Assembly (NCBI RefSeq): GCF_036826855.1
Contig: NZ_CP104578.1
Location: forward strand, 7,498,501 to 7,562,500
Length of the DNA: 64,000 nucleotides
Source of the DNA: Streptomyces sp. SJL17-4
GTDB taxonomy: Bacteria; Actinomycetota; Actinomycetes; Streptomycetales; Streptomycetaceae
Direction: 5' to 3'
Position numbers and translations under genes: made by a program. Below are positions 1 to 64,000 of this stretch, in pieces. The notes under the pieces are model-generated. The model was not told the DNA's origin and did not search any database. It saw nothing but the letters and a program-made list of their open reading frames with translations. How positions within the stretch are numbered: position 1 is the stretch's first letter; every line of letters starts with the position of its first letter.

Positions 1-80
1 CGAGGCCCCGGAAGTGGTCTGACGCCTGTTGGCGCACATGAAGTGAGAGAGGCGGACGGGCTCCGCCGCTCCGGCCGGTT

Positions 81-590
81 TCACGCGGCGGGAGTGGTGG
101 GGCCCGTCGGCGTGACGCGGAAGACGGGGTGCTTCGGCGCGATGGCACGCAGCTCCTCGTCGGAGGAGTCGGGGCCGACGCCGCCGAAGAAGACACCGAC
201 CTCGGCCTTCCCGCGCTTGAGGTAGGCGCGCAGCAGCGCGGGCTTGTCGTTGTCGGACACCTCGACGACGGTGAAGTCCTGCACGTGCTTGCCGAGGATC
301 AGCTGCCCGCCACCGGCGACCCGCATGTTGTGGGTCCACTGGACGTGGCCGCGGGGGGCCACGAGGTAGCGGTCGCCGTCCACCGTGAGGAGGTTGACGG
401 GAGTACGGCGCCATTCGCCGCTCTTGCGGCCGCGGACGGCGAGGACGCGGGAGCCCCAGACGCTGTAGCCGCGACGGGTCGCCCAGGCGACGGTGCGGTT
501 GAGGACGTTCACGGTGAACCAGCCGGGCTGCATGACGTGGGCGGCGGGGCTGGAGCCGGCGGGGCTGGAGTCGGTGGGCCGTGCGGACAT
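81..590 (-). CDS. Nitroreductase/deazaflavin (F420)-dependent reductase family protein
   Basis: A 169-residue protein resembling the Ddn/FDOR-B family of small split-barrel reductases, which use F420H2 (sometimes FMN) to reduce varied small molecules in the cytoplasm. The sequence shows the expected order: N-terminal amphipathic stretch, LAVRGRKSGEWRRTPVNL (the GRxSGxxRxTPV cofactor-phosphate motif, about residues 52-66), a DGDRYLVAPRG strand, then W-x-HNMR around residue 88. The ATG is preceded by an AGGAGG Shine-Dalgarno. It is divergent from the TetR gene at 724, and two perfect palindromes lie between them, so it is probably that repressor's target. Substrate unknown. Family assignment is firm; cofactor is inferred from the family. 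Confidence 0.88.
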   Translation of the reverse strand: MSARPTDSSPAGSSPAAHVMQPGWFTVNVLNRTVAWATRRGYSVWGSRVLAVRGRKSGEWRRTPVNLLTVDGDRYLVAPRGHVQWTHNMRVAGGGQLILGKHVQDFTVVEVSDNDKPALLRAYLKRGKAEVGVFFGGVGPDSSDEELRAIAPKHPVFRVTPTGPTTPAA

Positions 591-618
591 GGGTTCCTCC
601 TGCGGGGGATCAAAGTGT

Positions 619-682
619 GAGCACTGCTCTCGCTTGATTCGAGTGTGCAGGAATCACCGCTCACAATCAAGAGCACTGCTCT
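619..682. promoter_or_regulatory. Paired palindromic operators, probably for the adjacent TetR regulator
   Basis: The 11-bp palindrome GAGCACTGCTC (GAGCA-C-TGCTC) occurs twice, at 619-629 and 671-681, the second extended to AGAGCACTGCTCT. A related half-site ACACTGCTCTCC ends right at the TetR start codon (712-723). The sites lie in the 133-bp gap between the divergent reductase and TetR genes, the usual position for an autoregulating TetR repressor. Seen directly; binding is inferred. Confidence 0.7.
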
Positions 683-723
683 CATTTCGTATCGGTGCTC
701 TGAAACTGGTTACACTGCTCTCC

Positions 724-1419
724 ATGACGACCGTTCGAGGAGCCCGCGCCCGCGCCCGTATCGAGATCACCGCCGCCATCAAGGACGAGGCCCGCACGCA
801 GTTGGCCGCCGAAGGCGCCGCCAAGTTGTCCCTGCGGGCCGTCGCCCGTGAGCTGGGCATGGTCTCCTCCGCGCTCTACCGCTACTTCCCGAGCCGCGAC
901 GAGCTGCTCACCGCCCTGATCGTCGACGCGTACGACGCGATCGGCGCCGCCGCGGAGAAGGCCGCCGCCGAGACCGCGGGGGAGCGGCCCCTGGAGCGGT
1001 GGACCGCCGTCTGCCGGGCCGCCCGCGCCTGGGCCGTCGCCCACCCGCACGAGTACGCCCTGATCTACGGCTCCCCGGTCCCCGGCTACAGCGCGCCCCA
1101 GGACACGATCGTCCCCGCCTCCCGCGTCGGTCTCGTCCTGATCGAGACGGCGCGCAGCGCGCACGCCGGCGAGGGCGTCGCCCCCCGCCCGCTCCCGGAA
1201 GGGCTCCGTCCCGAGGCCGCCCGGCTGGCCGCCGACATCGCCCCGGACCTCCCTCCGGCCCTCGCGGTCACGCTCGTGGCCGCCTGGTCGCAGCTCTTCG
1301 GACTGATCTCCTTCGAGGTGTTCGGCCACTTCCACAACATCGTCGAGGACCGCGACACGTTCTTCACGGCGGCCGCCCGCCGCCTCGGCCAGGACGTGGG
1401 CCTGCTGCCGCGCGGCTGA
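724..1419 (+). CDS. TetR/AcrR family transcriptional regulator
   Basis: A 231-residue TetR repressor. The N-terminal helix-turn-helix is visible at about residues 28-60 (AKLSLRAVARELGMVSSALYRYFPSRDELLTALI), followed by the all-helical ligand domain typical of the WHG/TetR_C group. ATG 724 is chosen because the DNA-binding domain begins a few residues later; the open frame runs upstream through the operator region, where no coding is expected. It most likely represses itself and the divergent F420-type reductase through the GAGCACTGCTC palindromes. The inducer cannot be guessed from sequence. Confidence 0.9.
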   Translation: MTTVRGARARARIEITAAIKDEARTQLAAEGAAKLSLRAVARELGMVSSALYRYFPSRDELLTALIVDAYDAIGAAAEKAAAETAGERPLERWTAVCRAARAWAVAHPHEYALIYGSPVPGYSAPQDTIVPASRVGLVLIETARSAHAGEGVAPRPLPEGLRPEAARLAADIAPDLPPALAVTLVAAWSQLFGLISFEVFGHFHNIVEDRDTFFTAAARRLGQDVGLLPRG

Positions 1420-1537
1420 GATCGCGCCACGGGCCTCGGCGCCCGCGCCTCGTACGGACGGGCCGCCGCCTACTCCGCCGGGAGTACGGGGGGCCACCCC
1501 GTCGGGCTGACGTCTCCACGGGCCCCTCACGGTTAGC

Positions 1538-2920
1538 GTGGCGGGCATGGATCAGGAACGGAGGCGCGGGCGCGAGCACGGGCACGACGGCGCGAGGCCG
1601 ACACGCGAGCCGGGGGAGCGCCGGCCGCATGAGCACCGGCCGCATCAGCACCGGCCGCACGAGCGTCGCGCGCATGGGCTCCGGCGGCATGAGCTCCACG
1701 CGCATGAGCACCCGGACCGGGCGGCCGGCCGCGAGTGGGGCCGGTGGCAGCGCGGGGACGGCGGCAGCGGCCTGCCCTGGCGTTCCACGCTCCTGATCGC
1801 CGTGGTCGTCATGGCGGGGACCGGGTTCGCCGCGCGGAACCAGCCCGACCGGGAGGCGCTCGACGCGCTCGGGCGCGCCCTGCTGCTCCTCGGCGCGGCG
1901 CCCCTGCTGTTCCGTCACCGGTGGCCGGTACCGGTGGTGTTCGGCGTCGCGGCCGTCACCTTCGGCTATCTCCTGGCCGGCTACCCGTACGGCCCGGTGT
2001 TCGTCATGGTCGCCGTCGCCTGTTTCGCGGCCGTCGTCCACGGGCACCGGACCGCCGCCGCCTGGGCCCTCGGCCTGCTGTGGGCAGGTCATCTGCTGCT
2101 CTCGCACTGGCTCTACCGCTGGCTGCCCCCGGCGGGCGACGGGCCCGCCCCGTGGGGGCAGGAGCTTCCCGCGGCCGCGTTCGCCGTCGCCGTGCTGGCC
2201 GCCTCCGAGACGGTCCGGGTACGGCGCGAGCAGCGGGCGCAACTGCGGGCCGACCGGGCCGCCGCCGAGCAGCGCCGCGCCGACGAGGAACGGCTCCGTA
2301 TCGCCCGGGAACTCCACGACGTGCTCGCCCACTCGATCTCCGTGATCAACGTGCAGGCCGGGGTCGGCCTCGCCCTCCTGGACTCCGACCCGGAGCAGGC
2401 CCGCACCGCTCTGACCACCATCAAGGCGGCCAGCAAGGAGGCGCTCGGCGAGGTGCGGCAGGTCCTCGACACCCTCCGTACCCGCGGCGACGCGCCCCGC
2501 GCGCCCGCCCCCGGACTCGGCCGCCTCCGCGAACTCGTCGAGCAGGCCGGCGCCGCGGGCCTCACCGTCACCGTCGCGCGGACTGGCCGGCGTACCGACC
2601 TGCCGCCCGGCGCCGACCTCGCCGCCTTCCGGATCGTGCAGGAGGCACTCACCAACGTGGTGCGCCACTCCGGTTCGCGTACGGCCCGGGTGCGGATCGG
2701 GTACGCCTCCGGGCACCTGGACCTGACGGTCGACGACGACGGCCCCGCCACCGGCACCGAGGCGGGAGGCAGCGGCAACGGACTCGCCGGCATGCGGGAG
2801 CGCGCCGCGGCCCTCGGTGGCACCATCGAGGCGGGCGCACGCCCGGACGGCGGCTTCCGCGTCCACGCCGTACTCCCGTTCCCCCACGAAGAGCCCCCGC
2901 CACCGCAGGAGATCCCGTGA
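1538..2920 (+). CDS. NarL/DesK-type sensor histidine kinase with His-rich N-terminus
   Basis: A 460-residue membrane sensor kinase. After a hydrophilic N-terminal tail come four to five membrane segments (about 82-225), a short coiled coil, the HisKA_3 box RIARELHDVLAHSIS with phospho-acceptor His260, and a HATPase_c domain (N box EALTNVVRH, G box GNGLAGMRERA). GTG 1538 or ATG 1547 could be the start. Residues 14-58 hold 12 histidines in HEH/HQH-like pairs, rare in this family and possibly metal-binding. The stop overlaps the start of the response regulator (GTGA), so the two are translationally coupled. The signal is unknown. Confidence 0.92.
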   Translation: MAGMDQERRRGREHGHDGARPTREPGERRPHEHRPHQHRPHERRAHGLRRHELHAHEHPDRAAGREWGRWQRGDGGSGLPWRSTLLIAVVVMAGTGFAARNQPDREALDALGRALLLLGAAPLLFRHRWPVPVVFGVAAVTFGYLLAGYPYGPVFVMVAVACFAAVVHGHRTAAAWALGLLWAGHLLLSHWLYRWLPPAGDGPAPWGQELPAAAFAVAVLAASETVRVRREQRAQLRADRAAAEQRRADEERLRIARELHDVLAHSISVINVQAGVGLALLDSDPEQARTALTTIKAASKEALGEVRQVLDTLRTRGDAPRAPAPGLGRLRELVEQAGAAGLTVTVARTGRRTDLPPGADLAAFRIVQEALTNVVRHSGSRTARVRIGYASGHLDLTVDDDGPATGTEAGGSGNGLAGMRERAAALGGTIEAGARPDGGFRVHAVLPFPHEEPPPPQEIP

Positions 2921-3582
2921 TCCGAGTGCTGCTCGCCGACGACCAGTCGCTGGTCCGGGCGGGGTTCCGCGCGCTGCTCGACGCCCAGCCGGACATCGAG
3001 GTCGCGGGGGAGGCCGCCGACGGCGACGAGGCCGTGAAGGGGGTGCGTGCCCTGCGCCCCGACGTCGTCCTCATGGACATCCGGATGCCGGGCCTCGACG
3101 GTCTCGAGGCCACCCGCCGCATCACGGACGACCCGGACCTCGGCGAGATCCGGGTCGTCATGCTGACCACCTTCGAACTCGACGAGTACGTCTTCGAGGC
3201 GATCCGTGCCGGCGCCTCCGGCTTCCTGGTCAAGGACACCGAGCCGGAAGAACTGCTGCGGGCCGTGCGGGCCGTCGTCCACGGGGACGCACTGCTCTCC
3301 CCGGGCGTGACCCGCCGCCTGATCGAGGAGTTCGCGGCCCGCTCGAAGGCCCCGGGGGCGACGGCGGCCCTCGGCGCCCTGACCGAGCGGGAACGGGAGG
3401 TGATGGCCCTGGTGGGCATCGGCCTGTCGAACGAGGAGATCGCCCGCAGACTGGTCGTCAGCCCCCTCACCGCCAAGACGCACGTGAGCCGCGCCATGGT
3501 GAAGCTGGGCGCCCGGGACCGCGCCCAACTCGTCGTCCTCGCCTACGAGTCGGGTCTCGTCCGCCCCGGCTGGCTCGGCTGA
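2917..3582 (+). CDS. NarL/FixJ-type LuxR response regulator
   Basis: A 221-residue response regulator, partner of the kinase it overlaps by four bases. The receiver domain has the acidic pair D8-D9, phospho-acceptor Asp54 (VLMDIRMPG) and the conserved Lys in FLVKDTEPEE. The C-terminal LuxR helix-turn-helix (LTEREREVMALVGIGLSNEEIARRL, then TAKTHVSR) spans about residues 150-210. GTG 2917 is the only start that preserves the receiver domain. Targets are not evident; no ABC transporter follows, unlike many such pairs. Confidence 0.93.
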   Translation: MIRVLLADDQSLVRAGFRALLDAQPDIEVAGEAADGDEAVKGVRALRPDVVLMDIRMPGLDGLEATRRITDDPDLGEIRVVMLTTFELDEYVFEAIRAGASGFLVKDTEPEELLRAVRAVVHGDALLSPGVTRRLIEEFAARSKAPGATAALGALTEREREVMALVGIGLSNEEIARRLVVSPLTAKTHVSRAMVKLGARDRAQLVVLAYESGLVRPGWLG

Positions 3583-3633
3583 GACCCAGCGGGCTGCCCG
3601 GAGAGTCCCAGTCCGGACCAGGTGGTCCCGGGT

Positions 3634-4431
3634 TCAGGACCAGGTGATCCCGGAGGTCTCGCGCCACACCCGCGCGAGCTCCTCGTCACCGGTGAGCGTC
3701 ACGGCGTCGACGGGCAGCCGGTTCCACAGGACGAGGTAGAGCCGGTCGGCGGCCCCGACGAGTTCGGCGTCCGCCGGACCCGTGGCGGCACCCCGCTCGG
3801 TGCGGTTGGCGGTGCCCCGCTCGGTGCGGGGTGGTTCCGTCGCCGAGAGCCGTACGGTCCACACGTCGCCCGTGTCGGTCGCGCGCACCCGCAGCGTCCG
3901 AGGCTCGGCCGTCCGCACCCGGCTGCGGTCCCGGCCGTGGAACCGGAACAGCAGCTCGTCGATGCCGTCGACGGCGACCGTCGGCTCCACCGGACCCGGC
4001 CCCGCCGCGAGCGCCGACTCGGCGTCCGCGCGATGGACGGTGGTCTCGTGCGCCTGCCGCCGTGCCCAGAAGGCGAGCGGCGAGGGCGCGGGCAGGAAGG
4101 TCCAGCACTCCAGGGACTCCGGCGCCGCCCGCAGTGCTGCGACGAGACCCGCGTGCCCCTCGCGGAAATGGGCGAGCAGCTCGTCACCGTCGAGCGAGGT
4201 CTCGCCGCCGTCCGGCTGGTACGTGGTGTGCGCGTGGGCCACGAGATCCGTGGCCCAGCGGTGCACCATCGAGGTGTGCCGGAGAAGGTCCCGCACCCGC
4301 CATCCGGGACAGGTCGGCACCTCCGCGTCCGGCCCCGCCTCGGCCGCCGCCACCGCCAGGGCCCGGCCGGCGGCCGCCAGCGTGTCGATGTACTCCTCGA
4401 CCTTCAACGTTCCCCCGTTCGACGCGTCCAT
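3634..4431 (-). CDS. Maleylpyruvate isomerase / DinB-superfamily protein (mycothiol-dependent type)
   Basis: A 265-residue protein of the TIGR03083 group. It has the N-terminal four-helix DinB/MDMPI_N domain (EEYIDTLAAAGRALA, TCPGWRVRDLLRHTSMVHRWATDLV) with metal-ligand histidines in LLRHTSMVHRW and RQAHETTVHRADAE, and a small C-terminal MDMPI_C domain. These actinobacterial proteins are thought to carry out mycothiol-dependent isomerase or transferase chemistry in the cytosol; the substrate is not known. ATG at 4431 fits the family start. It is monocistronic, lying between the response regulator and the MFS gene. Confidence 0.85.
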   Translation of the reverse strand: MDASNGGTLKVEEYIDTLAAAGRALAVAAAEAGPDAEVPTCPGWRVRDLLRHTSMVHRWATDLVAHAHTTYQPDGGETSLDGDELLAHFREGHAGLVAALRAAPESLECWTFLPAPSPLAFWARRQAHETTVHRADAESALAAGPGPVEPTVAVDGIDELLFRFHGRDRSRVRTAEPRTLRVRATDTGDVWTVRLSATEPPRTERGTANRTERGAATGPADAELVGAADRLYLVLWNRLPVDAVTLTGDEELARVWRETSGITWS

Positions 4432-4466
4432 GGGCGCATTCTCGCAGCCATGGGTGCGCCGGGGAG

Positions 4467-5696
4467 TCAACTCACCCGAGAGGCTCCGGCGTTCCGCGCC
4501 CAGTAGCCCATGACGGCCGCGCCGGCGGCGAGGACGGCGACGGTCGTGAGCGCCACCGGCAGGGAGAACCAGTCGGCGAGGAACCCGATGGACGGCGGGC
4601 CGAGCAGCATGCCCCCGTAGCCGAGCGTGGACGCGGTCGCCACCCCGCCGGGACCGGCGACGGCACCGGCGCGGGCCACGGCGACGGGGAAGATGTTGGC
4701 GAGCCCGAGTCCGGTGATCGCGAAGCCGAGCAGGGTGGCCCAGATGCTCGGCGCGAGCGCGCCGAGCAGCATTCCGGCCGCGGCGGTGGCGCCGCCCAGG
4801 ACCAAGGTCCGTGTCTGGCCGAGGCGTTCGAGCAGGGCGGTGCCGGAGAGACGCCCGGCGGTCATGGTCAGCGCGAAGACGGAGTACCCGGCGGCGGCCA
4901 CCCCCGGGTGCGCGCCGAGGTCCTGCTCCAGGTGGAGGGCGCCCCAGTCGGCGAGTGCCCCCTCGCCGTACGCCGTGCACAGCGCGATCACACCGAAGAC
5001 GAGCACGATGCGCCGTGACCCGCCGGACCGCCCGCCCTCCGCACCGGCCGCGGGCGGCAGGGATTCGGGCGGTGGGGCGGGGGAGGGGTGGCGCAGGAGT
5101 ACGGGCCCGGCGACGGCGGTGAGCACCAGACCGACGCCGGTCAGCCCCAGCAGATGGGCGGTCGGGGACAGGCCCCCGGCGAGCAGTCCACCGAGGCCGG
5201 CCCCGATCATGCCGCCGAGGCTGAACGCGGCGTGGAAGCTGGGCATCACCGGGCGCCGGAGCGCGGTCACGAGATCCACGGCGGCGCTGTTCATGGCGAC
5301 GTTGATCCCGCCGTACGCCGCGCCGAACACGAGGAGGACGAGACCGAGGGCGAGCGGGGACCGGGTGAGCGCCGGCAGCGCGACCGACAGCGACAGGAGT
5401 ACGGCGGTGGCGACGGTGACGACGTGGGAGCCGTGACGACGGCAGAGCCGCCCGGTCAGCGTCATGGTGATGACGGCGCCGGCGGACACCCCGAGAAGGG
5501 CGAGGCCGAGGTCACCGGCCGAGGCGCCGGTCTGCTGCTTGACGGCGGGGATCCGGACGACCCAGCCGGCGAACAGGAAACCGTCGAGAGCGAAGAAGAG
5601 GGTCAGGGCGACGCGGAGGCGGGACAGGGGGTGGGTGGCGGTGTCTCCGCCGGAGCCCCCCGGAACGGCCGTCCGTACTTTGTTTAGTAGCGGCAC
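4467..5696 (-). CDS. MFS transporter, YbjJ-like
   Basis: A 409-residue, 12-helix major facilitator protein. The first helix region VALTLFFALDGFLFAGWVVRIPAVKQQTGAS, the GRLCRRHGSH loop and AAYGGINVAMNSAAVDL resemble the YbjJ group of uncharacterised exporters. The open frame reaches 6005, but the residues beyond 5696 look non-coding; GTG at 5696 is the last start before helix 1 and is preferred, with a weak ribosome site. The start overlaps an A+T-rich motif (CTAAACAAAGT on the minus strand). Substrate unknown. A ROK regulator lies two genes away and might control it. Confidence 0.85.
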   Translation of the reverse strand: MPLLNKVRTAVPGGSGGDTATHPLSRLRVALTLFFALDGFLFAGWVVRIPAVKQQTGASAGDLGLALLGVSAGAVITMTLTGRLCRRHGSHVVTVATAVLLSLSVALPALTRSPLALGLVLLVFGAAYGGINVAMNSAAVDLVTALRRPVMPSFHAAFSLGGMIGAGLGGLLAGGLSPTAHLLGLTGVGLVLTAVAGPVLLRHPSPAPPPESLPPAAGAEGGRSGGSRRIVLVFGVIALCTAYGEGALADWGALHLEQDLGAHPGVAAAGYSVFALTMTAGRLSGTALLERLGQTRTLVLGGATAAAGMLLGALAPSIWATLLGFAITGLGLANIFPVAVARAGAVAGPGGVATASTLGYGGMLLGPPSIGFLADWFSLPVALTTVAVLAAGAAVMGYWARNAGASRVS

Positions 5697-6028
5697 AAAC
5701 TCAGGATAGGGGGATCCCCCGGCCGCAATCAAGCGAGCGACGGGCGAATCCGAAGCCTTCTCCGGACCGGCCCTGATACCCCCATGGCTTCCGCCCCGAT
5801 ACGTGATGCCCACCGCCGTGCCCGCTGTCCGGGCGACAAAGGCCAGGTCACCGCGGTGCGAGTGATCCCCAATGGGCGGCTGGAGAGCATCGTTTCTGCG
5901 CCTGTGCGACCCCGGGATCCGACTGCCCGGCATTGGAGTGAGACGCCGTGTCTCGCCTGTACCCGAGGCGTTTGACCGGCAGACGAGCACCTTCTGGCGC
6001 GTCATTTCCGAGATCTCGAGGAGTAGCT
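5697..6028. other. Intergenic region between the MFS gene and the small secreted protein
   Basis: 332 bp without a recognisable gene. It carries the divergent promoters. The left edge has an A+T-rich patch (TTTGTTTAGTAG, about 5680-5691, then CACAAACTCAGGATAGG) that stands out in this GC-rich context and may be a promoter or ROK-type operator. A good ribosome site (GAGGAG, 6018-6023) precedes ATG 6029. Nothing else is supported. Confidence 0.45.
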
Positions 6029-6262
6029 ATGCGTTCTCTCGCCGCGTCTGTCCTGGCCGTGGGCATTCTGCTGGGCGGCGCCGGTGGCGCGCTCGCCAAC
6101 GACGGATTCGGGGCGGGGTACTTCTCCGCCGGGGGCGCGGGCTTCAGCTCGCACTGCGCGGCGGCCGGCGTCCCGTCCGTGTACGGAACGATCTTCACCG
6201 GCTCGTGTTCGGAGAAGGGCTGGGAGAAGGGCCCGGAGGGCGCGTTCCTCGGCGCCCACTGA
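6029..6262 (+). CDS. Small secreted protein, unknown function
   Basis: A 77-residue protein with a clear Sec signal peptide: MRS, hydrophobic core LAASVLAVGILLGGAGGA, and an ALA-N type cleavage site near residue 24. The mature part is about 53 residues, glycine-rich, with two cysteines (SSHCAA and TGSCSE) that could form one disulfide. A GAGGAG ribosome site lies 5 bases before the ATG and a perfect 16-bp terminator hairpin lies 15 bp after the stop, both supporting expression of this short gene. I do not recognise the family; similar tiny Gly-rich exported proteins are common in Streptomyces. Confidence 0.7.
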   Translation: MRSLAASVLAVGILLGGAGGALANDGFGAGYFSAGGAGFSSHCAAAGVPSVYGTIFTGSCSEKGWEKGPEGAFLGAH

Positions 6263-6277
6263 CCTGACGCCACCCCC

Positions 6278-6316
6278 CCGGCCTCGGGCGAGGACGCAGC
6301 CCTCGCCCGAGGCCGG
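6278..6316 (+). terminator. Strong intrinsic terminator hairpin
   Basis: Perfect 16-bp stem CCGGCCTCGGGCGAGG (6278-6293) / CCTCGCCCGAGGCCGG (6301-6316) with a 7-base loop, 15 bp after the small secreted protein gene. No U-tract follows, as is usual in Streptomyces. Confidence 0.8.
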
Positions 6317-6328
6317 CCCGCAAAGGGA

Positions 6329-6376
6329 GAAGCCCAGGGGGAAGCCCAGGGGGAGCCCAAGGGGGAGCCCAAGGGG
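6329..6376. repeat. 12-bp tandem repeat, four copies
   Basis: Two copies of GAAGCCCAGGGG followed by two of GAGCCCAAGGGG, ending 35 bp before the ROK gene start. Directly visible; probably slippage-generated, possibly within the ROK leader. Confidence 0.8.
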
Positions 6377-6411
6377 ACATCCCATCCCCCGATCATGGGA
6401 GACTCCACCCC

Positions 6412-7638
6412 ATGAACGGCAAGGCGACGACGACCCGGACACGGCTGGACAGGGGGCGCAGCGCGCTCGGCCCCGCGCTGGAACTGGTGCACACCGGCAG
6501 GGCGCCGACCAGGGCCGTCCTCACCGCCGAACTGGGCGTCACCAGGGCCACCGCCGGCGCGGTCGCCGCCGAGCTGGAGGCTCTCGGCCTCATCCGCGTG
6601 GACTCGAACCCCGGCGCCGCCGCAGGGTCCCAGGGCCGCCCCTCCCACCGCCTCGCCGTCGACGAGAAGGGACCCGTCGCCCTCGCCGCCCAGGTCCACG
6701 CCGACGGTTTCCGCGCCGCGCTCGTCGGCCTCGGCGGCACCATCGTGGCCACCGTTCCCGGCTGCGTGACCGTCTCCGCCGACCCGGCCCAGGTCCTCGG
6801 CGAGGTCGTCGAGGCCGGAGTCGACCTGCTCAGGGAGAGCGGTCGCCGCTGCGTCGGCGCGGGGCTCGCCGCCCCCTCGGCCGTGGCCGAGCCCGAGGGC
6901 ACCGCGCTGAACCCGCTGCACCTCGCCTGGCCCGCCGGGGCACAGGTCCGGGAGATCTTCGCCGAGCGGGTACGGGCCGCCGGCATCGAAGGCCCCGCCT
7001 TCACCGGCAACGACGTGAACCTCGCCGCCCTGGCCGAGCACCGCCACGGCGCGGGCCGCGGCGCCCGCGACCTGCTCTGCGTGGCCACCGGCCACCGAGG
7101 GGTCGGCGGCGCGCTCGTCCTCGACGGTCGCCTGCACACCGGCAGCGCCGGCCTCGCCCTGGAGGTCGGCCACCTCACGGTGAACCCGGAGGGCCGCGCC
7201 TGTCACTGCGGCAGCCGCGGCTGCCTGGACGTGGAGACCGACCCGCTGGCCTTCCTCACGGCCGCCGGCCGCGCCCCCGGCCCCGAGCTGTCCCTGCTCC
7301 AGCAGGCCCGCGACCTGCTGCGCACGAGCCCCGACGACCTGGGCGTACGGGTCGCGGTGGGGGAGCTGATCGACCGTCTGGGCCTCGGCCTCGCGGGCCT
7401 GGTGAACATCCTCAACCCGGACCGGATCATCCTCGGCGGCCTCCACCGTGAGCTGCTCGACGCGGACCCGGAGCGCCTCCGCGCGGTCGTCGCCGACCGC
7501 AGCCTCTGGGGCCGCAGCGGCGGAGTGCCGATCCTCCCCTGCACCCTGGACCACAACAGCCTCGTCGGCGCGGCCGAGCTGGCGTGGCAGCCGGTCCTGG
7601 ACGACCCGCTCGCGGCGCTGGGCCGAGAGCCGGTCTGA
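6412..7638 (+). CDS. ROK family transcriptional regulator
   Basis: A 408-residue ROK protein with an N-terminal winged helix (about 20-65: LELVHTGRAPTRAVLTAELGVTRATAGAVAAELEALGLI) and a ROK sugar-kinase-fold domain. The ROK zinc motif is intact (GHLTVNPEGRACHCGSRGCLD, Cys264, Cys266, Cys271), as is the LVNILNPDRIILGG signature near the end. Members repress sugar-catabolic or transport genes and respond to sugars or sugar phosphates. The kinase active-site residues cannot be judged with confidence. Nearby candidates for control are itself and the MFS gene at 4467-5696. Confidence 0.92.
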   Translation: MNGKATTTRTRLDRGRSALGPALELVHTGRAPTRAVLTAELGVTRATAGAVAAELEALGLIRVDSNPGAAAGSQGRPSHRLAVDEKGPVALAAQVHADGFRAALVGLGGTIVATVPGCVTVSADPAQVLGEVVEAGVDLLRESGRRCVGAGLAAPSAVAEPEGTALNPLHLAWPAGAQVREIFAERVRAAGIEGPAFTGNDVNLAALAEHRHGAGRGARDLLCVATGHRGVGGALVLDGRLHTGSAGLALEVGHLTVNPEGRACHCGSRGCLDVETDPLAFLTAAGRAPGPELSLLQQARDLLRTSPDDLGVRVAVGELIDRLGLGLAGLVNILNPDRIILGGLHRELLDADPERLRAVVADRSLWGRSGGVPILPCTLDHNSLVGAAELAWQPVLDDPLAALGREPV

Positions 7639-7662
7639 CCGCGCGCCCCGCTCCGGGCGGCG

Positions 7663-8145
7663 TCACGCCTGCGGGTCGGGCCGCCCCTCGGCCAGCGCGG
7701 CCAAGCGCTCCAGGGCCATCCGCGTACCGGCCTCGTTGTCGGCGGCGGGCACGCCGTCGGGCACTCCTTCGTGAACGACGACGACGTCCGTGCCGCCCTC
7801 CAGCGCGATCAGGGTCGTGGTGAGGGTCATGGGGCCCTGAAGCCGCGGGTCCGATGTCTCGAACTCGGTGATCTCGACGACGCGTTCGTCCGGGAGCAGC
7901 TCGACGAAGCGCCCGTGGTACGTGTCCGTGCGGGCCCCCGACTTGCCGGTGCCGTCGGCCGTGTCGTAGGTGAGCGAGACCCGGAAGTTTCCCCCCTCGC
8001 GGGCGTCGAACTCGTGGACCTCGCAGGTCATTCCGTACGGCACTCGCCAGCGGGCGACGGCCTCCGGGTCGAGCAGGGCCCGGTAGACCGCCGAGGGCGG
8101 GGCGTCGACATGGCGGGAAACGCGCGTGGTGTACACGTGTCCCAC
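7663..8145 (-). CDS. SRPBCC / AHSA1-like protein
   Basis: A 160-residue START-like helix-grip protein. It opens with VSRHVDAPPSAVYRALLDPEAVARWRVPYGM and has the GPMTLTTTLIALEGGTDVVVVHEG strands and C-terminal helix (AGTRMALERLAALAEG) of the activator-of-Hsp90-like family. Such proteins bind hydrophobic ligands or act as small hydrolases and cyclases; none of this can be assigned here. GTG 8145 is used; GTG 8136 is equally possible. It stands alone, convergent with the ROK gene. Confidence 0.83.
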   Translation of the reverse strand: MGHVYTTRVSRHVDAPPSAVYRALLDPEAVARWRVPYGMTCEVHEFDAREGGNFRVSLTYDTADGTGKSGARTDTYHGRFVELLPDERVVEITEFETSDPRLQGPMTLTTTLIALEGGTDVVVVHEGVPDGVPAADNEAGTRMALERLAALAEGRPDPQA

Positions 8146-8150
8146 GCTAG

Positions 8151-8480
8151 GCCCTGTCCCACCGGATCGCCCGGACCCCGGTCACGATCGGCCGGTGGAC
8201 CCCCTTCGCGGCGGTCACCGGCCGGGCGGTTCCCCAGGGTCCGGCGCACCACCCGGTCACCGGGGTCACCTGGCAGGCGGCGACTGCCCCCTGCCGCTGG
8301 GTGGGGGAGCGGCTCGGCGGCATCGAGGTGCGGCTCCCCACGGAGGACGAGCGGGAGCGCGCCGCCCGAGGCGACGACGGCCGGGAGTTCCTGTGGGGAG
8401 ACGAGTACCGGCGCGGCTTGGCCGACCGCGTGGACCGCGGCATCGGCACCACCACACCGGTCGCTCGTTCGGTCACCCCC
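8151..8480 (+). pseudogene. Relic of a formylglycine-generating-enzyme-like (SUMF1/FGE-sulfatase) gene
   Basis: One open frame starting just after a stop at 8148-8150 reads RTPVTIGRWTPFAAVTG, then HHPVTGVTWQAATAPCRWVG, VRLPTEDERERAARG and DGREFLWGD. This is the order and spacing of FGE-sulfatase domain proteins (RxPVT, HPVxxVSWxxAxAFCxW, RLPTExEWExAARG, DGRxYPWGD). There is no start codon, no N-terminal part, and similarity ends near 8476, before the C-terminal half with the catalytic cysteines. About 110 codons remain, so it is a truncated fossil. No partner sulfatase is in the window. Confidence 0.72.
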
Positions 8481-8532
8481 CGTTCGCGGATGACCCCCGG
8501 TCGAGGCTGTCGAACGGCGTACGGTCCCCTTC

Positions 8533-9303
8533 ATGATCAGTTCTGAATCCGGTCTTCCTCCGCGTCTCGGCAGCCTCACCTTCCACAGCCCGCTCTCCGA
8601 GGCCCGTGCCACCCGTATGGTCGAGCGGCTCGCCGCCATCGAGCCCGCCGATGTGCTCGACATCGGATGCGGCTGGGGCGAGTTGCTGCTCCGCGTCGTG
8701 GAGGCCGCGCCGGCGGCCAAGGGCGTGGGGATCGACATCGACGGCGAGGACCTGGCCCGTGGCCGGGCCCTGGCCGAGGCCCGTGGTCTCGCCGACCGTG
8801 CCGTCTTCGTCGAGGAGTCGGCGTTCGGTACCGACCGGGGGCCCGTCGACGTGGTCCTCTGCCACGGGTCGAGCCAGGCCCTCTGTGACCCCGAGCAGCC
8901 GCACGACCTCTCCGCCGCGCTGAGTGAACTCCGCCGTCTCGTCAGGGCCGGGGGCCATGTGGTGCTCGGGGAGTGCTTCTGGGAGCGCACTCCCACGGAC
9001 GAGGAACTGGCCGGGATGTGGCCCGGCGCGAACGAGGGGGACCACACCTCCCTCGGCACCCTCGTCGACCTCGCGATCGAGGCGGGGTTCCGGCCCGCGT
9101 GGATCGAGACGGCGACCGGGGAGGAGTGGGAGGAGTTCGAGTCGGGATACCGGTACGACACCGAGCTCTGGCTCGCCGCCCACCCCGGCCACCCGCTCGC
9201 CGCGGAGACCCGGGAGCGCGTCGACCGGCAGCGCTCGACATGGCTGAACGGCTACCGGCGCGTCCTCGGCATGGCCTACCTGACGCTCGTCGCCGTGGCC
9301 TGA
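8533..9303 (+). CDS. Class I SAM-dependent methyltransferase
   Basis: A 256-residue Rossmann-fold methyltransferase. Motif I is VLDIGCGWGELLLRV (residues 41-55), motif II the acidic GIDIDGEDLARGRALAE, and motif IV DVVLCHGSSQALCD; the C-terminus carries an aromatic-rich cap (WIETATGEEWEEFESGYRYDTELWL). Substrate not identifiable. The ATG overlaps the decayed FGE-like frame. It is followed by a 29-bp tandem repeat and then a convergent DUF4865 gene, and stands alone. Confidence 0.88.
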   Translation: MISSESGLPPRLGSLTFHSPLSEARATRMVERLAAIEPADVLDIGCGWGELLLRVVEAAPAAKGVGIDIDGEDLARGRALAEARGLADRAVFVEESAFGTDRGPVDVVLCHGSSQALCDPEQPHDLSAALSELRRLVRAGGHVVLGECFWERTPTDEELAGMWPGANEGDHTSLGTLVDLAIEAGFRPAWIETATGEEWEEFESGYRYDTELWLAAHPGHPLAAETRERVDRQRSTWLNGYRRVLGMAYLTLVAVA

Positions 9304-9333
9304 CCCATCGGAGCCGGGCCCCGGGCCCAGTCA

Positions 9334-9419
9334 GACCGAGCCGGGGCCACGGGCCCAGGCCGACCGAGCCGGTACCACCATGCCCAGGCCGACCGAGCCG
9401 GGGCCGCCGGGCCCAGGCT
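9334..9419. repeat. Three tandem copies of a 28-29 bp repeat
   Basis: Copies begin GACCGAGCCGG and end CCCAGGC at 9334-9361, 9362-9390 and 9391-9419, filling the gap between two convergent genes and touching the DUF4865 stop. Directly visible. Confidence 0.8.
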
Positions 9420-10021
9420 CACCATTGCCGCCCCGCCCCCAACCGCCCCCGCCCCGGCGCGGACAGATGCAGTACCCGGAAGCGCTCGCCCTCGTCGGCG
9501 GGCCCTTCCGCGCCGGCGGGCGGTTCCGTGTCGGCCCACACGGTGAACGTGAGCAGCTCCCAGTGGCGCGGATCGACCGCCAGGGCGGAGGCCACCACCC
9601 CCTCCCGCCGTGCCGCGCGCGTGTGCCGGGCCACGGCGTCCGCCACGGCCTCGCCGGGCGGGATCCCTTCTCCGAGCGGGGTCCTGCGACGCGTCGCGGT
9701 GCCCGGCACCGAGCCGGACGCGGGCCCTTCCTCGTACGACAGGCCCGTCCAGTGCTGCACCACGGGCCGGCCGAAGTCGTTCACGATGCCCTGGAAACCC
9801 GGGCCCCAGAGGAAGGAGTTCATGCCCTCGGGGGTGTCCCACAGGTAGAACGGCGCGTACTGGTTGACCGGCGACGCGTCCCCGCGCTCCCGCACCAGGT
9901 ACGCCTTCAGGCCGAGCCCGGGGAAGTCGTCGAGCAGATGGCCCCTCGTCGCCACCCGCTCGCGAATGATCCCCATGTCGTAGTCGGCGGGCAAGGTGAT
10001 CTCGTACTGCATGACGTGCAC
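9419..10021 (-). CDS. DUF4865 family protein
   Basis: A 200-residue protein matching the DUF4865 pattern as I recall it (MQYEITLPADYDM, LLDDFPGLGLKAYLVRERG, SPVNQYAPFYLWDTPEGMNSFLWG, HWELLTFTVW). The fold is probably a dimeric alpha/beta-barrel-like monooxygenase or quinol-binding type, but function is unknown. GTG at 10021 is preferred over ATG 10012 because GGAG lies 6 bases upstream of the GTG and 15 from the ATG. It is 40 bp downstream of a TetR gene on the same strand, so it is probably the repressor's co-transcribed target. Confidence 0.82.
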   Translation of the reverse strand: MHVMQYEITLPADYDMGIIRERVATRGHLLDDFPGLGLKAYLVRERGDASPVNQYAPFYLWDTPEGMNSFLWGPGFQGIVNDFGRPVVQHWTGLSYEEGPASGSVPGTATRRRTPLGEGIPPGEAVADAVARHTRAARREGVVASALAVDPRHWELLTFTVWADTEPPAGAEGPADEGERFRVLHLSAPGRGRLGAGRQW

Positions 10022-10061
10022 AGAAGGCTCCGTTCGCCCCTCGGGAAAGATCTGTATCTGT

Positions 10062-10631
10062 TCAGTCGGCGGCAGTGCGAGGGGCGAGCAGGCCCAACAG
10101 CCCTCGTACGGCACTGTCGAAGGGCTCCCGCGCCCCTGTCGCACGTGCCAGCACGTATCCGCCCTGCACGGTCGCCAGGACCGTCGCCGCGATGTCCTCG
10201 GCGTCGAGGGAGGCGCTCAACTCGCCGCTGTCCAGGCCCTCCTGGACGACGGCGGCGATCCGGGCCCGAAGCCGCCCGAGCACCTCGTCGACCGGCGCGC
10301 GCAGCACGGGATCGGCCACGACCTCGGGATCCATCGTCAGCCGCCCCACCGGACAGCCCCGCAGGACGTCCCGCTCGCGCAGCAGATAGGCCTCGACACG
10401 GGAGTACGCCGTGCCCTCGCCGCCCAGGACGGCCTCGGCGGCGGCCTCCAGCTCCTCGGCGGTCCGCCGGATCGCGGCGAGCGCCAGATCGGGCTTGCCC
10501 GCGAAGTGGTGGTACATGCTGCCCTGCCCCGCCCCCGCCGCCTGCTGCACGGCCTTGGGGCTGGTTCCCACGTACCCCCTCTCCCACAGGAGCTCGCGGG
10601 TCGCCTCGATCAGTCGCTCGGAGGTGCTCAT
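10062..10631 (-). CDS. TetR/AcrR family regulator upstream of DUF4865
   Basis: A 189-residue TetR repressor with the N-terminal HTH (SERLIEATRELLWERGYVGTSPKAVQQAAGAGQGSMYHHFAGKPDLALAAI) and a C-terminal TetR_C domain containing RGCPVGRLTMD, as in the YxaF/LmrA group. ATG 10631 is followed at once by the HTH. A near-palindrome containing TACATACCAGTAGGTAC lies 10-28 bp upstream, so autoregulation is likely. It forms a two-gene unit with DUF4865. In this regulator group the ligand is often a quinone, flavonoid or drug; here unknown. Confidence 0.92.
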   Translation of the reverse strand: MSTSERLIEATRELLWERGYVGTSPKAVQQAAGAGQGSMYHHFAGKPDLALAAIRRTAEELEAAAEAVLGGEGTAYSRVEAYLLRERDVLRGCPVGRLTMDPEVVADPVLRAPVDEVLGRLRARIAAVVQEGLDSGELSASLDAEDIAATVLATVQGGYVLARATGAREPFDSAVRGLLGLLAPRTAAD

Positions 10632-10640
10632 GACCGCACT

Positions 10641-10659
10641 GTACATACCAGTAGGTACA
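10641..10659. promoter_or_regulatory. Probable TetR operator (imperfect palindrome)
   Basis: GTACATACCAGTAGGTACA is an imperfect inverted repeat (GTACxTACxxGTAxGTAC) 10 bp before the TetR start codon. Such TACCxxxxGGTA sequences are typical autoregulatory sites of this TetR group. Binding is inferred. Confidence 0.6.
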
Positions 10660-10778
10660 GAACGGAAGGAGGACCGGAGCCGCCGCGTACTCCCGTCGTC
10701 GTACGCGCGATGCCGCTGCCCGTACGACGCGCCCGACCCCCGCCCGGAGAGAGTCTCGATCCATCGGAAAAGACCACC

Positions 10779-10834
10779 ACAGCGCACCGATCACAGCGCA
10801 CCGATCACAGCGCACCGATCACGGCGCACCGAGG
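10779..10834. repeat. 14-bp tandem repeat, three exact copies plus one variant
   Basis: ACAGCGCACCGATC occurs at 10779-10792, 10793-10806 and 10807-10820, then ACGGCGCACCGAGG at 10821-10834. The last copy runs into the GAGGAG ribosome site of the SHOCT gene, so the repeat forms its leader. Confidence 0.85.
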
Positions 10835-10846
10835 AGCTGAACCCTC

Positions 10847-11146
10847 ATGAACACACTCGCCCACGCGGGCCCCGGCCCGTGGGTCCTTCTCTTCCCCCTC
10901 GTCTGGGCGGCGGCGATCGTCGGCATCGTCACGGTCGCCCGCCGCGCCGGATGGCGCCGCGGACGCGGCCCGTGGCGCGACGGCGGCCCCGGCCGGACCG
11001 ACGGGCCGGACGACAACTCGCCCATCGCCCTGCTCGGCCACCGCTTCGCCGCCGGCGAGATCGACGAGGACGAGTACTGGCGTCGGCTGACCGTCCTCGA
11101 AGAGCAGTTCGGCCGCCGTACCGACTCCAAGGGCCGCCGGGCATGA
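10847..11146 (+). CDS. SHOCT domain membrane protein
   Basis: A 99-residue protein with one N-terminal membrane segment (WVLLFPLVWAAAIVGIVTVA, about 12-31), a charged linker, and a C-terminal SHOCT domain (SPIALLGHRFAAGEIDEDEYWRRLTVLEEQF, about 58-88). SHOCT is a short oligomerisation module common in small actinobacterial membrane proteins. GAGGAG precedes the ATG. Its stop overlaps the ABC ATPase start (ATGA), so it is the first gene of a three-gene transporter operon and may be an accessory to it. Confidence 0.85.
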   Translation: MNTLAHAGPGPWVLLFPLVWAAAIVGIVTVARRAGWRRGRGPWRDGGPGRTDGPDDNSPIALLGHRFAAGEIDEDEYWRRLTVLEEQFGRRTDSKGRRA

Positions 11147-12039
11147 CCGCCACCGAGAAGCGCCTCCGGCCGGCCCCCGGTGTCACCCCCGCCGCCGTCC
11201 GTGTCGTCGACGCCGTCAAGGTCTACGGGCGCGGCGACACGGAGGTCAGGGCCCTCGACGGGGTGAGCGTCGACTTCCCCGTCGGCCGTTTCACCGCCGT
11301 CATGGGCCCCTCGGGCTCCGGCAAGTCCACCCTGATGCACTGCGCCGCCGGGCTCGACACCCTCACCTCCGGCGCCGCCCTCCTCGGCGACACCGACCTC
11401 GCCACGCTCGACGACCGTCGTCTGACGCTGCTGCGACGCGACCGGATCGGCTTCGTCTTCCAGGCCTTCAACCTGCTGCCGACCCTCACCGTCGCCGAGA
11501 ACATCACCCTTCCGCTGGACCTCGCGGGCCACACCGTGGACCGGGAGCGCTTCGACCGGATCGTCGACACGGTCGGTCTCCGCGACCGCCTCCACCACCG
11601 GCCGAGCGAGCTCTCCGGCGGACAGCAGCAGCGCGTGGCCGTCGCCCGCGCGTTCGCCGGGGACCCGGACGTCGTCTTCGCCGACGAACCGACCGGCAAC
11701 CTCGACTCGCGCTCCGGCGAGGAGGTCCTGCGCCTGCTCGGCCGTACGGTGCGGGAGACCGGCCGTACGGTCGTCATGGTCACCCACGACCCGGTCGCCG
11801 CCGCCCACGCCGACGAGGTGATCTTCCTCGCGGACGGCCGGCTCGTCGACCGGATGACGGCACCCACGGCCGACCGCGTCCTCGACCGCATGAAGGCGTT
11901 CGAGACGACGACCGGTACCGGTACCCGCACGACCGCCGACGACCCGTCGGACGGTGACCCGACCGACGGCGACCCGACCGACAGCCACCCCACCGACGGG
12001 CACCCGACCGCGCTCACCACCAAGGGCGTGTCCTCATGA
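11143..12039 (+). CDS. ABC transporter ATP-binding protein, MacB/LolD type
   Basis: A 298-residue ATPase with Walker A GPSGSGKST (about 55-63), Q-loop FVFQAFNLLPTLT, signature LSGGQQQRVAVARAF, Walker B VVFADEPTGNLD and H-loop VTHD. The DEPTGNLDS form and the FtsX-type partner place it in the MacB/LolCDE-like group (lipoprotein, antimicrobial or cell-wall-signal export) rather than importers. The C-terminus ends in a short repeated acidic tail (DGDPTD, SHPTD, GHPT). It overlaps the preceding and following genes by four bases each. Confidence 0.93.
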   Translation: MTATEKRLRPAPGVTPAAVRVVDAVKVYGRGDTEVRALDGVSVDFPVGRFTAVMGPSGSGKSTLMHCAAGLDTLTSGAALLGDTDLATLDDRRLTLLRRDRIGFVFQAFNLLPTLTVAENITLPLDLAGHTVDRERFDRIVDTVGLRDRLHHRPSELSGGQQQRVAVARAFAGDPDVVFADEPTGNLDSRSGEEVLRLLGRTVRETGRTVVMVTHDPVAAAHADEVIFLADGRLVDRMTAPTADRVLDRMKAFETTTGTGTRTTADDPSDGDPTDGDPTDSHPTDGHPTALTTKGVSS

Positions 12040-14603
12040 GAACCCCCTCCGGCCCCGCCTCCCTCCGCCTCGCCCGTTCCTCCCTCGGCGCCCACCGCCG
12101 CCGATTCCTCGGCACCTTCGTCGCCGTCCTCCTCGGCGTCGCCTTCCTCACCGGCACCCTCGTCATGGGCGACACCCTGCGCGCGAGTTTCGACTCGATG
12201 TTCACCGGCGCGAGCCGGGGCACCGACGCCGTCGTCCGCAGCGCCGTCGCGGTGACGGCCCAGGGCGACGCCCAGGGCACCCGCGGCCCCGTCGACGCGG
12301 ACCTCGCCGAGCGCCTCGCGCGCGTGCCCGGGGCCGCCGCCGCGGCGCCCCGCATCGAGGGCGCCGGCCAGCTCCTTGCCGCCGACGGCACCCCCGTCGG
12401 CGGCAACGGCCCGCCCACCCTCGCCGGGAACTGGATCGACGACCCGGCCCTCAACCCGTACAAGCTCGCGGAAGGCCGTGCCCCGAGCGCCCCCGGCGAG
12501 GCCGTCGTCAACCGCGGTGCCGCGAAGGCCGCCGGTCTCGCCCTGGGCGACACCACGGTGCTGCGCACCCCCGACCCGGTGCGCGTCACCGTCGTCGGTC
12601 TCGCCACCTTCGGCGGCGCGGACGGCATGGGCCAGGTCACCTGGGCCGGTCTGACCCGCGCCGACGCCGAGCGGTATCTGACGGCACGCCCCGGCGAGGC
12701 GACGAGCATCGCCGTACGGGCCGGGCCCGGCGTCTCCCAGGAGGAACTGGTCGCCGCGCTCGCCCCCGCCCTCCCCGACGACGTCGAGGCGATCACCGGG
12801 CAGCGCGCCGCCGAGGAGAACACCGAGGCGATCTCCGGCCGCTTCCTCAGCCTCTTCACGACCTTCCTGCTGGTGTTCAGCGGGGTCGCGGTGCTCGTCT
12901 CCGTCTTCAGCATCCACAACACGTTCGCCGTGCTCGTCGCCCAGCGGACCCGCGAGAACGCCCTGCTCCGCGCCATCGGCGCCGCCCGGCGCCAGGTCGT
13001 CACCGCCACCCTCGCCGAGGCGCTGGCCGTCGGTCTGCTCGCCTCCCTCGCCGGACTGCTCGCCGGGATCGGTGTGGCGGCCGGACTCCAGGCCCTCTTC
13101 CCGGCCATCGGCTTCCCCTTCCCCGAGGGTGACCTGGTCGTGGCCGGCACCTCCCTCGTGCTGCCACTCGCCGTCGGGCTCGCGGTCTGCGCGGGCTCGG
13201 CGCTCCTGCCCGCCGTACGGGCCGGGCGCACAGCCCCGCTCGCGGCGCTCCGCGAGACGCAGGTGGACGCCTCGGGCACGTCACGCGCGCGCGTGGTGAC
13301 CGGTACGGCCCTGCTCGCCGTCGCGGTCGGCACGGTCCTCGCGGGTGTGCTCGGCACCCCTTCGCTGTGGCTCGCCGCGACCGGCGCGGCGCTCGCCGTC
13401 GCCGCCTTCGTGGTCCTCGGTCCGGTCGCCGCCTCGGTCGCCGTACGGGTCCTCGGCCGCCCCCTGCGCGGCGCCAACCGCGGCCTCGCGCGCCGCAACG
13501 CGCTGCGCAGCCCGGGACGTACGGCCGCGACCGCGACCGCCCTGATGATCGGCGTCGCGGTGGTCGCCCTCTTCACGGTCTTCGGCGCCTCCCTCAAGGC
13601 GACCATGGACCGCACGGTCGACCGCTCCTTCGCCGGCGACGTGGCCATCAGCGGCGCCACGTTCGGCGCCGGCGGCGCGGGGCTCAGCCCGCACCTCGCA
13701 CCGGCCGTCGGCGCACTGCCCGAGGTCGACACCGCCGTGGGCCTGGGCCGCGGGGTGGCCGAGGTGGACGGCCGTGGCCGCGCCCTGACCGTCACCGATC
13801 CGGCCGCGCTCTCCCGGGCCCTCGACCTGGGCGAGGTACGGGGCTCCCTCACCGGCCTCGGTACGGACGGGCTCGCCGTCGCCGCCGACGAGGCGGCCTC
13901 CTCGGGCCTCGCCCCCGGGCGGACGACCGAGCTCACGTTCACGGACGGGACCCGGCACACCTTCACCGTCCGGGCGGTCTACGAGCGCTCCGACCTTGCC
14001 GGCGACTACCTCGTCACCCGCGAGGCCTGGGCCCCGCACCGCACCCAGGACTCCGACACCCTGGTCGCCGTCTCGTTCGCGGACGGGGTCGGCACCGAAC
14101 AGGGCAGGGCGGCCGTGAGCGAGGTCGCGGACCGCTACGGGCAGCCCGAGGTGCAGACCCGGGAGGAGTACGCGGCGTCCTCGGCGGGTGGCATCGACAT
14201 GATGCTCACCCTCGTGTACGCGCTCCTCGCCCTCGCCGTCCTGATCGCGCTGCTCGGCATCACGAACACGCTGACCCTGTCCGTCCACGAACGGACGCGT
14301 GAGCTGGGCCTGTTGCGGGCTGTCGGCCAGACCCGGGCCCAGCTGCGGGCCATGGTCCGCTGGGAGTCGGTCCTGGTGGCGGCGTTCGGCACGCTCGGCG
14401 GACTCGTCCTCGGCGGCTTCCTCGGCTGGGTGCTGGTCCGCGCCTCGGAGGGCTCGGGCGACAGCGCGTTCGCCTTCGCCGTACCGGCGGTGCAGCTCGC
14501 GACGGTGGCGCTGGTGGGACTGGTCGCCGGGGCCGTGGCGGCCCTGCGCCCGGCGCGCAGGGCGGCCCGCCTGGAGATCCTCCGGGCGATCGCCACGGAA
14601 TGA
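12036..14603 (+). CDS. FtsX-like ABC transporter permease
   Basis: An 855-residue permease with two FtsX/MacB_PCD repeats. Each has an N-terminal helix, a large extracytoplasmic domain and three further helices (first set about 270-410, with RTRENALLRAIGAARRQV; second set near the C-terminus, with ERTRELGLLRAVGQTRAQL). The coupling motifs RENALLRAIGA and RELGLLRAVGQ are typical of family members that contact the ATPase. It is the last gene of the SHOCT-ATPase-permease operon. Substrate unknown. Confidence 0.92.
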   Translation: MRTPSGPASLRLARSSLGAHRRRFLGTFVAVLLGVAFLTGTLVMGDTLRASFDSMFTGASRGTDAVVRSAVAVTAQGDAQGTRGPVDADLAERLARVPGAAAAAPRIEGAGQLLAADGTPVGGNGPPTLAGNWIDDPALNPYKLAEGRAPSAPGEAVVNRGAAKAAGLALGDTTVLRTPDPVRVTVVGLATFGGADGMGQVTWAGLTRADAERYLTARPGEATSIAVRAGPGVSQEELVAALAPALPDDVEAITGQRAAEENTEAISGRFLSLFTTFLLVFSGVAVLVSVFSIHNTFAVLVAQRTRENALLRAIGAARRQVVTATLAEALAVGLLASLAGLLAGIGVAAGLQALFPAIGFPFPEGDLVVAGTSLVLPLAVGLAVCAGSALLPAVRAGRTAPLAALRETQVDASGTSRARVVTGTALLAVAVGTVLAGVLGTPSLWLAATGAALAVAAFVVLGPVAASVAVRVLGRPLRGANRGLARRNALRSPGRTAATATALMIGVAVVALFTVFGASLKATMDRTVDRSFAGDVAISGATFGAGGAGLSPHLAPAVGALPEVDTAVGLGRGVAEVDGRGRALTVTDPAALSRALDLGEVRGSLTGLGTDGLAVAADEAASSGLAPGRTTELTFTDGTRHTFTVRAVYERSDLAGDYLVTREAWAPHRTQDSDTLVAVSFADGVGTEQGRAAVSEVADRYGQPEVQTREEYAASSAGGIDMMLTLVYALLALAVLIALLGITNTLTLSVHERTRELGLLRAVGQTRAQLRAMVRWESVLVAAFGTLGGLVLGGFLGWVLVRASEGSGDSAFAFAVPAVQLATVALVGLVAGAVAALRPARRAARLEILRAIATE

Positions 14604-14645
14604 GCGGCGGGGGTGGCCCCTCCGGGCCGCTCCGTCAGCCCGCCG

Positions 14646-15341
14646 TCAACCCGCGCGGCCCGCCGGCACCCGGCGGGCCGCGGCCCCGGCGGGGGCCGGT
14701 GCGAGGACGGGTTCGAGGGCCGGGGTGAGGGCCGGGTCGGCCGGGGCGCTGAGCGGAACGCCGGGGAACGGCGCGTACCCCACGAGCGGGCCCTCGGTCG
14801 TCGAGCCGTACACGGCGTAGGCGCGGGTCGCGACCGGGACGCACGGGCGCGGCGCGGCGAGCGTGAACCACACCACCTTGCCGTCGGCCCCGCACGGGCG
14901 GACACCCCAACTCTCGCTGACCGCACCGACGATGGTGAGGCCCCGGCCGGACGTCGCCAGCCCGTCGTACCCGTCGCCTCTGTCGTACGCGTCGAGCGGG
15001 TCGAGCGGGTCCGGGCAGGCGACCGCCTGCGGTATGCGGGGGTCGTGGTCCCGGACGGAGACCGTGAGGCGGTCGAGCAGCAGCTCGATCTCCACGGTGC
15101 ACCGCTTGTCCGGCTGGGCGTGCCGGTGGACGTTCGTCAGAAGCTCGGTGACACCGAGCACGGCATGGTCGACCAAGGCGTCGAGCTGCCAATGACGGAG
15201 ATGCGCGGAAACAATCCTGCGGACCTGTCCGATCCGCGACGGCAGGGCCTGAAGCTCCACCGCGTAATACCTGCTCGGCTCGCTGATCACGGCTGCGACT
15301 CCCCGAAGTAGTCCGGAAGAAGACGAAGATTCGGATCTCAC
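14646..15341 (-). CDS. Anti-sigma-factor-type HATPase_c protein
   Basis: A 231-residue protein of the SpoIIAB/RsbW-like ATP-binding family abundant in Streptomyces. The N box is ELLTNVHRHAQ, the G1 region SVRDHDPRIP and the G2 region ATSGRGLTIVGAVSESWGV. These proteins act as serine kinases or sequester sigma factors, typically with an anti-anti-sigma partner; none is adjacent here. GTG 15341 (VRSESSSSSGLL) is chosen; an in-frame ATG lies at 15383. The last 55 residues are Pro/Ala-rich low complexity. Confidence 0.84.
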   Translation of the reverse strand: MRSESSSSSGLLRGVAAVISEPSRYYAVELQALPSRIGQVRRIVSAHLRHWQLDALVDHAVLGVTELLTNVHRHAQPDKRCTVEIELLLDRLTVSVRDHDPRIPQAVACPDPLDPLDAYDRGDGYDGLATSGRGLTIVGAVSESWGVRPCGADGKVVWFTLAAPRPCVPVATRAYAVYGSTTEGPLVGYAPFPGVPLSAPADPALTPALEPVLAPAPAGAAARRVPAGRAG

Positions 15342-15519
15342 ATGCTGTACAGCAGAGTGGTGAACTGAGCACACTGTCACCACTGGTCAACCCTCGGTGA
15401 GGTGGTTCCAGCGTGAACCAGTGGTGAGCGTCCCGCAACTCACGGCGACCCGTGGCAGCCCCGGCGTCGCCTCGGCGCCGCCCTGCCGCCCTCATCGGCG
15501 TCGGCCGGCCGCCCCCGCC

Positions 15520-15846
15520 TCAGCGTCGTCCCGCCGCCCGCTTCAGCGCCGCCAGGAACCGGCCCGACTCCTCCGCCGCGCCGGGGCCGTGGCCCTCGGT
15601 GGCGCCGCCCTTGTCCAGGGTCAGCCGATAGCGCGTGCCGTTCACGGTGGCCACCGCCTCGTCGGGCTTCGCGAACCACGGGCGCCCCGCCCGGACCGCC
15701 GTCACGGGCGCGCTGTCGATCTCGCTGCCGTAACTCGTGAGGAGGGCGAGCCGCCCGTCCTCGATCCGCACCTCGCCGGCGCGTGTCAGTGAACGCGGCC
15801 AGCGGGCGATCCGTACGCCCCTGGCGCTGAACTCGGGTTCCGACAT
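15520..15846 (-). CDS. Conserved hypothetical small protein
   Basis: A 108-residue soluble protein with alternating short strands (VRIARWPRSLTRAGEVRIEDGRLALLTSYGSEIDSAPVTAVRAGRPWFAKPDEAVATVNGTRYRLTL) and a C-terminal helix. The pattern suggests a PH-like or beta-barrel fold but I recognise no family. ATG 15846 is preceded by AAAGGGG, a reasonable ribosome site. It is a single gene, divergent from the Cds1-like enzyme across a 186-bp gap. Confidence 0.68.
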   Translation of the reverse strand: MSEPEFSARGVRIARWPRSLTRAGEVRIEDGRLALLTSYGSEIDSAPVTAVRAGRPWFAKPDEAVATVNGTRYRLTLDKGGATEGHGPGAAEESGRFLAALKRAAGRR

Positions 15847-15963
15847 GCCGATCCGCCCCTTTCACCCGGTTGCCGCCTCCAGTGTGCCGGGCCCCGGCGG
15901 CCCGCACCAGAGGCCCTTCCGTACGGCGTCCGCAAGTCATCCCTATGGAGACTCAAAGGAAAC

Positions 15964-15986
15964 GTTTGCCCAGGTGGGAGGGGTAT
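15964..15986 (+). promoter_or_regulatory. Possible sigma-B-type promoter
   Basis: GTTT at 15964-15967 and GGGTAT at 15981-15986, spaced by 13 bases, resemble the Streptomyces sigma-B group consensus (GNNT-N14-16-GGGTAC/T), one base short in spacing. It lies 47 bp before the Cds1-like start. Pattern only. Confidence 0.35.
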
Positions 15987-16032
15987 TGTCGGCAGCGGGG
16001 GAGTACTGGGAAGTGATTGAGGAGAGGCGCGG

Positions 16033-17175
16033 ATGAGCACCACCGAGAACAGTGTGGAGAGCGGTGTCACCACCGCGGCGGTGACCGTCGACGTCGACCG
16101 CACCGATCCGGCGTACCGGTCCTGGCTCAAGGAGGCCGTCCGCAAGGTCCAGGCCGATGCCAACCGCTCGGCCGACACCCACCTGCTGCGCTTCCCGCTC
16201 CCCGAGAAGTGGGGCATCGACCTCTACCTCAAGGACGAGTCCACCCACCCCACCGGCAGCCTCAAGCACCGCCTTGCCCGCTCCCTCTTCCTGTACGGCC
16301 TGTGCAACGGCTGGATCCGGCCCGGCAAGCCCGTCATCGAGGCCTCCAGCGGCTCGACGGCCGTCTCCGAGGCGTACTTCGCGAAGCTCATCGGCGTCCC
16401 CTTCATCGCCGTGATGCCCCGCACGACCAGCCCCGAGAAGTGCCGGCTGATCGAGTTCCACGGCGGGCAGTGCCACTTCGTCGACGACTCGCGCACGATG
16501 TACGAGGAGTCCGCCGCGCTCGCCGAGCGCACCGGCGGTCACTACATGGACCAGTTCACCTACGCGGAGCGGGCCACCGACTGGCGCGGCAACAACAACA
16601 TCGCCGAATCGATGTACCAGCAGCTGAAGTTGGAGCGCTACCCGGAGCCCGCCTGGATCGTGGCCACCGCGGGCACCGGCGGCACCTCGGCGACCATCGC
16701 CCGCTACGTCCACTACATGCAGCACGACACCCGGATCTGTGTCGCCGACCCCGAGAACTCCTGTTTCTTCGACGGCTGGACGCACCACGACCCGCACGCC
16801 ACCGCCGACTGCGGCTCGCGGATCGAGGGCATCGGCCGTCCCCGGATGGAGCCGAGCTTCGTGCCCGGGGCCGTCGACCGCATGATGAAGGTGCCCGACG
16901 CGGCGAGCGTCGCCGCCGTCCGCGCCCTGGAGACGGCGATCGGCCGGAAGGCGGGCGGCTCCACCGGCACCGGCCTGTGGAGCGCCTTCAAGATCATCGC
17001 CGAGATGGTCGCCCACGAGCGCACCGGCAGTGTCGTCACCCTGATCTGCGACGGGGGCGAGCGCTACCTGGACAAGTACTACTCCGACGACTGGCTGGCC
17101 TCCCAGGGCCTGGACATCGGCCCGTACAGCGCCGCTATCGAACGGTTCCTGGCGACGGGGGCCTGGCCGGAGTGA
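16033..17175 (+). CDS. cds1: PLP-dependent cysteine synthase-family protein, Cds1-like (L-cysteine desulfhydrase)
   Basis: A 380-residue fold-type II PLP enzyme. The internal aldimine lysine is Lys78 in [17 protein letters not shown], the phosphate-binding loop is [16 protein letters not shown], and the substrate loop [13 protein letters not shown] matches cysteine synthase relatives. The overall sequence resembles mycobacterial Cds1 (Rv3684), reported to convert L-cysteine to pyruvate, ammonia and H2S. GAGGAGAGG precedes the ATG. It is monocistronic; its end overlaps the convergent SRPBCC gene by 41 bp. Family is sure; the exact reaction is by homology. Confidence 0.85.
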
Positions 17176-17635
17176 GCCGCCGGTCGAGGCGGCGTGCGGC
17201 GTCCCGGAAGGACAGCCCCACGCCCGGTCCGGCGAGGCGCATGGCCAGCCGGAACGGCGCGGCGCCGTCGGCGGCCATCGTCCACCGCAGCCGGGTGCCC
17301 TTCCCGGAGGGGGAGAGGGCCCACTCCTCCGCGAGCGCCGCCATGCCGGGGGCGTTGGTCGAGTCGACCCGGTAGGCGTACCGGGCGTCGGGCTCGGAGG
17401 CGAGGATCGTCTCCTCGAAGACGATCCCGCCCCGGAGGCGTACCGTCCGCCCCGTCCCGTCGCTCGACGGGACGGCCGAGGCGACCGCGGTGAACCAGGC
17501 GGGCAGGCTCCCCACCTCCACGGCGAGGGACCGGTAGACGGTCGGGGGCGGTGCGGCGAGCGTCGCCGTGAAGACCAGACGGACGGGTGCAGACGCGGTG
17601 AAGTCGAGCTCCACCGGCCTCAGTCGGCGTGCCAT
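17135..17635 (-). CDS. SRPBCC family protein
   Basis: A 166-residue START/polyketide-cyclase-like protein: [30 protein letters not shown] at the N-terminus, a central [27 protein letters not shown] sheet, and [39 protein letters not shown] forming the long C-terminal helix. Likely binds a hydrophobic ligand; function unknown. ATG 17635 fits the domain start. Its last 41 bp overlap the end of the convergent Cds1-like gene. A second SRPBCC gene follows upstream on the same strand. Confidence 0.8.
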
Positions 17636-17818
17636 GAACCCTCCCGGGGTGGGGCGCGAGCGGATGCAGCACCATAGCTGACGCGCTGTCAACAGCACAG
17701 GGCCCGAGCCCCCACCGCCCCTGCATGACCCCCCACCGCCCTGGGGGTCCCCCTGGACGAAGTCCTTGGGGGAGGAACGATTGCCCACAACGGGGGGCGG
17801 GCCCGGCGGGGCGCGAGG

Positions 17819-18265
17819 TCATCGGTCCCGCAGGAGGCCGTCCACCGCCCGGCCGAACAGGGCCCGGCCCGCCCACCCGAGCACCGGGTCGAAGGCCCGC
17901 GGTACGCCCCGTACGGACAGTTCCTCCGTCCACACCACCCGGCTCCCGCCGCCCGGCATCTCTGTCACCTCGACGAGCGCCCAGCCCCGTACCACCCGCC
18001 CGGACTTCTCCAGACGGCAGACACCCGCCCGGCCTGCCCCCGACCCCGGCGGTTCCCAGCGGACGACTTCCATCGGGTCGTCGAAGGACAGCCGGCCGAT
18101 ACCCGTACGGGCCGTGAACCGGGTCCCGGCCCGGTTCGGCCCCGGTGTCAGCACGCGCGTGCGGGTCAGCGGCACCTGGCGGCCGTGCGCCGGCCAGTCC
18201 GTGAGCCGCCGCCACACCTCGTCCGGAGCCGGCGACACGGTCCGCTCGACCCGGAAGAGGGTCAC
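17819..18265 (-). CDS. SRPBCC family (polyketide cyclase/dehydrase-like) protein
   Basis: A 148-residue helix-grip protein: RVERTVSPAPDEVWRRLTDWPAHGRQVPLTRTRVL, then FTARTGIGRLSFDDPMEVVRWEPP and a C-terminal helix WAGRALFGRAVDGLLRDR. It resembles the common actinobacterial SRPBCC proteins annotated as cyclase/dehydrase or lipid transport. It is 22 bp downstream of the DeoR regulator on the same strand, so the two are probably co-transcribed. The GTG start at 18265 is the longest reasonable one. Confidence 0.8.
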   Translation of the reverse strand: MTLFRVERTVSPAPDEVWRRLTDWPAHGRQVPLTRTRVLTPGPNRAGTRFTARTGIGRLSFDDPMEVVRWEPPGSGAGRAGVCRLEKSGRVVRGWALVEVTEMPGGGSRVVWTEELSVRGVPRAFDPVLGWAGRALFGRAVDGLLRDR

Positions 18266-18287
18266 GCCCGGTCCCCGGGAAGGAGGC

Positions 18288-19115
18288 TCACGCCTGCTCC
18301 TCGCCCGCCACCACGAGCCCCGGCAGGTGCTCCGCCACCTCGGCCCGTACGTCCTCGGGCAGGCCCCGGTCCGTCACCCAGGTGTCCACCTCGTCCAGCC
18401 CGGCGAACGAACTCAGGCCCACCGTCCCCCACTTGGTGTGGTCGGCGACCACCACGACCCGGCGCGCCGACCGCATCAGGCATCCGTTCGTCTCGGCCTC
18501 CGCCAGGTTCGGCGTGGACAGACCCGCCTCCACCGAGATGCCGTGCACCCCGAGGAACAGCAGGTCGAAGTGGAGCGAGCGGACCGCCCGGTCCGCCACC
18601 GGCCCCACCAGGGCGTCGGACGGCGTGCGCACCCCGCCCGTGAGGACCACCGTGGCCGCCCCGCGCCGCGACTCCCCACCCGTGCCCGCCAGTTGGGCCT
18701 CGTGGAACACGTCCGCGACCCGGACCGAGTTCGTCACCACGGTCAGGTCCGGCACGTCGAGCAGATGCCGGGCCAGGGCGTACGTCGTCGTTCCGCCGGA
18801 CAGGGCGATCGCGCTGCCCGGCGCGACCATCGCCGCCGCCGTCCGGGCGATCTCGTCCTTGGCGCTCGGTTCGAGCACCGACTTGGCCTCGAAGCCCGGC
18901 TCGTGGGTACTCGCCTCGACCACCGGAACGGCCCCGCCGTGCACCTTCGCGAGCATGCCCTGCCGGGCCAGCGCGTCCAGGTCGCGACGGATCGTCATGT
19001 CCGAGACGCTGAGGCGCCGGGTCAGCTCGTTGACCCGTACACCGCCGCGCCGCCGGACCTCGTCGAGGATCAGGGCACGCCGCTGCTCCGCGAGGAGGTT
19101 CTGGTTGTCAGTCAC
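18288..19115 (-). CDS. DeoR family transcriptional regulator
   Basis: A 275-residue DeoR-type repressor: N-terminal HTH (AEQRRALILDEVRRRGGVRVNELTRRLSVSDMTIRRDLDALARQGMLAKVHGGAV, about 7-62) and a DeoR sensor domain with GGTTTYALARHL, TVVTNSVRVA and TNGCLMRSARRVVVVADHTKWG. These regulators sense phosphosugars. GTG 19115 is chosen because the HTH begins immediately after; the frame extends upstream without coding character. It is divergent from the large membrane hydrolase gene and precedes an SRPBCC gene; neither is an obvious sugar gene. Confidence 0.9.
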   Translation of the reverse strand: MTDNQNLLAEQRRALILDEVRRRGGVRVNELTRRLSVSDMTIRRDLDALARQGMLAKVHGGAVPVVEASTHEPGFEAKSVLEPSAKDEIARTAAAMVAPGSAIALSGGTTTYALARHLLDVPDLTVVTNSVRVADVFHEAQLAGTGGESRRGAATVVLTGGVRTPSDALVGPVADRAVRSLHFDLLFLGVHGISVEAGLSTPNLAEAETNGCLMRSARRVVVVADHTKWGTVGLSSFAGLDEVDTWVTDRGLPEDVRAEVAEHLPGLVVAGEEQA

Positions 19116-19249
19116 CGCCGGGGCCGGTCCTTCCGCAGGAGACAAGGGGATGGGTGTCGGATTCGGTGAGGAACGGTGCGCGGGCGCACCACTGTCCGCG
19201 ATCCTGGTGCCGACGTCGCATCTTCCCACCCTGAGAGGAAGTCCCCTCA

Positions 19250-21763
19250 GTGTCCCCTGCCACACCCGCTCCGGAGAGCGGGGGCGCGGCGCTCGAACTC
19301 CTTGTCCACGGAGTCGGCGGAGCCACCCCCCAGGACATGCTCGACGACCCGAGGACGGTACGGATCACGGGCGACCGGACCGCCGCGATGCACCGGCGCG
19401 CCGAGGACCTCGACGCCGAGGAGCACCCGGAGCGGTACGCGGCCCGTCCGGTCCCGGAGGCGTACGTCTGGTCCAATCTGACCTCGGGCGACGGCGCCCG
19501 CGCCCTGTGGCTGCTGCTCCTGCCCTTCATGGTCGCCAATCTCGCGCACTGGATGCGCCCGCCCGCCCAGGGTCGGCCGGGACTCGTCCGGTTGTACGGT
19601 GTCCTCGTCCGGCTGGTCGCCCTCACCCTCACCGTGTTGCTCACCGCCGCGGCCTGCGAGGTCGCGCTCGACCTGACGGCGTGGCAGTGCGCCGCGAGCA
19701 CCGCGTGCACCGACGCGTACTCCTGGCTCGGCTTCCTCTCCGAGGCGAGGGGCGGCTGGTGGTCGGCGCCCGGCCGCCGCCTCGCCCTCGCCGCCCTGGT
19801 GCCGACCCTGCTCGTGTGCCTCCTCTGGTACCTGTCGAACCGGACGTGGAGCGCCTACGAGGCCCAGCGCCCGCCCACCGGGTACGACGACCCCGTGGCG
19901 GAACCACGGGCCACCACAGCGGCGGCCACCACAGCGGCGGCCCCCACGGCGGCGGCCCCCACGGCGGCGGCCCCCACGGCGGCGGCCCCCGCGACGGAGG
20001 GATCCACCGACACACAGGGGTCCGCCGACACGGAGAGCGCCGACCGGGGGGACGACGGTCCCGGGCCCGTCGGACTGCGGCCCGCCCTCGGCCGCCCCGG
20101 GTTCTGGTACGGGCGCCGGCTCGTCGCACGCCTCAGGGCCGCGCACGCCGCCGCCGGATTCCTCACCGTCGCCGCCGCCCTCGCCACGGCCACCGCCCGG
20201 CACGACGTCACCACCCCGGGCGGCGGCGCCGTCCTCGGCCGGGCCCTCCAGGCCGCCGTCGCCGCCCTCGCGGTGCTCGTCCTCTGGGTGGTGTGCCGTC
20301 GAGGCCGCAGTGAGCGCCGCCTCGACCTGCGGGTCGAACGCGCCCTGGTCTCCTGGCTGCCCGGCGTCTCGCTCGCGCTGCTTGCGCTCACCGCCCTGTA
20401 CGCGGGCTGGTCCCGCCCCGGCTGGACCTCCGGCGGAGCCCTGCCCGGCAGTGTCGCCTTCGGCGGACTCACCCTCGCCCAGGGCGGCCTCGTCGTCGCC
20501 CTCGGCGCCGTCGCCGTGCTCCTCCAGCGCCCCGGCAGGGACGCCCGTACCGTCCTGTGCGGACTCGGCGGACCCGCCGTCGCCATGCTCGCCTGCGCCC
20601 TCGCCGGAGTGATGTCCGGTGGTGTCGCCCAGCGGGTCGCCGACTGGCTCGACGGACCCGCCACCCCCGGCATGGGCGACGCCGGCCCCCGGATCGTCCC
20701 GCCCGTGCTGCTCAGCTGGCAGGCGTCCGTCATCCCCGTGCTGCTCCTGCTGCTGCTCGTGCCCGCCGTTCTCCTCGCCGTACGGACCGTGCTCGCCGGA
20801 CGCCGCCTGCGCGCCCGGGTCGAGGCCGACTACGACGCCGCCGACGAACGCGACCCCGTCCGCACCGGCCAGATCGCGGCCGGCCGGGCCCGGGCGTCGC
20901 TCACCGACTCCGCGCCCGTCCTCGTCGGCGTCGTCTCCGGAGCCACCCTGCTCCTCGGGGCGGGCTCCGTCGCCGGAGCCTGGGCCAGCGGAAACGTCCC
21001 GGGCCGGGCCTTCGACGGAGCCCACCCGGCGATCGCCTCCCTGGCCACCGCCACCCAGTCCATCGGCTCCTGGATGATCGGCTTCGGCTTCCTGCTCTTC
21101 GTCACCTGGGGACGGCGCGCCTACCGGGACGCATCCGCCCGACGCACCATCGGCATCCTCTGGGACGTCGGCACCTTCTGGCCGCGCGCCGCCCACCCGT
21201 TCGCCCCGCCCTGCTACGCCGAGCGGGCGGTCCCCGACCTGACGTGGCGGATGAGCTCCTGGACCCGGAGCACCGGTGGCCGGCTCGTCATCTCGGGCCA
21301 CTCGCAGGGCAGCGTGCTCGCCGCGGCCGCGGTCTGGCAGTTGCCGTCCGCCACCCGGGGCCGGGTCGCGCTCCTCACGTACGGCTCACCGCTGGAGCGG
21401 CTCTACGGGCGCTGGTTCCCGGCCTACTTCGGCCCGGAGGCGCTGCGCGCGCTGAACCGTACGGTCCATTGCTGGACCAATCTGTACCGCGCCACCGACC
21501 CCATCGGCGGACCCGTCCGGGTTCCCGCCGAGGACGGCAGGCCAGCCGTCGACGCGGCGGTCCTGCTCGACCCGGTCGCCTACGGCCGCACCCGCGCCCA
21601 TCCGCTGCCCGAACCGATCCTGGGGCACTCCGACTACCAGGCCGACCCGGCGTTCGCCCACCGGCGCGGCGCCCTCCTGGACCGGCTCCCACCCGCCGTA
21701 CCCCACCAGCGTGAGCCGAACTCGACGGCGGATCAGGGGAGTTCGGGCAGATCCTCCGGATAG
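19250..21763 (+). CDS. Large polytopic membrane protein with split alpha/beta-hydrolase domain
   Basis: An 837-residue protein. Residues 14-30 ([17 protein letters not shown]) look like the first strand and oxyanion-hole loop of an alpha/beta hydrolase. About 11 membrane helices follow (first near 86-102, last near 608-625). Residues 677-694 give [18 protein letters not shown], a nucleophile elbow with Ser685, then Asp750 (RATDPIGG) and His793 (GHSDYQ), a plausible triad. The fold is thus interrupted by a membrane domain of roughly 500 residues. Residues about 223-247 are an Ala/Thr/Pro repeat. The substrate, perhaps a lipid, is unknown. The 3' end overlaps the convergent AAA gene by 31 bp. 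Confidence 0.82.
19916..19990. repeat. 15-bp tandem repeat inside the membrane hydrolase gene
   Basis: Five copies of ACAGCGGCGGCCACC / ACGGCGGCGGCCCCC in frame, encoding a TAAA(T/P) repeat in a cytoplasmic linker. In-frame length changes would be tolerated. Confidence 0.85.
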
Positions 21764-24138
21764 AGCAGCGTCAGGTCGTCCGTGCTCGCCTCGGGGAGCT
21801 CGGCGACCCGGCCCGCGTGCCGCTCCACCATCGACTCGAACGTCTGTCGCGCCGTACGCCCGTTGCCGAAGGCCGGGCCCTTGGGCAGCTTCGTGAAGTA
21901 CCCGAGCAGCGCCGCGTCGGTGCCCGGGGCGAGCCGGTACTCGTGCTCGTCCGCCTGCTGACCCACGATCCGCAGCAGCTCGTCCGGGTCGTAGTCGCCG
22001 AAGGTGATGGTCCGGGAGAAACGGCTCGCCACACCGGGGTTGACGGTGAGGAAGCGCTCCATCTCCGCCGTATAGCCCGCGACGATCACCACCACCGCGT
22101 CCCGGTGGTCCTCCATCAGCTTCACCAGCGTGTCGATCGCCTCACGGCCGAAGTCCCGGCCCGAGTCCTCCGGCGACAGGGCGTACGCCTCGTCGACGAA
22201 CAGCACCCCGCCGCGCGCCCGGTCGAAGGCCTCCTGGGTACGGATCGCCGTCGAGCCGATGTGCTCGCCGACCAGGTCCACCCGGGAGACCTCCACCAGA
22301 TGCCCGCGCTCCAGGACCCCGAGCGAGGCGAGGATCTCGCCGTACAGCCGGGCCACCGTCGTCTTTCCCGTGCCCGGGTTGCCCGTGAACACCAGATGGC
22401 GGCGGACCGAGGCCGCCTTGAGCCCCGCCTCCTGCCGTCTGCGCCCCACCTCGATCATGTTGGTGAGGGTCCGGACCTCCAGCTTGACGCTCTCCAGACC
22501 CACCAGGGCGTCCAGCTCGCCGAGCACGTCCTGCGAGGAGCGGGTGTCCACCGCCGGAACGTCCGGGACCGGTACGGCGGCCGGGACACGCGGCGAAGGC
22601 ACCGTCCCGAGCAGCCCCCCGGACTGAGTGGCCGTCAGCACCGTCCCGCCGTCGGGCACGGAGGACCGGACCGCGCTCTCGTCACTGGTGCAGTCCTCGG
22701 CGCTCGCGCCCTCCTCCGGGAACTCGTAACCACCGCGCGCGCACCGCTCCGTACGGCACTTGCGCAGGGTGGTCCGGCAGCCGTCGGTGACGTGGAACCC
22801 GTACCCGCCGCTGCCCGTGACCCGGCAGCCGGTGAAGGAGCCGCGGCCCTCCGCCGACACGTAGAAGCCGGCCTCGGCGGGCGAGGTGACCGTGCACCGG
22901 TCGATCGTGGGGTCGGCGCCCTTGGTGACGATGACCCCGGTCTGTACGGAGTCGATCGTGCAGCCGCCGAGGGTGCCGCCGCTGCCGTGGTCCCGGAACC
23001 AGGCGCCCGTCGACGCCTCCCGGATCCGGCAGTCGTCGAGCTGGGCCGTCGCCCCGTCGCTCACCGACACCGCCGTGTTCCGCACCTGCGACAGATCGCT
23101 GTCCACCACGTCAACCCGCGAACCCCGGTCGAGGACGAACAGCGCGTCCGGTACGTCGTGCACCCGGCAGGCGTCGAGCACGGCGGTCGCCCCGTCGCTC
23201 ACCCACACCGCCGGGTAGTCGCCCGTACTGTCGTGGATCTCGCACTGGTTGGCGTCCACCCGGGTCCCCGGGTCCCATACCGAGAGGCCGTTGCGGCCGA
23301 AGCGGCGGACGGTCGACCGGGTCAGCGTGAGGACCGAGCGCGAGCGGAGGTCGACGGCGTTCTCCGGGACGTCGTGGATGTCGCAGTCGGAGAGCGTCAG
23401 CACCGCGTCGGTGTCGAGCGTGATGCCGTCGCCCGAGGTGCGGTGCACCGAGGAGTCGGTGAGATGGGCGGTGGCACGGGCCGCGATCTGGAGCCCCGCG
23501 CCCTTGATCTCGTACACCTCGCAGCCGACGCCTTCGAGTCCGCTGCCCTCACCGGTCACGGCGATCCCGGCGCCGGAGGCGTGGTGCACCCGGCAGCGCT
23601 CGAGCCGCGGATGCGCCCCGCCCCGCACCGAGACGCCCGCCTGCCCGGCGGAGACCACCTCGCACTCCTCGAACACCCCGCCCGCGCCGTCGACCACGGC
23701 GATGCCGACCCCGGCGGGATTGTCGACGGTGCAGCGGCGGACCGTCGGCCGGGCCGCGCCCCGCACCTCTATCCCGGCCGCGGAGCGGGTCATGATGCGC
23801 AGATCGAGGAGCTCGGGGGTGCCGTCCTCGATGAGGAGCGCCGGCGCGGCGACGTCCTGCCCTTCGATGTGGAGGTCCTGCACGGTGACGGAGGCGCGCA
23901 GCGTCAGCGGCACCCCGTCCGGCGGCGCGATCCGCACCGAGCCGATCGCGCCCTCGGGGCCGCGCAGGGTGACGGCCCGCCGCACTACGAGGTTCTCCCG
24001 GTAGGTGCCGGGAGCGACGGTGAGCACGTCCCCGTCCCCGGCCGCCTCGAGTGCGGCGGCGAGCGAGGGGTACTCACCCGTGCGGCGCCGCCACCTCGAT
24101 GTGCCGGTGTGCGTCACCTGGACCGTGCCCTGTGCCAT
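21733..24138 (-). CDS. Right-handed beta-helix / CbbX-type AAA ATPase fusion
   Basis: An 801-residue protein with two parts. Residues about 15-500 are successive 22-24-residue turns of a parallel beta-helix (pectate-lyase or NosD/carbohydrate-binding type; opening [29 protein letters not shown]). Residues about 530-801 are a CbbX/SpoVK-type AAA domain: [14 protein letters not shown], Walker [14 protein letters not shown] (about 585-597), Walker [13 protein letters not shown], sensor VIVAGY, arginine finger region [14 protein letters not shown] domains of this type occur in CbbX and in type VII secretion EccA. ATG 24138 matches the fold start. It is cytosolic as no signal peptide is visible. 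Partner and role unknown. Confidence 0.87.
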
Positions 24139-24373
24139 GGGTGTGTCCTGCCCCCGCCTCATGCCTCGCCGCTGATCCGATGCCCCACCGTAGCGCGCGC
24201 GGGGGCACGGGGTTGACGGGTCGTGGACCCGCACGCGTACCCGCGGCGGGGTGGGCGCCGGGCTCATGTCACGCCCGGTCAGGGGACGGTCGCCGATGGT
24301 CGAGGTCGGTCGGGCTCGGTCGCGCACCGGCCCTGCCGGACGCCGGATCCCGCCCCCGGTTCGACCCGCGGAT

Positions 24374-24982
24374 TCAGCTGCCGGTTCCGGTGCGGCCCCA
24401 GTCCGGGCCGGTCGCCGCCCACGCGCGGTCGAGGCGTGCGTACCGCGTCAGCAGCAGGCGGCGTACGGCGAGGCGTCGGACGATCTCCACCATGAGACCC
24501 GCGAGCAGAGCGACGGTCAGACCGGCGACGATCGCATGGGCGCGGGCGGTGTCCGCGCGCATCGGCGGGGCCACGGGGTCTCCGTGACGGTCGGTCCAGA
24601 GGGGGAAGGTGGCACCCGGGGCGGAGGTCCGCCGGGCCGTCGTCACCGTTCCCGTACGGGCCGAGCCGTCGGGTGCCGTCCACTCGGCCACGACGGAGCG
24701 GCGCAGCCGTTCCTCGCCGGCCGCCTCGGCGGTCCGGGGGCCGCCCGCGGGCCGGTCGGCGGGCCCGACGACCCGGGCCGTGGTCGGCAGGCGCTGCTCC
24801 TGCTGGGTGCGGACCGCGCGCTGGAGCGAGCCGTGGGCGGAGGTGCCGGCCGCCAGGCCGGTCAGGGGCACCACGAGACAGAGCAGCGCGACCGACACGA
24901 AGGCGACCCAGGCCTCGACGAGATCCGTGGTCCGGCGCAGGGAATTGTGCCGCCAGCGCCAGAGTCCGATGGCAGCGCGCAC
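24374..24982 (-). CDS. Rv1733c family membrane protein
   Basis: A 202-residue protein with two membrane helices ([23 protein letters not shown], about 24-46, and [19 protein letters not shown], about 150-168) flanking an exported loop with the conserved [17 protein letters not shown] and [18 protein letters not shown] segments. This is the arrangement of the Rv1733c family, a dormancy-regulated membrane protein in mycobacteria of unknown function, present in several copies in Streptomyces. GTG 24982 is the start. It is a single gene. Confidence 0.86.
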
Positions 24983-25092
24983 GTCGGAACCCCCTCGTTG
25001 TCCACAGCTCCTTCAACGAGTGTGCCCCGGGGGCGGGTTCCCCGCCTGTCGGGCCGGTGACGTGTGACGGGGTCCCTTGGCGCGGGCGGGGC

Positions 25093-25917
25093 TCAGTCCA
25101 GGATCTTCACCTCGTCGCCGACCCGGACGGTGCCGGTGTGCTCGGGGACGAGGTTCTGGCCGAAGATGACCCGGCCGTCGCTCCTGCGGTGCCGGGCGAG
25201 GGTCCACAGCGGCTCCTTGCCGCGCTCGGCGGTGAACTGGTTCGTCGTGGTGACGACACAGCGCCCGCACGGCCGGGCGACCCGGAAGGTGACCTCTCCG
25301 ACGGCGAGGCGCGTCCAGCCGTCCTCCGCCCAGGGCGAGGTGCCCTCGATCACGAGGTTCGGCCGGAACCGGTTCATCGGAAGCGGGCCTTCATGGGCGT
25401 GGTCCCCCTGCGCGATCAGGGAATTGAGGGCGTCCAGCGAGGAGGTGGTGGTGACGAGCAGCGGATAGCCGTCCGCGAAGCTCACCGTCTCCCCGGGCAG
25501 CGCGTAGTCGGGGTCGACCGGACGCCGGTGCTCGGGCGCGTCCATGTGGACGAGCCGGAACTCGCCCTCCAGATAAGCCGAGAGCCAGCCGGCCGCCTCG
25601 GGGCCGGCCGGCACCGCCTCCACGGGCTTGTCGAAGATGTCCACGGTGACCGTGGACGAGGGGGGCGGCACCTCGACGGTCAGCGGCGGGTGGCCGGACG
25701 CGGACAGCGTGACGCCGCCGCCCGGCAGCGGCTCCGCCGTGGCCAACGCCATCCGGGGGTGACGGCGTTGGGTCACGACCTTGTCCGCCGCGTCGACGAC
25801 GGCCCAGCGCCGGTCCCCGGCCAGCCCCCAGGGCTGGACCTCGGCCTCCGCGGGGGCCAGCGCACGCATGGCCTTCACCGGATGGACGTGGACGGAGCGG
25901 AGCAAAGGAGTCGGCAT
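25093..25917 (-). CDS. MOSC domain protein (MOSC_N plus MOSC)
   Basis: A 274-residue protein with an N-terminal MOSC_N beta-barrel domain (LRSVHVHPVKAMRALAPAEAEVQPWGLAGDRRWAVVD) and a C-terminal MOSC domain (MNRFRPNLVIEG, VARPCGRCVVTTTNQ with the conserved Cys, and the late GQNLVPEHTGTVRVGDEVKIL). MOSC proteins such as mARC and YcbX handle molybdenum cofactor and reduce N-hydroxylated bases; here the ferredoxin domain of YcbX is absent, so an external electron donor would be needed. ATG 25917 has a good GGAG. Single gene. Confidence 0.9.
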   Translation of the reverse strand: MPTPLLRSVHVHPVKAMRALAPAEAEVQPWGLAGDRRWAVVDAADKVVTQRRHPRMALATAEPLPGGGVTLSASGHPPLTVEVPPPSSTVTVDIFDKPVEAVPAGPEAAGWLSAYLEGEFRLVHMDAPEHRRPVDPDYALPGETVSFADGYPLLVTTTSSLDALNSLIAQGDHAHEGPLPMNRFRPNLVIEGTSPWAEDGWTRLAVGEVTFRVARPCGRCVVTTTNQFTAERGKEPLWTLARHRRSDGRVIFGQNLVPEHTGTVRVGDEVKILD

Positions 25918-25972
25918 GCGGTCATCCTGCCAGCCGCTCCGGACCCGACGTCGTCCGGAGGGTGAAAGCCGG

Positions 25973-26479
25973 TCAGTAGCCTCCGCCCTGGTAGGGACGG
26001 TTGTACGGGTCGTCGTACTGCATCGGGGCGGGGGCGGGCCGGGGTGCCGCCGGACGCATCGCCTCGTACCCCGCGGGGGCGGGACGGGGCGGCTGCGCGT
26101 ACTGGCCGCCCTGGTAGCCGCCGCGCGGGGCCACCTGCTGCTGCGGGATGTACGGGGCGGGTGCGTGCTGCAGGGGTACGGGGGCCATCTGCGGCGCGGG
26201 CTGCGGGTATCCGTAGCCGTTGCCGTACGAGGGCTGCGGGCTGGGCGCCGCCGGGAGGGCGGGCAGTGCCGCGGGGAGCGCCGGCAGGTAGGAACCGCTG
26301 GAGGGGAAGCTGCTGCCGGTGGCCGGGAAGCTGCTGCCGGTGTCGTAGGCGGCGGGCACTCGGATCGGGGCGATCTGAGGCGTGCCCCGCTCCGCGACCA
26401 GGGAGTCGTAGATCGGGGTGTCCGGGAAGGACGGCGCGGTGTGGTAACCGCCTCCATAGGTGGAGCGGGGGGAGGTCAT
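25973..26479 (-). CDS. DUF6643-like Pro/Gly/Tyr/Gln-rich protein
   Basis: A 168-residue low-complexity protein. The N-terminus MTSPRSTYGGGYHTAPSF and DTPIYDSLVAERGTPQIAPI is well ordered and strongly conserved in Streptomyces as I recall; the remainder is rich in Pro, Tyr, Gln, Ala and Gly. No signal peptide or membrane segment. Function unknown; the composition suggests a disordered or scaffold-like protein. An unusually A+T-rich leader of over 300 bp lies upstream, which hints at developmental or complex regulation. Confidence 0.75.
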   Translation of the reverse strand: MTSPRSTYGGGYHTAPSFPDTPIYDSLVAERGTPQIAPIRVPAAYDTGSSFPATGSSFPSSGSYLPALPAALPALPAAPSPQPSYGNGYGYPQPAPQMAPVPLQHAPAPYIPQQQVAPRGGYQGGQYAQPPRPAPAGYEAMRPAAPRPAPAPMQYDDPYNRPYQGGGY

Positions 26480-26826
26480 GGCACATAAGTTAAGCCCACG
26501 ATGTGCTGGTTGGGGAGCCTGATTAGAGGGTTGTTTGACGGGCTTCGTGAAGAAGTGGATCCCCAATCCGAGCGAACGTGCCAAAAACGGGCGACGGAAC
26601 GCGCCAAGATCATGTAAAAGCCGAGTTCGGAGGGGGTTACCGGCGGGTCGGGGGCCCTGGAGCGGTCGGCCGCCCCCGGGCATGAAGAACACATAAAGAA
26701 AAGGTGCCGGGAAGGCGTGCGGGGAGTGATCATGGGCATGCTTAAGCGTCAATCCACGGATCTCCGGGGCGATGTGTACACGCCGAATTGACGGCACTAC
26801 TCCCCGTGTCGGGAAAACTCTTTCCG
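26480..26826. other. Long intergenic leader upstream of the DUF6643-like gene
   Basis: 347 bp without a supported gene and visibly richer in A+T than its surroundings (for example ACATAAAGAAAAGG near 26691-26704 and GGGAAAACTCTTTCCG near 26812-26827). On the minus strand a TTGACG occurs near 26748-26753 (reading toward the DUF6643-like gene), a possible -35 element, but I could not settle a matching -10. On the plus strand TTGACG lies at 26787-26792. It is likely a promoter region plus long 5' UTR; a small RNA cannot be excluded. Confidence 0.45.
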
Positions 26827-28059
26827 TTAAGAGGGTGGCGCGGGCGCGCCGCGCTCGCCCGAGGCGACGTCATGGTCACGTGCCCGTGCGTACGTCCGGC
26901 CCTTCCACGCCGCACCGACACCCCGGTGGTGCCGGACCGCCGAGTCCACCGTCATCAGGAGATAGAGGAACGCGGTGAAGGGCAGCAGCGGAGCGAGCCA
27001 CAGCGGCTGCCCGTAGTAACGGAGCATCGGCACGTACGTCCCCGCCATCACCGCCCACGCCGCACCACCCGCCCAGGCCGCCACCCCGTCCCCGCGCACC
27101 GCACCCGCCAACAGGGCCGCCGGCGGCACCAGGTAGACGAGCACGAGTCCGGCCACCGTCCCCAGGAGCAGCAGGGGACTGTGCCGCAGCTGCGCGTACG
27201 CGCTGCGGGCGACCATCCGCCACAGATCGCCGAGCCCCGGATAGGGGCGCACGCTGTCGACCCGCTCCGCGAGCCCCAGCCAGATCCGGCCACCCGCCCG
27301 CCGTACGGCCCGTGCCAGGGACACATCGTCGATCACCGCCTGCCGGATCACCTCCGGCACGTCCGCGGCCACCGCCGTCTCCGTCCTCAGCAGTACACAG
27401 CCACCCGCGGCGGCCGTCGCCAGCGGACGCGGCCGGTTGATCCAGCGGAAGGGATACAGCTGCGCGAAGAAGTAGACGAACGCCGGCACGACCAGGCGCT
27501 CCCAGAGGCTCTCCACCCGGAGCCGCGCCATCTGTGACACCAGGTCAAGACCGTTGGCCTCCGCCGCCGACACCAGGAGACGCAGGCTGTCCGGCTCATG
27601 GGCGATGTCCGCGTCCGTCAGGAGCAGAAATCCGGGTCCACGCGTGCGTGCCAGTCCCATGCCGTGCCGCAGCGCCCACAGCTTCCCGGTCCAGCCCGGC
27701 TCCGGCTCACCCGGTGACACCACGGTCAACGGCAGCCCACCGCAGCGAGCGGCGAGCTCCACGGCGAGCCGCCCCGTGCCGTCCGTACTCCCGTCGTCCA
27801 CCAGGATCACCTCGGCGACGCCCGGATAGTCCTGCGCGAGCAGCGACGGCAGGCTCAGCGGCAGCACCTCGGCCTCGTCCCGCGCCGGCACGACGACGGC
27901 CACCCGAGGCCACCGATCCGGCTCCACGCGCGTGCGTCGCTCCGGATCCCCAGAGGCCGACGGCAGCCGCTGGTCCGTGCGCCAGAAGAAGCCCTGGCCG
28001 AGCAACAGCCAGACCCAGACGGCCAGGGAGACGAGCGCGAACCAGGCAAGGGTGCTCAT
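26827..28059 (-). CDS. Family 2 glycosyltransferase, HpnB-like
   Basis: A 410-residue membrane glycosyltransferase. After an N-terminal helix (STLAWFALVSLAVWVWLLLG) comes a GT-A domain with VAVVVPARDEAEVLPLSLPSLLAQDYPG, DDGSTD, the DAD metal site in LLTDADIAHEPDSL, and a DDVSLARAVR catalytic region; three C-terminal helices follow. YPFRWINRPRPLATAAAGGCVLL closely matches the hopene-associated HpnB proteins, suggesting a role on hopanoids or other polyprenoid or lipid acceptors, though no hopanoid genes are in the window. ATG 28059 is used; an in-frame ATG at 28101 would add 14 residues. Confidence 0.84.
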   Translation of the reverse strand: MSTLAWFALVSLAVWVWLLLGQGFFWRTDQRLPSASGDPERRTRVEPDRWPRVAVVVPARDEAEVLPLSLPSLLAQDYPGVAEVILVDDGSTDGTGRLAVELAARCGGLPLTVVSPGEPEPGWTGKLWALRHGMGLARTRGPGFLLLTDADIAHEPDSLRLLVSAAEANGLDLVSQMARLRVESLWERLVVPAFVYFFAQLYPFRWINRPRPLATAAAGGCVLLRTETAVAADVPEVIRQAVIDDVSLARAVRRAGGRIWLGLAERVDSVRPYPGLGDLWRMVARSAYAQLRHSPLLLLGTVAGLVLVYLVPPAALLAGAVRGDGVAAWAGGAAWAVMAGTYVPMLRYYGQPLWLAPLLPFTAFLYLLMTVDSAVRHHRGVGAAWKGRTYARARDHDVASGERGAPAPPS

Positions 28060-28117
28060 TCGCCTCAGTCTGCCCCAGATTGCGGGCCCCAGAACGCTCA
28101 TCGGCTAGGGTGACCGG

Positions 28118-28909
28118 GTGAAGATCGCGCTCATGGACTCCGGAATCGGCCTCCTCCCGGCAGCGGCCGCGGTGCGGCGGCTCCGGCCGGACGCCGACCT
28201 TCTCCTCTCGAACGACCCCGACGGGATGCCCTGGGGACCGCGTACCCCCGAGGACCTCACGGAGCGCGCCCTCGCCGTCGCCCTCGCCGCGGCCGAGCAC
28301 CGCCCGCAGGCGCTGATCGTGGCCTGCAACACCGCCACCGTGCACGCCCTGCCCGCCATCCGCGCCGCCCTCGAACCGGACATCGCCGTCATCGGCACCG
28401 TGCCCGCGATCAAGCCCGCCGCCGGTGGCGGCAAGATCGCCATCTGGGCCACCCCGGCCACCACCGGCAGCGCCTACCAGCGCGGACTCATCCGCGACTT
28501 CGCCGACGGCGCCGAGGTCACCGAGGTGCCCTGCCCCGGACTCGCCGACGCCGTGGAGCACGCCGACCCCGACGCCGTGGACCGCGCGGTCGCCGCAGCC
28601 GCCGCGCTCACCCCCCGCGACGTCCACACCGTCGTCCTCGGCTGCACCCACTACGAACTGGTCGAGGAGCGCATCCTCGCCGCCCTCGAAGCCCGTGGCC
28701 GCGCCGGACTGCCCCCGCTCGTCTTCCACGGCTCCGCCGACGCCGTCGCCGCGCAGGCGCTGCGCCGCGTCGGCGCCGAACCCGCCCCCGACGCGGACCT
28801 CACCGGAAGCCTCGCCGTCCTGCTCAGCGGACGCCCCGGCCAGCTCCCCGCCACCGCCCTCGGCTACGCCGAAGGCCGACTCCTCGCGGCGGCCGCCCCC
28901 GCCCACTGA
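28118..28909 (+). CDS. Glutamate racemase-like (Asp/Glu racemase family) protein
   Basis: A 263-residue protein with the two racemase cysteine motifs: the first in LIVACNTATVHALPAIR, the second in VVLGCTHYELV, and an N-terminal IALMDSGIGLLPAAAAVRRLRPDADLLLSND related to MurI (DSGxGG). The DSGIGL variant differs from the canonical DSGxGGL of MurI, so it may be a divergent racemase rather than the essential cell-wall enzyme. GTG 28118. It is divergent from the HpnB-like gene with a 58-bp gap. Confidence 0.82.
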   Translation: MKIALMDSGIGLLPAAAAVRRLRPDADLLLSNDPDGMPWGPRTPEDLTERALAVALAAAEHRPQALIVACNTATVHALPAIRAALEPDIAVIGTVPAIKPAAGGGKIAIWATPATTGSAYQRGLIRDFADGAEVTEVPCPGLADAVEHADPDAVDRAVAAAAALTPRDVHTVVLGCTHYELVEERILAALEARGRAGLPPLVFHGSADAVAAQALRRVGAEPAPDADLTGSLAVLLSGRPGQLPATALGYAEGRLLAAAAPAH

Positions 28910-29040
28910 GTGGGAGAGATCACCCGCTCGCCGGGTGGGCGAACCCCGGCCGTCGCCCTCCGCCGGGCCGCTCACGGAGCGTGTGCGGACGACCTCCTTC
29001 CGTCGCGCTGTTTCGGGCGATCCTGGGTACTCTTCCCGAT

Positions 29041-29613
29041 ATGAGGGACCATGCCTCGAATCAGTACGCCGACGAGCGGACGCCCGCCGTCTGGACCGGC
29101 CGCGCCACCAACCGCTTCCAGTGGGTGGCGGCGGTCGGCGGTGCCGCCTGCCTGGCCCTCGGCATCGCCCTCGCCGTCCAGTCCGCCTGGACCTCGGGCA
29201 TCGCGCCCCTCCTGATGGCCGTGATCGGCTGCGTCGCGGCCGGACTGCTCGTCCTCTTCGGCACCCTCGCCTTCGTCCATGTGGCCGTGAAGGTCGACGA
29301 CAGGGCCATGGAGGTGCGTTGCGGCCACATCGGCGTACCGCGACGCCGCATCCTCCTCTCCCATGTCGTCGGCGCCGACTTCGAACCGAGCGTCACCCCG
29401 CGCCACTGGGGCGGCTGGGGCTACCGCTGGCGCCCCGAGAAGGGCACGGCCGTCGTCGTCCGGCGGGGCGAGGGACTGATCCTGCGCCTCGGCGACGGAC
29501 GGACGTTCACCGTCACCGTCGACGACGCCGAGTCCGCGGTACGCGTCATCCGCGACCGCCTCCGCGACACGGCCCCGCCCACGCCGCCCGCGCCGACCGG
29601 GCGGCCCGTGTGA
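29041..29613 (+). CDS. Conserved membrane protein with PH-like domain
   Basis: A 190-residue protein with two adjacent helices (WVAAVGGAACLALGIALAVQSAW and IAPLLMAVIGCVAAGLLVLFGTLAFVHVAV, about 28-83) and a cytosolic C-terminal domain with the sequence VDDRAMEVRCGHIGVPRRRILLSHVVGADFEPSVTPRHWGGWGYRW and KGTAVVVRRGEGLILRLGDGRTFTVTVDDA. This is the pattern of small actinobacterial proteins with a bacterial PH-like domain. Function unknown. ATG 29041 is preferred over an upstream GTG at 28981. Confidence 0.78.
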   Translation: MRDHASNQYADERTPAVWTGRATNRFQWVAAVGGAACLALGIALAVQSAWTSGIAPLLMAVIGCVAAGLLVLFGTLAFVHVAVKVDDRAMEVRCGHIGVPRRRILLSHVVGADFEPSVTPRHWGGWGYRWRPEKGTAVVVRRGEGLILRLGDGRTFTVTVDDAESAVRVIRDRLRDTAPPTPPAPTGRPV

Positions 29614-29730
29614 CCCTCGGGCAGCGGCGAAACCGGGCGTGACCGCGCGCCTGGCGGCTGCTCATCGGGCCCCACACCCGGGCCCTCCCGCCCTCCGTCG
29701 TCGACAGGAACGACCCGTAGACTCCGCAGG

Positions 29731-31677
29731 GTGAGCGCCACCATCACCCCCGTCGACGCGTCCGCAGCCGACATCGTCCCCACGCCGGCTTCCCGGCTGC
29801 GGCGGTTCGTACGGCCCGGGGCGGCTCTGCTGTCCGGCCTCCTGCTCTATCTGAGCTTCCCGCCGCGCCCCCTGTGGTGGCTCGCTCTGTCGGCCTTCGC
29901 CCTGCTCGGCTGGAGCCTGCGGGGCCGTCGGCTCCGCGCCGGGTTCGGCCTCGGATACCTCGCCGGGCTCGGCTTCCTGCTGCCGCTCCTCGTCTGGACC
30001 GGCGAGGAGGTCGGCCCGGGGCCCTGGCTCGCCCTGGCCGCCCTCGAAGCGCTGTTCGTGGCCCTCGCCGGCGTCGGCATCGCCGCGGTCTCCCGGCTCC
30101 CGTGGTGGCCGTTCTTCGCCGCCGGTGTGTGGATCCTCGCGGAGGCGGCACGCGCGCGCGTGCCCTTCGGCGGCTTCCCCTGGGGAAAGATCGCCTTCGG
30201 TCAGGCGGACGGGATCTTCCTCCCGCTGGCCGCCGTGGGCGGCACGCCGGTGCTCGGCTTCGCCGTCGCCCTCTGCGGCTTCGGCCTGTACGAGACGTAC
30301 CGCCAGATCCAGGCCCGCCGGGCCGCGGGGACGGCGCCCGGCACGGTCCGCGACGAGGCCGCCGACACCGACGCCGGTACGGGCAGCGAGCCCGCGTCCC
30401 GTACCCCCGGGTCGGGCAGCGAGCCCGCGTCCCGTACCCCCGGGTCGGGCAGCGAGCCCGCGTCCCGTACCCCCGGGTCGGGCAGCGAGCCCGCGTCCCG
30501 TACCCCCGGGTCGGGCAGCGAGCCCGCGTCCCGTACCCCCGGGTCGGGCAGCGAGCCCGCGTCCCGTACCCCCGGGTCGGGCAGTGGGCCCGACGCCCGT
30601 ACCGGCACGAAGGGCGAAGCGGGCGTCGACGTCCGCACCGGCACGAAGGGCGACGTGGCCGCCGGCGCCCGCCCGCGTACCCTCCCGCGCGGCCCGCTCG
30701 TGGCCGCCGCGCTCGCCGTGTTCCTCCCGGTCACCGGGGCGCTCGCGGCGCTGCCGCTCGTCGACGACTCGGCCGAGGACGGCACCGCGACCGTCGCCGC
30801 CGTCCAGGGCAACGTGCCCCGCCTCGGCCTCGACTTCAACGCCCAGCGCCGGGCCGTCCTCGACAACCACGTCGCCCGCACCCGCGAGCTCGCCGAGGAC
30901 GTCAAGGCCGGCCGCGCGCCGCAGCCCGACTTCGTGCTGTGGCCCGAGAACTCCTCGGACATCGACCCGTACGCGAACGCCGACGCGGCCGAGGTCATCG
31001 ACGGCGCCGTCCGCGCCATCGGCGTGCCGACCGTGATCGGCGCGGTCGTCGCCCCCGAGACCGGCAAGCTCCGCAACACCCTCATCGAGTGGGAACCCGA
31101 CCGCGGTCCCGTCGCCACCTACGACAAGCGGCACGTCCAGCCCTTCGGCGAGTACATCCCGATGCGGTCCCTCGTCCGTGTCTTCAACAGCAACGTCGAC
31201 CGGGTGAGCCGCGACTTCGGCGCCGGTACGAAGGTCGGGGTCTTCGACCTGGCCGGTACGAAGGTCGGCCTCGCCACCTGTTACGAGGCGGCCTTCGACT
31301 GGGCCGTGCGCGACACCGTCACCCATGGCGCCCAGCTGATCAGCGTCCCCAGCAACAACGCCACCTTCGGCCGCAGCGAGATGACCTACCAGCAGCTCGC
31401 GATGTCGCGGGTGCGGGCCGTCGAGCACAGCCGGTCGGTGGTCGTGCCCGTCACCAGCGGGGTCAGCGCGGTCATCCGCCCCGACGGCGAGATCGTCGCG
31501 GAGACGAAGATGTTCACCCCGGACGTCCTGGTCGAGAAGGTGCCCCTGCGTTCCTCCCTGACCCCGGCGACCCGGATGGGCACCCTGCCGGAGGCCCTCC
31601 TCGTGGCGCTCGCGGCCGCCGGTCTGGGCTGGTCGGCGTTCCGCTCGGTACGGGCCAGGCGCACCGGGGCGGAGTGA
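29731..31677 (+). CDS. lnt: Apolipoprotein N-acyltransferase with minisatellite insert
   Basis: A 648-residue Lnt: N-terminal membrane helices (to about residue 200) and a nitrilase-like domain with the catalytic triad Glu406 (WPENSSD), Lys466 (YDKRHVQPFGEYIP) and Cys517 (ATCYEAAFD). Lnt adds the third acyl chain to lipoproteins at the membrane outer face; it is known in mycobacteria and Streptomyces. Between the last N-terminal helices and the catalytic domain (about 217-283) sits a six-fold GSEPASRTPGS repeat encoded by 33-bp units, absent from canonical Lnt. GTG 29731. Single gene. Confidence 0.93.
   Translation: MSATITPVDASAADIVPTPASRLRRFVRPGAALLSGLLLYLSFPPRPLWWLALSAFALLGWSLRGRRLRAGFGLGYLAGLGFLLPLLVWTGEEVGPGPWLALAALEALFVALAGVGIAAVSRLPWWPFFAAGVWILAEAARARVPFGGFPWGKIAFGQADGIFLPLAAVGGTPVLGFAVALCGFGLYETYRQIQARRAAGTAPGTVRDEAADTDAGTGSEPASRTPGSGSEPASRTPGSGSEPASRTPGSGSEPASRTPGSGSEPASRTPGSGSEPASRTPGSGSGPDARTGTKGEAGVDVRTGTKGDVAAGARPRTLPRGPLVAAALAVFLPVTGALAALPLVDDSAEDGTATVAAVQGNVPRLGLDFNAQRRAVLDNHVARTRELAEDVKAGRAPQPDFVLWPENSSDIDPYANADAAEVIDGAVRAIGVPTVIGAVVAPETGKLRNTLIEWEPDRGPVATYDKRHVQPFGEYIPMRSLVRVFNSNVDRVSRDFGAGTKVGVFDLAGTKVGLATCYEAAFDWAVRDTVTHGAQLISVPSNNATFGRSEMTYQQLAMSRVRAVEHSRSVVVPVTSGVSAVIRPDGEIVAETKMFTPDVLVEKVPLRSSLTPATRMGTLPEALLVALAAAGLGWSAFRSVRARRTGAE
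30381..30578. repeat. 33-bp minisatellite, six near-identical copies, inside lnt
   Basis: Six contiguous 33-bp units (30381-30413, then every 33 bp to 30578) encode GSEPASRTPGS; a seventh, diverged unit follows (GSGPDARTGTK). The copies look identical by eye and there are no spacers, so this is a tandem repeat, not CRISPR. Unit length is a multiple of three, preserving frame. Confidence 0.97.
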
Positions 31678-31729
31678 AGCGCGACCGGCACCCGAGTGGC
31701 CCGATCCGCGGATGATCTAGGGTCGACGC

Positions 31730-32212
31730 ATGGTTACCCCTGACTTCATCCGAACCCTGCGCGAGACCGCCGGCCACCAGCTCCTCTTCCTGCCCGGAGT
31801 GAGCGCCGTCGTCTTCGACGACCGGGGCAGGGTGCTGCTCGGCCGACGCGCGGACAACGGACGCTGGGCCGTCATCGGGGGCATCATCGAGCCGGGGGAG
31901 CAGCCCGCCGACTGCGCGGTGCGCGAGGTCTTCGAGGAGACGGCCGTGCACTGCGAGGTCGAGCGGATCGTGCTCGTCGAGACCCTTCGTAAGCCCGTCG
32001 TCTACCCCAACGGCGACCAGTGCCAGTTCCTGGACGTCTCCTTCCGCTGCCGTGCGATCGGCGGGGAGGCGCGGGTCAACGACGACGAGTCCACCGAGGT
32101 CGGCTGGTTCGACGTGAACGACCTGCCGGAGATGAAGCGCTTCTCGCTGCTTCGGATCGAGAAGGCGCTGGCCGACGAACCCACATGGTTCCGCACCACA
32201 GCAACCAGCTGA
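31730..32212 (+). CDS. NUDIX hydrolase
   Basis: A 160-residue NUDIX protein. The Nudix box is intact (GGIIEPGEQPADCAVREVFEET, fitting GX5EX7REUXEEXGU with the last Gly replaced), preceded by VSAVVFDDRGRVLLGRRADNGRWAVI. Hydrolyses a nucleoside diphosphate linked to some moiety, Mg-dependent, in the cytosol. The substrate is not readable from sequence; the ADP-ribose or (d)NTP classes are typical. ATG 31730. Single gene between lnt and the SDR gene. Confidence 0.92.
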   Translation: MVTPDFIRTLRETAGHQLLFLPGVSAVVFDDRGRVLLGRRADNGRWAVIGGIIEPGEQPADCAVREVFEETAVHCEVERIVLVETLRKPVVYPNGDQCQFLDVSFRCRAIGGEARVNDDESTEVGWFDVNDLPEMKRFSLLRIEKALADEPTWFRTTATS

Positions 32213-32267
32213 ACTGTGGGCCCGACACACATCGGTGGGGGAGTGGACGCTTCATAGGGTGCGGAGC

Positions 32268-33110
32268 ATGAGCGCCCCCATCACCGCCCCCCTCGGTGCC
32301 GTAGCGGACCCCGATTCGCCCGCCGCCGCACCCCGGCCCCGTGCCGTCGTCCTCGACCTCACCGGCCGCACCGCGCTCGTCACCGGCGCGGCCGGCGGCA
32401 TCGGGCGTGCCTGCGCGCTGCGGCTCGCCGCCTCGGGGGCCCGGGTGAGAGCCGTCGACCGGGTGGCCGAGGGCCTGGAGGCCCTCGCCGAGGAGGCCGC
32501 CGAGCTCCCCGGGAGCCTCGAACCCCAGCTCCTCGACCTCACCGACCTGGACGCCGCCGAGGCGGCCGCCGACGGCGCCGACATCCTCGTCAACAACGCC
32601 GGACTCCAGCTCGTCCGCCCCATCCAGGAGTTCCCGCCGGACGTCTTCCACACCGTGCTCACGGTCATGCTGGAAGCGCCCTTCCGTCTGATCCGGGGCG
32701 CCCTGCCGCACATGTACGCCCAGGGCTGGGGCCGGATCGTCAACATCTCCTCCGTCCACGGGCTGCGGGCCTCCGCGTTCAAGTCCGCGTATGTGGCCGC
32801 CAAACACGGTCTGGAGGGCCTCTCCAAGACCGCCGCCCTCGAAGGCGCCCCGCACGGGGTCACCTCCAACTGCGTCAACCCCGGCTATGTGCGCACCCCG
32901 CTCGTCGAACGGCAGATCGCCGACCAGGCCGCCGCCCACGGGATCCCCCCGCAGCGGGTCCTCTCCGAGGTCCTGCTGAAGGACTCGGCGCTCAAGCGGC
33001 TCATCGAGCCGGACGAGGTCGCCGAGGCCGTGCTCTACCTCTGCGCTCCCCAGGCCTCGTTCATCACCGGCACGTCCCTCACGCTCGACGGCGGCTGGAC
33101 CGCCCACTGA
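32268..33110 (+). CDS. Short-chain dehydrogenase, 3-hydroxybutyrate dehydrogenase-like
   Basis: A 280-residue SDR: TGAAGGIGRACAL cofactor loop, NNAG (ILVNNAGLQLV), catalytic Ser (NISSVHGLRAS), YVAAK (Tyr/Lys pair AYVAAKHGLEGL), and ITGTSLTLDGGWTAH at the end. The motifs NNAGLQ, SVHGLRAS, FKSAYVAAKHGLEGLSK, NCVNPGYVRTPLVE and QIADQA are those of D-3-hydroxybutyrate dehydrogenases (NAD, acetoacetate/3-hydroxybutyrate). ATG 32268 is favoured over the upstream GTG 32235. The next gene is a PucR/GAF regulator 71 bp away that may control it. Confidence 0.88.
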   Translation: MSAPITAPLGAVADPDSPAAAPRPRAVVLDLTGRTALVTGAAGGIGRACALRLAASGARVRAVDRVAEGLEALAEEAAELPGSLEPQLLDLTDLDAAEAAADGADILVNNAGLQLVRPIQEFPPDVFHTVLTVMLEAPFRLIRGALPHMYAQGWGRIVNISSVHGLRASAFKSAYVAAKHGLEGLSKTAALEGAPHGVTSNCVNPGYVRTPLVERQIADQAAAHGIPPQRVLSEVLLKDSALKRLIEPDEVAEAVLYLCAPQASFITGTSLTLDGGWTAH

Positions 33111-33181
33111 CAGACACCCCTGTCGCTCCCGGGAAGGTTGTCCACAGGGGTGGTGCGACCACACGTTCGGCAGGTATCCCT

Positions 33182-35080
33182 GTGTCCATGTCCCACGAAT
33201 CCGTCTCCTATCTCGAACTCCTCGCCAGGGGAGCCGCGACGGAGGCCTACGACCGGCCCGTGCTGCTCGCCCGTGCGAGCGGCGCGGGCCCCGAGGCGCT
33301 GGCCGAACTCGAAGAGGCCAAGCAGCTCGCCCTGCGGGTCCGGGCCGAGCTCGAGGGACGGCGGCGCCGCGAGGCGGAGCTGTCCGCGCTCTTCGCCACC
33401 GCCCACGACCTCGCGGGACTGCGCGACCTCGACGCCGTGCTGCGCGCCATCGTCCAGCGCGCCCGCTCGCTCCTCGGCACCGAGTGCGCCTATCTGAGCC
33501 TCAACGACCCGGCCGCCGGAGACACGTACATGCGGGTCACCGAGGGCTCGGTCTCCGCCCGCTTCCAGCAGCTCAGACTGGGCATGGGAGAAGGGCTCGG
33601 CGGCCTCGTCGCCCAGACGGCCCGCCCGTACGTCACCGACGACTACTTCGACGACGCGCGCTTCCAGCACACCCGGACCATCGACACGGCCGTACGGGAC
33701 GAGGGCCTCGTCGCCATCCTGGGCGTCCCGCTCAGCCTCGGCAGCCAGGTCATCGGCGTCCTCTTCGCCGCCGATCGACGGGCCAGGGTCTTCGAACGCG
33801 AACAGGTCGCGCTGCTCGGCTCCTTCGCCGCGCACGCGGCCGTCGCCATCGACACGGCCAACCTCCTCGCGGAGACCCGCTCGGCCCTCGCCGAGCTGGA
33901 GCGCGCCAACGACATCATCCGTGAGCACAGCGGCGTCATCGAGCGCGCCTCGGAGGTCCACGACCGGCTCTCCGAGCTCGTCCTGCACGGCGGCGGCGTC
34001 CATGACGTGGCCCACGCCGTCTCCGAGGTCCTCGGCGGCACCGTCGAGTTCACCGAGGAGGGCGCCGGAACCGCCCGCCGGGCCGGGGGCCACGCCGTCC
34101 GCGAGGGCGATGACTGGGTCGCCGCCGTCTCCGCCGGCGGCGAGACCCTGGGCGCCCTCGTGCTGCACGGTCAGCCGGACCTCGACCCGGTCGACCAGCG
34201 CACCCTGGAGCGCGCGGCGCTCGTCACCTCCCTCCTCCTGCTCGCCCGACGCTCGGCGGGTGAGGCGGAGCAGCGCGTACGCGGCGAACTCCTCGACGAC
34301 CTGCTCGACGCCCCCGACCGCGACCGGCGGCTGCTCCGGGAGCGCGCCGCCCGGCTCCGTACCGACAGCGAAGCCCCGCACGTGGTGCTCGCCGCGCGGA
34401 TCGACCGGGCCGGCGGCACGGCCGATCCGGATGCCGGCGGCCGCGAGAGCGCCGACCGCCAGCGCCTCTGGTCGGCGGCCACCCACCTGGCCGCCACCCG
34501 CCAAGGACTCGCCTCGGCCCGCGACGGCGGAACGGTCCTGCTGCTTCCTCTCGGCCCCGGCGAGAGCGCCGCCGACCTCGCACGGCAGACCGCGCGCAGC
34601 CTCGGCGGCACCCTGCGCGAGCCGGTCACCGTCGGCGCCTCCGCTCCCGTACGGGCGCCCCTGGACCATCCGGACCAGGTGGGCGTCGCGTACGAGGAGG
34701 CCCGCCGCTGCCTCGACGCGCTTCGGCTCCTGCACCGCTCGGGCCAGGGCGCCGCGGCCGAGGACCTCGGCTTCCTCGGCCTGCTGCTCGCCGACAGCCG
34801 GGACATCGACGGCTTCGTCGACCGGACGGTGGGCCAGGTCGTCGCGTACGACCGGCGCCGGGGCACGGATCTGATCCGCACCATGGACGCCTACTTCGCG
34901 AGCGGCATGAGCCCGGCCCGGACCAAGGACGAACTCCACGTCCACGTCAACACGGTGGCCCAGCGCCTGGAACGGGTGGGCCGCCTCCTCGGCCCGGACT
35001 GGCAGTCCCCGGCCCGCGCACTGGAGATCCAGCTGGCGCTGCGCCTGCACGCGCTCGCGGACGCGGTCGCGACTACGTGA
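33182..35080 (+). CDS. GAF domain PucR/CdaR-type transcriptional regulator
   Basis: A 632-residue regulator. Residues about 60-220 form a GAF domain (LRDLDAVLRAIVQRARSLLGTECAYLSL, LRLGMGEGLGGLVAQTARPYVTDDYFDD, GVLFAADRRARVFEREQVALLGSFAAHAAVAI), followed by a helical linker, a degenerate central domain, and a C-terminal PucR HTH_30 (DLIRTMDAYFASGMSPARTKDELHVHVNTVAQRLERVGRLLG, about 560-605). Such GAF-PucR proteins activate catabolic genes on binding small aromatic or organic acids. Start is GTG 33182 or ATG 33188. It follows the hydroxybutyrate dehydrogenase and is convergent with an MHS transporter, suggesting an organic-acid uptake and oxidation module. Confidence 0.88.
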   Translation: MSMSHESVSYLELLARGAATEAYDRPVLLARASGAGPEALAELEEAKQLALRVRAELEGRRRREAELSALFATAHDLAGLRDLDAVLRAIVQRARSLLGTECAYLSLNDPAAGDTYMRVTEGSVSARFQQLRLGMGEGLGGLVAQTARPYVTDDYFDDARFQHTRTIDTAVRDEGLVAILGVPLSLGSQVIGVLFAADRRARVFEREQVALLGSFAAHAAVAIDTANLLAETRSALAELERANDIIREHSGVIERASEVHDRLSELVLHGGGVHDVAHAVSEVLGGTVEFTEEGAGTARRAGGHAVREGDDWVAAVSAGGETLGALVLHGQPDLDPVDQRTLERAALVTSLLLLARRSAGEAEQRVRGELLDDLLDAPDRDRRLLRERAARLRTDSEAPHVVLAARIDRAGGTADPDAGGRESADRQRLWSAATHLAATRQGLASARDGGTVLLLPLGPGESAADLARQTARSLGGTLREPVTVGASAPVRAPLDHPDQVGVAYEEARRCLDALRLLHRSGQGAAAEDLGFLGLLLADSRDIDGFVDRTVGQVVAYDRRRGTDLIRTMDAYFASGMSPARTKDELHVHVNTVAQRLERVGRLLGPDWQSPARALEIQLALRLHALADAVATT

Positions 35081-35089
35081 GCACGTGAG

Positions 35090-35134
35090 AACGGCCCGGT
35101 GCCCCGCTCGTCACGAGCGGGGCACCGGGCCGTT
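35090..35134. terminator. Bidirectional terminator: long perfect palindrome
   Basis: A perfect 22-bp inverted repeat (left arm 35090-35111, right arm 35113-35134, one central base; arms begin AACGGCCCGG and end CCGGGCCGTT) lies between the convergent PucR and MHS genes. Functions as a hairpin on both strands. Confidence 0.88.
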
Positions 35135-35168
35135 CACGGGCGGCCTGGATCGGCTCCTGGAACGGGAC

Positions 35169-36536
35169 TCAGGCGTCGGCGCCGACCTTGGCATCGGCGG
35201 CGGTCCGCTCCTCGATCTCCCCGAGGTCACGGTCGCGGGTCTCCTTGGCGCAGGCGATGGCGACCACGGTGAGCAGCGCGGCGGCGATCACGTACAGGGC
35301 GATCGGAGTCGAGTCGCCGTAGTCGGCGAGGAGGGCGGTCGCGATGAGCGGGGCGGGCGCGCCGGCGGCCACGGAGGAGAACTGGGCGCCGATGGAGGCA
35401 CCGGAGTACCGCATCCGGGTCGCGAACATCTCGGAGAAGAAGGCGGCCTGCGGCGCGTACATCGCCCCGTGCAGGACCAGGCCGACGGTCACGGCGAGCA
35501 GCAGGGAGCCGAAGGTGCCCCGGTCGATGAGCGTGAAGAACGGGAACATCCACGCGCCGACACCGATCGCGCCGATCAGGTACACGGGACGGCGGCCGAG
35601 GCGGTCGGAGAGCGCGCCCCAGAGCGGGATCACCGCGAAGTGGACGGCGGAGCCGATGAGAACGGCGTTCAGCGCGGTCTGCTTGGAGAGCCCGACCTCG
35701 GTGGTCGCGTAGACCAGGATGAACGCGGTGATCACGTAGTAGGAGATGTTCTCCGCCATCCGGGCACCCATCGCGATCAGCACGTCCCGCCAGTGGTGCC
35801 GGAGGACCGCGACCAGCGGCATCTTCTCCACCTGACCGGCGACGGCCTTGCGCTCCTCGGCGGCGGCAAGGGCCGCCTTGAAGACGGGCGACTCGTCGAC
35901 GGAGAGCCGGATCCAGAGGCCGACGATCACGAGCACACCGGAGAGCAGGAAGGGGATGCGCCAGCCCCACGAGGCGAAGGCGGCGTCGGAGAGCAGCGCG
36001 GTCAGCGCGGACAGCACACCGGTCGCGAGCAGCTGACCGGCCGGCGCGCCGGTCTGCGGCCACGAGGCCCAGAACCCGCGCCGCTTGGCGTCCCCGTGCT
36101 CGGACACCAGCAGGACGGCCCCGCCCCACTCACCACCGAGCGCGAATCCCTGCACCAGCCGCAGCACGGTCAGCAGCACCGGGGCGACGGAGCCGACGGT
36201 CGCGTGGGTGGGCAGCAACCCGATGGCGAAGGTGGCCCCACCCATCAGCAGCAGGCTGAGCACCAGCAGCTTCTTCCGCCCGAGCCGGTCGCCGTAGTGC
36301 CCGAACACCAGCGCCCCGAGGGGCCGGGCGGCGAACCCGACCGCATACGTCAGGAAGGACAGCAGGGTCCCGACGAGCGGATCGGACTCGGGAAAGAACA
36401 GCTTGTTGAACACGAGCGCGGCGGCGGACCCGTACAGGAAGAAGTCGTACCACTCGATGGTGGTGCCGATGAGACTGGCGGCGACGATCCGCTTGAGGGA
36501 ACCGGGTGGCGTCGGGGAGGGTGTTGCGGCGGCCAT
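35169..36536 (-). CDS. MFS transporter, MHS (metabolite:H+ symporter) family
   Basis: A 455-residue 12-helix transporter with the MHS hallmarks SLIGTTIEWYDFFLYGSAAALVFNKLFFP, RPLGALVFGHYGDRLGRKK, LRLVQGFALGGEWGGAVLLVSEH and an ALSDRLGRRPVYLIG loop. Family members import shikimate, proline/betaine, alpha-ketoglutarate or other organic acids by proton symport. ATG 36536 is the family start. The first 93 bp of the gene and 95 bp upstream are duplicated at 52214-52401. It shares a terminator with the convergent PucR regulator and is its plausible target. Confidence 0.92.
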   Translation of the reverse strand: MAAATPSPTPPGSLKRIVAASLIGTTIEWYDFFLYGSAAALVFNKLFFPESDPLVGTLLSFLTYAVGFAARPLGALVFGHYGDRLGRKKLLVLSLLLMGGATFAIGLLPTHATVGSVAPVLLTVLRLVQGFALGGEWGGAVLLVSEHGDAKRRGFWASWPQTGAPAGQLLATGVLSALTALLSDAAFASWGWRIPFLLSGVLVIVGLWIRLSVDESPVFKAALAAAEERKAVAGQVEKMPLVAVLRHHWRDVLIAMGARMAENISYYVITAFILVYATTEVGLSKQTALNAVLIGSAVHFAVIPLWGALSDRLGRRPVYLIGAIGVGAWMFPFFTLIDRGTFGSLLLAVTVGLVLHGAMYAPQAAFFSEMFATRMRYSGASIGAQFSSVAAGAPAPLIATALLADYGDSTPIALYVIAAALLTVVAIACAKETRDRDLGEIEERTAADAKVGADA

Positions 36537-36631
36537 GTGCACCACTTCCAGGCAGGTACGGGGACGTTTTCGTGTCGCCATACCGTAGGAAGCCGCAGGT
36601 CAGGGGCGTATGTGGTGGGACACCATAGTTC
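36444..36631 (-). repeat. 188-bp direct repeat, intact copy (5' end of MHS gene and its promoter region)
   Basis: Aligns without gaps to 52214-52401 (offset 15,770 bp) with eight mismatches by eye, about 96% identity. It covers codons 1-31 of the MHS gene plus 95 bp upstream. Both copies have the same orientation and bracket a 15.6-kb segment. Confidence 0.95.
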
Positions 36632-36758
36632 CGCGCCGTCGCATGCGCCCGGCCGCCATGGCCCTGCTCCGTGGCCTCGCCGAGCCCCGGGAACCGGCCG
36701 AACGAATGCCTGTCCGCGTTGCGCTGATCGGGCCGGATTTGACGCCACGGTGCTGACT

Positions 36759-36781
36759 CCCGTGCTGGTTTCGTGCTGACT
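36759..36781 (+). repeat. 23-bp GTGCTGAC-containing repeat, left copy
   Basis: CCCGTGCTGGTTTCG then TGCTGACT; matches 52138-52160 with one mismatch, same orientation. It sits in a cluster of GTGCTGAC words on both strands (GGTGCTGAC at 36750-36757 region, GTCAGCACC at about 36792-36800). Possible recombinase core or arm sites, or remnants of an IS end. Confidence 0.75.
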
Positions 36782-36846
36782 GAAATCCCATGTCAGCACC
36801 CGTGTTGATCCCGACGCCAGCGCGGCGTTCCAGATAGAACCCCAGG

Positions 36847-37014
36847 TCAGCGCATTCGACCTCGGGCCTTCAGGTGGGTCGTCGGGACCTCCGGGGCGGG
36901 TAGCGGGTCGCCGTCGTAGCCCTTCACCTCGCCGAAGCGGTCGCCCGTCGTCCAGGCCTCGCGCGCCTCGCGGATCTCCTCGTCCGTGCGGCCCACGAAG
37001 TTCCACCACAACAC
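36847..37014 (-). pseudogene. C-terminal fragment of a pirin family protein
   Basis: The minus strand reads VLWWNFVGRTDEEIREAREAWTTGDRF, then GEVKGYDGDPLPAPEVPTTHLKARGRMR and stop. This is the well-conserved tail of pirin-family cupins (WWNFVxRxxEEI...AREDW...PLPAPxLPxxxLKxR). Everything upstream (about 250 residues) is missing; the sequence changes abruptly at 37015. Pirins are quercetinase-like metal cupins. It marks a deletion or insertion junction at the left end of the island. Confidence 0.75.
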
Positions 37015-37183
37015 AGACATCCATCCCGCCGACACACACCAGGCCGCATTGCCCAAGAAGGGAGGCTGTCACGGACTCCTCTCGCTGGCCGTGATGGCCC
37101 CACACCCTTCGGGCGGCGCCCGCATAAGCCCGCCTCCCTTCGCCTACGCGGGCACACAGAAAGACCCGTCCTGATCCTCGGTC

Positions 37184-37980
37184 TTGACGCCCGCGCGGGC
37201 CGAAGCCCGCGAGCGCGTCTGGAACATGGCCAAGAACCCGGCCCCGGACGCCGCCGGGCAGGTGACCGTGGACCTGGACGGAGTACTCGTGCTGGCCCAC
37301 TCCGATGAGCAGGACGCCACCGCGACCTGGAAGAAGACCTTCGGAAACCATCCGCTGATGGGTTCGTCGATCACGGAAGCGGCGGCAGCGGTGATCCGGT
37401 GGCCGGGCTGCTCAGGCCGGGCAACGCGGGCAGCAACACCGCGGATCACATCACCACGGCCCCACTCGCCCTGGCTCAACTGCCGAAGAGATACCGTCGC
37501 GGACGCCGGACGCTGATTCGTACCGACTCTGGAGGCGGAACGCACGTGCGTCGCCTGGCTCGCGAAGCGGGGTCGGTGGCTGTCGTACTCGGTCGGCATG
37601 ACCATCACCGAGCAGATTCACCAGGCCGTACTCCAGGTCCCGGCCCCGGCCTGGACGGCAGCGGTCGAGCCCGGTGGCGAGATCCGGGACGAGGCCTGGG
37701 GCGCCGAGATCGCCGACGACTGCCTCAAGTGCGGCCGGAGGGAACGCGGCTGATCGTGCGGAAGGAACGGCCCCACCCCGGTGCCCAGTTGCGGATCACC
37801 GACGCCGACCGGCTACGGATGACCTGCTTCGCCACCAACTCCACCGACATGCCGATGGTGGCACTGGAGCTGCAGTACGGCCAGCGCTTCCGGGCCGAGG
37901 ACCGCATCCGGGCGACGCGGGCCACCGGCCTGCGCAACCTGCCCCTGCACGACACCGCACAGAACCAGATCTGGCTTCCA
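37184..37980 (+). pseudogene. Decayed IS1380-family transposase fragment
   Basis: About 800 bp read as a DDE transposase of the IS1380 type spread over several frames: VTVDLDGVLVLAHSDEQDAT and WKKTFGNHPLM (37184-37370), then LLRPGNAGSNTADHI, LALAQLPKRYRRGRRTLIRTDSGGG (second frame), GRWLSYSVGMTITEQIHQAVL and WTAAVEPGGEIRDEAWGAEI (third), and RLIVRKERPHPGAQLRITDAD to ATGLRNLPLHDTAQNQIWL (fourth). The N- and C-termini are lost and no terminal repeats were found. Plainly non-functional. Confidence 0.85.
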
Positions 37981-38031
37981 TTGCCGGGGCCCTGGTGCGC
38001 GGGTGGCGGCCGGGCAGGCTAGTTTGCTTGG

Positions 38032-38472
38032 ATGAGTCTTCTTGATGATGTGGCCGAGCGCGACGGCTGGCGGTGCTGGGTGTGTGACGAGCCGGTCGAC
38101 CCCGACGAGTCGGTGAACGACCAGCGGGGGCCCAGTGTCGACAGCCGGACCGCCGACCGGAAGGCCAAAGTCGCCGAGCGCCTCGCACACCGCGGGTGCA
38201 ACAGCCGCAAGGGTGCGGTCAAGGTCGTCATCGCCTGGCCGGAGCGCCTGTACGTAGTCGAACCCGCGCCGCTGATGGCCGTCGCCGACAGGCTGGAGCG
38301 CAAGGGAGGCCGCGAGACGGTGGGCCGTTGTCCGACCAGGAAGGACGCCCAAGAGGCGGCGGACTGGTTGGTGGACCGGTTCTCCCGCCTGCTACCCGGA
38401 CTGCCGGTGACCGCCGACATCCAGGCGGGCGGCGGCCAGTTCCTCGTCGTCCTGGCCACCGGCCGCCGCTGA
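38032..38472 (+). CDS. HNH-like zinc-motif protein, unknown function
   Basis: A 146-residue protein. The N-terminal half has CWVCDEPVDPDESVNDQRGPSVDSRTADRKAK and HRGCNSRKG, an arrangement like small HNH/McrA-type zinc-finger nucleases (CxxC ... D-x-R ... H-x-x-CN). The C-terminal half (DRLERKGGRETVGRCPTRKDAQEAADWLVDRFSRLLPGLP) is helical and unrecognised. ATG 38032 begins 52 bp after the truncated IS1380 remnant, so it may have been carried in with it. Nuclease activity is only a suggestion. Confidence 0.65.
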   Translation: MSLLDDVAERDGWRCWVCDEPVDPDESVNDQRGPSVDSRTADRKAKVAERLAHRGCNSRKGAVKVVIAWPERLYVVEPAPLMAVADRLERKGGRETVGRCPTRKDAQEAADWLVDRFSRLLPGLPVTADIQAGGGQFLVVLATGRR

Positions 38473-38550
38473 TCGGGGATCACCCTCAGCGGATCTTGCC
38501 GGGGCAGCGGACGCGGCGCCTGCCCCGGCGTCGGCCGGGTTGGGCGGTAT

Positions 38551-39078
38551 CTACGGCCCGACCGGGACGCCGAGCGGCACGGTGAAGCGCGGCTGCCAGC
38601 CTTCCTCCGTCAGCCCCACCAGCTGGACCGCCGCCGCACGGGTGTCCAGCGGCAGCAGGCTGTCGATCGCAGCGCGGACACGGGCTGCAGCTGCCGGGTC
38701 GTCCGCACCCATAGCGACCGTGACATGGGCGGCGGGCCGCGCCCCGAAGCGGCCCCTGTACGGGCGCAACCCGGGCCACTGGCCGCGGAACGCATCGACG
38801 ATCGGTTGGAGTCCCGGAACGGTGACGGCGACGAAGCCGGACGCCGTCACGACCTCCTCCAAGCGCAGATCAGCGGCCGGAAAACTCGCGGCCAGGGAAC
38901 GCACGCCCTGCTCGTCCTGATCTGTCAGCGCCGACTCCGGCACGAACGGATAGAGGAGCGAGACGTGCGCCGGCACCCCACGACGCACGAGCGCAGGGTC
39001 GATACGCCACGCCGCATCGAGGAGCGGGGCGGCATCGGGCAAGGCAATGACGACGGCCGTGGTCCCTGGCTCTGGCAC
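38551..39078 (-). CDS. 2'-5' RNA ligase / 2H phosphoesterase family protein
   Basis: A 175-residue protein with the two HxS/T-x motifs of the 2H superfamily: HVSLLYPFVP (about residues 39-48) and HVTVAMG (about 117-123), separated by the usual 75 or so residues. Family members hydrolyse cyclic phosphodiesters or ligate RNA in vitro; the physiological role in actinobacteria is unclear. ATG 39078. No neighbour suggests RNA repair specifically. Sure of the family. Confidence 0.87.
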   Translation of the reverse strand: MPEPGTTAVVIALPDAAPLLDAAWRIDPALVRRGVPAHVSLLYPFVPESALTDQDEQGVRSLAASFPAADLRLEEVVTASGFVAVTVPGLQPIVDAFRGQWPGLRPYRGRFGARPAAHVTVAMGADDPAAAARVRAAIDSLLPLDTRAAAVQLVGLTEEGWQPRFTVPLGVPVGP

Positions 39079-39286
39079 GCCCTCATCATCGCAGGCCAGA
39101 CCGCCACTGCGCCCCTTGCACTGGGGGCGAGGGCGCTGTCACCCGTCCCACTCCCCACTCCCCACGGATCCCTCCCTCTCGGCTTCGTCCGGCGGCCCTT
39201 CGTGCCTCTGGACCGTTCACATGCGGAGCGCCTCGTCCCTGGCGGCTGCTGCGCGTGGAACGAGCCGTGGACCGGTAGCGATGGGA

Positions 39287-40174
39287 TCAGGCCGGGATGC
39301 GGGTCCCTGCGCCGCCGACCCTGATCCGCCGGTCGCCCGCCCGCAGTTCCACCGTCAGGACGCCGGGGCGTCCCATGTCCTCCCCCTGGTGGAGGGTGAG
39401 AACCGTCGCCTCGGGCACGAGTCCGAGCTCACGGGCGTACGCGCCGAAGGCGGCGGCCGCCGCCCCGGTCGCCGGGTCCTCGACCACACCGCCCACCGGG
39501 AACGGGGCGCGGACGTGGAAGACGTCCGCAGAGGCGCGCCAGACCAGCTGCAGCGTCGTCAGGTCGAGCCGGTGCATCAGGGCCTCCAGCCGGGCGAAGT
39601 CGTACGCCAGGCGGGCCAGGCGCTCTCGGCTCGCGGCGGCGATGACCAGATGGCGGGCGCCCGCGAAGGCGATGCGGGGAGGCAGGGCGGGATCGAGGTC
39701 GTCGGCCGGCCAGTCGAGCGCGGCGAGTGCCTCTGCCAGGTCATCGGCCGCGATCTCCTCGATGTGCGGCTCGACGCTCGTGAGCGTGGCCCGCAGCACC
39801 CCGCCCTCGCGCGTCACGGTGACCGGCACGGTCCCGGCCTGCGTGGTGAACACCAGGTCGCCGGGGCCGACGCGCTCGCCGAGGGCCACGGCCGTCGCGA
39901 CGGTGGCGTGACCGCAGAAGGGCACCTCCGCCTTGGGGCTGAAGTAGCGGATCGTGTACGCGCGCCCGGACTCCGACGCGCCGGAGTCCGCCCCCTCGGG
40001 CGGCGCCGTCAGGAACGCGCTCTCGCTGTAGCCGACTTCGGCGGCGATCGCCAGCATCTCCTCGCCGCTGAGGCCCGTGGCATCGAGAACGATTCCGGCG
40101 GGATTGCCTCCCTCGGGATCGTCGGAGAAGGCGGTGTAACGCAGGACGTCGGGGGTTTCCCGTACGGAGTTCAT
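39287..40174 (-). CDS. PhzF family isomerase-like protein
   Basis: A 295-residue PhzF-fold protein: RYTAFSDDPEGGNPAGIVLDATGLS, the catalytic Glu region VGYSESAFL, SPKAEVPFCGHATVATA, and near the C-terminus SADVFHVRAPFPVGGVVEDPATGAAAAAFGAYAREL. PhzF isomerises dihydro-3-hydroxyanthranilate in phenazine synthesis, but most homologues lie outside phenazine clusters and have unknown substrates; none of the other phz genes are here. ATG 40174. Single gene. Confidence 0.9.
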   Translation of the reverse strand: MNSVRETPDVLRYTAFSDDPEGGNPAGIVLDATGLSGEEMLAIAAEVGYSESAFLTAPPEGADSGASESGRAYTIRYFSPKAEVPFCGHATVATAVALGERVGPGDLVFTTQAGTVPVTVTREGGVLRATLTSVEPHIEEIAADDLAEALAALDWPADDLDPALPPRIAFAGARHLVIAAASRERLARLAYDFARLEALMHRLDLTTLQLVWRASADVFHVRAPFPVGGVVEDPATGAAAAAFGAYARELGLVPEATVLTLHQGEDMGRPGVLTVELRAGDRRIRVGGAGTRIPA

Positions 40175-40295
40175 GCTGGGAGAACGGCACCGAGACCCGA
40201 GGCGGTTCCTCGGATGCGGGGCCCGTCTCGGAGCTCCGTGTCCGGACACGACCTATTGGGGTGCACCACCGACAGGGTCGTCAGTAGCTCCACTT

Positions 40296-40321
40296 GCCCC
40301 GCCGCTCAACAGCGGCGGGGC
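40296..40321. terminator. Orphan terminator hairpin
   Basis: Perfect 11-bp stem GCCCCGCCGCT / AGCGGCGGGGC with loop CAAC, followed by CTTCG. It lies in a 271-bp gap between two minus-strand genes, about 120 bp upstream of PhzF and 125 bp beyond the 3' end of the next gene (40446). The preceding CAGTAGCTCCACTT loosely resembles the 3' end of a tmRNA or tRNA (see findings). Confidence 0.75.
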
Positions 40322-40445
40322 CTTCGTGGTCCGAGAGAAGGAGCGCAGCGTCGCCGTCGGCCGCCGGGCGGTGGCGCAGTCCGGCCCGGACGTGCGGGGA
40401 GGGCGACCCCAGCCACGGGGCCGCCCTCCCTCTTACGGATGCTGA

Positions 40446-41060
40446 TTACGGCTTGCGTCCGCACCACGCCACGAGGCGGTCGATGGCCGGCGCGTCCGCG
40501 TCGACGTCCACCGCGGCCCCGAACGGCGTACCATCACGCGGCCCGGTGGGCAGCCCGCGCCTCATGGCGTCGTACGAGATCGCCACGAGCTCGGGGTCCC
40601 ACTCCGGGAGTTGGCCGGTCGCGGTGGCCATGTCCCAGGTGTGCACGGTGAATTCCGAGGTCCAGACGGCTGCGGCGGCAGCACCCGGAACGCGACCGAA
40701 CGGCAGCGTCAGTGTCCGGCCCAGGATCTCGGGATCCGCCCACGCCGCCTCGACCTCACGCACCGCGGCGTCCCACGTCTCTTGCCATTCGGTGTCCGCG
40801 AGGTCGTCGGCGACCGCGGGGAGACTCATCACGTCGCCGCCGCGCCCGGCGAGGGCGATCCGGCGGAGGACGGCGACGAGGTGCCCGGCCAGCATCCGGA
40901 CGGTGAATTCGGTGCAGGGCGTGGGCCCGTCGAACTGCTCGGGCCGGACTGCGATGACGGTACGTCCGGCCAGCGCGATCGCCTTCAGCAGGCCCTGGCG
41001 AGGGTCGTCGGTGGCGTCAGGGGCGACAGTGGACCGTGGGGTGTTCTCCGTGTGCGTCAT
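40446..41060 (-). CDS. TIGR03086-type metal-binding protein (DinB/MDMPI_N)
   Basis: A 204-residue protein of the TIGR03086 group: DPRQGLLKAIALAGRTVIAVRPEQFDGPTPCTEFTVRMLAGHLVAVLRRIALAG, with metal-ligand histidines in AGHLVAVL and TSEFTVHTWDMATATGQ, and GAAVDVDADAPAIDRLVAWCGRKP at the end. Members are thought to be mycothiol-dependent enzymes. ATG 41060. It is divergent from a WYL-domain regulator (62-bp gap), a common pairing in which the regulator controls the DinB-like gene. Confidence 0.88.
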   Translation of the reverse strand: MTHTENTPRSTVAPDATDDPRQGLLKAIALAGRTVIAVRPEQFDGPTPCTEFTVRMLAGHLVAVLRRIALAGRGGDVMSLPAVADDLADTEWQETWDAAVREVEAAWADPEILGRTLTLPFGRVPGAAAAAVWTSEFTVHTWDMATATGQLPEWDPELVAISYDAMRRGLPTGPRDGTPFGAAVDVDADAPAIDRLVAWCGRKP

Positions 41061-41122
41061 GACCTCATCCTGGAAGCCGAACAGGTCATCTCCTGGCCAC
41101 TTTCCGGAAGAGAATGGCCGGC

Positions 41123-42079
41123 ATGAGAGCCGATCGCCTGGTGGCAACTTTGCTGTTCCTCCAAACGCGCACCCGTGTGACCGTGGCCGAGGTCGCCGCC
41201 GAACTCGAAGTGTCGCCACGGACCGCACGCCGCGACCTGGAGGCCCTGTCCACCGCGGGGATCCCCGTCTACTCGCAGCGGGGCCGCGGCGGCGGCTGGT
41301 CGCTGGTCGGCGGCGCCCGTACGGACCTCACCGGGCTGACCGCCGAGGAGATCCGGGCACTGTTCCTGCTCGCGGGCCCTGCGGCCACCACGCCCGAACT
41401 GCGCACGGCACTGCGCAAGTTGGTACGTGCGCTGCCCGCCCCCCTGCGTTCGGGCGCCGAGGCCGCGTCGCGGGCCGGCCTTGCCGACGGCACGGCCTGG
41501 TCGCGCGCCGACGCCACGGCCACCGGGCCGCACCTCGACGCGCTCCGGCGGGCCGTGGTGGACGGGATCCAGGTGCGTCTCGGGTACGCCGGGCCCGGCA
41601 AGCCGGTCGGCGTGCGAACCGTCCATCCGCTCGGGCTCGTCGCGAAGGCCGGTCACGACTACCTCGTCGCCGGGACGGAGCGGGGCTTGCGAACCTTCCG
41701 GCTCAGCCGGGTCGCCTCGGCCGAGGCAACCGGCGAGCCCGTCGTACGGCCGCCCGGCTTCGACCTTCCGACGGCCTGGCGTTCGTTCGCCGCGCGCTTT
41801 GAGGAGCGGCTGTACGCGGCAACGGTTCGGGCCCGGGCCGAGCCGGGTGCCATGGCGATCCTGGAGCGACTGTTCGACGGGCGCCTGCACCTCGGTCCGA
41901 CGTTCCCCGACGGGTGGACGGAGATACGGGTCGACGGGCCGACGCCGGAGGTCATCGCGACACAGCTGGCCGGGCTGGGGGCACGCATCGAGGTGCTGGA
42001 CCCGCCGGAGGCAAGGGAGCGACTCGCACGTCTGGCGGTTGAGCTGGCCGGTGTGTACGGACCGCAGGGCTCTTTCTGA
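41123..42079 (+). CDS. WYL domain (YafY-type) transcriptional regulator
   Basis: A 318-residue regulator with an N-terminal winged helix (MRADRLVATLLFLQTRTRVTVAEVAAELEVSPRTARRDLEALSTAGIPV, about 1-50) and a WYL domain (RRAVVDGIQVRLGYAGPGKPVGVRTVHPLGLVAKAGHDYLVAGTERGLRTFRLSRV, about 150-210) plus WCX C-terminal extension. WYL domains sense nucleic-acid or small ligands. ATG 41123 with GGAAGAG 10 bp upstream is preferred over ATG 41114, since family members start MRADRL. Likely controls itself and the divergent TIGR03086 gene. Confidence 0.9.
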   Translation: MRADRLVATLLFLQTRTRVTVAEVAAELEVSPRTARRDLEALSTAGIPVYSQRGRGGGWSLVGGARTDLTGLTAEEIRALFLLAGPAATTPELRTALRKLVRALPAPLRSGAEAASRAGLADGTAWSRADATATGPHLDALRRAVVDGIQVRLGYAGPGKPVGVRTVHPLGLVAKAGHDYLVAGTERGLRTFRLSRVASAEATGEPVVRPPGFDLPTAWRSFAARFEERLYAATVRARAEPGAMAILERLFDGRLHLGPTFPDGWTEIRVDGPTPEVIATQLAGLGARIEVLDPPEARERLARLAVELAGVYGPQGSF

Positions 42080-42093
42080 GCAAGAGGGAGCGC

Positions 42094-42111
42094 GCTGACC
42101 CTATGGTCAGC
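42094..42111. terminator. Short bidirectional hairpin between convergent genes
   Basis: GCTGACC-CTAT-GGTCAGC, a 7-bp perfect stem with a 4-base loop, between the WYL regulator and the response regulator; its right arm covers the last codons of the latter. Modest stability, position fits a terminator. Confidence 0.45.
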
Positions 42112-42778
42112 GGGAGCGCGCCGGGACCAGGCCGGCCTGGTACGCGGAGATGGCCGCCTCCACGCGGTTTCGCGCACCCAACTTCCCGAGCACAGCGCTG
42201 ACATGTGCCTTCACCGTCCCCTCGACCAGGTGCAGGCGGTTCGCGATCTCCGCGTTCGACAGCCCGGCCCCGAGTCCGGCCAGCACGTCGCGCTCCCGTT
42301 GGGTGAGCCGGTCCAGTGGCCGGTGGGGATGGGCCGCGCGGTGTGCGCGCAGCCCTGCGATGACGCGGCCCGCGACCCGTGGGGACAGGTACGCTCCGCC
42401 GGCTCCCACTGCTCTTACGCCGTTGAGGAGTTCTCGCGGGTCGTCAGCCTTCAGCAGGAAGCCGTCGGCGCCCTCCTCCAGGGCACGGGTGACGTACTCG
42501 TCCTGACCGAACGTCGTCAGCATGATCACACCGACACCCGGCAGCTCGCGGTGGAGCCGCGTCACCGCCGTCAGCCCGTCCATGCCGGGCATCTGGATGT
42601 CCAACAGGACGACGTCCGGCCGGTGCCGGCGGGCGAGGGCGATGGCCTCGTCCCCGTCGCCTGCCTCGGCGACCACGTCGACGTGCGGGTCGCGGGCCAG
42701 GATGGCCCGCACCCCGGCCCGGACCATCGCCTCGTCGTCGGCCACCAGGACCCGGACCGGTCGGCTGTCGGTTGTCAT
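42107..42778 (-). CDS. LuxR-type response regulator
   Basis: A 223-residue NarL/FixJ regulator: acidic pair D14-D15, phospho-acceptor Asp60 (VVLLDIQMPGMDG), the conserved Lys in FLLKADDPREL, and a LuxR HTH (LTQRERDVLAGLGAGLSNAEIANRLHLVEGTVKAHVSAVLGKLGARNR). ATG 42778. It is divergent from the ABC transporter at 43044 and its kinase is probably at 45001, beyond the transporter. This gene order (regulator, then divergent ATPase-permease-kinase) suggests control of the transporter. Confidence 0.93.
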   Translation of the reverse strand: MTTDSRPVRVLVADDEAMVRAGVRAILARDPHVDVVAEAGDGDEAIALARRHRPDVVLLDIQMPGMDGLTAVTRLHRELPGVGVIMLTTFGQDEYVTRALEEGADGFLLKADDPRELLNGVRAVGAGGAYLSPRVAGRVIAGLRAHRAAHPHRPLDRLTQRERDVLAGLGAGLSNAEIANRLHLVEGTVKAHVSAVLGKLGARNRVEAAISAYQAGLVPARSR

Positions 42779-43043
42779 CTCGTCCACGCGCTTGAGCCTA
42801 CGGCCGGCGCACCGCCGTGCGAACGGCGAGCTCCACGGACCCGCCCCAGGGCGGGCCACACCCCTGACGGAAGGCAAGAGGCTGCTGACCTTCGACCGAT
42901 GGGCCCGGACGGCGGGTCCTTCTAGCGTCGCTTCCGTACGGGAACGCGGCGCGACCGCTGCCTGGGGCGAGGCCCACCGCGGGTCGGTCGGTGCGTGCCC
43001 GCCGTCGACTCCCGCGCTCGGCCACCGACAGCGAAGGAACTCC

Positions 43044-44030
43044 GTGATCACCCTCCGAGGACTCACCAAACGCTACGGCGCCACCCACGCCGTGGACGAT
43101 CTCACACTCGACGTCCGGGCCGGCCTCGTGACCGGGTTCCTCGGTCCCAACGGGGCCGGGAAGTCCACCACGATGCGCATGATCCTGGGCCTGGACCACC
43201 CCACGCGCGGGCGGGCCCTGATCGCCGGCCGGCCCTACGCGGCCCTGCGCCGGCCACTGTGCGCGGTCGGGGCGATGCTGGACGCCCGGGCCATCCATCC
43301 GGCCCGTTCGGGCCGCGCGCACCTGGTCGCCCAAGCCCGGGCCAATGGCATTCCGGTACGGCGCGTGGACGAGGTCCTTGAGCTGGTGGGCCTGGCCAAG
43401 GCTGCCCGGCGCCCGGCCGGCACCTACTCGCTCGGCATGAGCGGGCGGCTGGGAGTGGCGGGTGCCCTGCTCGGCGATCCGCCCGTGCTCGTCCTGGACG
43501 AGCCGGTCAACGGCCTCGACCCGGACGGGGTGCGGTGGATCCGCCGGCTGGTGCGCGACCGGGCTGCGGAGGGACGCACCGTCTTCCTCTCCAGCCACCT
43601 GATGAGCGAGATGCAGCTGACGGCCGACCACCTCGTGGTCATCGGACGAGGACGTCTGCTGAAGGACACATCCATGACGGATTTCCTCGCCGCCGCCTCC
43701 CCGGTGTCGGCACGCGTCTCGGTGCCCGACCCGGAGGAACGAGCGGCGCTGGCCCGCCGTTTGATGGCGGCCGACGGGGTGAGCGTCGAGACGTCCGAGT
43801 CCGGCGAACTCACCGTCGAGGGCCGCAGCGCCGCCGACATCGGCGACCTCGCCCACCACTGCGGCGTCCGCCTGCACGGGCTGGGCGACGTCCGGGTCTC
43901 GCTGGAGCAGGCGTACATGGACCTGACCGCGCGCAGCGTCGAGTACGCGACCGGCGGCACTGACACGAGCGCGGTGCGCGGCACCGACACGGGGACAGCC
44001 CGCGCGGCCGGCAAGGGGGAACGACGGTGA
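43044..44030 (+). CDS. ABC-2-type transporter ATP-binding protein
   Basis: A 328-residue ATPase: Walker A GPNGAGKSTTMRMIL (about 32-46), Walker B VLVLDEPVNGLDPDGVRW, H-loop FLSSHLMSE. The signature motif is changed: the expected LSxGxxQRL reads YSLGMSGRLGVAGALLGDP, a common variant in bacitracin-BcrA-like exporters. C-terminal about 90 residues include a low-complexity tail (GTDTSAVRGTDTGTA). GTG 43044 is preceded by GAAGGA. Overlaps the permease start by four bases. Probably exports a peptide, antibiotic or lipid. Confidence 0.92.
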   Translation: MITLRGLTKRYGATHAVDDLTLDVRAGLVTGFLGPNGAGKSTTMRMILGLDHPTRGRALIAGRPYAALRRPLCAVGAMLDARAIHPARSGRAHLVAQARANGIPVRRVDEVLELVGLAKAARRPAGTYSLGMSGRLGVAGALLGDPPVLVLDEPVNGLDPDGVRWIRRLVRDRAAEGRTVFLSSHLMSEMQLTADHLVVIGRGRLLKDTSMTDFLAAASPVSARVSVPDPEERAALARRLMAADGVSVETSESGELTVEGRSAADIGDLAHHCGVRLHGLGDVRVSLEQAYMDLTARSVEYATGGTDTSAVRGTDTGTARAAGKGERR

Positions 44031-44851
44031 CCACGACGACGGCGCGCGGTGACGGTGACCGGGCGGACCTGCCCGGGGCAGGGCACGACGGCCTGGGCCG
44101 CGGCACGGCCGGCGGCTTCGCCGGGGCGGTCGCCTCGGAGTGGACCAAGCTGTGGTCGGTCCGGACCCCTTACCTCTGCCTCGTCGCGGGTCTCGCGATG
44201 ACCGGGGTGTTCACCTTCTACTACGCCTCGATCGCCCGTATCAACGAGTATCCGGTCCAGCCTGTGGGGAACGCGGCGGCCTCTTCCGCCGTAATCGTCC
44301 AGTTCGCCGTGGTCGTGCTGGCCATGGTCACGGTGACCTCCGAATACTCGACAGGGAGCGTGCGGGCGTCACTGCTGTGGGTGCCCCGGCGCCATCTCGT
44401 CCAGGCGGCCAAGGCTCTGGTGGCGGGCGCGGTCGCGTTCGTCGCCGGCACCGCGTGCGCGGTCGTGGGTATGGCGGTCGCCTGGGGGCCGTTCGGCGGG
44501 CGTGCCTCCTTCGAGGCGGGCACAGCCGTCGGACAGGTCCTGGCCGTCGGCCTGTACCAGGCGCTCGTGGCCGTGCTGACTGTCGGGGTGGCATTCGCCA
44601 CGCGTCATCCCGCGGGCGCGCTGTCGATCCTGGCGACCCTGCTGTGGGGGCTGCCGAGCGTGCTTCTCGGGCTTGGCGGCCCGACTCTCGCGGCGGTCAA
44701 CGACGTTCTGCCGCATGGAGCGGGCGACCACTTCATGCGCGTCGGAACAGACGCCCCGCACGCGCCCGCGACGGCGGCCCTGATCGTGGCGGCGTGGGCA
44801 ACCGGCGCTCAGCTGGTCGGTCTGTACGTGTTGCGCCGCCGTGACGCGTGA
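44027..44851 (+). CDS. ABC-2-type transporter permease
   Basis: A 274-residue permease with six predicted helices. The N-terminal region ends in VASEWTKLWSVRTPYLCLVAGLAMTG, a motif shared by many actinobacterial ABC-2 permeases (SExxKLxSxR). EYSTGSVRASLLWVPRRHLVQAAKAL is the typical second-loop pattern. The GTG overlaps the ATPase stop (GTGA). Substrate unknown; the two-component genes on either side hint at a cell-envelope stress or antibiotic-response transporter. Confidence 0.88.
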   Translation: MTTTTARGDGDRADLPGAGHDGLGRGTAGGFAGAVASEWTKLWSVRTPYLCLVAGLAMTGVFTFYYASIARINEYPVQPVGNAAASSAVIVQFAVVVLAMVTVTSEYSTGSVRASLLWVPRRHLVQAAKALVAGAVAFVAGTACAVVGMAVAWGPFGGRASFEAGTAVGQVLAVGLYQALVAVLTVGVAFATRHPAGALSILATLLWGLPSVLLGLGGPTLAAVNDVLPHGAGDHFMRVGTDAPHAPATAALIVAAWATGAQLVGLYVLRRRDA

Positions 44852-45000
44852 CGCGTGCGCGTGTGCCCGGACGCCCGACCCTGTGCCGGGACCGTCCCGG
44901 ACGCCTTCCGGGGCGCACCCCGTTCGTCGTGCGTCCGGGCCCGTCGCACAGAATCGACCGGGCGGGTGAGGACATCCATCGGAAGGACGGTCGACGCACC

Positions 45001-46692
45001 ATGCTGCCATCGCGCATACTCCCGGCTGGACCCGTTCTGGGCGACGTGACCCTGTGGTGCGCGCTTGCCGCCGCAACCGGCTACGGGTTCCGGGACGCGA
45101 GCGCGGCCTCGCCGGCCCTGGACCTCCTGCTCCCGTTGGCGCTCCTGGCGGTGGCCGTGCCGCTCTCCCGCCGTCGGCCCGCGGTCGCGGTGTTCCTCGT
45201 CAACGGGCTGTGCGCGCTGGGACTGGCCGACGCCGCGACCCCCGCCAACGCGCAAGTCCTGTCGCTGGCCGCCCTGAGTTGTCTGATGGGCGCTCGGGTC
45301 GCCACGGCACGGGGCCCGCTTCTGGTGCTCGCCGGGTGCCTCCTGCTCGACATCGCGATGTGCGCTGTGTTGCGGACTCAGGCCGTGTGGTGGTTCTACA
45401 CGCTGACCGTACTGCCCGCCGCCCTCCTGCCGCCGTGGCTGGCCGGACGGCACTGGCACGGCCGACGGGAACTCGTACGGGAAGGATGGCGGTTGGCCCG
45501 GAGTCTGGAGGAACGGCAACACCTGGTCGCGGAGCGGGCGCGGCTGACCGAGCGCGCGGACATCGCAGCCGACATGCACGACTCCCTCGGCCACGTCCTG
45601 AGCCTGGTCGCCCTGCGGGCCGGGGCCCTGGAGCTCTCGCCCGACCTCACCGACCGCGACCGCGCCGACCTCGCCGAACTGCGCGGGACGATCGCGGACG
45701 CCGTCGAGCAGCTGCGGGAGACGGTCGCCGTCCTGCGCGACCCGCCGGGGACGGGAACGAGCGCGAGCACCGGCCTGCCCGTCGGTGACACCGTAGAGGA
45801 CCTCATCAGCCGCGCGGTCGCCTCAGGGGTGCCGGTGCGGTGGGAACGGCGCGGGCCCGTGCCGGCGCTGTCGCCCCTGGTCGAGCGCGGGATGTACCGG
45901 GTGGTGCAGGAAACCCTCACCAACGCCGTGAAGCACGCGCGGGGCGCATCAATACGGGTGGGGATCACGCACGAGGCCGACCGCACCAGGGTCAGCGTCG
46001 AGAGCGCCGCCCCGCCGGCCGACGATCCGACGCACCAGGCGGAGGGCACGCAGGCCGGCACAGGAGGGCACGGGCTGACGGGCCTCCGGGAGCGGGTCAC
46101 GGTCCTGGGCGGTTCGTTGCGGACCGGCGCGCACGACGGCGGGTTCCGCGTGACCGCCGTCCTGCCTCACCAGGCTCCGGCCGTGCCTGTGACCCTGGCT
46201 ACGGGGCCCGGAATGCCGGCCGGCGACGCTTCGGAGCGGACCAGCGAGATCCCCTCGGCCGTTCACGCCAACAACTTGGGCACAGGAACTCGAACCGGAA
46301 CCGGCATGGAGTCCGCGAAACGGCTCGCGGATGCCCGGCGCGCAGCTCGGGGACGCTCGGTCGTCGCCTTCGCGGCACCTGTGGCCGCAGCCGCGTTCTT
46401 CGTACCCGCCGCCGTCTACCTCGCCTGGCAACTGACGACGAGCGTGTTGCCGCCGTCCCGGTTCGACGAGCTGGAGCCCGGCCGCCCCCGCGCCGAATTC
46501 GCGGGTGTGCTGCCGGCCCGCGCCTTCCCCTACCCGCCCGACCACGCCCGCTCCGCGCCCCGGCCACCCGGCACCCACTGCGAGTTCTACCGCTCCGGCC
46601 GCGACCTGCTGGACCAGGTCGACCTCTACCGGCTCTGCTGGGCCGGCGATGTACTGGTGGCCAAGGACACCGTGCCGGCCAACCGGCCCTGA
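45001..46692 (+). CDS. NarL-type sensor histidine kinase with extra C-terminal membrane domain
   Basis: A 563-residue kinase. N-terminal helices (about 18-145), coiled coil, HisKA_3 box RADIAADMHDSLGHVLSLVAL with phospho-acceptor His193, HATPase_c with ETLTNAVKHA and GHGLTGLRERV, ending about residue 390. Unlike other members it continues for about 170 residues: a disordered linker, another membrane helix (about 455-478, VAFAAPVAAAAFFVPAAVYLAWQL) and an ordered 70-residue tail (FAGVLPARAFPYPPDHA, GTHCEFYRSGRDLLDQVDLYRLCWAGD) with two cysteines that would lie outside. Probable partner of the response regulator at 42107-42778. ATG 45001 is used. Confidence 0.88.
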   Translation: MLPSRILPAGPVLGDVTLWCALAAATGYGFRDASAASPALDLLLPLALLAVAVPLSRRRPAVAVFLVNGLCALGLADAATPANAQVLSLAALSCLMGARVATARGPLLVLAGCLLLDIAMCAVLRTQAVWWFYTLTVLPAALLPPWLAGRHWHGRRELVREGWRLARSLEERQHLVAERARLTERADIAADMHDSLGHVLSLVALRAGALELSPDLTDRDRADLAELRGTIADAVEQLRETVAVLRDPPGTGTSASTGLPVGDTVEDLISRAVASGVPVRWERRGPVPALSPLVERGMYRVVQETLTNAVKHARGASIRVGITHEADRTRVSVESAAPPADDPTHQAEGTQAGTGGHGLTGLRERVTVLGGSLRTGAHDGGFRVTAVLPHQAPAVPVTLATGPGMPAGDASERTSEIPSAVHANNLGTGTRTGTGMESAKRLADARRAARGRSVVAFAAPVAAAAFFVPAAVYLAWQLTTSVLPPSRFDELEPGRPRAEFAGVLPARAFPYPPDHARSAPRPPGTHCEFYRSGRDLLDQVDLYRLCWAGDVLVAKDTVPANRP

Positions 46693-47013
46693 CGCCCCGT
46701 TCGGAGCGGCCGCCGCACTTCACCCAACGTCAGACACCCAGGAGTACCGACACGAGATTCGACGACCATCGTGTGGTCCTCACGCTGGAAGCGCACGACG
46801 CGAATGGGTCTGAGGCTCGCCTCCCTACTGACACAGCGTATGGCCGTCCGCGGGAGCCGGCGCATGCATAGCAGGCCGCGGGCCAATTCGAGTGGGCGAC
46901 CGGCGAGTCCAGCAGGCCGGCGTGGCGAAGTCCGGTCAGCAGGGCGACGTGCGGGCGTGGCCAGGCGCCGGCCGGTCCAGTCCCGCAGCCTGCGCCAGGC
47001 CGTCACCCACGCC
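46693..47013. other. Intergenic region without recognisable gene
   Basis: 321 bp between the kinase and the convergent GNAT gene. Several frames are open through it because of GC bias, but none shows a start with a ribosome site, a protein family signature or the usual codon bias of its neighbours. No hairpin or repeat was noted. Confidence 0.4.
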
Positions 47014-47664
47014 CTATGCCGGCAGGAGCAGTGCCTCCGCGCCCACGGGGCGATATCCGGCTGCCTGGAAGGCGCGGACGCTGCGGGCATTGCCGGCCGC
47101 CTGCTGCGACCAGACCGACTCGCCCGGGGGTACGAGGTGGCGGGCAGCAGTGGCCAGTTCCCTGCCGAGGCCGCGGTGTCGCGCGTCCTCGTCCACTTCG
47201 ATCGCGGCCTCCCAGCGGCCGGCGACACCACGGCCGAGGACAAGGATTCCGCCGTCGGTGGCCCACGCACGTACGCCGTCGCGTCGCCGGTGCGCGCGAA
47301 CCACTCTGGGATGGACCGGATCGGTGATCTCCCGCAGGTCCAGGGCGGGGCGGCCGGGGAGGGAGGACGCGACGGTCAGGAGGTCGATCGTGTCGGTGGA
47401 TCGTCCTGTCCGGTCGAGGAGGGCGCTCAGAAACCGCGGGTTCATGGTGGCGGCCAGTTCGTCGCAGCCCATCGCCGCCAGCGTCTCGTGGACCCAGTTG
47501 GGGTCCTCGTCGGTGAACACGACCGAGTGCGCGGTGAAGGCGAGCACTCCGGTGTCGCGTTGGTTCGGGGCGGGTACCACGGTGGTGCCGCCGTCGGGTA
47601 CCGGGAAGTTCCCGTTCGCCGCGGCGTCCATGATGTCCGCCAGGGTCTGTCGTATGGTCCTCAC
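47014..47664 (-). CDS. GNAT family N-acetyltransferase
   Basis: A 216-residue protein whose C-terminal half carries the GNAT acetyl-CoA motif VDEDARHRGLGRELATAARHL (Q/RxxGxG/A) and the beta-4/beta-5 AGNARSVRAFQAAGYRPVG. The N-terminal about 100 residues (FTAHSVVFTDEDPNWVHETLAAMGCDELAATMNPRFLSALLDRTGR) are a separate helical domain seen in some actinobacterial GNAT proteins. Substrate unknown. ATG 47664. Confidence 0.87.
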   Translation of the reverse strand: MRTIRQTLADIMDAAANGNFPVPDGGTTVVPAPNQRDTGVLAFTAHSVVFTDEDPNWVHETLAAMGCDELAATMNPRFLSALLDRTGRSTDTIDLLTVASSLPGRPALDLREITDPVHPRVVRAHRRRDGVRAWATDGGILVLGRGVAGRWEAAIEVDEDARHRGLGRELATAARHLVPPGESVWSQQAAGNARSVRAFQAAGYRPVGAEALLLPA

Positions 47665-47805
47665 CGTTCTCCTGTCTGTCGCCTGCCCGCACTCCGTCGA
47701 GAAGGCACAGTCTGTGGTGTCAGCGTGCAGGCCGTCCTGCGTCTGACAGCCTGTTGTGACCCGTTGCTGTGAACGAAGCGTCTTCGCTGCCGGACGATGC
47801 CCCGG

Positions 47806-48192
47806 TCAGGCCGTGAAGGACTCGGGGCCGAAGCGGCCCCACATCACGAAGGCGGCCAGGGCGAGGTAGACCAGGTCCACCACCATGAACGTGGTCTCGT
47901 GACGCCGTATGCGGGTGATCGCCGCGCCGGTCATCATCAGCACCAGGCCGAGGGCTGCCAGCGGGACCAGAACCGGTGCGTTGCCGAGCACTGCGGGCAG
48001 GACCAGGCCCACCGCGGCCAGCACTTCGAGGGCTCCGATGGTTTTGATGCCGCCGGCGCTGAAGTCCTCGGCCCAGCGGGCGCTGGGGCCGCTGGCGGCG
48101 ATCTTCTCCTTCGGCGTGATCACCTTGAAGGCGCCGCCGAGCAGGTAGGCGGCGGCGAGCAGTCCGGTGACGATCCACAGGGCGAGGTTCAT
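47806..48192 (-). CDS. DoxX family membrane protein
   Basis: A 128-residue protein with four helices (LALWIVTGLLAAAYLLGGAFKVI, IGALEVLAAVGLVLPAVLG, VLVPLAALGLVLMMTGAAITRI, FMVVDLVYLALAAFVMWG) in the DoxX pattern, including the conserved GGAFKV and GALEVLAAVGLVLP. DoxX proteins join membrane redox or oxidative-stress complexes. It lies downstream of the truncated carboxymuconolactone decarboxylase start, in the same direction, under a probable ECF41 promoter; hence likely part of the ECF41 regulon. Confidence 0.88.
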   Translation of the reverse strand: MNLALWIVTGLLAAAYLLGGAFKVITPKEKIAASGPSARWAEDFSAGGIKTIGALEVLAAVGLVLPAVLGNAPVLVPLAALGLVLMMTGAAITRIRRHETTFMVVDLVYLALAAFVMWGRFGPESFTA

Positions 48193-48273
48193 GGGATGTG
48201 TCCTTGCGTGGTGTCGGCTCGGGGAGCGGGGAGGGGGGAGCGGGGGTCTGGCGGTCGCGTGACGGGCGGATCG

Positions 48274-48360
48274 TCAGCCGTGCCGGCCGGGCTGGTAGTC
48301 GCCCGCGGGCTGCTGGATCACGGCGACGGGGCTGGTCATGAAGTTCAGTCGAGCGTTCAT
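48274..48360 (-). pseudogene. 5' remnant of a carboxymuconolactone decarboxylase (AhpD-like) gene, or a 28-residue peptide
   Basis: A 28-codon frame MNARLNFMTSPVAVIQQPAG... with an excellent AAGGAG ribosome site 8 bp before ATG. The first 14 residues match the start of CMD/AhpD-family proteins (xxARLNFxxxPVA), and then the sequence is unrelated (QQPAGDYQPGRHG, stop). CMD genes are the standard partners of ECF41 sigma factors, and one is encoded divergently at 48609. So this looks like a CMD gene deleted after codon 14, its signals intact. A genuine short peptide cannot be ruled out. Confidence 0.65.
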
Positions 48361-48417
48361 CGTGCACTCCTTTTGTTCCTGCTGTTCTTGTTCCTGCTGT
48401 TCGCTGTCGCCCTCTAA

Positions 48418-48444
48418 GACAGGGCACCCCGGCAGCCTGTGACA
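48418..48444 (-). promoter_or_regulatory. Probable ECF41-dependent promoter
   Basis: On the minus strand TGTCACA (48444-48438) is followed after 16 bases by TGTC (48421-48418). The reported ECF41 consensus is TGTCACA with CGTC 16 bp on; only one base differs. It is 58 bp upstream of the CMD remnant start and directed at it and DoxX, and the ECF41 gene lies beside it. Confidence 0.65.
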
Positions 48445-48608
48445 GGGGCCGATGTGACGTGCGTCTCCCCTTCGGGCTGCGATGGACCGCCGACGGCCGA
48501 CCGAAACCCCTCGGATACCCTCTGCGCATTCTGTGGATCTTGGAATGGGCAGTCGGGGCGGCGCGCTCGGACTGAGCGCCGTCGTCCGCGAGGTGGGGGA
48601 GGGGTCCG

Positions 48609-49541
48609 ATGTCGGGAGCAACGGATGGGACGGACGAGGCCGGCTACCGACCGCTGATGTTCTCCATCGCCTACGGGATGACCGGGTCGGTGGGCGACGC
48701 CGAGGACCTCGTCCAGGACGCCTTCCTCGGCCTGACCCGGGCGCACCGGGCGGGTACCGCGATCTCCGCACCAAAGGCGTACCTGACCACAGCCGTGACG
48801 CGGTTGGGGATCAACCACCTGAGCTCGGCACGGGTACGGAGGGAGACCTATGTGGGGAACTGGCTGCCCGAACCGGTCGTCGTGACCAATGACCGGCCGG
48901 GACCGGTCGAGCACGCCGAGCTGGCCGACTCACTGTCCATGGCCTTCCTCGTGCTGCTGGAGGCCCTCTCCCCGGTGGAGCGGGCAGTGTTCATGCTGCG
49001 CGAGGTGTTCGGGTACGACTACACGGACGTGGCGAGGACCACCGGGAAGTCCGAGACGAACTGCCGCCAGATCTTCGCCCGTGCCAAGAAGCGCATCACC
49101 GCGGCTGGGCCGGACGCGGACAGCGTGCCGCCCCTCGCCAAGCGGGCCGAGGGCGAGGAACTCGCCCGCACGTTCTTCGAGGCGGCTGAGGGTGGCGACC
49201 TGGACGCGCTGCTCGGCATGCTCGCGCCCGATGTCGTGTACTACGGGGACGGCGGTGGCAAGGCGCGTGCGACCAGGAATCCGGTGGCCGAGCCGCAGCG
49301 CGTCGGACAGCTGCTCGTCGGGGGGATCCGCCGGATCCGGAGCCTCGGTGCCGGCCTCCGTCCGGCCTGGGTCAACAGTCGCCCCGGCGCCGTCACGTAC
49401 GACCCTGAGGGCCGGGTGGTCAACGTGGTCGAGCTCGACATCGTCGACGGTGTGATTCGGGCGATCCACTCCGTGTCCAACCCCGACAAGCTTGGCCACC
49501 TCGGACCGGTGTCCGACATGGCACGGCTGTCGGAGGAATAG
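48609..49541 (+). CDS. sigJ: ECF41 RNA polymerase sigma factor (SigJ type)
   Basis: A 310-residue sigma factor: sigma2 (LMFSIAYGMTGSVGDAEDLVQDAFLGL), sigma4 (LSPVERAVFMLREVFGYDYTDVARTTGKSETNCRQIFARAKKRI) and the fused C-terminal SnoaL-like domain (FFEAAEGGDLDALLGMLAPDVVYYGDGGGKARATRNPVAEPQRVGQLL) that defines ECF41. The C-terminal domain regulates activity in place of an anti-sigma factor. The motif YYGDGGGK and NPV are consistent with family conserved positions. GTG or ATG: ATG 48609 preceded by GAGGGG. Divergent from the CMD remnant. Confidence 0.92.
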   Translation: MSGATDGTDEAGYRPLMFSIAYGMTGSVGDAEDLVQDAFLGLTRAHRAGTAISAPKAYLTTAVTRLGINHLSSARVRRETYVGNWLPEPVVVTNDRPGPVEHAELADSLSMAFLVLLEALSPVERAVFMLREVFGYDYTDVARTTGKSETNCRQIFARAKKRITAAGPDADSVPPLAKRAEGEELARTFFEAAEGGDLDALLGMLAPDVVYYGDGGGKARATRNPVAEPQRVGQLLVGGIRRIRSLGAGLRPAWVNSRPGAVTYDPEGRVVNVVELDIVDGVIRAIHSVSNPDKLGHLGPVSDMARLSEE

Positions 49542-49571
49542 TCCCCCCGGCCCGCGGCGCCGCCTCTCCGC

Positions 49572-49879
49572 AACCTGTGGCCCGACCCGGCGCTGCTACT
49601 TCTGACCCTGGGAGGTATCGCACTTCTCACCGTGATCGGGATCGCGGCGCTGGTCCCGAAGGTGGACAACCCGAGCCGCGTCGATCCGGAGGGGCCGGAA
49701 GGCGACGTGACGATCACGGCCTGCGAGGTGACCGCCTCCACGAAATGGCCCATGCTGATCTGGGCGTCGCCCACCGCAGCAGCAAGGCCAGCAACTACGT
49801 CATCAGCGTCGAGTTCGTAGGACTGTCCGGTGAGCGTCTCGCGGAGGCCCGAGGAGCCGCCACGGTCACCCTCGGATGA
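49572..49879 (+). pseudogene. Frameshifted gene for a membrane-anchored FxLYD-like protein
   Basis: Frame 1 reads LWPDPALLLLTLGGIALLTVIGIAALVP (membrane anchor) and DVTITACEVTASTKWP; near 49748 it must shift to frame 2, which continues ADLGVAHRSSKASNYVISVEFV and SGERLAEARGAATVTLG, then stop. The joined sequence fits the actinobacterial secreted proteins with ITACEVD...ADLTxTNxSSKxSNYxxxVEF. No start codon is evident and the C-terminal end is short. Non-functional, a single frameshift. Confidence 0.65.
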
Positions 49880-50200
49880 GGCGGCCAGAGACCGCGTGTG
49901 GGACGAGGGTGTCCAGGCCTCCGACCGTCTTCGACGGCCCGTCGTGGCTGTGCGGGTCTGGAGCGGACGGGCCCGCGCGTCCTGCGCCTGTCCCGGGTGC
50001 GGGTCACCTACAGGCGCTACGTCTGCGCCGCGTTCCCGGCGCCACGGCGTTGGCCGTCGCCTCCTGGGCCGACGTCATCACCGGTACGCACAAGTTCCCG
50101 GATTCTGACGCCTTGAAAGTGAATCCGGCCGGATCCCACCCCTCAACCCCCACTAGGCCTGTTGTGAAAGTGCTTGTCACACGGTTGCTAGGGTCCAGGC
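49880..50200. other. Intergenic/degenerate region
   Basis: 321 bp without a gene. One frame shows CACPGCGSPTG, faintly like the zinc ribbon of ISL3-type transposases, with nothing else to support it. A CTAGGCCTGTT sequence at about 50155-50165 resembles the start of the inverted repeats at 50757 and 52103 (CTAGGGCCTGTCC) and could be another insertion-sequence end. Confidence 0.35.
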
Positions 50201-50518
50201 ATGACGCGCCTGAAGATCGAGATATCCGTTCCCGAGAGTCACGCGGCGGCTGTGATCGAAGCTCTCCACACCGCCGGTGCAGGACGGGTGGGCGAGTACG
50301 CGCGGTGTTCCAGCATCTGGAAAGTGACCGGCAACTGGCAGGCTCTGCCTGGCGCGCAGCCGTACGAAGGTGAGGTGGGAGTCGTTCAGCACAGCGAGGA
50401 GTGCCGAATCGAATCTGTCTGTGACGCAGATCAGGCCGCGACCGTCCGGCAGGCTGTCCGCGATGCCCATCCCTACGAGCAAGCGGTCGTCCACTTCCTG
50501 CCGCTGTACGAGCCGTAG
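50201..50518 (+). CDS. YqfO/CutA-like (PII-like fold) protein
   Basis: A 105-residue stand-alone version of the YqfO domain that elsewhere is inserted in NIF3-like dinuclear-metal proteins. Motifs: LKIEISVPESHAAAVIEALHTAGAGRVGEYARCSS, the central GNWQALPGAQPYEGEVGVVQ, and C-terminal IRLD-like VRQAVRDAHPYEQAVVHFLPLYE (HPYEEP-type). It probably binds metal or small ligands like PII or CutA; function unknown. ATG 50201. No NIF3 domain is nearby. Confidence 0.8.
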   Translation: MTRLKIEISVPESHAAAVIEALHTAGAGRVGEYARCSSIWKVTGNWQALPGAQPYEGEVGVVQHSEECRIESVCDADQAATVRQAVRDAHPYEQAVVHFLPLYEP

Positions 50519-50539
50519 GCAACGTCACGGTTGTGCTGA

Positions 50540-50640
50540 TCACAGCCATTCGTTGATGGCCGCGACCAGCACTGTGGCTTCGTAGCGGACGGCGAGTTCG
50601 TCGTACCGAGTTGCGACGGCCCTGTGCTGCTTGAGCCGAT
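50540..50640 (-). pseudogene. C-terminal fragment of an IS5-family transposase
   Basis: The minus strand reads NRLKQHRAVATRYDELAVRYEATVLVAAINEWL and stop, the well-known end of IS5-type (IS427 group) transposases. The rest is missing; upstream sequence at 50641 is unrelated. It differs from the transposase end at 51414 (NRLKHFRAVATRYDKRAFVFHG), so it is a separate element. Confidence 0.8.
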
Positions 50641-50835
50641 TGGTGCGGAAGGATTCGGCAGGCGGTGCGGGGGTCCTGCCGGAATGCGTCGCCTCTGTCG
50701 GAGAACGGGAACGGACCTGGCCAATCGGGGCTTCCCCGTCGGCCGGGGGTCCGAGGCCTAGGGCCTGTCCGACGGATCATTTCGGGCTGGTGCAGGGCAC
50801 GCCTGGTACGGGTGAGTCGTCGTGGGCCGCAGCAG

Positions 50836-51360
50836 TCACGCGAACGAGGGCCACCGGTCGGCGGCCCACTCCCGCCAGTCGACCCACCCGGGCGGCGGGC
50901 CGGCGGCCCTGTGGCCCTCGAACTCTGCCGCGTCGGGCTCCTCGAAATGCGCGCGCCCGTGCATGATGTCTGTCTCGGACATCGGCAGTGTCTCTTCGGG
51001 GTTGGTCGCCCAGCGGTGGGCGATACGGGCGCGTTGGGTCTCCTCGTCCACCGGCAGGTAGACCATGTGGAAGCACGCTCCCTCGGCCTCCACGAGCCAG
51101 CGGATCGCGGACCGTTCGTCCCGTGACCAGCAGCCGTAGTCCACGACGACGTTGGTGCCGAGTCTGACCGCCTCAAGGGCGAGCCAGAGCATGCGCCCCT
51201 CCAGCACGTCGCGCTTCCCGTCGGCCTCCGCCTCACCGAACAGGGGAATCATCCAGTCGTCGGGTGTCAGACGCAGCGCGCCGTGCTTCGCGGCGAGCTG
51301 CCGAGCCCGAGTGGTCTTCCCGGCCCCTGGCAGGCCGACCATCAGGAACAACGTATTCAC
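50836..51360 (-). CDS. AAA/P-loop small-molecule kinase (IS passenger)
   Basis: A 174-residue P-loop protein: LFLMVGLPGAGKTTRARQLA (Walker A, GLPGAGKT, about residues 8-16), RLTPDDWMIPLFG (DD as in nucleotide or shikimate-kinase-like enzymes), GRMLWLALEAVRLGTNVVVDYGCWSRDERSAIRWLV (VVVDYG as Walker B) and a C-terminal WREWAADRW. It resembles the predicted-kinase group (COG0645/COG4639) and chloramphenicol-phosphotransferase-like proteins, acting on an unknown small molecule. GTG 51360. It is intact with good codon bias and lies between the decayed transposase and the left inverted repeat. Confidence 0.83.
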   Translation of the reverse strand: MNTLFLMVGLPGAGKTTRARQLAAKHGALRLTPDDWMIPLFGEAEADGKRDVLEGRMLWLALEAVRLGTNVVVDYGCWSRDERSAIRWLVEAEGACFHMVYLPVDEETQRARIAHRWATNPEETLPMSETDIMHGRAHFEEPDAAEFEGHRAAGPPPGWVDWREWAADRWPSFA

Positions 51361-51413
51361 CCCCAGATCGTGGCAGGGAAGCGAATCAGGCGGCCACCGT
51401 AATATCCGCCCGC

Positions 51414-52043
51414 TCACGGGCTGAGCCACAGGCGGAGGGAGGCCACGGTGACAGTGCCGTGGAAGACGAAGGCGCGCTTGTCGTAGCGCGTAGCCACTGC
51501 GCGGAAGTGCTTGAGCCGGTTGATCGTGCGCTCGACCTCGTTGCGGCGCTTGTATGTCTCCTTGTCGAAGCCCGCTGGCCGGCCTCCTCGGCTTCCTCGG
51601 CGCCTGCGGTTGGCCCGCTGGTCCTTCGGTTCCGGGTTCGAGGACTGGGATCAGCTGCGGGCTGTCGCCCCACTGACCAGGAGTGATCAGCAGCGCCAGA
51701 GGGCGGAGGCCACCTTCCCCGGCAAGGTGGATCTTGGAGGTCAGACCGCCCCGCGAACGGCCGAGCCCTTCGTCGGAGCGGTGCTGCCGAGGTGTTGATC
51801 TCCGCTTCGGAACTCGCGGCGTCCTGCGCTGAGCCCCGGCAGCGTGCTGATGGGCTCATAGACCGTCTTCCAGTTCCCGAACCGGTTCGGCAGATCCCGC
51901 CACGGGACTCCCGTGCGGACCCGGAACAGGACCCCGTTGATCACTGTTCGGTGGTCGTTCCAACGCCCGCCCCGGCCGCCGGTCTTCGGCAGATGGGGCG
52001 CAAGCCGCGCCCACTCGTCATTCGTCAGATCACCCCGCCCCAC
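51414..52043 (-). pseudogene. Frameshifted and deleted IS5-family transposase
   Basis: Frame 1: GRGDLTNDEWARLAPHLPKTGGRGGRWNDHRTVINGVLFRVRTGVPWRDLPNRFGNWKTVYE (N-terminus). Then out of frame and lacking the section with the first catalytic Asp: TSKIHLAGEGGLRPLALLITPGQWGDSPQLIPVLEP, another shift, and finally NEVERTINRLKHFRAVATRYDKRAFVFHGTVTVASLRLWLSP and stop. GTG at 52043 is the old start. Not active; it could be mobilised only in trans. Confidence 0.85.
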
Positions 52044-52137
52044 GAACCGAAGAATGGTCCCGACGCGAGGCGACCGTCACATGATCCGCTGGACAGGCCC
52101 TAGATCGCGTTCGTACCTGCGATCAGCACGGCTTTTT

Positions 52138-52160
52138 CCCGTGCTGGTTTGGTGCTGACT
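52138..52160 (+). repeat. 23-bp GTGCTGAC-containing repeat, right copy
   Basis: Matches 36759-36781 with a single mismatch (CCCGTGCTGGTTTGGTGCTGACT), same orientation; 53 bp before the right 188-bp repeat and just outside the IS right end. Confidence 0.75.
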
Positions 52161-52213
52161 TCGGGGGCCTGGCGACGACGAAAGCGCAGGTCGGAGCTTC
52201 AGTCTGATGAGTT

Positions 52214-52401
52214 GTCGTACCACTCGATGGTGGTGCCGATGAGGCTGGCGGCGACGATCCGCTTGAGGGAACCGGGTGGCGTCGGGGAGGGTGTTGCGGC
52301 GGCCATGTGCACCACTTCCAGGCAGGTACGGGGACGATTCGGTGTCGCCACACCGTAGGAAGTGGCAGGTCAGGGGCGTATGTGGTGGGGCACCATAGTT
52401 C
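52214..52401 (-). repeat. 188-bp direct repeat, truncated copy of the MHS transporter 5' region
   Basis: Corresponds base for base to 36444-36631. It retains the start codon at 52306 and 31 codons (to about IEWYD), after which the sequence changes and a stop soon follows. A gene fossil that also carries the duplicated promoter region. Confidence 0.95.
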
Positions 52402-52498
52402 TGACGTCCGGAGTGCGCGTGCTCACTATGGGGTGCTGCGGGAACCCCCTGCGAGGTGCCTGACGGGGCCGCGAAGAGCGTTGTCCGAGTAGAGGTCG

Positions 52499-53866
52499 TC
52501 AGGCCCCGGCGGCCGCGCGCCGGATCGCGTCGAGCGTGCGCGCCACATCGTCGTCGGTGGTCGACCAGTTGCTCACCGAGATCCGCATGACGCGTCTGCC
52601 GTGCCAGGTGGAGCCGCTGATCCACGCCGTGCCGTCGTCGAGCAGCCGGGCGAGTACCCGGTCGGTGCGCGCGTCGCTGCCGAACTCGGCGCAGACCTGC
52701 GTGAACGCGACCTCGTTGAGAACGGTCGCGCCGTCGATCCCGGCGATGCCGGCGGCGAACGCGGAGGCGTGGCGACACAGCCGCTCGACGAGGTCGGAGA
52801 CGCCTGATCGGCCGAGGGACCTGAGGGCGGCCCATACGGTGAACGCTCTGCCGCGCCGCGAGAGTTCGGGCACCTTGTCGATGGGGTCGCCGTGCTCGTG
52901 CTGGATGAGGTAGTCGCCCCGCTGGCCCATCGCCGCCCGGACCGCGGACGCGTCGCGCACGATCGCGAGTCCGCAGTCGTAGGGGACGTTCAACGTCTTG
53001 TGGGCGTCCGTCGCCCAGGAGTCCGCGTCCGCGCAGCCCGCCGTCAGGTGGGCGTAGCGCGGCGAGGCGGCTGCCCACAGTCCGAACGCGCCGTCGACAT
53101 GGACCCAGGCGTCTGCCTCGCGCGCCGCACGGATGCTCGCGGCGAAGGGATCGAAGGCGCCGGAATGTATGTCGCCGGCCTGGAGGATCACGATCGTGGG
53201 GCTCTGTCCGCCGGCCGTCAGCGCCTTCCGCAGGGCCTCGGGCTCGATGCGTCCTTGATCGTCTGCCGTCACCAGGTCGGGCCGACCGAGCCCGAGGTAG
53301 CGCAAGGCCAGGTCGATGGCCATGTGTCGGGACTCGCCGGCGACCACACGCACGTGCGGGCCACCCGTGAGGCCGTCGCGGGCGACGTTCCAGCCGGTGC
53401 GCCGCAGCACCGTGTCCCGCCCGGCTGCGAGGCACGTGAAGTTCGCCATCGTCGCACCCGTGGTGAAGCCTACGGAGCTGTCCCTCGGCAGGCCGAGCAG
53501 ATCGAGCAACCAGGCGCCGGCGACCTCCTCCGCAGCCGCGTACGCGGGCGATACGGTGCGCATCACACAATTCTGGTCCCAGGCGCTGACCAGCCAGTCG
53601 GCAGCCAGCGCGGCCGGCTCGGTGCCGCCCACCACGAACCCGTAGAAGCGGCCGCTGGGGAACGCGGTGAGCCCCGGCTCACAGGCCGTGGCCAGCAGAT
53701 CGACGACGTCGGCGGGCGTCCCGGGGCCGACAGGCAGTTCGGCACCGAGCGCGCTCACGATCTCGTCGACCGAAGCGCGGGCGGGGATCCGGCGGTCGGA
53801 CAGGCTCGCCAGCCACCGGACAGCATGGTCGTACGCCTGTCGGAGCGCAGCCTCACGCGCGTCCAT
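52499..53866 (-). CDS. PLP-dependent (group II / DDC-like) decarboxylase
   Basis: A 455-residue fold-type I PLP enzyme. The PLP lysine is in SWATDAHKTLNVPYDCGLAIV; FTTGATMANFTCLAAGRD is the phosphate/ring-binding region; WVHVDGAFGLWAAASP contains the conserved Asp/His-type PLP contacts. The sequence matches the pyridoxal-dependent decarboxylase family (aromatic-L-amino-acid/glutamate-decarboxylase-like), with uncertain substrate. ATG 53866. It is the last gene of the envelope operon, 65 bp after the Trm112-like gene. It could make an amine that decorates the glycan, but this is inference. Confidence 0.85.
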   Translation of the reverse strand: MDAREAALRQAYDHAVRWLASLSDRRIPARASVDEIVSALGAELPVGPGTPADVVDLLATACEPGLTAFPSGRFYGFVVGGTEPAALAADWLVSAWDQNCVMRTVSPAYAAAEEVAGAWLLDLLGLPRDSSVGFTTGATMANFTCLAAGRDTVLRRTGWNVARDGLTGGPHVRVVAGESRHMAIDLALRYLGLGRPDLVTADDQGRIEPEALRKALTAGGQSPTIVILQAGDIHSGAFDPFAASIRAAREADAWVHVDGAFGLWAAASPRYAHLTAGCADADSWATDAHKTLNVPYDCGLAIVRDASAVRAAMGQRGDYLIQHEHGDPIDKVPELSRRGRAFTVWAALRSLGRSGVSDLVERLCRHASAFAAGIAGIDGATVLNEVAFTQVCAEFGSDARTDRVLARLLDDGTAWISGSTWHGRRVMRISVSNWSTTDDDVARTLDAIRRAAAGA

Positions 53867-53931
53867 ACCTCGGACTATGCGACCGTCGCCGCCGCCCCGC
53901 AAGCCGACCGCGGTCGGCCGGCAGGAGTGGC

Positions 53932-54138
53932 TCACACCGCGTGTTCGCTCCCGGCGGCGGGTTCCTCGGAGACGGCGATCACACCGGAGGAGGGAAGCAG
54001 TTGCGGGATGCCGTCGACGATCGGGTAGCGCCGGCGCAGGCGCGGGTTGTAGAGCGCGCCCTCGATCTCGTCCAGGATCAACGGCCCCTTGTCGAGCGGA
54101 CAGGCGAGGATCTTCAGCAGCGGGCTGTCGGGCTTCAT
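53932..54138 (-). CDS. Trm112 family protein
   Basis: A 68-residue Trm112/UPF0434-type protein: KILACPLDKGPLILDEIEGALYNPRLRRRYPIVDGIPQLLP. The second CxxC pair of zinc-binding members is replaced by YNPRLRRRYPI, a form I recall from actinobacterial homologues. Trm112 is a partner that stabilises methyltransferases; the neighbouring methyltransferase at 55044 is an attractive client. Start ATG 54138 overlaps the EamA gene stop by four bases. Confidence 0.88.
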   Translation of the reverse strand: MKPDSPLLKILACPLDKGPLILDEIEGALYNPRLRRRYPIVDGIPQLLPSSGVIAVSEEPAAGSEHAV

Positions 54139-55040
54139 GACCGGGTTCCTTCGGGAGTGGGGGTGTTCGTCTCGTGTCGCGGCAGGGTGAGCAGGACCGT
54201 CAGTGCCAGTACGGTGCCGCCGAGACGCAGTAACAGCCGCAACGGGTCGTCGGGCAGCGGCTCGTCGAACGCGATCGTGCCGCTCACGATGGAGAACACG
54301 CAGCTCACCGTCGAACACACCGGGACGATCAGGGACGCCCGGCAGCGCTGCAGGGCGGTCTGCGACAGCACCAGTCCGCTGACGCCTGTCAGCAGCAGGA
54401 GGTACGGGTACGGGGAGGCCAGCACGGCGGGCACGGAGCCCATGAGGTCCTCGGTGTCCAGGTGCCCGGAGACGCCCTTGATCGCGAGCGAGCTGACGCC
54501 GTAGATCAGACCGACGGCGACCGCGTAGGCCACCCCGGTGGTCGGCTGCCGATGCCGTCGGCGGGCACGCCGCTCCGCGGCCGCGTAGAGCACGAGACCG
54601 GCCGCGAGGGTCGGCAGGCACAGGGTCAGCAGGATTCCGGTGGGAGCGGTACGGCTGATCTCCTCGCTGGTCTCGTACAGCGAGGCCACCACCATCACGA
54701 GCGCCAGACCGATGACGGCCACCGCACGCCGCTCGCGGCCGGAGGGCCGCTCGCCGAGAACCACCGACGAGAGCACGAGGAGGAGGACGAGACCGGACAG
54801 GAACAGACCCTGGGCGGCGGCGATCGGCAGGGTGCGGTAGACGGCCAGCTGCGCGGCGAACCCGAGGGCGAGCGCCACGGCCCCGCAGATCCACAAGGGC
54901 CGGCCGGCCAGCAGCAGGAGGGCCCGGCCCGGCTGTGCGGCGCTCAACGGCGGCATGCCGGCCAGCGCCCGCTTCTCCAGGACGAAGCCGGTGCTGTACA
55001 GGACGTTCGCCACCAGCGCGGCGGCCACACCCCACACCAC
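54135..55040 (-). CDS. EamA/DMT superfamily-like membrane protein
   Basis: A 301-residue protein with about ten helices in two repeats (VWGVAAALVANVLYSTGFVLEKRAL; AAAQGLFLSGLVLLLVLSSVVLGERPS; then a second set from VAYAVAVGLIYGVSSLAIKG to LLLRLGGTVLALTVLLTLP). The pattern and the conserved ALxxxG/LxGE(R/P) features fit the drug/metabolite transporter (EamA, DUF-type) superfamily. GTG 55040, three bases after the methyltransferase stop; 3' end overlaps the Trm112 gene. In this operon it may flip or export a lipid-linked sugar or its precursor. Confidence 0.82.
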   Translation of the reverse strand: MVWGVAAALVANVLYSTGFVLEKRALAGMPPLSAAQPGRALLLLAGRPLWICGAVALALGFAAQLAVYRTLPIAAAQGLFLSGLVLLLVLSSVVLGERPSGRERRAVAVIGLALVMVVASLYETSEEISRTAPTGILLTLCLPTLAAGLVLYAAAERRARRRHRQPTTGVAYAVAVGLIYGVSSLAIKGVSGHLDTEDLMGSVPAVLASPYPYLLLLTGVSGLVLSQTALQRCRASLIVPVCSTVSCVFSIVSGTIAFDEPLPDDPLRLLLRLGGTVLALTVLLTLPRHETNTPTPEGTRS

Positions 55041-55043
55041 GGG

Positions 55044-55940
55044 CTACACCTTTCTCGCATGCACGAGGAGAATGGAGGCGAGCGACGGCGCCCCGCAGGC
55101 CAGCCGGTCCAGCGGCCGGAGCGGGCGCGGGACTCCGTGGAACGGCGCGCCGGCGAGCTTCACCACCTCGAACCCGGACGCGGCCACGAACTCGCGCAAC
55201 GCGCGTGCCGTGTACAGCCGCAGATGGCCCACGACCTCGCTGCCCGGCCTGCCGTGGATGCGCCGCAGACTCACCTCGGAGAACACCGGCTGGACTCCGG
55301 CGAGCAGCAGCGCGCGGTTGTACCAGGCGCCGAGATTCGGCGTGGAGAGCATGAGATGCCCGCCGGGGCGCAGGACCCTGCGCAGTTCGTCGAGGGCGCT
55401 GTCGGGGTCGACGAGGTGCTCGACGACCTCGCTGAACAGGACGGCGTCGGCACTGCCGGAGGCGAACGGCAGCCCGCTGCCGGTCAGCTCGCCGCGGACG
55501 ACCTGGCTCAGGCGCGGGGCCGCCCGGCGCAGGGCGTCCTGCGACCAGTCGATCCCCACGACGCGGTGCCCGCCGAGCACGCGGGCCGCGATCGCGCCCG
55601 CCGAACCGTCCCCGCAGCCCACGTCGAGCACGGTCGCGGCCGGGCGGCCGGGCCCCACGGGGCCGAGCGCGTCGGCCAGCATCCGGGCCTGCCGCAGTGT
55701 CCGGGCCTCCCCGGAGGCGACGGGAACGGTGGGGTTCTCGTAGAAGTCCCGCAGCCCGGGGGCGCGCGGGGCCGACGAAGTCGCCTCCGTCGCGGGCGAC
55801 TTATCGACCACTTCCGAGTCGGCAACTCCCGACTCGGCTTCCGAGTCGGCTACTTCCGAGTCGGCAACTTCCAGGTCGGCTACTTCCGAGTCGGCTGCTT
55901 CCGGGTCGGTGGCTGCCGAGACGTTGGCTGAGGTGGTCAT
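55044..55940 (-). CDS. Class I SAM methyltransferase with acidic repeat N-terminus
   Basis: A 298-residue methyltransferase: motif I TVLDVGCGDGSAGAIAARVLGG (about 102-123), VVGIDWSQDALRRA, motif IV DAVLFSEVVEHLVDPDSALDELRRVLRPGGHLMLSTPN, a UbiE/Coq5-like order. The first about 50 residues are unusual: repeated DSEVAD/SEVAE units rich in Asp and Glu, encoded by 15-bp DNA repeats. ATG 55940 overlaps the acyltransferase stop by four bases. Likely methylates a sugar, quinone or lipid made by the operon. Confidence 0.88.
   Translation of the reverse strand: MTTSANVSAATDPEAADSEVADLEVADSEVADSEAESGVADSEVVDKSPATEATSSAPRAPGLRDFYENPTVPVASGEARTLRQARMLADALGPVGPGRPAATVLDVGCGDGSAGAIAARVLGGHRVVGIDWSQDALRRAAPRLSQVVRGELTGSGLPFASGSADAVLFSEVVEHLVDPDSALDELRRVLRPGGHLMLSTPNLGAWYNRALLLAGVQPVFSEVSLRRIHGRPGSEVVGHLRLYTARALREFVAASGFEVVKLAGAPFHGVPRPLRPLDRLACGAPSLASILLVHARKV
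55811..55912. repeat. 15-bp repeat array in the methyltransferase gene
   Basis: Seven units of roughly CTTCCGAGTCGGCTA on the plus strand (55811-55912, one unit 12 bp), encoding the acidic N-terminal tail of the methyltransferase on the minus strand. Directly visible; likely slippage-prone. Confidence 0.88.
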
Positions 55941-57403
55941 GACGGCCTCTTGTGGTTGTCCTGGGTGGAGCGGGTTCCCACCGGCGTCGTGTCCGGACGC
56001 GGTGTGTCGTCCCCGGCCTGACCGAGAGACGTCGTCGACAGCGACTCCGCGAACAGGCCCGCCAGTTCCGTGCCTGCCGCGTCACCGAGCAGCGCCCGCG
56101 ACCAGCGCAACGTCACATGCAGTCGCCCGCCGGTGGAAGCCGCCGCCAAGCTCAGTCCCCGCGGCATCCGCGCCGGTGCGGAGAACCACACGGCCGTCGC
56201 CCGGCCCGCGTCGCCGAAGTCCAGCGCGTACGGCACGCGTCCGAGGTTGGTGACCAGCGCCGTCGACGTCCAGGACGCCGCCGCCCGCCGTGCGCCGCGG
56301 GTGAGCACGCCCCGTGCGCCGACCGGCAGCAGGGGTGCGGTCAGCAGGCTCGCCCCGGCGCCCATAGGGGCGCCCTGTGCCGACTTCAGCGCGCGGGTGC
56401 GCCGTGCGGTGGTGCGCAGCAGCCGGGCCACGGCCTCCGGATCAGGCCGCTCACCGAGCAGCCGCTCCGTGTCGCGCGGGTCCTCGGAGGTCATGGCCAC
56501 CTCGACGAGCCGGGTTCCGTTGCCCATCGGCATGTCCGTGCCGCGTGGACGGTCGTCCACGGGCATCGTGAGCCGTACCGGACCGGCCGGCCGGCCCCGC
56601 GAGACGTTCCAGCGCCCCACCATCAGTGAGGTGGCGACAAGGAGTTGGTCGTTGACGGTCCAGGGCGGGAGGCCTCCGTCTCGCGCCGCACGCCGCGGAA
56701 TGGGCAGTTCCGCCTGGACCATGCCGTTGCCCACGGCACGCGCGCGTACCGGCCCGGGGCGGGAGTCCGGCGCGACCCGTACGGGCCGCGCCCGCACGGT
56801 GCGGCCGGTGGCGCCGGTCCCGCTCGGAGCCGGGCCCGAGCGCTCCGGCCGGACCCGCCCGGGAACCGGGAGGGCTGCCGTACCGCCGTACTGTTCGGCG
56901 GTCGTGGCGAGCACCCGCAGCCCCGACCCGGCGTCGAGAGCGGTGTGATGCAACGTCAGCAGCAGCACGGTCCCGCTCTCTTCCACCTGGACGACATCCA
57001 GGCGCATCGGCGGCGCCAGGGAGAGCGGCGGGCATTCCGTCAGGGCGCGGGCCCGGGCCCGCGCCAAGGCGTCGGGTCCCGGCCCGGCGAAACTCACCGG
57101 ATCACTGTCCGGTCGACCGGTCAGCTCCCACGCGAAGGACCGCCGATGTCCACGTCCGGGCACTTCTCGTGCCAGCACCCGGGGGTGTGTGAGGAGGGCC
57201 TGCTGGAACGCGGCCCGCAGCCGTACCGGGTCCAGCCCGCCGGGCAGATGGACCTCGATGTGTACGGTCTCCGGTTCGTCGTCGCTGAGGCAGTGCCGCG
57301 ACACCTCGTCGACGGTCGGAAAGGGAATCCGGACCCTGCCGGGAGGGCCCCCGAGATTCTCGGGGGTGGTCCCCGTACCCGCCGCGGTGCACGGCTCGGT
57401 CAC
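55937..57403 (-). CDS. Condensation-domain/PapA-like acyltransferase
   Basis: A 488-residue protein of the CoA-dependent acyltransferase (condensation, PapA) fold. The catalytic motif HHTALDAGS (His152, His153, Asp157) fits HHxxxDG with Ala for Gly. VRLTMPVDDRPRGTDMPMGNGTR resembles the second-half (F)R/xD latch region of PapA and C-domains. Such enzymes acylate hydroxyls of glycolipids in mycobacteria. The gene overlaps its neighbours by four bases on both sides (57400-57403 and 55937-55940). Acyl donor and acceptor are unknown; the context suggests the glycan product of the operon. Confidence 0.82.
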   Translation of the reverse strand: MTEPCTAAGTGTTPENLGGPPGRVRIPFPTVDEVSRHCLSDDEPETVHIEVHLPGGLDPVRLRAAFQQALLTHPRVLAREVPGRGHRRSFAWELTGRPDSDPVSFAGPGPDALARARARALTECPPLSLAPPMRLDVVQVEESGTVLLLTLHHTALDAGSGLRVLATTAEQYGGTAALPVPGRVRPERSGPAPSGTGATGRTVRARPVRVAPDSRPGPVRARAVGNGMVQAELPIPRRAARDGGLPPWTVNDQLLVATSLMVGRWNVSRGRPAGPVRLTMPVDDRPRGTDMPMGNGTRLVEVAMTSEDPRDTERLLGERPDPEAVARLLRTTARRTRALKSAQGAPMGAGASLLTAPLLPVGARGVLTRGARRAAASWTSTALVTNLGRVPYALDFGDAGRATAVWFSAPARMPRGLSLAAASTGGRLHVTLRWSRALLGDAAGTELAGLFAESLSTTSLGQAGDDTPRPDTTPVGTRSTQDNHKRPS

Positions 57404-60400
57404 GAGGGGCCACCGCCGTCCGGCCGCCAGAGGGGCTGCTCCGGCCGGTGCCCGTCGCCGGTGCTTCGCGGCCTGGCCGAGACCACCGGTCCGGCTTCCG
57501 GCGCGGCGGAACCGCCGTCGCCTTCATGCCCGTCGCCGTCTGCCCATCCGTCGTCACCTCCGTGCCGGTCGCCGTCCCCGCGCCCGGCGGCGGCCGTCGG
57601 CCGTACCGCCGTCACCAGCGCGGCAGACAGGGCCACCAGCGTGAGCACCTGCGCCAAGCCGCTGAACGCGCCGGTCCCGTCGGCGACCGGATCCCCGGCG
57701 CCCAGGGCCGCGACGAGTCCGGCGCCGCCCATCGCCACCGCCGCTGTCGGGACCAGCACACCCGGCCTGAATCGCGCCGCCACGGCGAGTACGGGCACGA
57801 CCAGGGCCAGCGGCCCCGCCGCCACCGCGACGACCGCGGTCAGCACCAGCGTTCCGAGCAGCATCCCCGGGGCCGCCGGTTCGGGCAGCTTCTCGTCGGT
57901 GCCACCGTCGTCGCGCCGACGGCCCACGAAGGCCAGGGCGGCCAGGGCGACGAGCGCGAGCGCACCGCCGGCCAGGGCCGTCCGGTACGAACCGGAGGGC
58001 TCGAACTCCATGGTCACCGTGCCGGAGGCGCCGGCCGGGATCACCCAGGCCTGCTGCCAGCCGTCGAGGCGCACCGGCTCGAGCTCCGTGCCGTCCAGGG
58101 TGGCCTTCCAGCCGTCGTTGGCGTTCTCGTAGGTCCGCAGGTAGGCGGCCTCGCCCGCGCCCGCCGACACCGAGACGGTCCGGCTGTCGTCGGCCCACCT
58201 GGTGACGGTGGCCTCGCGGCCCGCCGCTCCGTCCATGGCCCGCGGGGTGCCGCGGGTCAGCGTGACGTCGGTGATCGCCAGCGGGCCCGCGTCACTCGCC
58301 TCCACCTCGTGGTCGCCGGACGGGAGCTCCAGGGTGCCGTCCTTCTCCTCGCCCGCGCAGAGGGTGACGGTGACGGGGCGCCGCTCGGTGAGGTCCCGGA
58401 CGAGCCCGGAGGCCTTCGTCTTGTGCAGGACACCGCCCACGGCGAGGTCAGGACCCTCACCGCACGGCAGCGAGAAGCGGGCGGACGACTTCGGCCGCGG
58501 CACCCGCAGGTCGGCAAGGGCGGGAACGTGCACCTCGCTCAGCCCGACGGGCAGTTGCAGCTGCGCGTCCGCCACCGGGTTGTGAACGGTGAGCGGCGCG
58601 ACCCTGGTGAGGGAGATGTCGAGCCGGTTCGTCTCGATCGCCGGGAAGCGGACCCGCCCGTTCTCGTCCACGTCGGCCACCGCGGCGCCGTGCGGGGAGC
58701 TGATCATCACCTGCTCGGGCCGGGTGGACACCCCGCCCGCCGGCGCGAGGATGATCTCGTCGATCTTCTTCATCGAGGGCCAGCTCAGGTGGACGACCGG
58801 CCGGTCGCCGGCGATCCAGGCGGTCGTCAGATCGCCGTCGACCAGGTTGCGGGCGCCGAGTGAGGTGCCGTTGCGGCTGGTGGAATCCACGGCGGCGGTC
58901 AGCCGGTTCTTCGATCCGGGGGCCGAGCGGTCGAGCAGTCGGTCCAGCGCGCCGCCGGGTACGGCGACGGCTCGCGCGGACACCTCGTACTCGCCCGACT
59001 CCTCGGTGCTGAACCGCCGGTGCAGTCCCACCTCGGCCGAGGCGGGCGACAGGCCGCCTGCGTCGGTACCGCGGTGCAGGGAGTACACGGTCGCCTCCGC
59101 GTCGGTGTTCTCCGCGTCGGCGGGCAGCTCCAGCAGGCGCGTCACCTGCACGTCCGGGATCGACACCTCGGAGAATCCGGCGCCGGAGAGTCCCGGGCGC
59201 GCCTGCTGAGCGGCAAGGACGGTGATCTTCATCCAGGAGGCCTCACCGGCGGGGGCCTTGACGGTCTGCGGCAGGCCGTCCGTCCGCAGGGGGCTGTCGG
59301 CCGAGCCGCGGTCGGTCTCGATCCGCACCTGGGTGGGCGCCGCGCGCATGGCGTCGCCCGGCAGGGGCGTCAGCTGGATCGAGGCCGGGATGTCGGTCGG
59401 CCGGGAGAAGTCCACCCGGAGCCACTGTCCGACCGGCTCGCCGGGGCTGCCCTCGGCCCACGCGGTGTCCGGGTTGCCGTCGAAGGCGTTCACCGGGTCG
59501 TACTGCGGCAGGTGGAACAGCCAGTTGCCGCTGCTGGAGGCCGTCACGGCCTGGGCGCCGCGCAGCATCGCCGTCGTCTGGTGACCGGTGCCCTCCGACG
59601 GCAGGATCTGCTTGGGCTCCTCGCCCGGGTTCTGCAGGCTGCCGGAGTGATTGCGCTCGTCCGCGGTGTAGGTGTACGAGGTGTTGTTGTTGACCAGGCC
59701 GAACCGGGTGTCGGCCCGGCGCAGTCCGTCCGCGACCGCCTTCACCGGTGCCACGACGCCCTTGGGAAGGGTGTCCCCCGCCAGTACGGCCGGACGGCCG
59801 GTCATCGAGGGATCGGCGGACAGCTGGAGCAGCGCCTCGGGTCCGCCACTGACCACGGCCGTGTCGGCCACGGCCGAGACGCCGACCCTGCCGGGCCTCC
59901 CGGCGTCCTGCGGCTGGTAGATCTCCACGGCCTGGAGCCGCGGGTAGAGCCCCTGGACCTGGAGCGGGGTGCCGGCGGCGATGCGCCCGCCGGTCACCAG
60001 CGGGCCGAATCCGGTGACCTTGCGGTAGCCGGACGACTCCAGGGTCCGCTTCACCGTCTGCGGCGGGACGTAGCCGATCTGGTCGGGGTCGAGGTCGTTG
60101 CGGACGACCACCTCGTGCATGCCGGCCCGGGCAAGGTACGCCCGGAGGCCCCGGACCTCGGCGCCGGACAGCAGCGCCTGCTCGACGGCGTCCGTCATAC
60201 GGCGTGCTCCGGGGGTGCCGAAGGGGACGAAGTCGCGCTGTGCCCAGGGGGTCTCGGCCAGCACGTCGAACGGCTGGTCGATGGGGGAACCCCAGGTGTA
60301 GATGCCGTGCGCGGTCGCGGGGACGACCAGGGCCCGGCTGTCCCGGGCATGGTCCTTGAGCCAGCCGGCGGCCTGCTCCCAGTGGGTGGGCAGCTTGGTG

Positions 60401-61716
60401 AACGCTCCGGGCTGGAGGATCGAGCCGTTGACGTACGGGAGCGCCAGACCGGGCAGGACGAGCACGGCCGCGGCCGCGGGCACCCAGCGGCGACCGCGGA
60501 GTGCGTGAGAGCCTCTGCTCTCGGACAGCACGGCCGTCAGATGGGCGAGTCCGAGGACGAGCGCGAGGGCCAGTCCCGGCTGGAACTTGTAGATGTTGCG
60601 GAACGGCTTCAACGGCCCGTTCAGCCAGTCCTGGACGGCGCCGTGGAAGGGACCGCCGAAGGATCCGGCGTACCCGGCGAGCGCGATCAGGACGACGGCC
60701 AGGACGGTCAGGAGCAGCCACCGGCGCTCCGGCAGGTCCCGCCGTGCCAGGCCGGCGAGGCCGAGCGCCGCGGCGAACGCCGAGCCGAGGACGGTGACGA
60801 CGGAGGTCGCGACGGTCCAGCCGGCGGGCAGCCACGCCTCACCGAAGTTCAGGTAGGCCACCCAGTTGCCGGCGCCGCGCAGCAGCTCGGTCGCGGACAT
60901 GGTGGCGGTGGTGGTGTCGGCCTGCTCGACGTACGGCATGAAGTTCTCGCCGTACGCGCCCAGCAGGAGCAGCGGCACCACCCACCACACGGTGGCGAGG
61001 AAGACGCCCGGGATCCACCAGCCGAGCAGCGCGCGCCGGCGCCGGCCGGGCGGGCGGCTGAGGAGGTAGAGGCCCACGGGCAGCAGCGCGGCCAGTGTCG
61101 AGGCGGCGTTCACGCCGCCCATGAAGGGGATCAGCAGGGCCGACCGTGCGGCGGCCTTCCGGGGGCTGTACGCCGCGGAGGTCAGCGGCAGCAGCACCCA
61201 GGGCAGCAGGGCACCGGGCAGCGCGGCGGCGGAGGTCGAGCCGATGACGATCGTGAAGGTGGGCCACAGCGCGTAGGCCACGGCGCCGAGGACCCGGGTC
61301 GCGGGCGTCCCCACGCGCAGCCGCTCGGCGAGCCGGAGCGCGCCCCAGAACGCGGCGGTCACGATGGCCGAGAGCCAGAGCCGTTCGGCCAGCCAGACCG
61401 GCACCTGCAGCAGGTCCATGAGCCCGTAGTAGGGGAGTGCCGGGAAGGCGTAGCCGACGTACTGGTTGGCTATGCCGCCGAGGCCGACGTTCCCGTTCCA
61501 CAGCGAACCGAGGTCGCCGAGGAAGCGCCAGGGGTCGAGGGCGACGCCGAGTTTGGTCTCGAACGTCATCTTCCCCGGTGACACCGCGAGGAACGCCACC
61601 AGGACGAGGGCCCAGAAAGCGAACAGCAGGCGGCGTCCGCGCGGTTCGCCGGACGCCTCCGCCGGCGTCGGGCCGGGCTGCGGCACCCGGGTGGGCGCCT
61701 GGACCGTAGTGGTCAT
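57400..61716 (-). CDS. AftD-like alpha-(1->3)-arabinofuranosyltransferase family (GT-C, DUF3367) protein
   Basis: A 1438-residue membrane enzyme. N-terminal GT-C region with about 12 helices (SPGKMTFETKLGVALDPWRFL, with the acidic loop at about 50-65, VALDPWRFLGDLGSLWNGN), then a large extracytoplasmic part with two discoidin/F5-8-type modules (about 715-845 and 935-1050; VNAFDGNPDTAWAEG and NLVDGDLTTAWIAGDRPVVHLSW), and C-terminal helices (about 1240-1390). In mycobacteria AftD adds arabinofuranose to arabinogalactan and lipoarabinomannan; Streptomyces lacks canonical arabinogalactan, so the product here is unknown. ATG 61716. Last bases overlap the acyltransferase gene. Confidence 0.88.
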   Translation of the reverse strand: MTTTVQAPTRVPQPGPTPAEASGEPRGRRLLFAFWALVLVAFLAVSPGKMTFETKLGVALDPWRFLGDLGSLWNGNVGLGGIANQYVGYAFPALPYYGLMDLLQVPVWLAERLWLSAIVTAAFWGALRLAERLRVGTPATRVLGAVAYALWPTFTIVIGSTSAAALPGALLPWVLLPLTSAAYSPRKAAARSALLIPFMGGVNAASTLAALLPVGLYLLSRPPGRRRRALLGWWIPGVFLATVWWVVPLLLLGAYGENFMPYVEQADTTTATMSATELLRGAGNWVAYLNFGEAWLPAGWTVATSVVTVLGSAFAAALGLAGLARRDLPERRWLLLTVLAVVLIALAGYAGSFGGPFHGAVQDWLNGPLKPFRNIYKFQPGLALALVLGLAHLTAVLSESRGSHALRGRRWVPAAAAVLVLPGLALPYVNGSILQPGAFTKLPTHWEQAAGWLKDHARDSRALVVPATAHGIYTWGSPIDQPFDVLAETPWAQRDFVPFGTPGARRMTDAVEQALLSGAEVRGLRAYLARAGMHEVVVRNDLDPDQIGYVPPQTVKRTLESSGYRKVTGFGPLVTGGRIAAGTPLQVQGLYPRLQAVEIYQPQDAGRPGRVGVSAVADTAVVSGGPEALLQLSADPSMTGRPAVLAGDTLPKGVVAPVKAVADGLRRADTRFGLVNNNTSYTYTADERNHSGSLQNPGEEPKQILPSEGTGHQTTAMLRGAQAVTASSSGNWLFHLPQYDPVNAFDGNPDTAWAEGSPGEPVGQWLRVDFSRPTDIPASIQLTPLPGDAMRAAPTQVRIETDRGSADSPLRTDGLPQTVKAPAGEASWMKITVLAAQQARPGLSGAGFSEVSIPDVQVTRLLELPADAENTDAEATVYSLHRGTDAGGLSPASAEVGLHRRFSTEESGEYEVSARAVAVPGGALDRLLDRSAPGSKNRLTAAVDSTSRNGTSLGARNLVDGDLTTAWIAGDRPVVHLSWPSMKKIDEIILAPAGGVSTRPEQVMISSPHGAAVADVDENGRVRFPAIETNRLDISLTRVAPLTVHNPVADAQLQLPVGLSEVHVPALADLRVPRPKSSARFSLPCGEGPDLAVGGVLHKTKASGLVRDLTERRPVTVTLCAGEEKDGTLELPSGDHEVEASDAGPLAITDVTLTRGTPRAMDGAAGREATVTRWADDSRTVSVSAGAGEAAYLRTYENANDGWKATLDGTELEPVRLDGWQQAWVIPAGASGTVTMEFEPSGSYRTALAGGALALVALAALAFVGRRRDDGGTDEKLPEPAAPGMLLGTLVLTAVVAVAAGPLALVVPVLAVAARFRPGVLVPTAAVAMGGAGLVAALGAGDPVADGTGAFSGLAQVLTLVALSAALVTAVRPTAAAGRGDGDRHGGDDGWADGDGHEGDGGSAAPEAGPVVSARPRSTGDGHRPEQPLWRPDGGGPS

Positions 61717-61738
61717 GACCGTTCCTCGCTTCGCATGC

Positions 61739-62560
61739 TCATGGGCTTCGCCTGAGAATCAGCAGCAGATTCCAGGTGGCGATCTCGCGGAGTCCCGGCA
61801 CCCGGGTGATCGTGCTCGCGAGGAACGGCCAGTAGCGTGACCGCGCTGTCACGACCTGCACGTCGTCGCGACCGCGGACGTGCCGCAGGGTGGAACCGAT
61901 GTGGACGGGGAAGAGGTTCTCCCCGAGCGTGTGCTTGGCCGCGCGGCCGGTGCGGCGTTCGTAGCGCGCGCGGGCCCGCTCCGCCCCGAGGTAGTGCCAC
62001 GGCGCGGTCTCGTGACCTCCCCAGGGCGAGAGCCAGTTGGTGAACGACAGGTAGATCAGCCCGCCGGGGCGGGTGACCCGCGCCATCTCGCTGATGAACG
62101 TCTGCGGATCCGACACGTGCTCGAGCACGTTGGACGAGAAGCACACGTCCGCGACGCCGTCGGCGAGCGGCAGCAGGTACCCGTCGGCGAGGACCGCGTC
62201 CTCGGTGGTACGGCCGCGGGCGTTCAGCTCCCGCGGGTCGGGCTCGAAGAGGTAGCTCTGCGCGCCCCGGCGGCGGAACTCCTCGGTGAAGTGTCCGCTG
62301 CCGCCGCCGACGTCGACGACGATCTTGCCGGCCAGATCGACATGGCGTGCCACCTGGGCGACCGAGTCACGGGCCAACAGGGTGTAGCACCGCTCGGGGT
62401 CGCTGGGTTCGCGCATGAACGCCCGGAAGAGGGCGGCCGACCGCCTCAACGACGGGTCCTTGAAGCCGTGTTCGGCGGTGCCCGCCGACGGGTTCTCGAA
62501 GCCGTGTGCGGTGTCGTCGGCCGATGGAGCTCCGGGCTCGCGCTCGGTGGTCTCAGTCAT
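61739..62560 (-). CDS. Class I SAM methyltransferase, Rv0224c-like
   Basis: A 273-residue methyltransferase: motif I IVVDVGGGSGHFTEEF, acidic partner YLFEPDPRELNARG, motif IV SSNVLEHVSDPQTFISEMARVTRPGGLIYLSFTNWLSPWGGHETAPWHYLGAERA. The motifs GGxSGHFTEEF, SFTNWLSPWGGHE and the C-terminal LREIATWNLLLILRR are characteristic of mycobacterial Rv0224c, which lies in the aftD neighbourhood there. ATG 62560 (AGGAG) overlaps the GT4 gene end by eight bases. Substrate not known; probably a sugar or lipid of the envelope. Confidence 0.86.
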   Translation of the reverse strand: MTETTEREPGAPSADDTAHGFENPSAGTAEHGFKDPSLRRSAALFRAFMREPSDPERCYTLLARDSVAQVARHVDLAGKIVVDVGGGSGHFTEEFRRRGAQSYLFEPDPRELNARGRTTEDAVLADGYLLPLADGVADVCFSSNVLEHVSDPQTFISEMARVTRPGGLIYLSFTNWLSPWGGHETAPWHYLGAERARARYERRTGRAAKHTLGENLFPVHIGSTLRHVRGRDDVQVVTARSRYWPFLASTITRVPGLREIATWNLLLILRRSP

Positions 62561-63779
62561 GGACACTCCTGCCGCGTCCGGGGACCGCGGTGCGGGCCAC
62601 GGCCTCGGCGGCGACCGCCTGGAACTGACGGACCGTCGCGCTCCAGCGGAAGCGCTTGGCGCGCAGCACCGCGGCACGCCCCATGGCCGCGCGCCGGTCG
62701 GCACTGAGGGACAGGGCGCACCACGCGGCGGCGAACGAACTCTCGCCCCGGGCGAGCACGCCGGTCTCCCCGTCCTCGACGGAGTCGCGCAGGCCGGGGA
62801 TGTCGAATCCGATCGCGGGGGTGGCCCGCGCGGCCGCCTCGGTGACGACCAGGCCCCAGCCCTCGACGAGGGAGGGGTGCAGGAGCAGCCACGCCTCGCA
62901 CATCAGCCGGTGCTTCTCGGCTTCCGACACCCTGCCGGCGAACGTCACGGAGGGGCCGGCCATGGCTTCGAGCCGCTCCCGTTCGGGGCCGTCGCCCACG
63001 ATGACGAGCCGGCCGCCGGTGACGGGGCGCACCCGCTCCCACAGCCGCAGGAGCAGGTCGACGCGCTTGTACTCCACCAGCCGGCCGACGGCCAAGAACA
63101 ACGGTTCCCTCGCCTCGGGCAGCAGGGGGGCGGGCTCTTCGACGCCGTTGTTGACGATCCGGATGCGGTCCGGTGCCACGCCGATGGCGCGCAGCTCGGC
63201 GGCGGTCGACTCGGAGACGGCCACCATCAGGTTGTCGCGATGGGTGCCGGCCAGTGCCCAGTGCTCCAGTCTGCGTCCGAGCCGTGCCGCCGGGCCCGGG
63301 TAGCGCATCTGCCAGAGATCGGTGTGTACGTGGTTGACCAGGCACAACGTGGGCCCGCGGTGCCACAGCGGTGCGAGGTACGGCATGCCGTTGCACACTT
63401 CGACCAGCAGGTCGCAGTCGCCGACCTCACGGGCGAAGGTCGACCTGGCATGCAGGAAGTGACTCGCGTCGCCTCCCGCGGAGACCACCCGGTAGTCGCG
63501 TGCGGCGGCCGGACCTCCGCACACGAGCGTGACGTCGTGGCCGTCGGCGGTCAGACCGTCGGCTATCCGGTCGATGAGCAGTTCCGATCCGCCGGCGGCC
63601 CGGTTGGCCAGGTCGCGGCGGGCGAGGAAGGTGATCCGACGCGGCGCGGCCGTCACGGGGGACGCGGCGTGCGGATCGAGGGCGAGCGAGTCGGTGACGT
63701 GGCTGCCGGTGCGTGCTTGAGCGGGGACGGAAGGGGAGTCCTCCTGGCCGGGGGCCAGGGCGGACGAGCGCTGGGGCAT
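62553..63779 (-). CDS. Family 4 glycosyltransferase (first gene of the envelope operon)
   Basis: A 408-residue GT-B glycosyltransferase: N-terminal RRDLANRAAGGSELLIDRIADGLTADGHDVTLVCGG, LCLVNHVHTDLWQMRYPG, and a C-terminal GT4 domain (FLAVGRLVEYKRVDLLLRLWERVRPVTGGRLVIVGDGPER, EGWGLVVTEAAARATPAIGF with the EX7E-type nucleotide-sugar site). Start ATG 63779, with the preceding 150 bp repetitive. It is the upstream gene of the minus-strand operon and resembles Rv0225 of the mycobacterial aftD region. Adds one sugar on the cytoplasmic side; donor unknown. Confidence 0.87.
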   Translation of the reverse strand: MPQRSSALAPGQEDSPSVPAQARTGSHVTDSLALDPHAASPVTAAPRRITFLARRDLANRAAGGSELLIDRIADGLTADGHDVTLVCGGPAAARDYRVVSAGGDASHFLHARSTFAREVGDCDLLVEVCNGMPYLAPLWHRGPTLCLVNHVHTDLWQMRYPGPAARLGRRLEHWALAGTHRDNLMVAVSESTAAELRAIGVAPDRIRIVNNGVEEPAPLLPEAREPLFLAVGRLVEYKRVDLLLRLWERVRPVTGGRLVIVGDGPERERLEAMAGPSVTFAGRVSEAEKHRLMCEAWLLLHPSLVEGWGLVVTEAAARATPAIGFDIPGLRDSVEDGETGVLARGESSFAAAWCALSLSADRRAAMGRAAVLRAKRFRWSATVRQFQAVAAEAVARTAVPGRGRSVHD

Positions 63780-63890
63780 AGAGGTGCTCCAACTCGGCGG
63801 CTGAGGGTGGGATGCGCACGGGGATACGCATGAGGGTGTGCCGGGCTTCCGGGGATGAAGCGCTGGGCTGGCTCGTACGGGGTCTGTGGG

Positions 63891-63994
63891 TACGGGTACT
63901 GCGGGGCACGGGACTGCGGTACGGGTACTGCGGGGGTACGGGGACTGCGGTACGGGTACTGCGGGGCACGGGACTGCGGGGGACGGGACTGCGG
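63891..63994. repeat. Tandem repeats upstream of the envelope operon
   Basis: Three 29-31 bp units TACGGGTACTGCGGGG... GGACTGCGG (63891-63919, 63920-63950, 63951-63979) and a partial fourth. They run from about 112 bp before the GT4 start to the window edge, so they may overlap the operon promoter. Confidence 0.85.
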
Positions 63995-64000
63995 ACACCG

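Follow-up and report, generated by a model that had tools for sequence, protein, structure and literature searches.

A conserved AftD gene block in Streptomyces and its probable place in an envelope-glycolipid module

Genes of the AftD block

We analysed a stretch of 64,000 nt (the window), positions 7,498,501-7,562,500 of the forward strand of contig NZ_CP104578.1 from Streptomyces sp. SJL17-4. All eight open reading frames of a proposed operon were found on the minus strand at 52499..63779, and the third-position GC content of each lies between 0.85 and 0.93. The GT4-family glycosyltransferase (62553..63779, minus strand) matches PF13692 with 95 bits and additionally PF00534 and PF13439, and its ATG start at 63779 is preceded by GGAG. 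It is followed by the class I SAM methyltransferase MT1 (61739..62560, minus strand; PF08241, 71 bits). Within the Corynebacterineae locus, GT4 is presumably a relative of Rv0225/cg3166 and MT1 a relative of MtrP/Rv0224c.

The central gene encodes an AftD-family GT-C glycosyltransferase of 1438 aa with C-terminal carbohydrate-binding modules (57400..61716, minus strand). Its GT-C domain gave a full-length match to PF11847 over residues 38-693 (737 bits, cut-off 26); the modules behind it match PF24607, CBM_AftD (45 bits, cut-off 27) and F5/8 type C (42 bits, cut-off 28), and the comparison with PDB 6w98 yielded an E value of 9e-137. Using reading frames chosen by tblastn guidance, we found the acidic residues [DE]53-T-K and E264 conserved in 41/41 sequences. 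AftD is reported to be the alpha-1,5-arabinofuranosyltransferase of mycobacterial arabinogalactan (PMC6034362). The Streptomyces protein resembles it in the full-length family match, the carbohydrate-binding modules and the conserved acidic residues. In contrast, it is only 31-33% identical to four AftDs of family f4, which is probably Mycobacteriaceae because of its emb genes and gene order, and in this strain it carries E instead of D at position 53; it is a predicted glycosyltransferase only.

Downstream of AftD lies an HHxxxD-type acyltransferase (55937..57403, minus strand), which was found to have the condensation-domain fold. H153 and D157 are invariant in 23/23 sequences, and the first H of the motif varies. 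A TmaT-like assignment of this HHxxxD condensation-fold enzyme was not supported. The second class I SAM methyltransferase, MT2 (55044..55940, minus strand; PF13489, 77 bits), precedes a membrane transporter of the DMT superfamily (54135..55040, minus strand), which is NIPA/EamA-like and a candidate flippase. The sequence-only reading had called this transporter EamA-type; Mg_trans_NIPA (PF05653) fits better with 43.1 bits (cut-off 26.2) than EamA with 24.3 bits, which is under the cut-off of 28.2. The last conserved gene encodes a small Trm112-like protein (53932..54138, minus strand; PF03966, 56 bits), a candidate partner of MT2. Adjacent to it, and outside the conserved block, is a PLP-dependent decarboxylase (52499..53935, minus strand; PF00282, 133 bits).

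The tight spacing of the eight co-directional genes, as claimed beforehand, was confirmed. With the start codons chosen in this analysis, on which the junction lengths depend, GT4 and MT1 overlap by 8 nt, MT1 and AftD are separated by 22 nt, AftD and the acyltransferase as well as the acyltransferase and MT2 overlap by 4 nt, MT2 and the transporter are 3 nt apart, and the transporter overlaps Trm112 by 4 nt; Trm112 and the decarboxylase overlap by 4 nt if the latter starts at GTG 53935.

The first gene of the conserved unit lies one gene further upstream, beyond the window: a homologue of PgfA/LmcA at about 64143-65099 in window numbering. The unit ends at Trm112. Thus, the proposed eight-gene unit is correct as a tight, AftD-centred block, but both ends were misdrawn: PgfA was missed and the decarboxylase is extra. 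The distance from PgfA to GT4 is 363 nt, and a scan for promoters and terminators gave nothing above chance level, with no promoter signal standing out, which together counts against assuming one transcript. The PgfA homologue belongs to the PF11271/NF053601 family (NF053601 equivalog, 289 bits, cut-off 160). A model of the S. exfoliatus orthologue (pLDDT 87.5) matches the LmcA crystal structures 7shw/7n3v with an E value of 5e-18, and its superposition on 7shw_A gave a TM score of 0.82 (on target) with an rmsd of 2.8. The protein thus belongs to the family of LmcA/PgfA (MSMEG_0317, NCgl2760), and the modelled orthologue has the same barrel fold. Its identity to the solved LmcA is about 20%, and most AftD-positive Streptomyces genomes hold a second family member elsewhere.

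Conservation of the gene order

The order PgfA/LmcA-GT4-MT1-AftD-HHxxxD acyltransferase-MT2-DMT transporter-Trm112 was retained in 35/49 other Streptomyces AftD loci; 12 of the remaining loci are interrupted by contig ends and 2 lack the transporter alone. A set of 68 named Streptomyces loci, which shares species with the 49 and is not independent of them, comprises 54 complete loci, 12 that are cut, 1 without the DMT gene and 1 that is complete and additionally has decarboxylase fragments. The same order is kept in Embleya. No match to the transporter was found in loci L053, L166 and L229. Conservation across Streptomyces, named beforehand as a check on the operon, was thus upheld for seven of the eight genes, and an agreement of this extent in 35/49 loci is more than chance; it failed for the decarboxylase, which was detected in 0/49 loci. 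Among the 68 named loci, two fragments of this gene occur in 1 locus only, and it was consequently rejected as a member of the block.

AftD itself is present in 47/121 Streptomyces genomes, about two in five of those sampled, and MT2 is co-inherited with it (45/47 AftD-positive versus 1/74 AftD-negative genomes). Outside the 49 loci, a second, weak PF11847 match (31.7 bits) was seen in genome G337. In other families, GT4, MT1, AftD and PgfA occur together in 11/20 loci. That GT4, the methyltransferase and AftD are related to genes of the mycobacterial locus, as had been proposed, was borne out by locus L058 of family f4, in which adjoining genes for a GT4 (32% identical) and an MT1 (44% identical) lie near AftD.

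The best-known counterpart is the aftD/tmaT/lmcA/mmpA/mtrP locus of Corynebacterineae (cg3161-cg3168; Rv0224c-Rv0236c), which likewise groups AftD, LmcA/PgfA, a glycosyltransferase and an MtrP-like methyltransferase. Neither TmaT nor MmpA was detected among the part of the neighbouring open reading frames of the Streptomyces block that was scanned; the block has instead the HHxxxD acyltransferase, the second methyltransferase, the DMT transporter and Trm112. Streptomyces is not known to make mycolates. In Corynebacterineae, LmcA is reported to act on LM/LAM and MtrP on the export of trehalose lipids (PMC8972800, PMC8698533).

Genes for an arabinose donor

The genome of this strain encodes DprE1 (NF053785, 615 bits, cut-off 500) and DprE2 (NF053786, 365 bits, cut-off 250), both located elsewhere and away from the AftD block. 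Of the pathway UbiA-phosphatase-DprE1-DprE2 to polyprenyl-phosphoryl-arabinofuranose (DPA), these two proteins are thus present above their curated cut-offs. The strain departs from the pathway in that its own UbiA (decaprenyl-phosphate phosphoribosyltransferase) is encoded elsewhere and is divergent, its best match of 177.6 bits being below the curated cut-off of 234, and in that there is no Emb for DPA to serve. The UbiA/phosphatase pair is missing beside dprE1 in this genome; UbiA, phosphatase, DprE1 and DprE2 are together in 7/10 other Streptomyces DprE1/DprE2 loci examined, and UbiA of genome G333 passes with 417 bits (cut-off 207).

EmbABC (PF04602) was found in none of 8 AftD-positive Streptomyces genomes (this strain and 7 others), and Emb is missing from 28/30 genomes searched. 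An Emb-type arabinan system was accordingly rejected for these 8 Streptomyces, which also sets them apart from the Corynebacterineae locus. The statement that Streptomyces makes no canonical arabinogalactan has to be qualified in view of dprE1 and dprE2.

Within Streptomyces, DprE1 was detected in 37/47 AftD-positive versus 29/74 AftD-negative genomes, a dprE1 fragment in G249 being scored as absent (odds ratio 5.7; p 3e-5, a value that ignores shared descent). Strong UbiA matches, defined as E 1e-80 or better with weaker ones including that of this strain scored as absent, occur in 27/47 versus 18/74. A general rule that AftD requires DprE1 was rejected, since DprE1 is missing from 10/47 AftD-positive Streptomyces and from 60/112 AftD-positive genomes of the class sample. 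In families f18 and f19, none of the 19 and 14 AftD-positive genomes, respectively, has DprE1; it is present in all 19 of f4 and in 17/19 of f17. In the f19 loci L059 and L060, AftD is accompanied by GT4, MT1 and PgfA although DprE1 was not found in this family.

Proposed function and alternative explanations

We regard the block, with a probability of about 0.6, as an actinobacterial module for envelope glycolipids in the version found in Streptomyces; the best-known version is aftD/tmaT/lmcA/mtrP of mycobacteria and corynebacteria. The order of steps and the substrates that we infer are the following. A cytoplasmic GT4 would begin a glycolipid, which MT1 and MT2, the latter aided by the Trm112-like protein, may methylate and the HHxxxD acyltransferase may acylate at the cytoplasmic side. 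The DMT protein could act as the flippase for this glycolipid or for a polyprenyl-phosphate sugar. Outside, AftD would lengthen the glycan from a polyprenyl-phosphate sugar, and the membrane-anchored PgfA/LmcA with its external lipid-binding barrel might take up the lipid or pass it on.

In this strain and in most AftD-bearing Streptomyces, the donor for AftD would most likely be DPA, with arabinose as a putative constituent of the product. As the block and the DprE genes are both present in most carriers, their surface may bear an as yet undescribed glycan with arabinose, acyl and methyl groups. Among the matches listed in literature searches (titles and beginnings of abstracts) for AftD, arabinan, arabinofuranosyltransferase or DprE1 with Streptomyces, these genes were not treated. 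Our wider proposal, which we hold only tentatively and at somewhat below even odds, is that about two in five Streptomyces species carry an undescribed envelope lipoglycan that contains D-arabinofuranose as well as O-acyl and O-methyl substituents, and that AftD would assemble from DPA with no Emb enzymes involved. The mycobacterial aftD/lmcA/mtrP locus would then be one branch of an older, pre-mycolate glycolipid-export module, and branches of the E53 type or without DprE1 would have replaced the arabinose donor or done without it from the start. The absence of Emb, the sub-cut-off UbiA of this strain and the AftD-positive genomes without DprE1 speak against an arabinose product.

In the strongest alternative, which we consider unlikely, the operon would serve the same kind of envelope glycan, but AftD would use another polyprenyl-phosphate sugar and the product would be free of arabinose. 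Polyprenol phosphate mannose, for example, is reported as a known donor in Streptomyces (PMC5882110). AftD, GT4, MT1 and PgfA persist in families in which DprE1 was not found, and 9/10 AftDs from AftD-positive Streptomyces lacking DprE1 have E, not D, at position 53, a residue that is, however, confounded with the AftD clade. The co-occurrence with DprE1 would then reflect shared ancestry only, and it is this association in Streptomyces, together with the DprE1 content of f4 and f17, that argues against the alternative.

If the arabinose reading is true, an arabinose-bearing glycan would be added to an envelope for which lipoteichoic acid is the macroamphiphile known so far. The macroamphiphile isolated from S. 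hygroscopicus and S. coelicolor is reported to be lipoteichoic acid and not a lipoglycan (PMC3196553), which counts against the envelope-glycolipid proposal as far as these strains may carry the operon. The arabinose reading, if true, would also allow a test of whether the donor, or rather acceptor and partner proteins, defines the AftD family. Mycobacterial LmcA/PgfA orthologues are reported as essential, which hampers their study; the harmless and genetically tractable Streptomyces would then allow GT4, the MtrP-like methyltransferase, LmcA/PgfA and AftD to be studied jointly.

A specialised-metabolite cluster is improbable. In such a cluster, the acyltransferase would be a condensation enzyme like those of NRPSs, and a small glycosylated, methylated molecule would be made instead of an envelope polymer. 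The condensation fold and the patchy presence in the genus (47/121) are compatible with this reading, but NRPS, PKS and carrier-protein domains were not found in the part of the neighbouring open reading frames that was scanned, the order is kept over named Streptomyces loci and Embleya, and AftD and PgfA are envelope families. The suggestion that an eight-gene operon including the decarboxylase makes an amine-bearing acylated glycan has the overlap of the GTG start with the Trm112 stop in its favour, but nothing else points that way, and with the gene absent from all 49 loci and present as fragments in 1/68 it falls as highly improbable. In near relatives, the DNA similarity stops at or shortly before the Trm112 stop codon, and in two of them (L172 and L183) other genes come after Trm112.

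Extent and conservation of the gene block

The sequence-only reading described eight genes on the minus strand of the window, and this observation is sound. In reading order they encode GT4 (62553-63779), the class I SAM methyltransferase MT1 (61739-62560), AftD (57400-61716), an acyltransferase of the HHxxxD type (55937-57403), a second methyltransferase, MT2 (55044-55940), a NIPA/EamA-like DMT transporter (54135-55040), a Trm112-like protein (53932-54138) and a PLP decarboxylase (52499-53935). Neighbouring genes overlap by up to 8 nt or are separated by up to 22 nt, and GC at third positions is 0.85-0.93 in all eight. The host genome is a single contig of 8.54 Mb. The interpretation of these genes as one operon for a possibly amine-bearing acylated glycan was only partly right: the AftD-centred block with a conserved order was confirmed, but the unit had been misdrawn at both ends.

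At the upstream end a PgfA/LmcA gene adjoins GT4 on the same minus strand, beyond the window end (64143 to about 65099 in window numbering; listed span L003:143-1249, equal to 64143-65249). Its product matches the NCBIfam model PgfA with 289 bits (cut-off 160) and Pfam PorA/DUF3068 with 242 bits. The predicted structure of the S. exfoliatus PgfA orthologue (mean pLDDT 87.5) has its best solved matches in LmcA from M. smegmatis (7shw and 7n3v, 20% identical; E 5e-18 and a target TM of 0.82). Upstream of PgfA follow a large AAA/LuxR regulator (L003:3551-5953) and a 2OG-Fe dioxygenase (PF10014; L003:7645-8535).

At the downstream end the PLP decarboxylase has to be removed from the operon. It was present in none of 49 other Streptomyces AftD loci, and among 68 named loci it was seen in a single one (L181), as two fragments. 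The DNA similarity with the near relatives shown stops at, or just short of, the stop codon of Trm112; among these relatives additional patches of similarity occur beyond this point only in loci L181 and L191, and different genes follow Trm112 in L172 and L183.

AftD was found in 47 of 121 Streptomyces genomes. The 49 loci comprise the AftD matches from the other 46 of these genomes, a weak second match in genome G337 being excluded. The sequence-only reading had proposed to examine the gene order across Streptomyces; leaving the decarboxylase aside, the full order PgfA-GT4-MT1-AftD-acyltransferase-MT2-DMT-Trm112 is present in 35 of the 49 loci. Twelve are interrupted by contig or stretch ends and keep the order in the genes still visible, and two lack the DMT gene but are otherwise complete. 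The named loci (67 from Streptomyces and one from Embleya scabrispora) gave 54 complete, 12 cut, one without DMT and one complete with the decarboxylase fragments; closest to the AftD locus of the window are those of Streptomyces griseoluteus (97%) and, at 96% each, S. exfoliatus and Streptomyces sp. CB02980, which places the window in this genus. A genome-wide search detected MT2 in 45/47 genomes with AftD versus 1/74 without, the three exceptions being assemblies in 800 to 1770 contigs. At least two PorA/PgfA matches are listed in 44/47 versus 3/74 (the second is weak in G291). The locus order and these co-occurrences with AftD therefore indicate that the block behaves as a unit.

A further PorA/PgfA-family gene lies outside the operon (L241:8917-9933; G000:C1:6485931-6486830), and many Streptomyces genomes without AftD also hold single genes of this family. 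Three genomes contain a second AftD operon, with both copies complete in G343 and G293 and both contig-cut in G246; the second AftD copies (L052, L165 and L170) cluster with the AftD of the window. In the region G337:C1:5649511-5657340 a second MT2 (81% identical) is located about 6 kb from the weak AftD match (31.7 bits), perhaps the remains of a decayed second operon.

Relation to the Corynebacterineae module

The GT4-MT1-AftD-PgfA core predates Streptomyces. All four genes were found within 20 kb in 11 of 20 AftD loci of other families of the class (f17, f19, f26, f32, f33, f34 and f38); of the remaining nine, four contain three core genes, four contain two and one contains AftD alone. In locus L058 of family f4, inferred to be Mycobacteriaceae, GT4 (32%) adjoins MT1 (44%) with AftD nearby. 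The Streptomyces AftDs form a single group separate from the 20 other-family sequences (FastTree, midpoint root). In many genomes of f18, f9, f26 and f33 PF11847 also has a weaker second match, which may be related to the membrane half of AftD in the manner of MmpA.

PMC6034362 describes AftD as an alpha-1,5-arabinofuranosyltransferase and its locus as conserved across Corynebacteriales. The C. glutamicum locus is reported to run from AftD (cg3161) to MtrP (cg3168) and to include TmaT (cg3163), a putative glycosyltransferase (cg3166) and, between these, two membrane proteins (PMC7775120). In this organism, according to PMC8698533 and PMC8972800, full LM/LAM requires NCgl2760 (LmcA), and acetylated trehalose mycolate depends on TmaT, MtrP and MmpA, as does its export. 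The Streptomyces block is an eight-gene form of the same aftD/lmcA/mtrP module. This form and its association with DPA genes are new; among the literature matches listed, none deals with either.

Proposed function and sugar donor

We propose, with a probability of about 0.6, that the block belongs to this type of envelope glycolipid module and that its usual donor is polyprenyl-phosphoryl-arabinofuranose (DPA). GT4 would begin a glycolipid in the cytoplasm, methylation and acylation would follow, the DMT protein may flip the product, AftD would extend it at the outer face from a polyprenyl-phosphate sugar and PgfA would handle the lipid.

For arabinose speak DprE1 (615 bits, cut-off 500; E 1e-111 to solved DprE1 structures) and DprE2 (365 bits, cut-off 250) in the genome of the window. 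DprE1 occurs in 37/47 Streptomyces genomes with AftD versus 29/74 without (121 genomes; odds ratio 5.7, p 3e-5), and strong UbiA matches in 27/47 versus 18/74. In seven of ten other Streptomyces loci examined UbiA, a PAP2 phosphatase, DprE1 and DprE2 are clustered (G057, G333, G271, G284, G254, G340 and G347); G252 and G259 show DprE1-DprE2 only. The set is located near trpS-like and glyA-like genes (L132:6954-10733; counterparts in L131 and L134-L138). G249, a Streptomyces without AftD, has dprE1 in pieces next to dprE2 (L140:8644-10130).

The same envelope glycolipid module supplied by a donor other than DPA is the less likely reading. Several results argue against arabinose. EmbABC was missing in 14/14 Streptomyces and 14/14 other non-f4 genomes of 30 tested, the UbiA candidate of the window's genome stays below its curated cut-off (177.6 vs 234), and ten Streptomyces genomes with AftD lack DprE1. 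In a sample of the class 60 of 112 AftD genomes lack DprE1, including 19/19 of f18 and 14/14 of f19; both genes are present in 19/19 of f4 and 17/19 of f17. The macroamphiphile from S. hygroscopicus and S. coelicolor is described as lipoteichoic acid (PMC3196553).

At position 53 of AftD, where an acidic residue precedes T-K, 30 sequences from Streptomyces genomes with DprE1 carry D and 10 carry E; for genomes without DprE1 the figures are 1 and 9 (Fisher p 3e-4). This position tracks the AftD clades and is therefore a lead, not a test. The AftDs of other families carry D in 19 of 20 cases, and the AftD of the window has E (61558-61560) in a genome with DprE1.
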